A DNA stretch of 23,502 bases, from IMG/VR virus record IMGVR_UViG_3300030329_005055, positions 1-23,502 of that record; one strand, 5' to 3'. The DNA is from a virus. Of this stretch, positions 1-23,502 are shown piece by piece; positions within the stretch are counted from its first letter, which is position 1, and the number at the start of each line of letters is the position of its first letter. The notes beneath the pieces are model-generated. The model searched no databases. It had not been told where the DNA came from and saw only the letters and a program-made list of their open reading frames with translations. A program made the position numbers and the translations under genes.

Positions 1-32
1 CGTCCTCCGTGGGAAACGACGAGGTTTTTTTT
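1..32 (+). terminator. Possible rho-independent terminator at the left edge
   Basis: Bases 4-10 (CCTCCGT) can pair with 16-18 (ACG) and 21-24 (GAGG), leaving a two-base bulge and a five-base loop. Eight T residues follow directly (25-32). This would end a rightward transcript from a gene left of the window. The stem is short and bulged, and the upstream sequence is missing, so the call is tentative. Confidence 0.35.
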
Positions 33-87
33 CAAAAAGAAATAAACATTTGCCTCAACCTAATTACAATTTGCCCCCTCCCTTGCG

Positions 88-459
88 ATGATAGATTCAT
101 ACCTAATTAAGAACCCCAAGGATCGTCTTTATTGGTATAAAATTACTCTTCGTCGTGTCATAGATGGCGACACAATTGTGGCTGATTTAGATCTGGGTGC
201 ATCTGTAATTCTCTCCAACCAGTACTTTCGTTTACTGGGAATTAATGCCCCTGAACTTCGGGGTGAATCTAAACAAGCAGGCTTAAAGTCAAAAGCACAT
301 CTTCAGGAATTACTAACGAATTGCGTTGATCTCTTATGCAAAACCCATAAAGATAAAAAAGGGAAGTATGGCAGATGGCTTGTTGAGCTATACGATAACG
401 GGACTAATTTAAACGAAAAGATGGTTCAAGATGGACACGCACTATCCATGGATGACTGA
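88..459 (+). CDS. Thermonuclease (SNase-like) family nuclease
   Basis: A 123-aa protein that is nearly all one staphylococcal-nuclease fold. Family motifs occur in order: VIDGDTIVADL (residues 24-34), FRLLGINAPELRG (47-59), KYGRWLVEL (93-101) and the closing N-x5-DGHA segment (109-118). Residues matching the known active site of Staphylococcus nuclease are present: the first acidic pair in DGD (D26/D28), R48, E56 and R96. The family cuts DNA or RNA in a calcium-dependent way. No signal peptide is seen, so it probably acts in the host cytoplasm, for example in host DNA breakdown or genome processing; that role is inference. The start is the only ATG at the 5' end and has no clear Shine-Dalgarno. 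The 3' end overlaps the next gene, which is followed by the terminase gene. Confidence 0.88.
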   Translation: MIDSYLIKNPKDRLYWYKITLRRVIDGDTIVADLDLGASVILSNQYFRLLGINAPELRGESKQAGLKSKAHLQELLTNCVDLLCKTHKDKKGKYGRWLVELYDNGTNLNEKMVQDGHALSMDD

Positions 460-721
460 AGAAACCCAAGACACTGTTGATCATCCGAAACACTATACGA
501 CAGGACGTATTGAGGTTGCAGATGCTATTGATGGTTTGGGCCTTAATTTTACAGAGGGGAATGTTGTTAAATATCTAGCTCGATACAGGTACAAACACTC
601 CACTCCAGCAAAGCAATTAGAAGATCTTAAAAAAGCAAAGTGGTACTTGGAGAAAGTAATTGACCAATATCGAAAAGATCTCTGCAGACATCGACCTAAT
701 GCGGGGGAATATAGCGAGTGA
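431..721 (+). CDS. DUF3310 family protein
   Basis: A 96-aa protein with the DUF3310 signature: DHPKHYT (residues 17-23), then a G-x-IEV-x-DAI stretch, then GNVVKYLARY and a closing LEDLKKAKWYLEKVI helix. The family is widespread in phages and is often loosely labelled nucleotide kinase-like, but its biochemical activity is not established to my knowledge. The frame overlaps the nuclease gene. A second in-frame ATG at 452 would give only an ATGACTGA overlap with the nuclease stop, and all conserved residues lie after it, so 452 may be the true start. Neither start has a strong Shine-Dalgarno, which suggests translational coupling. The 3' end overlaps the terminase start as GTGA. Confidence 0.85.
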   Translation: MDTHYPWMTEETQDTVDHPKHYTTGRIEVADAIDGLGLNFTEGNVVKYLARYRYKHSTPAKQLEDLKKAKWYLEKVIDQYRKDLCRHRPNAGEYSE

Positions 722-2235
722 GCTTAGAAGACCTAAAAGGGCTTATCGAGAAGAACCCCAACGTCTATGACGGGTTACGCCCTAAATGGAGCCCTTATAT
801 TCCCCATGATCCTACACCAAAACAGTTAGCCTACCTCCTTTTGCCTCATCGAGAAGCTTTCTATGGGGGGGCAGCAGGGGGTGGAAAATCTGACGCATTA
901 CTCATGGGTGCCCTTCAGCATGTCGATGTCCCAGGCTATGCTGCCATGATCTTGCGTAAAACACTTTCTGACTTGAAGCAACCAGGAGCCCTCTTGGATC
1001 GTGCCCATAGTTGGCTTAGTAACACCGACGCTAAATGGGTAGCGGGGGAACACACTTATTACTTTCCCACTACGGAAATGGATGGGTCTCCTGGGGAACC
1101 TTCTAAGATCACCTTTGGTTATATTGGACAAACGGATGCATATACCCGCTACCAGGGAATCGAGCTTCAATACTGTGCATACGATGAACTTACCCAGCAC
1201 TGGGAAGACGATTACCTCTACCTCTTCTCTCGACTACGAAGAAACAAGTGCCCAGAACATGGGCAAGAACCTGACCCCAAGTGTGTTAACTGTTCCCGAC
1301 GATCTGGCGTCCCTATTCGTATGCGATCCGCCTCCAACCCTGGGGGAGTGGGACATCAATGGGTTAGAGACCGTTTTGACATTGGTGAAGCCCCTGACCC
1401 AGACAATCCTGGTCAAGTCAGATACGTAGGACGACACAAAGATCGACCCTACATCCCTGCCTACATTTGGGATAATCCGTTCCTGGATCAAGAAGAGTAC
1501 GAAATTGGTCTGGATCAATTGGATCCAGTTACTCGTGCCCAACTTAAATCAGGTGACTGGGGGATCAGTTCTGACTCTCGTTTCAAAAAGAGTTGGGCGA
1601 AGTATTACAGTGTTCGTGGTGATTCCATCGTAATGGGTATGGATGGAAAGGGAGAAGTTCATACTCGCAACAAGCTTTTACGAGTGTTTGGCACTATCGA
1701 TCCTGCTGCATCCAGTAAAGAGGGTCCAGGCGATAAGGATATCTGGCGTAAGATGCCTAGCCATACCGTAATTTCAATTTGGGGTTTGACCACAGACTAT
1801 AACTTGATTTGGTTAGACATGGTACGTTTTCGTAAAGAAATTCCTGAGATCCTCAACGAAGTACGAAAGTCTTATCGATCCTGGCAACCACAATACTTCA
1901 TTGTAGAAGCAACTGGTTTAGGTAAAGGTGCCTTTCAAATGCTTCAGAAAGCAGGACTTCCTGTTCGTCCCGTCTATCCGCATTATGACAAACTGGTACG
2001 TGCCACCGATGCTATGAATCGCATGGAACAAGGACGTATCTGGTTACCCCAAACTGCAGGATGGAAAGAGGATTGCGAAAAGGAACTCTTCACCTGGACT
2101 GCTCACCCTCATCAACAGGATGACATCATCGATACCCTGGCGTATGCAGCAGCAGATGTTTCCTGGGAAGCATCACATGATGAACGCTCTACGGTAGAAA
2201 TCTACTCTGATGACCTCCCAACTGTGGTCAGGTAG
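718..2235 (+). CDS. Terminase large subunit (packaging ATPase/nuclease)
   Basis: This 505-aa protein has both domains of the DNA-packaging motor. ATPase: Walker A GGAAGGGKS (residues 50-58), a Q-like PTPKQ (32-36), Walker B YCAYDE with D156/E157, and a coupling-type SASNPGG (204-210). Nuclease: an RNase H-like core with FGTIDPA (D328), FIVEATG (E397) and DDIIDTLAYA (D468/D469/D472). It cuts concatemeric DNA and pumps it into the prohead through the portal. Between Walker B and the coupling motif sits C178-x2-H181-x7-C189-x2-C192, a likely zinc knuckle. The start is a GTG sharing bases with the stop of the DUF3310 gene, so translation is probably coupled. No small terminase subunit is recognised in the window. 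The gene ends facing a leftward cassette. Confidence 0.96.
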   Translation: MSLEDLKGLIEKNPNVYDGLRPKWSPYIPHDPTPKQLAYLLLPHREAFYGGAAGGGKSDALLMGALQHVDVPGYAAMILRKTLSDLKQPGALLDRAHSWLSNTDAKWVAGEHTYYFPTTEMDGSPGEPSKITFGYIGQTDAYTRYQGIELQYCAYDELTQHWEDDYLYLFSRLRRNKCPEHGQEPDPKCVNCSRRSGVPIRMRSASNPGGVGHQWVRDRFDIGEAPDPDNPGQVRYVGRHKDRPYIPAYIWDNPFLDQEEYEIGLDQLDPVTRAQLKSGDWGISSDSRFKKSWAKYYSVRGDSIVMGMDGKGEVHTRNKLLRVFGTIDPAASSKEGPGDKDIWRKMPSHTVISIWGLTTDYNLIWLDMVRFRKEIPEILNEVRKSYRSWQPQYFIVEATGLGKGAFQMLQKAGLPVRPVYPHYDKLVRATDAMNRMEQGRIWLPQTAGWKEDCEKELFTWTAHPHQQDDIIDTLAYAAADVSWEASHDERSTVEIYSDDLPTVVR

Positions 2236-2261
2236 GTCTGGGCAAAAATAACCAGAGCCAA

Positions 2262-2378
2262 TTACTGTAGATCAGGAAATACCACAAAATAAAGAGCAAC
2301 AACAGCGATCCCAATGTGTAGAACGTGCATTGAGAAAACATCAACATCCAGATTAAGGGTCTCTTCCAACAACCCCAT
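2262..2378 (-). CDS. Possible 38-aa single-span membrane protein
   Basis: A short reverse-strand frame with an acidic N-terminus (MGLLEETLNLDVDV) followed by one hydrophobic helix (about residues 17-34, VLHIGIAVVALYFVVF). The A/V/I-rich helix looks like a real membrane span. A purine-rich AAGAAGAA lies upstream of the ATG. It would be the last gene of the leftward cassette, 25 bases after the preceding stop. A competing frame on the same strand (2228-2401, 57 aa, ATG at 2401) is also hydrophobic but richer in W, C and L and overlaps the terminase 3' end; I favour the shorter one. Function unknown; a holin-like or host-membrane role is only a guess. Confidence 0.3.
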   Translation of the reverse strand: MGLLEETLNLDVDVFSMHVLHIGIAVVALYFVVFPDLQ

Positions 2379-2403
2379 AATCGTATTTTCTTCTTTTGCA
2401 TAA

Positions 2404-2793
2404 TCAGTTTCCCTCAGTTAATCCTCGCCTGCGGTTCATGGGGATTATGCTTCTGTTCTGTACTTCGGGATCATACCGAGTCCAGGTTTCTACAGTAGAA
2501 ATACTATGAACTCTCCTCCAAGTCTTCCCGTCTCTCCAGATCAGATCATAACCCCCTCTTGAATAGTCTTTCCTGGGTTGAGGTTGGGGCTGATCTTTGA
2601 CAATTCGGTAGTCTACTACGATATACTCGCCTCCTGGAAACCAAGCTTTCCATTCCCAGAAGATTGTCTGAGTGAATCGTTTTTCTCCATCCTCGTTATA
2701 ACAATGGTTAATCTCGATAACATCGACGTTATCAGAGGTCAGGAGATCTTGATCAATTGTGAGGGCTAGGGCAAATGCTAATAATGTGCCCAA
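2404..2793 (-). CDS. Hypothetical protein with hydrophobic N-terminus
   Basis: A 129-aa protein. The N-terminus (MGTLLAFALALT) is a short hydrophobic stretch like a weak signal peptide, followed by a polar domain rich in W, Y and charged residues (FWEWKAWF, GGYDLIWRDGKTWRRV, WTRYDPEVQNR). Predicted beta content is high and there are few cysteines. The start is TTG directly after the stop of the upstream phosphoesterase gene, with AAGGG about nine bases upstream; the hydrophobic N-terminus supports this start over any later one. I recall similar short proteins with this W-rich core in Planctomycetota phages and genomes, but cannot check it. Export across the inner membrane is inferred; the function is unknown. 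Confidence 0.6.
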   Translation of the reverse strand: MGTLLAFALALTIDQDLLTSDNVDVIEINHCYNEDGEKRFTQTIFWEWKAWFPGGEYIVVDYRIVKDQPQPQPRKDYSRGGYDLIWRDGKTWRRVHSISTVETWTRYDPEVQNRSIIPMNRRRGLTEGN

Positions 2794-3711
2794 CTATTTT
2801 GCCCTTATAACATCGTAAAGAAGTACCTTATCTTTTCCTTTGAAAACTTTAGGTACGTACAGACGAAGCCAGTATGCCCCGATTGGTTTAGGGGGTGCGC
2901 CTCGTTCAACATGCCATCCTTCATACCCCTTCTGGAACTCTTCCTTGTAGGTAGGTATCAGGATATGTGTCTGCTCATCATGGTAAGTCCTGTTCTGTGT
3001 AGAGAGTCTGTGCCTCACTAAATCTACTCTCCAAGACTCATGAACATGACCACTCATTACAAGATTAGCGTCAGGCAGGTAGACTGCTTTTCTATTCGTT
3101 TGAATAACACCCTTAGTGACAGGTCCACCACCACCACTACCATGGCTGTAATGAGCAACTATGCTTTTTCCTAAAGTGCGACGAGTCTTGATATCTGTGA
3201 TAAGGAATCGAAGAAAGCCAGAGTATCCTGCGTTGTAGATACCACTACCTGTTCGATAGTTTAAGATACTTACTAATCTTTCAATTAGGTCGGTCTCTTG
3301 TCTTTTTAGAATTGCTGCTTCATGATTACCTCGGGCAATCATGATTATATTTTTAGCGTATGGTTCAAAAAAATCTGCAGCGGTGTTCACCAACGAGTCC
3401 AGGTAGTTACTTCCCTGATGCTCAGGTCTAAGATCGTCTTTAGAACTTCTGGGGTCATACTTCCCTTGCATAGCACAAAAGAAATCACCACAGTCTATAA
3501 TTCCAGCCCCTCTTTTTAGGGCTTCGTCCATATGCTCTTTCTGCAGATCCCAATTACTTTTTGGGTTATCCCAATGTCTGTCGGAAGTAAGTAAAAACCA
3601 TTGCTCCCAACCCTTGGGGTAGTTGGGTGCCAGCATATTTATTTTAAAAACATTCTTTTGGGTTTTAGTTACATAGTACTTTAATTCTTTTTGGTCAGGG
3701 GTTTTCGCCAT
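2794..3711 (-). CDS. Calcineurin-like metallophosphoesterase
   Basis: A 305-aa protein with the metal-binding motifs of the calcineurin-like family in order: D44-R-H46 (the D-x-H motif), G75-D76, GNHE (128-131), HYSH (187-190) and GHVH (221-224). The family uses two metal ions to cleave phosphomono- or diesters, and phage members include Mre11/SbcD-like nucleases and small phosphatases. No partner ATPase is visible, so the substrate is open. The start is placed at the ATG at 3711, which has GGAG seven bases upstream; a GTG twelve bases further upstream is in frame but has no better site. The 5' end overlaps the HExxH gene by 31 bases and the 3' end abuts the next TTG start, so these genes form one leftward operon. 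Confidence 0.88.
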   Translation of the reverse strand: MAKTPDQKELKYYVTKTQKNVFKINMLAPNYPKGWEQWFLLTSDRHWDNPKSNWDLQKEHMDEALKRGAGIIDCGDFFCAMQGKYDPRSSKDDLRPEHQGSNYLDSLVNTAADFFEPYAKNIIMIARGNHEAAILKRQETDLIERLVSILNYRTGSGIYNAGYSGFLRFLITDIKTRRTLGKSIVAHYSHGSGGGGPVTKGVIQTNRKAVYLPDANLVMSGHVHESWRVDLVRHRLSTQNRTYHDEQTHILIPTYKEEFQKGYEGWHVERGAPPKPIGAYWLRLYVPKVFKGKDKVLLYDVIRAK

Positions 3712-3953
3712 CCCAGTCTCCACAAGATATGAGAAATTTCACAGGCAGTCCGTTCGACCCATTCTTCATCTTTGTACCAGTCTGCGCTATGAAGTAATTC
3801 ATGAATCACAACCTCAAGCTCTTCCTCTCCCTCTAGATTTTCCGAGATTCGTATCTCTTTATTACGCAAAGTAGGGGCATCAACGTCGCCCCTATCCTCT
3901 TTCAGGAAAGTAAATCGTAAGTTCCAATATTTTCCTCCGATGCGAACTCTCAT
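3681..3953 (-). CDS. Small HExxH zinc metallopeptidase-like protein
   Basis: A 90-aa protein with VVIHELLHSADW, in which HELLH (residues 51-55) is the zinc-binding and catalytic motif of gluzincin/SprT/ImmA-like peptidases. A helical segment rich in E follows (DEEWVERTACEISHIL), whose E64 or E67 could be the third metal ligand. The protein is much shorter than full SprT or ImmA proteins, so it is a minimal domain or an inactive relative. The start chosen is ATG 3953, giving an MRVRIGGKYW N-terminus. An upstream in-frame TTG at 3989 would add 12 residues and has no good ribosome site. It is the first gene of the leftward cassette, and the 54 bases between it and the + gene at 4008 must hold any divergent promoters; I saw no clear ones. 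Confidence 0.68.
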   Translation of the reverse strand: MRVRIGGKYWNLRFTFLKEDRGDVDAPTLRNKEIRISENLEGEEELEVVIHELLHSADWYKDEEWVERTACEISHILWRLGWRKPLTKKN

Positions 3954-4007
3954 AAGAACATGGTATGCTAAAGCAATACGAAGTGACAACTGAAAAGGAA
4001 AGTTGCT

Positions 4008-4304
4008 GTGGAGTTCAATGAAAGTGATAGCTTATCTCATAGGGCCATCACACGAGCCATCTATGAAAGCTTTAAAAGCAAAGGGGGGTTGGAGTTTGCG
4101 GAAGAAGCAATTGTGCATATGCAGGAAGCTTTTGCATCTATAGACCGTCATTGGTTTCCAGAAAATTACCGCACACTTTTCTACCTGGGGTATTGTTTTG
4201 GTAGAAAAGAAGAGGTGGAATCTCTGGCGCAATCTCATTTTCTCATGCGCTGGATTAACAGCGAAGATTACAACGAGGATGAACCCGACGAATATGACGT
4301 TTAG
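4008..4304 (+). CDS. Hypothetical acidic protein
   Basis: A 98-aa mainly helical protein with a strongly acidic tail (SEDYNEDEPDEYDV). I do not recognise a family. The start is GTG with AAGGAA about eight bases upstream; no other in-frame start keeps most of the protein. It lies alone on the + strand between two leftward blocks. Its stop codon shares bases with the stop of the 729-aa gene on the opposite strand, so the two genes converge with no room for a terminator between them. The acidic tail could suggest interaction with basic proteins or DNA mimicry, but nothing else supports that. Confidence 0.55.
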   Translation: MEFNESDSLSHRAITRAIYESFKSKGGLEFAEEAIVHMQEAFASIDRHWFPENYRTLFYLGYCFGRKEEVESLAQSHFLMRWINSEDYNEDEPDEYDV

Positions 4305-6490
4305 TCAGATGCTAGTGCTTCTGCAATTGTAGGTGAGCCACTTGAAGGTAGTTGCAAACCATAAGCTTTCCTGAAGAAAGTCTGAATAACACCAGCATCA
4401 TTATTGCTAACAGTCCAGGTAATCTTATCGCCTGCTAACCATTTATCCCTTCCAGAAGACAGGACTACATGTGTCCCTCCAAAATAAGTAACTGGCCCAA
4501 AAGCCATGTTATCTATTAGGACTCTTGCATCATCGGTGAGTGTTCCTGTTACTTTAACGACTAGTTTTAAGTCACTAGGAATATCCGAAGGCATGTTGAT
4601 ATAGCATGACTTCAGGGTGTAGCTATCGTAATCGATATTAGTCCCACCTAAAGCAGCTAATGCAGCAGCATTCAATTCAATTTTCTCTGAAGAAGCAGCA
4701 GTGTAGCCCGTTCCTTCTAGCTGAATTGTTAATGTTCCTGAACCTATAGCAGCCAATCCCGACTTACCAATCTGCGCTAAAATACAATAGCGACGATAGG
4801 GATCGAGTTCTGATTCAGTAAGTGCTTGTGAAACTTGGATGGTTGCTTGTGCCCCATCACCGATAAACACTAATGATTTACTACCTCGATAAACCTCGTT
4901 GCCAATCCCAGTGAAGGCATCTGGTGGGTTTACATCACAGGTATCATCAAAACTAGCAGCAGTAGAAATCGTGGTGTAGCCATTCTTCCCTGAAGTTGCC
5001 TGGGTCATAGTCACTTGACCACTACTGGCAACGACAGTAATTGTCCCATTATGACCATCGCTACTTTCTACGATCTGTTTAAAGTTTGCAGCAGCAGCAG
5101 TTGCATTTGCCCCTGCATTAAACTCTTGGCTAGAAGCACTTGCTGAATAATCATTTTTGATTTTATAAGTCTTACTTGCACCTACAGCATCAATTAATGT
5201 GATTGTCCCATTATTCACATCGTCAAATTCAGTATCACCAAACGTAAATGTTGCACTACCTGCTGCTTCCGTAGTATCCCCATCATCGATATGCGTTCCT
5301 GCTGTTCCGCTATCCACGGTCCAATTATCAGGAGCATTTGAGGTAAAATCCTCAAAGTTGGTATTACTTAGATAGGTTTCCCCCTGTAGAGGAGAGATAG
5401 TGGGACCAACCCCACTCCCAGCAGCATCCCAATGGTAATTAGGATTAAAAGAATTACCCTCTAATTGAAAAGATTCTGTTTCCCCTGCAGTTGCGCCACC
5501 TGTTTCACTATCATCTGTACAAATTAAAGTCATAGTCTCACTAGTGTTCGCTAACTGACTATTAGCTCCACTCCAGTAAGGATTAATAATACTTCCTGAG
5601 ACAGGTGAGCTAAAACCATCTAAAACTGCGCCAGTTGCAACTGTACCTAGAGATCTTCCTGATGTGGTAGCAGTCGTAGTTGCAGAACCTAAAGTAACTA
5701 CACTAGCAGTCACAGATTCATTAGCAGTCATGGACACACTGGTCTGATAGATAGTACCTGATGTGTTTGCTAATGAAATGTCTGTGCCTGCAATACCACT
5801 GGTTGAATCAGCAGTTAATGTCACTTGATTTGCTCCAGTTCCATCAGAAGCAGTGAGTCCTACTACCCCATTACCTACACTAGAGCCATATTTAATATCG
5901 GGGTTTCCTGAGATGGCATCTGCATCAGGTACTTCACCATTAATTGCTTTAATTATGAAATCAGCAGTCTGAGCATCAGTACCTGCTTGATTTATAAAAA
6001 TTTCATGAGTACCAGGAACTAATAGAATTCCTGCTCCATCCTTCATGGTTAAAGTTATTGCAGTCCCTAAACCACTAGCTTCAGACGGAACAGTAATTGT
6101 GAAAGCATGTCCAGCAGCATTGCTACTAGTGTCCAGGATATCTGTCCCTTTAGCAGTAACCATATCCTGGTAGATCTTTAGGAAAACATTATTAAATCCT
6201 GTGTTTCCTCCCAGGGTAAACTTATCCAAAACATGTGTTTTGTCAGTAAGAAGCTCCGTTACCCTGGCAATCATGTCAGCAATCCAGGATTGTACCGAGG
6301 ATTTATAAGATTCAAAAATATCTTTAATCCCTTCGTAGCTATCAATCTGATCATTAGTCTTTAATTGCTCCTCAATTTCATCTCTCCCTGCTTCCAGAGG
6401 AGCATAGTAGGCAGCAAATTCATTAACTCGCTCAATGAACTCACCAATGTTTTCAAAAAGATCATCATAATTGGAAGAAGTAAGTCCCAT
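4301..6490 (-). CDS. Large beta-rich virion protein with carbohydrate-binding-like module
   Basis: A 729-aa protein. Residues 1-115 are helical (for example LFENIGEFIERVNEFAAYY) and look like an assembly or attachment domain. Residues about 127-245 are a T/S/G/A-rich beta module (FTITVPSEASGLGTAITLT). Residues 373-410 (YLSNTNFEDF, APDNWTVDSG) and 532-665 (YRGSKSLVFIGD, PYRRYCILAQIGKSG) resemble the two halves of a CBM4/9-type jelly roll. Between them, about 413-515, sits a second beta module (NGTITLIDAVGASKTYKI) like ones often found in phage structural proteins. It probably forms fibres, capsid decorations or receptor-binding surfaces; this is inference. The ATG has AAGGG eight bases upstream. 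It is the only large structural gene on the reverse strand, which suggests separate regulation or later acquisition. Confidence 0.72.
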   Translation of the reverse strand: MGLTSSNYDDLFENIGEFIERVNEFAAYYAPLEAGRDEIEEQLKTNDQIDSYEGIKDIFESYKSSVQSWIADMIARVTELLTDKTHVLDKFTLGGNTGFNNVFLKIYQDMVTAKGTDILDTSSNAAGHAFTITVPSEASGLGTAITLTMKDGAGILLVPGTHEIFINQAGTDAQTADFIIKAINGEVPDADAISGNPDIKYGSSVGNGVVGLTASDGTGANQVTLTADSTSGIAGTDISLANTSGTIYQTSVSMTANESVTASVVTLGSATTTATTSGRSLGTVATGAVLDGFSSPVSGSIINPYWSGANSQLANTSETMTLICTDDSETGGATAGETESFQLEGNSFNPNYHWDAAGSGVGPTISPLQGETYLSNTNFEDFTSNAPDNWTVDSGTAGTHIDDGDTTEAAGSATFTFGDTEFDDVNNGTITLIDAVGASKTYKIKNDYSASASSQEFNAGANATAAAANFKQIVESSDGHNGTITVVASSGQVTMTQATSGKNGYTTISTAASFDDTCDVNPPDAFTGIGNEVYRGSKSLVFIGDGAQATIQVSQALTESELDPYRRYCILAQIGKSGLAAIGSGTLTIQLEGTGYTAASSEKIELNAAALAALGGTNIDYDSYTLKSCYINMPSDIPSDLKLVVKVTGTLTDDARVLIDNMAFGPVTYFGGTHVVLSSGRDKWLAGDKITWTVSNNDAGVIQTFFRKAYGLQLPSSGSPTIAEALASD

Positions 6491-6513
6491 GGTATATCCC
6501 TTGTGCTTATGGG

Positions 6514-6534
6514 TTCTAAAACTTAGATTCTAAA
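6514..6534. repeat. Paired TTCTAAA repeats and small palindrome in a divergent intergenic region
   Basis: TTCTAAA occurs at 6514-6520 and again at 6528-6534, fourteen bases apart. The second copy overlaps an inverted repeat TTAGA-T-TCTAA (6523-6533). It lies in the gap between the leftward 729-aa gene and the rightward head operon, where an operator would be expected. The region is AT-rich, so chance is a real alternative. Confidence 0.3.
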
Positions 6535-6580
6535 TGTACGGATTAAAAATCAGAATTTTATATCCTATAGGTGGAAACTA

Positions 6581-6610
6581 TTGACATTCCCCCCTACTGG
6601 AGCATATTCT
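6581..6610 (+). promoter_or_regulatory. Sigma70-like promoter for the head operon
   Basis: TTGACA (6581-6586) is a perfect -35 box. After 18 bases TATTCT (6605-6610) matches the -10 consensus at four of six positions. Transcription would start near 6617, about 30 bases before the ATG at 6647. It sits exactly between divergent gene blocks and upstream of the whole rightward morphogenesis operon. Phages may use their own or modified polymerase, so the site is a prediction from consensus only. Confidence 0.5.
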
Positions 6611-6646
6611 AATTTATCAGAGCCAAGGATGTTTAAGGATACCAAA

Positions 6647-6841
6647 ATGGCTTTTGGTCGACGAGGTTATAGTTTACGTACTCGAAGTGATACGGTCCAA
6701 GAAGGCTTAGGTGCCATGGAACGTCATCGAGAAAAGGGGATACGTACTGATCAACGATTAACCTCCGCTAAGAAAAAAAAGAAAAGCCCAAAGAAAAAAC
6801 TCAAACCAAAAACATTAAAGAGTGCTTTTAAACTCAAATGA
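6647..6841 (+). CDS. Small lysine-rich basic protein
   Basis: With this start the protein has 64 residues: an arginine-containing first half (MAFGRRGYSLRTRSD) and a lysine-packed C-terminus (SAKKKKKSPKKKLKPK). By hand count it has 22 K or R against five D or E. The ATG at 6647 has AAGGAT upstream at good spacing. The frame can be extended to a TTG at 6581 with AGGTGG upstream, but that TTG is part of a consensus -35 box, so I prefer the shorter form; an ATG at 6629 is also possible. The stop overlaps the next ATG as ATGA. No known family is recognised. Binding to DNA or RNA, or packing inside the head, is inferred from charge alone. Confidence 0.55.
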   Translation: MAFGRRGYSLRTRSDTVQEGLGAMERHREKGIRTDQRLTSAKKKKKSPKKKLKPKTLKSAFKLK

Positions 6842-8121
6842 GATTTAAGAAACCAATTGTAAATACTGGGGTCTATTCTATTCCTTCTTCTGAAGGAACC
6901 AAGAGAGTATCGATCACTAAGGATCGTTTACAACATTGGACTTCCCAGTTCAACAAGATGAAACAAGAAGGAATTTCGGTTCCTGCTCCCTGGTCTCATA
7001 GTAAAGAATCTTTACCTATTCAAATGGGTTCAGATGGAACACTTCCCCGCAGTGATATTAATGCAGGTTGGTGGGATAAGCTTTGGGTCGATGGGGACAC
7101 TCTCTGGGGAGAGTTAGATATCCCTCGAAATGAAGATGCAGTTAAGATTGGTACTAGTGTTCGAGAATCTTCTATCTATGTTCGTCCCGAGTTCAATGAT
7201 GGTTCGGGTAATAGTTGGCAAGATTCGTTAATGCATATTGCACTAGTTACTCATCCAATTGAAAATGGTCAGGACAATTTTCAACCTATTGAAGCCAATG
7301 GTGAGGGTATTGCTCTTGCCATGTCTCAATTAACGGAACCTCTATCGATGGCAGAAGAAAAAGTAGAAGGTCAACAATACAATGCAGCCAATGCCAGTAT
7401 GCAGACTGTCCTTGAAGCTCTTCGGGAAAATAAGATTGACTTACCCGACGATACTGGAGAGGATAACTTCATGGAACGGTTATTAACTGCGTTGCGTCAG
7501 AAAAAAGTTTCCGAGTCTCCTGATGAGGAAGAGTTAATCACTAAACAACCGGAGGGTGCAAAGGAACAACCTGCACCAGTAGCTATGGCACAAGAAAAAC
7601 AAGAAAAGAATGTGGATGTAAAACAAGACGATACCGATCAAGGCGCAGTTGATCTTGTCATGTCACATCCGAAGTACAAAGCTGCTCAACAGACGATTCA
7701 ATTTTTGTTGAATCACTTAGGCAGCCAACAGAAACAGGCTTTGGCTACTCGACGTAATGCACTCATCGAGAGTGGTAAGATTACGGAAGATTACGCTGCA
7801 AAGCACTTGGATCCAGCTATCGAAGGCTTTTCGATGTCGTTTGGTGATGATGGACAGGCTTCCGCTTGCCCTGCAGAAACGATTATGGAAGCTTTGGAAT
7901 CTGCACCTTCCCTTACTGGAAGCTTGCTGACTGGAAGTGACAAGTCAGGTTTAACTCAATCACAACAACTTGCTTTGGCGATGTCCCAGGCAGGTACGAT
8001 GGAGTTGCCCGCTGGTTTAACGGAAGAGACGCTTCCTCTTAAAGCTGAATCTCTGGACGCAGAAAAGGCTGATGAAGTGGCTTTGGAATTCCTTCGCAAC
8101 ACGGGCGCAATTAGCTCTTAA
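6838..8121 (+). CDS. Prohead protease with C-terminal scaffold domain
   Basis: A 427-aa protein. Residues 1-150 resemble phage prohead serine proteases of the Mu gpI type: PWSH (H54), WWDKLWVDGDTLWGELDIP (78-96), VRESSIYVRPEF (108-119, candidate nucleophile S111 or S112) and LMHIALVTHPI (131-141). The rest is polar, Q/E/K-rich and helical, with a linker of charged residues about 220-265, typical of a scaffold that is digested during maturation. A single gene for protease plus scaffold, placed just before decoration and capsid genes, fits known phage head modules. Activity would be to clear scaffold and possibly trim capsid proteins inside the prohead. Start ATG overlaps the previous stop by four bases. 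Confidence 0.83.
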   Translation: MRFKKPIVNTGVYSIPSSEGTKRVSITKDRLQHWTSQFNKMKQEGISVPAPWSHSKESLPIQMGSDGTLPRSDINAGWWDKLWVDGDTLWGELDIPRNEDAVKIGTSVRESSIYVRPEFNDGSGNSWQDSLMHIALVTHPIENGQDNFQPIEANGEGIALAMSQLTEPLSMAEEKVEGQQYNAANASMQTVLEALRENKIDLPDDTGEDNFMERLLTALRQKKVSESPDEEELITKQPEGAKEQPAPVAMAQEKQEKNVDVKQDDTDQGAVDLVMSHPKYKAAQQTIQFLLNHLGSQQKQALATRRNALIESGKITEDYAAKHLDPAIEGFSMSFGDDGQASACPAETIMEALESAPSLTGSLLTGSDKSGLTQSQQLALAMSQAGTMELPAGLTEETLPLKAESLDAEKADEVALEFLRNTGAISS

Positions 8122-8143
8122 GTAACAAATGGAGAAATAGACA

Positions 8144-8965
8144 ATGTCTTTTGAATTCACAGGTGCATATGGTCTACCGTCAGTACAGACTGCCTTGGAG
8201 ACCGTTGAAAATGTATTTTGGTGGGGTCGGTTCGAGCAAGAAGCTTTCATCGGTTCGGTAATCGATGGTGCTGCTCGTGACGCTGGCAACAGTGGCGACA
8301 CCACAGTTCTTCGTCCAGGATTGCTTCTGGGTAAAGTCACTTCTAGTGGTAAATTGAAAGAGTGGAATCCCTCGGGCACCGATGGTACGGAAAACGTATA
8401 CGGAGTCCTTGGCTACTCCCAGAAAATGCAGCGACTTGGTAGCAATGCTGATCGTTGGCTTGGTTGGGTCTACTGCTGGGGTTTCCTGAAGGCTGACCGC
8501 ATTTTGGTTCCTGGACAGGCTAACTTTGGTTTGTCGGGACAGACGAATGAACACATCATTCGTAAACAATTGAATAGTCGCTTCACTTTCTCGGACGACT
8601 TAGCTGGTAACAGCTTTGGTGGTTACAACAACGTAGTCGCCAAGACTGCTGACTACAGTGTTACGGAAGCAGATAACGACACCTTGTTCACCAACACTGG
8701 TGCTTCTGGTGCTGTTAACTTCACTCTGGATGCTGATGGACATACGAAGAAAGGTCTTCGTTATGGTTTCTATGTTACTGCTGATCAGAACGTGACAGTC
8801 ACTTCTGGTACTGCAGGCAAGATGTACGCTTTTAATAACGCTGCTGCTGACTCGGTAGCTTTGTCTACCAGTAGTCAGAAAATCGGTGGTTACGTACAAG
8901 TTTACAGTGATGGTGCTGGCTGGATCGTCATCCACAGTGGAGCTAACACTTTAACTGTTGCATAA
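8144..8965 (+). CDS. Head decoration protein with added C-terminal beta domain
   Basis: A 273-aa protein. Residues about 35-95 resemble the lambda gpD-type decoration fold: GDTTVLRPGLLLGKVTSSGK followed by W74 and ENVYGVLGYS (83-92). Such trimers plug three-fold sites and strengthen the full head. Lambda gpD has about 110 residues, so this one carries extra sequence. Residues about 170-265 form a separate beta domain (YSVTEADNDTLFTNTGASGA, GWIVIHSG) of a kind often attached to phage surface proteins, which would project from the capsid. GGAG lies nine bases before the ATG. It sits between the protease/scaffold and major capsid genes, the classic place. Confidence 0.8.
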   Translation: MSFEFTGAYGLPSVQTALETVENVFWWGRFEQEAFIGSVIDGAARDAGNSGDTTVLRPGLLLGKVTSSGKLKEWNPSGTDGTENVYGVLGYSQKMQRLGSNADRWLGWVYCWGFLKADRILVPGQANFGLSGQTNEHIIRKQLNSRFTFSDDLAGNSFGGYNNVVAKTADYSVTEADNDTLFTNTGASGAVNFTLDADGHTKKGLRYGFYVTADQNVTVTSGTAGKMYAFNNAAADSVALSTSSQKIGGYVQVYSDGAGWIVIHSGANTLTVA

Positions 8966-9010
8966 TTAAATAACTAACACACCCTTAAATGATTTGGGAG
9001 AAATAGACTA

Positions 9011-10165
9011 ATGGCAGGCGAAATCACTTTACAACAACTGATGCAGACTCCTGTAATCACAAAGGTTGTGTCTCGCATCAAGACCCCTTTGAGCTTGTTT
9101 CAAAACTTTTTTGGAATGAGCCCTGGTGGGGCAGCATCACAGAATGTTTCCGGTCGACACCTCGGTTGGGACATCTTTGATAAAACCCGTCTGATTGCTG
9201 AAGGTCGTGCCCCTGGTACGGGACCAGCAACAGTACAACGCAAGTCCGTTGGACATGTTAGTGCTGTAGCTTATCGAGCGCATGAAAAGATTACTCTTCT
9301 TCATGAAGAGATCTTCCGCACTCGTCCTTTAGGTCAACAATTTGGTGTTGTCGATCTTAATGGTCAAAACTACATCAATAACCAAATTGGTTACTTGACT
9401 CAGCGATTCCGAAACTCTCGTGAATTCATGATCTCACGCATGTTGCGAGGTGGTTTTGGTGTTCTTCAGACTGGCGAAAGCTGGGTTCCGGTCGAAAAGG
9501 GTGCAGGTACGTTCGATGTGGATTACAACATCCCCTCAACGCACTTAAGCAAACTTGACATGGGTACGGGAAGTGACATTATTGGTACTTCCTGGGACAA
9601 CGCTGCTGCACCGATCATTGGTGATGTTCTGGCGGTTAACAAAGCGTTTGAACGTCTGCATGGTCGTCCACTTCGTCACATCTTCATCAACTCCACCATG
9701 TTTGCTAATCTTCTGGCGAACACCGAGTTGAAGAATGTTGGTGGTACTGCTTACCGAATCTTCGATTCGCTTAGTGCCCGACAGATGAAGAGTGAAGAAG
9801 GTATCCCAGATAGTGGTTTTGATGTTGTCTTCCGAGGTCTTCCATTGCAGACATTCCATGTCTACGACGGAGTCTTGAATGTCAACCAAAACACGGATAG
9901 TGACACGGTGGCTAACACCAGCTTGTTCATTCCGGATAACAATGCCATTTTCCTACCTGAACCATCCAATGACTGGGTTGGTTGGATCAACGCATCTGAA
10001 TACGTTAAAGAAAACGTCATGGATGCTGGTCGACAGGTATTTGGCTTCCACAGTTGGAGTACAAACACGATTGATCCTGCTGGCATCGAATTGAAGATGC
10101 TCGACAACGGTCTTCCGGTCTTGTACGTACCGAAGTGTGTCGCCTACGGAACGTGTGTATTTTAA
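9011..10165 (+). CDS. Major capsid protein (lambda gpE-like)
   Basis: A 384-aa protein of the HK97-fold lambda gpE type. Features include an N-terminal segment ITLQQLMQTPVITKVVSRI, a central helix region with LNGQNYINNQIGYLTQRF (the spine-like region), GRPLRHIFINSTMFANLL, and a late beta segment SLFIPDNNAIFLP followed by GWINASEYVKENVM. Length fits the family (about 340-390). A strong GGGAGAAA ribosome site lies upstream and two hairpins lie downstream, as expected of the most highly expressed virion gene. It assembles into pentamers and hexamers of the icosahedral head, with the decoration protein encoded directly upstream. Confidence 0.93.
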   Translation: MAGEITLQQLMQTPVITKVVSRIKTPLSLFQNFFGMSPGGAASQNVSGRHLGWDIFDKTRLIAEGRAPGTGPATVQRKSVGHVSAVAYRAHEKITLLHEEIFRTRPLGQQFGVVDLNGQNYINNQIGYLTQRFRNSREFMISRMLRGGFGVLQTGESWVPVEKGAGTFDVDYNIPSTHLSKLDMGTGSDIIGTSWDNAAAPIIGDVLAVNKAFERLHGRPLRHIFINSTMFANLLANTELKNVGGTAYRIFDSLSARQMKSEEGIPDSGFDVVFRGLPLQTFHVYDGVLNVNQNTDSDTVANTSLFIPDNNAIFLPEPSNDWVGWINASEYVKENVMDAGRQVFGFHSWSTNTIDPAGIELKMLDNGLPVLYVPKCVAYGTCVF

Positions 10166-10171
10166 GGAATA

Positions 10172-10197
10172 AGGTCTCACTCCACCCCCGGAGACCT
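10172..10197 (+). promoter_or_regulatory. Hairpin after the major capsid gene
   Basis: AGGTCTC (10172-10178) pairs perfectly with GAGACCT (10191-10197) around a twelve-base loop. It has no T-run after it, so it is not a terminator itself. It starts seven bases after the capsid stop and may protect the 3' end of the capsid mRNA or pause polymerase before the terminator; that role is inferred. Confidence 0.5.
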
Positions 10198-10200
10198 CAC

Positions 10201-10247
10201 AAAAAGGACGGACGGATTTGGTCACCCAGTCCGTTCGTCCTTTTTTT
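10201..10247 (+). terminator. Strong rho-independent terminator
   Basis: GGACGGACGGA (10206-10216) pairs with TCCGTTCGTCC (10230-10240) with a single G-T pair, across a 13-base loop. A5 precedes the stem and T7 (10241-10247) follows, so it can also work on the opposite strand. It separates the capsid gene from the downstream connector and tail genes and probably lowers their expression relative to the capsid. Confidence 0.92.
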
Positions 10248-10253
10248 ATTACT

Positions 10254-10556
10254 ATGAAACTATCCATAGCACTTTTACCTTGTCTTCTAGCTGTAGCGGA
10301 CACTGCCCTTTTTGATTGGGGTACAGTTTCTGCGACAGGCTTATTGGGTTGGTATCTTTGGTACAACACCAAGGTGATTCATCCCAGGCAGGAACAACGG
10401 ATTGAAACAATCCATAAGCTTTGTAGAGATGAAGTTCGATGCCAACGCCAGCATTATGAGGATGTTATTAACTCAATGCAGGAACAACATCAACTACGTC
10501 ATGAACAAATACTAACGGGACTACGTTCTATTTCTCAACAAATAAGAGATGAGTAA
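10254..10556 (+). CDS. Small membrane protein with cytoplasmic-type helical tail
   Basis: A 100-aa protein with two hydrophobic segments: MKLSIALLPCLLAVADTALF at the N-terminus and VSATGLLGWYLWYNT (about 24-38). A long polar helical tail rich in Q, H, R and E follows (QRIETIHKLCRDEVRCQRQH, QEQHQLRHEQILTGL). This topology is seen in small phage membrane proteins of unknown function; a holin or spanin role is possible but unsupported. The ATG lies only six bases after the T-run of the terminator, and no Shine-Dalgarno is visible. An in-frame TTG at 10218 lies inside the terminator loop and is unlikely. The gene ends two bases before the next ATG. Confidence 0.7.
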   Translation: MKLSIALLPCLLAVADTALFDWGTVSATGLLGWYLWYNTKVIHPRQEQRIETIHKLCRDEVRCQRQHYEDVINSMQEQHQLRHEQILTGLRSISQQIRDE

Positions 10557-10558
10557 TT

Positions 10559-10801
10559 ATGGCTGATAGAAGAATAAAGAGAATTGTTAAGAAGGTAAAA
10601 ATGAGAACTGCTGATTATGCAAAGAAGCAAGGTGTTTCTTTAGCGGGCAAGGGCACTGCAGCCCGTAGTTCGATAGCAAAATCTTTAGGACCAAAGCGGG
10701 TACGGGAACAAATGAAGCCTGTGGCAGGTCCAAGAAGAAGTGACAAACGTCCCGGTACTGGGTTTAAAGCTAGATTGAAAAAAGTATTTAAAAAAGGCTA
10801 G
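10559..10801 (+). CDS. Small basic arginine/lysine-rich protein
   Basis: An 80-aa protein with a very basic N-terminus (MADRRIKRIVKKVKMR), a middle KGTAARSSIAKSLGPKRV and a basic end (FKARLKKVFKKG). Basic residues are spread through the whole sequence with almost no acidic ones. I recognise no family. The start is the ATG two bases after the upstream stop, with a purine-rich AAGAGATGAG upstream. It belongs to a series of similarly sized basic proteins in this window. Nucleic-acid binding or neutralising packaged DNA would fit the charge, but no domain supports it. Confidence 0.62.
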   Translation: MADRRIKRIVKKVKMRTADYAKKQGVSLAGKGTAARSSIAKSLGPKRVREQMKPVAGPRRSDKRPGTGFKARLKKVFKKG

Positions 10802-10806
10802 TAACT

Positions 10807-10959
10807 ATGCCCCTGGTACATCGAATGAAAGTATGCCCTGAGTGCAAAAACAATTATGAAATTACTTACCTCCAGGTAGGTGATCAACTTGTTGCTCAGA
10901 ATGTATTACGTTCGGATCTTCCTGGAGATAGCTGCCCTCATTGTGAGGAAGAAGAATAA
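10807..10959 (+). CDS. Mini zinc-ribbon protein (50 aa)
   Basis: This short gene has two CxxC knuckles: VCPEC (C10, C13) and SCPHC (C43, C46), with 29 residues between them containing beta-prone YEITYLQVGDQLV. The arrangement is a classic zinc ribbon of four cysteines. The tail is EEEE. The ATG is five bases after the preceding stop; its own stop is followed one base later by the next ATG, and the GAGGAAGAAG coding for the acidic tail doubles as that gene's ribosome site. Zinc ribbons bind nucleic acid or proteins; the specific role here is unknown. Confidence 0.75.
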   Translation: MPLVHRMKVCPECKNNYEITYLQVGDQLVAQNVLRSDLPGDSCPHCEEEE

Positions 10960-10960
10960 G

Positions 10961-11128
10961 ATGCCAAAAATTAAAAAAGCTTATAAGTTAGCTAAACGAG
11001 GTTATAAGAAACTAAAAGAAGCCACTAAAAATGAAAAATATAAGCGGTTCAAAAAAGACGTGAAATCAATAAAGAAATCATTACATAGTCTAACTGATGT
11101 GGATCGCCATGGTGGGAGAATGAAATAA
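10961..11128 (+). CDS. Small lysine-rich basic protein (55 aa)
   Basis: A 55-aa protein dominated by lysine: MPKIKKAYKLAKRGYKKLKE at the start, then KYKRFKKDVKSIKKS and a short polar end DVDRHGGRMK. Spacing of K and hydrophobic residues suggests an amphipathic basic helix. The frame extends further upstream to 10880, but that would cover the zinc-ribbon gene; the ATG at 10961 has GAGGAAGAAG just upstream and is clearly better. The stop overlaps the next ATG as TAATG. Function unknown; likely to bind nucleic acid or membrane because of charge. Confidence 0.65.
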   Translation: MPKIKKAYKLAKRGYKKLKEATKNEKYKRFKKDVKSIKKSLHSLTDVDRHGGRMK

Positions 11129-11448
11129 TGGTAACACCATCACCTGATCCTAGCACCTGGGTAGTTGAGCCACATCTAACAGATGCTACTTCTGCCTCAA
11201 TGACTGCGTCTGCTGCAACTGGCGACTACGATGTGTACTATGGTTTTACCCAAAACGGTACAACTGTTTGGCAAACAGGAGCGACTTATAAGACTAGTGG
11301 GTTAAAACCAGGAACCACTTATAGTTTCACTGTACGGACACGTTTCTTAGGGCATTTACCTGGGGCAGTCTCATCAGCAGTCTCATTTACCACACCTACT
11401 TTGGCGACCTTAACCTATCCTCAATTTATTAATGAGTCGCTTACGTAA
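11128..11448 (+). CDS. Fibronectin type III-like small structural protein
   Basis: A 106-aa protein that appears to be one FN3-like beta sandwich: GDYDVYYGFTQNGTTVWQTG, then LKPGTTYSFTVRTRF (the typical L-x-PGTxYxFxVR strand), then SSAVSFTTPT. Ig-like and FN3 domains are common on phage capsid and tail surfaces, where they can bind host polysaccharides weakly. The ATG overlaps the preceding stop (TAATG) and GGGAGA lies about ten bases upstream. The position among small genes between capsid and connector suggests a virion-surface accessory; this is inference. Confidence 0.68.
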   Translation: MVTPSPDPSTWVVEPHLTDATSASMTASAATGDYDVYYGFTQNGTTVWQTGATYKTSGLKPGTTYSFTVRTRFLGHLPGAVSSAVSFTTPTLATLTYPQFINESLT

Positions 11449-11460
11449 GGAAATACTCAC

Positions 11461-11853
11461 ATGTCACAATCGACGCTAACCACCAAACAAAGAAAACTGG
11501 ATGAAGGTACACTAGCCAAGTACACAGCCACAATTACAGATGAAGCAGAAGCTGCAATTGGTTCCAGCAGTCTGACTACACTAACTCTGACTCTTTACGA
11601 TGCAGAGACAGGGACAATCATTAACAGTCGAGATGATCAAAACGTACTCAATACAAATAATGTAACTGTAGATAGTGCTGGTCTTTTGACTTGGCTAATT
11701 CAACCTGGAGACAACGCAATCATAGGAACTCGTCGTCGTGCAGGGATGTATGAAAAGCATGTTGCCCTTTTTGAATATACTTGGTCTAGTGGAAGCAAAG
11801 CCAGTAAACACGAGTTGACCCTGGAAATCAGGCAATTAGATAAGGTAACTTAA
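11461..11853 (+). CDS. Hypothetical Ig-like/beta-sandwich virion protein
   Basis: A 130-aa protein rich in T, S, L and D with alternating beta-strand pattern: STLTTKQRKLDEGTLAKYTA, TTLTLTLYDAETGTIINSRD, TWLIQPGDNAI and KHELTLEIRQLDKV. The pattern of D-EG-x-Y-x-A-x-I-TDEAG and LTLYD followed by W-x-I-PGDN recalls the small N-terminal domains of phage baseplate or head proteins. AAGGAA precedes the ATG by about nine bases. The stop overlaps the next start by one base (TAATG). Probably a head or neck accessory; confidence in function is low. Confidence 0.62.
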   Translation: MSQSTLTTKQRKLDEGTLAKYTATITDEAEAAIGSSSLTTLTLTLYDAETGTIINSRDDQNVLNTNNVTVDSAGLLTWLIQPGDNAIIGTRRRAGMYEKHVALFEYTWSSGSKASKHELTLEIRQLDKVT

Positions 11854-12386
11854 TGGTAACTTACGATTCTACAACAGGTTATCAAGAGGTCACCACCTCT
11901 TCATTAGCCTACGCATACACATCAGAAGCAGAGATCAAACGAGTCCTCAGTACTTCAGGATTTGATCTACGTGTCGATGATTTAGCAGATTCTTTAGAAA
12001 CTGTCACAGATATTGTTGAAGAAGCCACCGATATGGTGAACTTCTACTGTGCATTACACTACGCTGAATCTGATCTGGAAACGTCTTCACTAGTTCGTCG
12101 TTGGGCGACTTGGGTTGCCTGTTATCTTCTCTCCCAGAGAAGAGGTAATCCCGCTATCTTCTCAGATCGAATGAGTGAAGTTTTAGCTCTCCTGGAAGAG
12201 GTATCTCGACATGATCGAATCATTCCTCGACTACCAACTCGGGAAGATCTGACACCTGCGATGAGCAACGTCCATATTGATGATAAATTCCGTACCCACA
12301 AGATCAGAGTTCATCCTACGATCTCAACTGGTGGTACTTATGGTAAACAGGATCTTTCACCTCGATTCCCATTTGAATGGTTATAG
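11853..12386 (+). CDS. Head-tail connector (head completion) protein
   Basis: A 177-aa mainly helical protein. The core (SEAEIKRVLSTSGFDLRVDD, IVEEATDMVNFYCALHY, VRRWATWVACYLLSQRRGNP) has the all-helical pattern of the gp6/gp15-type adaptor family, with a positively charged C-terminal arm ending in a loop (RTHKIRVHPTISTGG). Such proteins form a ring under the portal and join it to the tail. Position after capsid genes and before the gpG-like protein supports this. Length is in the usual range for these adaptors. The start overlaps the preceding stop. Confidence 0.7.
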   Translation: MVTYDSTTGYQEVTTSSLAYAYTSEAEIKRVLSTSGFDLRVDDLADSLETVTDIVEEATDMVNFYCALHYAESDLETSSLVRRWATWVACYLLSQRRGNPAIFSDRMSEVLALLEEVSRHDRIIPRLPTREDLTPAMSNVHIDDKFRTHKIRVHPTISTGGTYGKQDLSPRFPFEWL

Positions 12387-12396
12387 GAGAAAAATA

Positions 12397-12703
12397 ATGG
12401 GTTTAGGCTCTAAAATAAGAAGATTAAGAACTACTCCCCCACCTTTGAAGTCAAAAAAAATCGGTAGTTAGGAGTCAGTTAGGGAAATCAAAAAAAGATC
12501 ATCAAGTACGAGCAATTGCCAAGAAAAATCCAGAAAGTCAGAAGATTAAACGTAGTAATCTTGCTAGAGGTTGGAAAGGGCCAAAACATCAAGGAGGTTG
12601 GTCTAGAGGAGCGAGTATGGGGCCAAAATTTGCGCAAATGAGGCGAAAAAGACAAAAGAGATTAGGACTAAAAGTAAACCCAACTACTGTTAATTTGTGG
12701 TAA
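12397..12703 (+). CDS. Basic protein split by a frame change at an A8 run
   Basis: The gene begins at ATG 12397 with GGAG eight bases upstream and codes for MGLGSKIRRLRTTPPPLKSK before TAG at 12469-12471. In the +1 frame the sequence is open from 12449 to TAA 12701-12703, with no usable start near its 5' end. The +1 frame codes for about 80 basic residues (QLGKSKKDHQVRAIAKKNPE, GWKGPKHQGGWSRG, MRRKRQKRLGLKVNP). Reading through A8 (12453-12460) as seven A would join them into a 101-aa basic protein. Explanations are a sequencing or assembly indel, polymerase slippage on A8, a +1 or -2 ribosomal shift, or a real broken gene. No known family recognised. Confidence 0.55.
12453..12460 (+). other. 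A8 run, possible slippage or indel site
   Basis: Eight A residues preceded by TC and followed by TCGG. Frame 0 reads TCA AAA AAA ATC and stops twelve bases after the run; loss of one A keeps the frame open for 80 more codons. A -1 shift would meet TAG at once, so only +1 or -2 gives a long product. Confidence 0.5.
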
Positions 12704-12714
12704 ACAGGAATGAG

Positions 12715-13314
12715 ATGACCATACGTCATGTTAAATCCAAAGCAGATCCTATGAAGATCATGGGGTTTGTTAAGGATCTTCCAGATAAGATTGCAGGAGT
12801 TAGGAAAGACCATACAGGTATTGTTGAAGAATTCTGGGCAGTGTTTGCTCGTGAATTTTATAAACGATTATCCAGGGGCTTCCTGAAGAAGAGTATGGGT
12901 GGTTCCGACAACTTGGGAAATAGGTGGAAACCACTAAGTCCTCGAACTATTGAAAAAAGAAAAAGACAAGGTACTCGACACGGTGGATTACGGAAATCCA
13001 AAACATTTAGAGAAGCAGTAACTCAGGCAGCAAAATCGCATATCCCTATTCTGATTGATACAGGAAGGCTTTATACAAGTTTGCTTCCTGGTAGAGTTTC
13101 AGGGGGAACCTATACTAAGAAGAATGAGGACCAAATATTTGAAGTAAAGCGAGGTCAAGTTTCTTTAGGGACCAAGGTTCCTTATGCTGAAACACAACAC
13201 AAGGCAAGACCTCTATGGCCTCCAGAAATGGAACGATGGATTGATGAATCAATAGACGAAGCTTTGAAAGTAATGACACGACTGTTGGTACAAAAAGGAC
13301 TCTTAAGCAGGTAA
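12715..13314 (+). CDS. Phage virion morphogenesis (Mu gpG-like) protein
   Basis: A 199-aa protein. The family signature is visible: GNRWKPLSPRTIEKRKRQG, then LIDTGRLYTSLLPGRV, then VSLGTKVPYAETQHKARPLWP and a closing helix ERWIDESIDEALKVM. These match the Mu gpG / HK97 gp10-type tail completion and morphogenesis proteins, which act at the head-tail joint. The frame extends to a GTG at 12697, but ATG 12715 has AGGA at proper spacing and avoids overlap with the preceding frame, so it is preferred. Followed ten bases later by a small basic protein gene. Confidence 0.8.
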   Translation: MTIRHVKSKADPMKIMGFVKDLPDKIAGVRKDHTGIVEEFWAVFAREFYKRLSRGFLKKSMGGSDNLGNRWKPLSPRTIEKRKRQGTRHGGLRKSKTFREAVTQAAKSHIPILIDTGRLYTSLLPGRVSGGTYTKKNEDQIFEVKRGQVSLGTKVPYAETQHKARPLWPPEMERWIDESIDEALKVMTRLLVQKGLLSR

Positions 13315-13324
13315 GGAGAAAATC

Positions 13325-13468
13325 ATGCCTACTAACTATTCAATGAAGAAACAAAGCCTACGAAGCAAGACCAAAGGAAGTGTTGCCAAGCCTAAGATGA
13401 AGGGTGGGCACTTTAATAAAGAAAAACCTGGGGTTGAAACCCAGCGAGCTAACGGAATCAAAAAATGA
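13325..13468 (+). CDS. Small basic protein (47 aa)
   Basis: A 47-residue protein, MPTNYSMKKQSLRSKTKGSV at the start, followed by KPKMKGGHFNKEKP and ending RANGIKK. It is rich in K and R with few hydrophobic residues, so it is probably unstructured. AGGAGAAAATC directly before the ATG is a strong ribosome site, which makes this a credible gene in spite of its size. The stop overlaps the next ATG as ATGA. It is another member of the recurring basic small proteins of this window; family not recognised. Confidence 0.62.
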   Translation: MPTNYSMKKQSLRSKTKGSVAKPKMKGGHFNKEKPGVETQRANGIKK

Positions 13469-14025
13469 GCATAGGTCGTCTTATGCTTTCAGTTAGGGAC
13501 GAGTTACGTCTCAAGCTGGAATTAACAGAAGATGAATGCCACGTTATGCCTGATGGTAGGCCAATGCCTTCCTGTGGACAACGATTTATTGCAATATATG
13601 CACATAGTTGGAATGCATCTCCTGACGACTTCAATGCATCTGAAGGTCTAGTTGAGTGGTACGGGGTTACTTGTGCAGTCACTTTCCGAAGTGCTTATGT
13701 TCCTTTTGATCGACATATTCCTGGGATAGGTTTAGAGATGGAAGACTTTTGTCGGAAGATAATCTCTACAGTCCATCTCAACCACAACATTATGCTGCGT
13801 ACAAATGAGCTTATTTCTGAAGAGTTAGGTCAGGTAACAGGAACGGGAATGTTGGAACAACTTCGTTGGGCATCATGTGATGCCAGTCCTTCTTTTGTTA
13901 CTGGGGACTGGTTTGGTGAGGGACCACCGATTGATCAGAATACAGGATTAATGTCTGAAGTACGTTTTGAACAAGCTACCCGAGTTCAGGCTGGTCCTCG
14001 TTACCCAGGAGCAGCTTTAGTATGA
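13465..14025 (+). CDS. Candidate tail terminator/completion protein
   Basis: A 186-aa protein with a mixed alpha/beta pattern: MLSVRDELRLKLELTEDEC, MPDGRPMPSCGQRFIAIYAH, LVEWYGVTCAVTFRSAYVPF, then a central helix. Its place directly after the gpG-like protein and before the tail tube candidate is where tail terminator or tail completion proteins usually lie, and the size fits. No motif proves it, so the role rests on synteny. Four cysteines are present but not in a metal-binding spacing I recognise. Overlaps both neighbours by four bases (ATGA), suggesting coupled translation. Confidence 0.55.
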   Translation: MSIGRLMLSVRDELRLKLELTEDECHVMPDGRPMPSCGQRFIAIYAHSWNASPDDFNASEGLVEWYGVTCAVTFRSAYVPFDRHIPGIGLEMEDFCRKIISTVHLNHNIMLRTNELISEELGQVTGTGMLEQLRWASCDASPSFVTGDWFGEGPPIDQNTGLMSEVRFEQATRVQAGPRYPGAALV

Positions 14026-14423
14026 CAGCAATACATGTCCCACGACCCCAACTTATTCCTTACAAATGTAAGAATAAAATATGTCCCACTGAAATTATCC
14101 ATTTTGACGTTAAAGATAAGGTAAAGAAGGACTGCCCTGATTGTGGGATGCCTTTACAGAAGACTGCGATTGTCCATTTGCTAGTGCCTGATAAAGAGCA
14201 AATGTGGATAATAAACTGTGAAGAAGGAAGAAGAAATCGAGTTGAGCAGTGGACTCCTGATAGGAAGGACGCAGGACCAGACTATCCATTTCATTGCACG
14301 CCATCCTTCATGGCAGCGACTTGTTATGAGTGTTTACAGAATTTTGATAAACTAGTTTCTGATATGAGTGCAGAAGACCTGCAAAAACTCTATCAATATG
14401 TACGTTTAAAGACAGGTAAATAA
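14022..14423 (+). CDS. Hypothetical zinc-binding protein
   Basis: A 133-aa protein with two cysteine sets: C16-x4-C21 with C38-x2-C41 (CPDCG), which forms a zinc-ribbon pattern, and C66, C92, C101-x2-C104 (CYECL), which could bind a second metal. H91 lies beside C92. The end is helical (FDKLVSDMSAEDLQKLYQYV). I do not recognise the family. It overlaps the upstream gene by four bases and is followed by GAGGAG before the tail protein gene. A structural zinc in a tail assembly factor is plausible but unproven. Confidence 0.6.
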   Translation: MTAIHVPRPQLIPYKCKNKICPTEIIHFDVKDKVKKDCPDCGMPLQKTAIVHLLVPDKEQMWIINCEEGRRNRVEQWTPDRKDAGPDYPFHCTPSFMAATCYECLQNFDKLVSDMSAEDLQKLYQYVRLKTGK

Positions 14424-14437
14424 CGAGGAGTCATACA

Positions 14438-14977
14438 ATGCCAATTAGTGTTAATGCAGTATCTGGTGCTTATTACGGAACCTACGGTGGTGAATACGTA
14501 GGCGTTACAGAAGATGGGTACGAATTGGAACAAACCACCTATGCAGAACCGATTCGAGGTGACAATCTGGGTGATGCAGTTCAAGATGAAGTGTATCGAG
14601 GATGTGATGTATTTTTGAACTTTGTATTAATTGAATACATTCAAGCAGCAGCAACTGCTGGCGGTACGGACTCTACTCCTATTTTCCACCCGCACGATGA
14701 CACTAGTGGGCAAATCGGGAAGCCTGGAGTTCTTCGAGGTTCATTCTCAGGGGCTCCTTTAGTTCTCACTGAATATAGTGGCGATACGACATCTGTACCT
14801 ACGACCATGACTTTCACCAAGTCAGTATTGGCTTCCAATTTTCCAGTACGAATGCTGTTAGCTAATCGACTCAAGAGAATCCCTATGCGTATGCAAGCAT
14901 TCCCCGTCTTGACTGAGCAGGGAACTGCAGTCAGCTATACTGCTGCTCCTGCTGGTGCTTGGTTCACTGTCACGTAA
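14438..14977 (+). CDS. Major tail (tube) protein candidate
   Basis: A 179-aa beta-rich protein: YYGTYGGEYVGVTEDGYELE, GDNLGDAVQDEVYRGCDVFL, GVLRGSFSGAPLVLTEYSGD, FTKSVLASNFPVRMLLANRL and a late YTAAP end. The pattern of G-D-x-x-G-x-x-x-D-x-V-Y-R-G resembles phage tail-tube proteins of the all-beta type. Size is right for a tube protein. The ribosome site GAGGAG is strong and a good terminator follows, as expected for an abundant virion protein. The next gene is a tape-measure candidate, which fits too. No sheath gene is present next to it. Confidence 0.68.
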   Translation: MPISVNAVSGAYYGTYGGEYVGVTEDGYELEQTTYAEPIRGDNLGDAVQDEVYRGCDVFLNFVLIEYIQAAATAGGTDSTPIFHPHDDTSGQIGKPGVLRGSFSGAPLVLTEYSGDTTSVPTTMTFTKSVLASNFPVRMLLANRLKRIPMRMQAFPVLTEQGTAVSYTAAPAGAWFTVT

Positions 14978-14999
14978 ATCCCTTTTCCTCAGTAAGAAC

Positions 15000-15043
15000 G
15001 AAAAGCCTTCTTCTTCTCTCCTGGGGAGGAGAGGGCTTTTCTT
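15000..15043 (+). terminator. Rho-independent terminator after the tail protein gene
   Basis: GAAAAGCC (15000-15007) pairs with GGCTTTTC (15034-15041) and CTCTCCT (15016-15022) with AGGAGAG (15027-15033) around GGGG. The left arm carries an eight-base bulge TTCTTCTT. The T-rich right arm and following TT form the U-tract. It would trim the tail-tube mRNA and lower expression of the tape-measure gene. Confidence 0.82.
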
Positions 15044-15054
15044 AAGGGTGTGCC

Positions 15055-16533
15055 ATGGCTAAGAACTCAATTGAAATTAAGCTGGAGTCTACCTCCTCTA
15101 AGGAGGGCAGAGATGCTCCATCTATTAAGAAAAGTGAAGAGAGTAAACCTGTCCAGGCAGTCTCTGCCAGTGAACAAGAGATTAAAAATGTAACGAAGCT
15201 TGCGGAATCAGTACTGACTACTGCAGAGAAAGAATTAAAAGATCGAGCAGAAGAGGCTCGTCAACAGCTAGAATCTCCGACTCCTGCAGCAGTTTCCCCC
15301 CAGCTTGATCCTTCTCCCAGAAGAGAACTCGAAGGTAGTTTCTGGGAAGGTTTTGGGGAAGAAGACAAAGAACGCCTCATGAGTATGGAGAGGCAGAGTC
15401 TTGGAGATGCTCCTGAATTCCCTGTGGGTCCAGAGGGCCATCAATGGAGGATGGAACAAGATCCCAAGACGGGGAGATTTACAAAACGTACTCCCTTGCT
15501 TTCTTTTCGAGGTCATGAGGGAGAGACTGAGGATCCTGAAAGATTTAGCACTTCCAATATAGTCCAGGCAATGACTGCCCTGGATCGAGGAAAGGAAGAA
15601 GACCCGCTATCAAGTGTCGCAATCGATAGTGATAAAATAGAAAGCTCCCTCAGTGATATCGACACAAATACTGATGAACTAGAGCAAATCACTACAAAGA
15701 ACCTGGAGAGTAATGCAGCACAAGCAATGGCTGCATTAGACCAGGGACGACCAAGAGGTCCAAAAGCTCTCGGTAGTGAAGATGTAATATCAAGTATTAT
15801 GGCGGGGGACTCAGGTGGTGACGTACCAGGAGGACCAAAAGCAGTCTCTGGTGATGACGAGGGAGGTGATTCTCCTACAGGCAAATTAAAAGCTATGGGC
15901 GCAGCAGTAATGCCCTTATTAGGTAAGTTAGGAAAATTTGGTGCTGTAGTAGCCACTGTGACTAAAGGTGCTGCCTTCCTTGCTGAAAGCTTCGCCAAAT
16001 TAGATAGATTCCTAACTAGAGCAGGAGAAGAGATTCAGGCATTTGCCCCTGAGATCATTGTTGAAAAAGTAAATCGTTCCATCATGCTTTTAGAAAAGCG
16101 AATGGAACGTGCTGATGAAGTTGGTGAACAATTAGCTGATTATGAGAAATCTAGAACACGTTTAATAATGGCGGTAGAGGATTTCAAAACAAAATTCATT
16201 AAGATTGTTACACCGTTCGCCACCCTAGTTATGGATGCATTAGGTGGTTTACTAAATGCTATTATTAAAATGTCAAAATGGATACGTAAATCATTATTGA
16301 CTATTGAGGAAACAATACTTGAATGGAAACGAGCATTACATCTGGCTAGTGCAGATGATAAAAAAAGAATATTAGAAATCAAAGCGGAATTAACCGCAAT
16401 CAAAAAAGGAGTCACTAAAAAATCAGATCCTGCTTGGGATCATATGGATAAAGTAATGACATTGTTAACGGGTAAAGGAACTAGTGTTCCAGGATTCACA
16501 AGAGTTCCTGGCTCAATAGCAAGTGGGATATAG
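15055..16533 (+). CDS. Tape measure protein candidate
   Basis: A 492-aa protein. The N-terminal 250 residues are polar, charged and likely disordered or coiled (KNVTKLAESVLTTAEKELKD). They contain a repeat: QAMTALDRG at 171-179 and QAMAALDQG at 223-231, 52 residues apart. Two hydrophobic segments follow at about 279-311 (MGAAVMPLLGKLGKFGAVVA) and 384-405 (IVTPFATLVMDALGGLLNAI), and the rest is helical. This architecture, right after the tail-tube gene, is typical of tape measure proteins, which set tail length and are injected with DNA. With the usual 0.15 nm per residue the tail would be about 74 nm. AAGGGTG lies before the ATG. It is short for the family, so an inner tail or scaffold protein remains possible. 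Confidence 0.6.
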   Translation: MAKNSIEIKLESTSSKEGRDAPSIKKSEESKPVQAVSASEQEIKNVTKLAESVLTTAEKELKDRAEEARQQLESPTPAAVSPQLDPSPRRELEGSFWEGFGEEDKERLMSMERQSLGDAPEFPVGPEGHQWRMEQDPKTGRFTKRTPLLSFRGHEGETEDPERFSTSNIVQAMTALDRGKEEDPLSSVAIDSDKIESSLSDIDTNTDELEQITTKNLESNAAQAMAALDQGRPRGPKALGSEDVISSIMAGDSGGDVPGGPKAVSGDDEGGDSPTGKLKAMGAAVMPLLGKLGKFGAVVATVTKGAAFLAESFAKLDRFLTRAGEEIQAFAPEIIVEKVNRSIMLLEKRMERADEVGEQLADYEKSRTRLIMAVEDFKTKFIKIVTPFATLVMDALGGLLNAIIKMSKWIRKSLLTIEETILEWKRALHLASADDKKRILEIKAELTAIKKGVTKKSDPAWDHMDKVMTLLTGKGTSVPGFTRVPGSIASGI

Positions 16534-16542
16534 AGTTGAACT

Positions 16543-18657
16543 ATGACAAGATTATTAGCTGCAGTGGGAGAGTTGTCTTACAATGGCGTAACATTCCCTG
16601 GCCCAACTAGGGCAAGCATAAATTCGACTCCAATCTACGATCAAGCAGATCGTTCTGTTAAATACGTAAAACACAAACTACGTGTCGAAACGTATTTCTG
16701 TCATGATGATACTGCTCTAGTCACAGGTGCCCCTGCAGTGGCAGGTGCAGACCCTCATGTAAATAATATCGTTGACTACATTCGTCTACGATTAACTAAG
16801 GTAGGCGCAGAATTACGTCTTCGAGAAAAAGGATTTGGGTTAGATGTACGAGTCAATGGAGTGCGTACTGCAGGTAGGGCTCCTGGCGTATACTATGACG
16901 CAGAATTTGGCCCTAAACCAAGAGTATTAGCTTGGCAACCTGTGGGCGATAATCGAACTGTAAAAGTTGTTTGGGAAGTAGAGTTCAATATTCCTGAATG
17001 TTGTGAGTACCCTACTCAAGATGTTCCTTTGGAACGAACCTATACAGTCGATTGGTCTATTGATGCTCAAGGACTTACTACACGAGTAATTGAAGGAAGA
17101 GTTGAAGCAACTATAGCGAGAATACCTTTAGCTGCTGGCTTAAGAATGAATGGCAATGCTGATGATTTTCGCCATTGGGCATTTTTCCCCATTCCGTTAG
17201 GTTTTGTACGCACTCAAAAATATAAACTTTCTGAAGATCGTAGAGTACTTTTATTTACTTTAACAGATCAAGAATTGCCCAGTGATTATGCATTCACCCC
17301 AGGAACATTGAAAATGGACGCAGAACAAACTGTTTCCAGTAGATTTCTTGATGGTAATGCTGGTGGTTTTGTGAAATGGGATTGTTCAATTCGAGCAACT
17401 ATTACACTTCCCAAAAACCAAACTATGGGAATTGGGGGACTTCCTAAAAGTCTTTATGGTCGTAAATTAGCCTGGATTGCTTTTAAAGAAATCTTAGATG
17501 AGAAGATTTGGAAAGTAGCCAAACGTAAAGGTCGTAGGGGGATCTTGAAGATACCAGGAAAAGTATCTAACTCATCAGTAGAAGACTCAGTTATGAGAAC
17601 AATCTCCAAAGGCGGGGCTACCTTCATACCTGACGAAATTTCTATGCGTGAAGATCTTTATGGTCGTGAATTCAATTTTGAGTTCAAATATACAATCTTC
17701 TGCATGCCTGATAGGGTTTTTGAGTCTACAAGAATTCTACATCAGAATGGTCCTGGGACAGGTAAAACAACAGCGGATTTCCTAGAATATTTAAAATATA
17801 CAGGAGGTCGTGCCCATACTCCGTCTACTGTAAGTAAAGATAATGTAGGAGCAACCGAGAGTAAACCTTTCGGGATGCGAGGTGAGCTAGGTGGTGTTGA
17901 TCTAGCAGGACGAGAAGCCTCATACTTTGGCTCTAATCCTACATTCAGACCTGCGGTATGGACTGAGGATATAATTTATGATTATTGCGAAAGTACAGGA
18001 AACCCTGGAATACAGATAGATGCTCCTAAAAAGGATATACCAAAAAAGGATAGGTATGATCCCAGAACTTCTGGGGTAGAGCCTGAGCCATCCAGAAGTT
18101 CTGGGGGAGATACTGCATCTAGTTATTTTCCCGAAGATGGTCCTGGAAAAGAAGAAGGCATCGGAGGAGATCAAAAGTGTTTAGCTTACGTATGTAATTT
18201 TACGCATGAAGAACTTGGTGCGACTATTACACATACCAGAGTGGGTCAAACTTCCTCCACCAATTATGCTCAAGATTATGTAGCTTCCGATCAGATTGGT
18301 GATGATTCAGGGAATCGATATCGTGCAGTTGCAGCAACTAATGAATTACATTCAGCAGATCGACCAAAAATACAGTCTTTGGGACCGCCACAACACTTAG
18401 TTCGAGTCACAGGATATGCTTATCAACTAGGGTATACTAGAACTCCTCCAGCTACTATAAAATGGGGAAAAGATTGTACTTTACATAGAATATCTAAACA
18501 ATCTACAGTATCTCAGGTTAGTAAAGGAGCATTACCTGTATATATGACTACCTGGGACATATTGTATAATGCTGATAACAGTCCGAATGGAGAGCCATTC
18601 AAAGAGGCTATAGCTGCAACCACTACTACTGGAATTTTATCTAATCAATCAACTTAA
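16543..18657 (+). CDS. Large tail structural protein (704 aa), function unassigned
   Basis: A 704-aa protein. Residues 1-200 are beta-rich (AAVGELSYNGVTFPGPTRAS, KYVKHKLRVETYFC, VKVVWEVEFNIPECCEY). A middle part to about 430 contains helices and beta hairpins. A low-complexity linker follows at about 495-545 with duplicated PKKD and (P/S)R(T/S)SG units. The end (residues 550-704) is a further beta domain starting CLAYVCNFTHEELGATITHT. I do not recognise a named family. It directly follows the tape-measure candidate, so a distal tail, hub or baseplate protein is likely. Codon use and composition resemble the neighbours. The start ATG has only a weak GAG upstream. Confidence 0.65.
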   Translation: MTRLLAAVGELSYNGVTFPGPTRASINSTPIYDQADRSVKYVKHKLRVETYFCHDDTALVTGAPAVAGADPHVNNIVDYIRLRLTKVGAELRLREKGFGLDVRVNGVRTAGRAPGVYYDAEFGPKPRVLAWQPVGDNRTVKVVWEVEFNIPECCEYPTQDVPLERTYTVDWSIDAQGLTTRVIEGRVEATIARIPLAAGLRMNGNADDFRHWAFFPIPLGFVRTQKYKLSEDRRVLLFTLTDQELPSDYAFTPGTLKMDAEQTVSSRFLDGNAGGFVKWDCSIRATITLPKNQTMGIGGLPKSLYGRKLAWIAFKEILDEKIWKVAKRKGRRGILKIPGKVSNSSVEDSVMRTISKGGATFIPDEISMREDLYGREFNFEFKYTIFCMPDRVFESTRILHQNGPGTGKTTADFLEYLKYTGGRAHTPSTVSKDNVGATESKPFGMRGELGGVDLAGREASYFGSNPTFRPAVWTEDIIYDYCESTGNPGIQIDAPKKDIPKKDRYDPRTSGVEPEPSRSSGGDTASSYFPEDGPGKEEGIGGDQKCLAYVCNFTHEELGATITHTRVGQTSSTNYAQDYVASDQIGDDSGNRYRAVAATNELHSADRPKIQSLGPPQHLVRVTGYAYQLGYTRTPPATIKWGKDCTLHRISKQSTVSQVSKGALPVYMTTWDILYNADNSPNGEPFKEAIAATTTTGILSNQST
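18061..18104. repeat. Two palindromes CCAGAA(C/G)TTCTGG inside the 704-aa gene
   Basis: CCAGAACTTCTGG lies at 18062-18074 (extended by one pair to 18061-18075) and CCAGAAGTTCTGG at 18092-18104. Each has perfect six-base arms, and the centres are 30 bases apart, about three helical turns. They encode PRTSG and SRSSG in the linker. A nearby direct repeat, AAAAAGGATA, encodes PKKD twice. Confidence 0.7.
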
Positions 18658-18667
18658 AGGAATTTAA

Positions 18668-19003
18668 ATGTCTGAGCCCAAAACATTTCAATTACCTGAT
18701 GCTACTAAAATACGCTTAGTATCTAGTGATGGAGAAGTGCTTTTTGAAGAAGAAGCAATTTACATTGATGACTTACTCTCCAAAGCACAAGAGGACGTTG
18801 ATGTGTCGGGAGATTCGGACGCAGTGAATAAGTGGCTACCCAAATTCAAGGAGCTACTATCCGCTAAGTTTGATTACGACTTAGGTGATACGGAGGCATA
18901 CTTCATTGCAAGAGAGGCGACTAGTGTGATGTGGTCTCTCAAAAAAAAATTCGACAATACACGGATGTCATTGATGTCTTCGGAATCAATGCCTTCGAGT
19001 TAG
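18668..19003 (+). CDS. Upstream frame of a tail-chaperone-like frameshift pair
   Basis: A 111-aa product. Residues 1-94 form the domain (FQLPDATKIRLVSSDGEVLF, NKWLPKFKELLSAKF, LGDTEAYFIAREATSVMW) and the last 17 (FDNTRMSLMSSESMPSS) look like non-conserved read-out after a slippery site. AAGGAA precedes the ATG. Codons 92-94 are AAA AAA AAA inside an A9 run, where the downstream frame can be entered by a -1 shift. This layout is like the lambda gpG/gpGT tail assembly chaperones, but here it lies after the tape-measure candidate and before the portal gene. The assignment to chaperones rests on the frameshift layout and size, not on sequence family. Confidence 0.6.
   Translation: MSEPKTFQLPDATKIRLVSSDGEVLFEEEAIYIDDLLSKAQEDVDVSGDSDAVNKWLPKFKELLSAKFDYDLGDTEAYFIAREATSVMWSLKKKFDNTRMSLMSSESMPSS
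18943..18991 (+). promoter_or_regulatory. -1 ribosomal frameshift signal (A AAA AAA plus hairpin)
   Basis: The heptamer A AAA AAA (18943-18949) fits frame 0 of the upstream gene. After a -1 shift reading continues with ATT CGA CAA and stays open to 19209. A stem CATTGAT (18969-18975) / ATCAATG (18985-18991) with a nine-base loop lies downstream, 19 bases from the heptamer, rather far for a classic stimulator. Polymerase slippage on A9 could give the same product. Confidence 0.6.
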
Positions 19004-19209
19004 ATCATTTATATTGCAAGTTATTATACATGGACATACCTAGAGTTCTTGCCAGGAGAGAACTGAGAGCGCGAAAATTAAAAGCACCTCTAAACTCAGA
19101 TCAAGTATTTGATTTAGTTCTTCTGTCAACTGGGGATGAGGATCAAGCAGATAAAGCTAAAACTGATTTCATCATGGAACAAATGAAGTCAGGGGAAGAA
19201 GTAAAATAA
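18949..19209 (+). CDS. Downstream frame of the frameshift pair (C-terminal part of fusion)
   Basis: These 86 codons would be translated as the C-terminal half of a 180-residue fusion after the -1 shift. The sequence is mostly helical: IRQYTDVIDVFGINAFELDH, MDIPRVLARRELRARKLK and SDQVFDLVLLSTGDEDQA. It looks like a real protein and not read-out. The frame is open from a GTG at 18931, but no ribosome site lies at proper distance before it; the only ATG (19030) would drop about a third of the domain. In lambda-like phages the T domain of gpGT binds the tube protein while G binds the tape measure. The stop TAA overlaps the portal ATG as TAATG, so portal translation may be coupled to frameshifted ribosomes. 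Confidence 0.62.
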   Translation: MRQYTDVIDVFGINAFELDHLYCKLLYMDIPRVLARRELRARKLKAPLNSDQVFDLVLLSTGDEDQADKAKTDFIMEQMKSGEEVK

Positions 19210-20462
19210 TGGACCCTAAACAATTACTAGGCCCAGCAATTACTGCAGACTATATGCCTCATGGTTATTGGGGCATGTTTATGTTTGCGCGTAATCGACC
19301 CGTCTTTAGTGGTTCGGTTATTCGAGAGATGATGTCAGATCCCCGAGTTATCTTTGGTCTTTGGCTAATCAAAGGACCAATCCTCTCCAATGCTAGATTC
19401 AAAGTCGAAACTGAAAACGAAGAAATCAAAGAGTTCCTCATCAGCAATATCACTCGCTTCTGGAGGAATTCAGCAGCACGAGCATTAAAGGCAGTTGAAT
19501 GGGGTTACTCTGCCAGTGAGGTAATGTATCGAGTTCAAGACGGTCAAGTACACTTCGATATCCTTAAAGATATTCATTCCTTGGATTGTCGAGCAGTCAC
19601 TAAGAATGGAGTCCTGGCTGGATTCACAGTTCGAGACGTACCCCACAAAGGTCGTGCTTCAGATCGACAAAAGTTATTCATAGGAATCCCCAAGGGGTTC
19701 TGGCATATTCACTGGCGAGACCGACATCCATGGTATGGTCTCTCTCGTTTATTTGGTGCGCATATTCCCTGGTGGGAAGCATGGAGTGATGGCGGGTATC
19801 GAGATATCCGAAGACTGTGGTTCCACAAGAATGCTTTTGAAGGTGGGGTCATGTACCATCCTCCAGGAATTACTCGCACCAAGGAAGGCATTCCCATCTC
19901 CAACAAGGATCTTGCCAGGGAGATGATCGAAAAGAAACGAACAGGTGGTACATTAACTCTACCCAACACTATGTCATCTGATGGTGTACGTAGTTGGGAA
20001 TACGCACCACCTGCTTCCAATTCAATTCCCCCAGGTCTTTTGGAATACGGGAACAGTCTTAAAGAAGAACTCTTCGAGGGTATGGGAATTCCCCCTGAAG
20101 TATTCGAGGGCGGTGGTGGAGGATTTGGTGCAGCCACTGGTAGACAGGTTCCCGAAGAAGCATTCTTCTCTGTCCTCCAGGAAATGGTTCAATGGTTGAT
20201 CTCTGATGCAGATCAGCAAATCTTCCGACACTTAGTTCGTATGAACTTTGGTGATGAACATGATAAGTACGAGATCATTCCTTTCGGTTTGACTGCTAAG
20301 GCAGAAGAACGAGAAGATCAAATGAAAGAAGATGTTCGTCAGGCTCAGGCAGCAGAAGCTAGTCGTCTGGCAGGAACAGGTCTACCTACACAGATGTCCA
20401 ACAGGTTTCAAGGAAATGGAAATGGCAAAGCTTCGCCCAGTTCGTTGGGGCCATCTACATGA
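19209..20462 (+). CDS. Portal protein (DUF935 / Mu gp29-like)
   Basis: A 417-aa protein with the features of DUF935-type portals: SVIREMMSDPRVIFGLWLIK (clip or wing helix), ALKAVEWGYSASEVMYRVQD, the wing segment HIHWRDRHPWYGLSRLFGAH, then PPGLLEYGNSLKEELFEGMG and IPPEVFEGGGGGFG (a crown-helix loop), followed by EMVQWLISDADQQIFRHLV. Twelve copies form the ring through which DNA enters and leaves the head, and the terminase docks on it. Length is a little short of Mu gp29. The ATG shares bases with the stop of the frameshifted frame. The gene lies about 17 kb after the terminase, beyond the tail genes, which is unusual. Its end overlaps the next gene by 41 bases. Confidence 0.83.
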   Translation: MDPKQLLGPAITADYMPHGYWGMFMFARNRPVFSGSVIREMMSDPRVIFGLWLIKGPILSNARFKVETENEEIKEFLISNITRFWRNSAARALKAVEWGYSASEVMYRVQDGQVHFDILKDIHSLDCRAVTKNGVLAGFTVRDVPHKGRASDRQKLFIGIPKGFWHIHWRDRHPWYGLSRLFGAHIPWWEAWSDGGYRDIRRLWFHKNAFEGGVMYHPPGITRTKEGIPISNKDLAREMIEKKRTGGTLTLPNTMSSDGVRSWEYAPPASNSIPPGLLEYGNSLKEELFEGMGIPPEVFEGGGGGFGAATGRQVPEEAFFSVLQEMVQWLISDADQQIFRHLVRMNFGDEHDKYEIIPFGLTAKAEEREDQMKEDVRQAQAAEASRLAGTGLPTQMSNRFQGNGNGKASPSSLGPST

Positions 20463-20667
20463 GCTAGATCGTAGGGTTCGTTCGGGCACAGATCGCTTCT
20501 ATAAATATCCTAAGCGACTACAGCATCTCCATGCCTGGAGAGCAATGCATAAGTTGGCAGGTTCGCATAAGCCTGTGCAGATGTCCGGTACTCGCCAGAG
20601 AGTACGCCCTTCCTCGGATATGTCTATCAAGCAGAAGGTTAACTTCGTAGAGAAGAGGCGAACGTAA
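20422..20667 (+). CDS. Small basic protein overlapping the portal gene
   Basis: An 81-aa protein: MAKLRPVRWGHLHELDRRVR, then FYKYPKRLQHLHAWRAMHKL and RQRVRPSSDMSIKQKV. It is rich in R, K and H. The ATG at 20422 has AAGGAA at good spacing; the frame is open further up to 20332 but that part lies wholly within the portal gene in another frame and is probably not translated. It ends by overlapping the next ATG (TAATG), so it sits inside a coupled series. No family recognised. It could be a neck or packaging-associated protein or a nucleic-acid binder. Confidence 0.6.
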   Translation: MAKLRPVRWGHLHELDRRVRSGTDRFYKYPKRLQHLHAWRAMHKLAGSHKPVQMSGTRQRVRPSSDMSIKQKVNFVEKRRT

Positions 20668-21206
20668 TGGCACAATTTGCTAGACCTACTGGTGATAAAA
20701 CAGATGATGGTAATTGGAGTACTACTGATGTTGGTTCAGGAACTTTCTACACTGAAATTGATGAGTCCTCTGCTTCTGATACCGATTACATCACAGGTGA
20801 TGGAACTATGGGCAGTGAAATTGAAATCGATTTTGATCTTACCAATGGTTTAGCAGATCCTGGAGTCACCACAGGGCATAAATTAATTTATCGTTATAAT
20901 ACGGATGGTGGCTCTAGCGATGCTACGCTAACAGTTAAATTGATGGAAGGAAGTACTGTTAGGATGCAAGAGGCATTAGATGTGTCAGGAGTAAGTTCGT
21001 ATACAACTAGAACATATGCCCCCACTAATACTACAGGGACCATTAGTTCTTACGATAATCTTTTTTTACGTATTAATTTTAATGATGGGGACGCTATGGA
21101 TTCAATCTATGTCTCCCAAGCGTATCTTGAGATTCCTGATGGTGTAGCAGGATCAGATGCAGTCCCAATGGCTCTCAACACATATCAGCAAATGAGGAAT
21201 AAATAA
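20667..21206 (+). CDS. Beta-sandwich virion protein, probably tail fibre or surface
   Basis: A 179-aa acidic, beta-rich protein: MAQFARPTGDKTDDGNWSTT, FYTEIDESSASDTDYI, GHKLIYRYNTDGGSSDATLT, SYDNLFLRINFNDGD and SIYVSQAYLEIPD. The fold looks like a single jelly roll. I recall proteins with this N-terminus and IDE-x-x-x-D-x-DYI in many environmental phages, where they are annotated as structural. Its placement beside the adsorption-type genes 3' of it suggests the same tail-tip or fibre function. Start ATG overlaps the previous stop; the next gene starts one base after its stop. Confidence 0.62.
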   Translation: MAQFARPTGDKTDDGNWSTTDVGSGTFYTEIDESSASDTDYITGDGTMGSEIEIDFDLTNGLADPGVTTGHKLIYRYNTDGGSSDATLTVKLMEGSTVRMQEALDVSGVSSYTTRTYAPTNTTGTISSYDNLFLRINFNDGDAMDSIYVSQAYLEIPDGVAGSDAVPMALNTYQQMRNK

Positions 21207-22430
21207 ATGTTTCTTAAACAGTCCACAGCCTACACATTTCGACATGGTCCCTTTCTGGATGAGACAGACGGAAAGACTGCTGAGACAGGTTTGACTATCT
21301 CCCAAGCAGATGTGCGTCTTTCCAAAGCTGGTGGTGACTTTGCCCAGAAGAATGAAAGTACTTCTGCCTCTCATGATGAGCTTGGTTTTTACATCGTAAT
21401 ATTGGATGCCACAGATACCGATACTTGTGGAGAACTATTAGTCGCAGTACATGAGTCAGGTGCTTTGCCAGTTTTCAAAACATTTCAGGTTTTGGAAGAA
21501 CACATATATGATGCTTTATTTGCTGCTAGTGCTGCTGCATTTGATGCTAATCAACGTGTAGATGTTTCCAAGATTGAGGGCTCTGACGCCACAGATCAAG
21601 TTAATACAGCATGTGATGCAGCAATTGTTACTTATGGTCTTGATCATCTTGTTTCGACTTCTGTAACAGGGACCGATGTCACTGACAACTCTATCATTGC
21701 TAAGATGGTCTCCAAGGAAAGTACTGCAGATTGGGATGACTTCGTAAATACGGATGATAGCCTGCAAGCAATTGCAGACGGGGGCGGTGGAGGTGGTGGT
21801 CCCAGCGCAAGTACTATTGCTGATGCAGTGTGGGATGAGGCTACATCAGGGCATACCACCTCGGGTACGTTTGGAAAACTAGCTGCTGATGTATTAGAAG
21901 ATACTAACGAACTTCAATCCGATGACATTCCTGGAACACTTACTACCATCACCGGTAAGATCGACACGATTGACGGTATTGTAGATAACATTCTGGTTGA
22001 TACTGCAGTCATCGGTGCAGCAGGTGCAGGACTCACAGCAATTCCTTGGAACTCAGCTTGGGATGCGGAAGTACAGAGTGAGTGTGCTGACGCCCTTACT
22101 GCCTACGATGCTCCTACCAATACTGAAATGGTTGCAGCCTTTACCGAGATCAAGGGTAGTGGTTGGAGTGCTTCCACAGATACTCTGGAGAAGATCTATG
22201 ATGCTTCAGGAGGCAGTAGCACCTGGACAACTACTCTTACAGAAAGTTATGCATCAGATGGAGCAGCAGCAACACCTGCACAACTTCTGTACATGATCTA
22301 CTGTGCAGTGGGAGAGTTCAGCATTAGTGGAACAACAATTACTGGAAAGAAATTGGATGGTTCAACTACAGCAATGACTTGGACTCTTGATTCTGCAACT
22401 GCACCAACATCAAGAACACGAGCAAGCTAA
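21207..22430 (+). CDS. Large tail/fibre-type structural protein with poly-glycine hinge
   Basis: A 407-aa protein. The N-terminal 90 residues (MFLKQSTAYTFRHGPFLDET, AETGLTISQADVRLSKAGG, DELGFYIVILDATD, VAVHESGALPVF) form a domain I recognise from many phage structural proteins. A helical middle part follows, then GGGGGGG (about residues 192-198) as a flexible hinge. The end has ADAVWDEATSGHTTSGTFGK and later AWDAEVQSECADAL and helix-rich stalk-like stretches, then a beta end (EFSISGTTITGKKLDGSTTA). A likely fibre or tail-tip protein; the specific receptor is unknown. Its ATG is one base from the previous stop without a strong ribosome site, so it is likely coupled. Confidence 0.66.
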   Translation: MFLKQSTAYTFRHGPFLDETDGKTAETGLTISQADVRLSKAGGDFAQKNESTSASHDELGFYIVILDATDTDTCGELLVAVHESGALPVFKTFQVLEEHIYDALFAASAAAFDANQRVDVSKIEGSDATDQVNTACDAAIVTYGLDHLVSTSVTGTDVTDNSIIAKMVSKESTADWDDFVNTDDSLQAIADGGGGGGGPSASTIADAVWDEATSGHTTSGTFGKLAADVLEDTNELQSDDIPGTLTTITGKIDTIDGIVDNILVDTAVIGAAGAGLTAIPWNSAWDAEVQSECADALTAYDAPTNTEMVAAFTEIKGSGWSASTDTLEKIYDASGGSSTWTTTLTESYASDGAAATPAQLLYMIYCAVGEFSISGTTITGKKLDGSTTAMTWTLDSATAPTSRTRAS

Positions 22431-23502
22431 ATGTCACATTCACCACTTCCTATACATCTAATCCCTACCAGGGGATTAGTGTCAGATACCTTAGCCACAT
22501 CAGGAACGATTACTCGTGATACAAGTCCTGAGTTTATAGTTTCTGGTGGGTATCTTTCAGCTAGTGCTTCTGATCTTCCAGAAGAATCAGGAGCCTCGCA
22601 TGCCCCTAAGTTTCGAGGAGCAGAATATTCATCAATTGAAATTATTCCTGGAGTCGTTGATTATTCTGCTTATTGGGATCCAGACGCCACTACAGGCATA
22701 ATTGCGCAAAGATCAGGTTCCGAAGGCACCACTATTGTGCGTCCAATCGACCCAGCACATCTGCAAGATCAACTAACGCTGATACAAGAAGAAGGTCGAA
22801 TATCGCGTTTTAATGGACTGGTGAATACTTTTGTACATCGAAGAGGAAGAAATCCTTCAAGTGGGTTTTTTCTTGTCTTAAAAAGTGACTTAACTGAGGG
22901 GTTAATGCAGTCTTTTTTTACACAGGTCGTATTTCGACAAGCTGCAGTTTCTACTGAATCAGGATACGATAGCCAAGCTACAGCATCAAATAATGTAGTT
23001 ACAATCAAGAGGCTTTTCCTAGTACAAGCAGTTGCAGTAACGCCAGTTATTATGGGGCCAGAATTTGATGATGATGAAATGGCTGCTGCATCCGATATAA
23101 ATAATCAGGTGTACATGATTGAATTAGCAGACCAACGGGCTGTAGGGAAGTTCAGTGCTAGACCTTGGGCAACGCATGGACAGTCTACGATCTTGGAACC
23201 AGTCCTGGGTTATTTTAGTACGCAAACATACAACGTAAGGGTTCCCGCAGATAATCCTACAGCAGTTGGCGGGGCTAACAACAAAGCAGCATACTCAGCA
23301 AGTACTTCGCAAGTTTACTACGAGAATTCTATGAGTACTGATGGGGTGGGCTCAACTACACCCTGGACTTGGGAGACTATGCTTCGAGACATATGGAAGG
23401 GCGGTGGTTCTCTTGGGGTTTTACTAGGTGCGTATAGTGGTGATGATCTAGATTCTTTGGATCTCACATATGCTGATTTCCCTACTCATGTCCCCGAGAA
23501 TT
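22431..23502 (+). CDS. Structural protein, partial at the right edge
   Basis: An open frame of 357 codons starts at ATG 22431, directly after the previous stop, and reaches the window end without a stop. The sequence begins MSHSPLPIHLIPTRGLVSDT and includes VRPIDPAHLQDQLTLIQEEG, RRGRNPSSGFFLVLKSDLTE, NNVVTIKRLFLVQAVAVTPV and WETMLRDIWKGGGSLGVLLG. No strong family match is known to me. By context it belongs to the tail-tip or adsorption genes. Composition and codon use are like the neighbours, and the long uninterrupted frame makes it a real gene. The 3' end is missing. Confidence 0.72.
   Translation, partial: MSHSPLPIHLIPTRGLVSDTLATSGTITRDTSPEFIVSGGYLSASASDLPEESGASHAPKFRGAEYSSIEIIPGVVDYSAYWDPDATTGIIAQRSGSEGTTIVRPIDPAHLQDQLTLIQEEGRISRFNGLVNTFVHRRGRNPSSGFFLVLKSDLTEGLMQSFFTQVVFRQAAVSTESGYDSQATASNNVVTIKRLFLVQAVAVTPVIMGPEFDDDEMAAASDINNQVYMIELADQRAVGKFSARPWATHGQSTILEPVLGYFSTQTYNVRVPADNPTAVGGANNKAAYSASTSQVYYENSMSTDGVGSTTPWTWETMLRDIWKGGGSLGVLLGAYSGDDLDSLDLTYADFPTHVPEN

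Follow-up and report, generated by a model that had tools for sequence, protein, structure and literature searches.

Just upstream of the portal gene in a large lineage of uncultured tailed phages, we identified two overlapping reading frames that probably encode a short protein and its frameshifted long form, with a tail-chaperone role like that of lambda gpG/gpGT and a non-canonical place before the portal. The window, that is, the whole stretch of DNA analysed, is the 23,502-nt virus record IMGVR_UViG_3300030329_005055. Comparison with its relatives shows the two frames, the -1 direction of the second, the predicted slip site and the conservation of the protein across it. The gpG/gpGT-like role is the most likely function, judged by the anatomy of the pair and not by homology. 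Frameshifting on A-runs is itself well known; what sets this case apart is the place of the gene, after the tape measure and beside the portal.

In the mechanism that we propose, a programmed -1 frameshift on the heptamer A AAA AAA would let one start serve two proteins. The short form would comprise about 94 residues and a short tail, a minority of ribosomes would shift to produce the 180-residue long form with its 86-residue helical extension, and the rate of slipping would set the ratio between the two. The pair may then act as a tail-assembly chaperone in the manner of lambda gpG/gpGT, with the N half predicted to coat the tape-measure protein and the extension to recruit tube subunits.

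Table 1. Positions of the tail genes, the frameshift pair and its signals, and the portal gene in the window
Feature	Start	End	Strand	Remarks
Probable tail tube protein, 179 aa	14438	14977	+	Assigned by position; 7/15 members match phrog_2175 (protein with Ig domain)
Tape-measure candidate, 492 aa	15055	16533	+	Family members match phrog_58 (1e-6), phrog_1533 (3e-5) and phrog_2335, all tape measure
704-aa protein	16543	18657	+	Always between tape measure and frameshift pair; order constant in 20 loci
Shine-Dalgarno AAGGA of short/long form	18657	18661	+	6 nt 5' of ATG 18668; anti-SD energy -5.6
Short form, 111-aa frame-0 protein (N half)	18668	19003	+	First 94 residues common to the fusion
Open part of -1 frame upstream of slip site, with lone GTG 18931	18925	18948	+	Not conserved
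A9 slippery run	18941	18949	+	Read AAA AAA AAA in frame 0; heptamer A AAA AAA at 18943-18949
C-terminal extension, -1 frame	18949	19209	+	86 aa, then TAA; kept in 37 loci
7-bp stem-loop (18969-18975/18985-18991)	18969	18991	+	Probably incidental; 19 nt 3' of the A-run
Frame-0 stop of short form	19001	19003	+	54 nt from end of A-run to last stop base
AGGGGA, possible portal ribosome site	19191	19196	+	13 nt 5' of portal ATG; anti-SD energy -6.5
Portal, 417 aa, Mu type	19209	20462	+	PF06074 E = 3e-8; phrog_113 E = 4e-13

An A9 run joins two overlapping frames

The run at 18941-18949 is the sole A9 or T9 within the window and lies near the end of the 111-codon frame-0 gene (ATG 18668). A -1 shift there joins 94 residues to a further 86, yielding a 180-residue fusion with the junction peptide LKKK-IRQY and the stop codon TAA at 19207-19209, the last A of which is also the first base of the portal ATG. 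A preliminary description of this DNA, made from the sequence alone, had proposed a shared A9 tract, two overlapping frames and a 180-residue -1 fusion, situated downstream of the tape-measure candidate and ending on the portal start codon. Both the layout and the location were borne out, the latter by the PHROG tape-measure matches and the Mu-type portal (Table 1).

The slip site and both protein halves are conserved in relatives

A search with the fusion retrieved one near relative (82%), and a search with the portal retrieved contigs at 75%, in which the A9 is retained intact and the protein halves share ~44% identity over the junction. Profile searches with the portal yielded 26 and later 47 loci; with most repeats removed, 37 loci including the window were analysed, the portals of the relatives being 30-93% identical.

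Both halves were present in all 37 loci, with the second frame always at -1. At the overlap, a slippery heptamer of the form X XXY YYZ was found throughout: 32 loci carried A AAA AAN within a run of A7-A9, even in genomes at 65-67% GC, and the other five carried a different -1 heptamer, namely G GGA AAC (twice, with the frame-0 stop adjoining the heptamer), T TTT TTC, A AAT TTT or G GGT TTT. The run comprised at least eight A in 30 loci and seven in 2, with the full A9 in 22 and A8 in most of the others. Thus, the slip function seems to have been kept when the run itself was lost, and two to three changes between run and non-run sites are needed on the portal tree. The 37 loci, 450 kb in all, contained 41 runs of at least eight A on their coding strand, and 30 of these lay exactly at the junction.

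Conservation of the proteins followed the same junction. Among 17 loci, no residue of the N half was invariant apart from a lysine of the slip site, and in the overlap between the window and L010 the -1 frame was conserved at 82%, compared with 53% for the other frame. The preliminary description had held that homologues with no A-run and a separate, well-placed ribosome site for the second frame would speak against a frameshift; instead, all 37 loci had an A-run or a replacement heptamer at the junction, and a well-placed ribosome site for that frame was not conserved among them. A conserved slip site together with a conserved second frame that has no start of its own is the pattern by which a programmed -1 ribosomal frameshift would be recognized, and this is the pattern seen here.

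Two scans of GTDB genome contigs returned no relatives of the portal. Among isolate phages there was no match to the fusion, the capsid or the 704-aa protein. The large terminase (718-2235) finds its best full-length isolate match in the methanogen viruses psiM2/psiM100 (33%), and an archaeal host is therefore possible. A 187-aa ORF in L021 was considered as a natural in-frame fusion and rejected, as the N half of L021 sits in another frame.

The slip is most likely ribosomal

We consider the slip most likely ribosomal, with polymerase slippage on the A9 as a possible helper that would lead to the same product. Were RNA polymerase instead the source, it would add an extra A to part of the mRNAs, and ordinary translation of these would give the same LKKK-IRQY fusion; we consider this possible, if somewhat unlikely. 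The A8 and A9 runs are longer than the seven bases that a heptamer requires, and no conserved stem or pseudoknot was found downstream in the window's clade (z about 0), which makes polymerase slippage a possible contributor. Such slippage is known in bacteria at runs of this kind, and AAA_AAA_AAA occurs once in E. coli coding sequence, 50-fold below expectation (PMC5009743). Against this, RNA polymerase slippage is not expected on the non-run heptamers that five loci carry at the same place, and two further loci have A7 only. The non-run heptamers, with the two to three changes that they imply, point to a ribosomal mechanism for the family, although this evidence and that of the A7 loci do not speak directly for the window. 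The earlier suggestion that polymerase slippage be considered is therefore retained for a contribution in A-run members, with the ribosome favoured for the family.

The preliminary description had also drawn attention to a stem downstream of the run. It exists, 19 nt beyond the run (Table 1), but shows neither conservation nor unusual stability: the 82% identical relative (L001/L010; by-eye comparison) breaks three of the seven pairs, and the 60 nt downstream of the window A9 are not unusual in stability (z = -0.17). Stable downstream structure was present in some non-run loci (L021, z -2.9; L023, z -2.7). A downstream stimulatory structure is not essential for frameshifting on A-runs.

The pair is the only frameshift candidate found in the tail block

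In loci with enough flank, the genes run in the constant order connector, neck, probable tube, tape measure, large protein, frameshift pair and portal; the automatic gene-order search missed a few members in single loci. No frameshift pair, and indeed nothing at all, lies between tube and tape measure in the window, and the search of the tail module turned up no frameshift pair other than the A-run pair before the portal. It is as the sole frameshift candidate in the tail block that the pair most likely has a gpG/gpGT-like role. The likeness to gpG/gpGT had been proposed from the overlap in the window; the layout of a -1 fusion at a heptamer recurred in 37 of 37 loci, but the canonical position and family similarity by sequence or fold did not emerge.

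Several features of the surrounding genes were observed alongside. In L014 (3323-3553), and at the same place in L011, L015, L016 and L017, there is a clade-specific gene of 75-83 aa with the motif SW..KE...RA..AGSP between tube and tape measure. This gene was weighed as the real chaperone and rejected, since it has a single frame and is missing from the window and from most of the loci checked. At 300-660 aa across the family, the tape-measure candidate is unusually short, which suggests short tails. The 704-aa protein, which is conserved wherever a locus has sufficient flank, matched nothing in PHROG or PDB. In this lineage the portal gene comes after the tail genes (window 14438-20462, L010-L034), with TerL (718-2235) and the capsid candidate (9011-10165) far upstream. 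In L019 (7980-10601) and L021 (7983-10517), the portal frame extends to 844-873 aa, about twice the usual length, which suggests an extra C-terminal domain. Inside the plus-strand structural block, the minus strand of the window carries two long ORFs, at 4301-6490 (729 aa) and 2794-3723 (309 aa), the latter metallophosphoesterase-like in appearance.

We modelled the N half and the extension separately with AlphaFold2. Residues 1-94 were predicted as a beta hairpin and three helices (mean pLDDT 89.7), and the 92-aa -1-frame ORF at 18931-19209 as four helices (pLDDT 89.0). Searches of 21 members gave no Pfam match for the N half and no PHROG match for either half, and neither half had a match in PDB profile searches or in BFVD. 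Foldseek returned no significant match for the confident models of both halves, a comparison in which small helical proteins offer little signal and chaperone folds are poorly sampled. Alignment by hhalign to lambda G and T, HK97 gp13, P2 E and Mu gp41 gave <1% probability in every case. Comparison of the two halves with known gpG/gpGT, which the preliminary description had put forward as a check, thus produced no match by sequence, profile or fold.

The position of the pair admits another function, in which it would serve assembly of the portal or of the head-tail joint and not of the tail shaft, hence its adjacency to the portal gene. We regard this as unlikely. The pair adjoins the portal in all loci, known tail chaperones precede the tape measure, and the pair has no homology to these chaperones. 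However, short and long forms made by a low-level -1 shift are what characterizes tail chaperones, and the tail module yielded no second pair of this type. Moreover, the loci were gathered via the portal, so that their adjacency to it partly reflects how they were found, which does not apply to the conserved upstream order.

Possible coupling to portal translation

The portal start overlaps the fusion stop or lies at most 10 nt from it in 28 of the 37 loci. It is conceivable that frameshifted ribosomes, which stop at the start codon of the portal, provide or adjust its translation, and Shigella spa13/spa32 offers a precedent for such coupling (PMC5009743). We hold this to be quite improbable. 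The two codons touch in the window, but touching gene ends are common in its operon; the portals of the window and L010 have AGGGGA upstream (-6.5), and those of L019, L021, L023 and L028 are preceded by a gap of 13-43 nt and a canonical Shine-Dalgarno sequence. The proposal of the preliminary description that portal output depends on frameshifted ribosomes was accordingly not upheld, given the Shine-Dalgarno-like site of the window portal and the gaps and sites of the relatives. In L011 and L014-L017, by contrast, the portal ATG touches the fusion stop, and the portal Shine-Dalgarno sequence is poor (-0.7 to -3.2) where that of the N half is good (-5.4 to -7.7), so that coupling is plausible there. 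A wider version, in which the pair would be a head-tail assembly factor tied to the portal, fusion ribosomes would feed portal translation, and one slip rate would set both the chaperone ratio and the portal dose, appears doubtful enough that we give it little credence.

Neither a separate start nor a sequence error accounts for the second frame

It is very unlikely that the frames are two separate genes, the second starting alone at GTG 18931 or farther downstream. That GTG is present, with an SD-like AGAGG upstream (energy -7.5) at long spacing. However, separate initiation fails, since 24 of the 37 loci offer no ATG, GTG or TTG in the -1 frame before the slip site is reached. In several loci the -1 frame opens inside the run, the first start downstream of the slip site is usually at least 20 codons away, and L072 has no start codon anywhere in this frame. 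Since the conserved region of the second frame also begins directly at the slip site, GTG 18931 is not a feature of the family, for which separate genes can, on this comparison, already be taken as refuted. Although sequencing is error-prone at A-runs, a homopolymer sequencing or assembly error can be dismissed, as independent assemblies from different samples show the same run and frames and loci without an A-run have the identical -1 layout.

Discussion

A programmed -1 frameshift in these loci would extend the frameshifted tail chaperones by a protein family that lacks annotation, with an earlier description of the lineage possible outside the open-access literature. The positional rule for finding such chaperones, just before the tape measure, would fail for a whole lineage of uncultured phages, and fusions of this type get split or lost by gene callers. 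The family forms a natural test set, with the slip site as A9, A8, A7 and four other heptamers, that could separate ribosomal from polymerase slippage, and relatives without a portal ribosome site make the idea of portal coupling testable.

In common with lambda gpG/gpGT, HK97 gp13/14 and P2 E/E+E', the pair combines a short protein with a -1-extended form, carries its slip site near the end of the first frame, has products of similar sizes and lies within the tail gene block. The lambda slip site is G GGA AAG. The site here is mostly A8/A9, unlike that of gpG/gpGT, and the G GGA AAC of some relatives is close to the lambda site. There is no detectable sequence or profile similarity between the pair and the chaperones of lambda, HK97 and P2. 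The two lambda products bind tape measure and shaft protein, and it matters that they are made at a ratio of 30:1 (PMC5009743). Whereas lambda, HK97, P2 and Mu carry the chaperone gene immediately ahead of the tape measure, the pair described here comes behind the tape measure and the 704-aa protein and just upstream of the portal.

As in dnaX, IS elements (A AAA AAN) and Shigella spa13, frameshifting at an A-run would yield a C-terminally extended product. Shigella spa13 likewise overlaps the start of the next gene (PMC5009743). The proteins of these A-run slippage genes are unrelated to the pair, and here classical heptamers replace the run in some relatives. The nearest isolate relatives of the portal, of the Mu type, are those of the Bacillus phages Leo2, Eoghan and Finn, at ~25% identity. 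Leo2 keeps the usual order, with the portal after the terminase and small genes before the tape measure, unlike the lineage described here.
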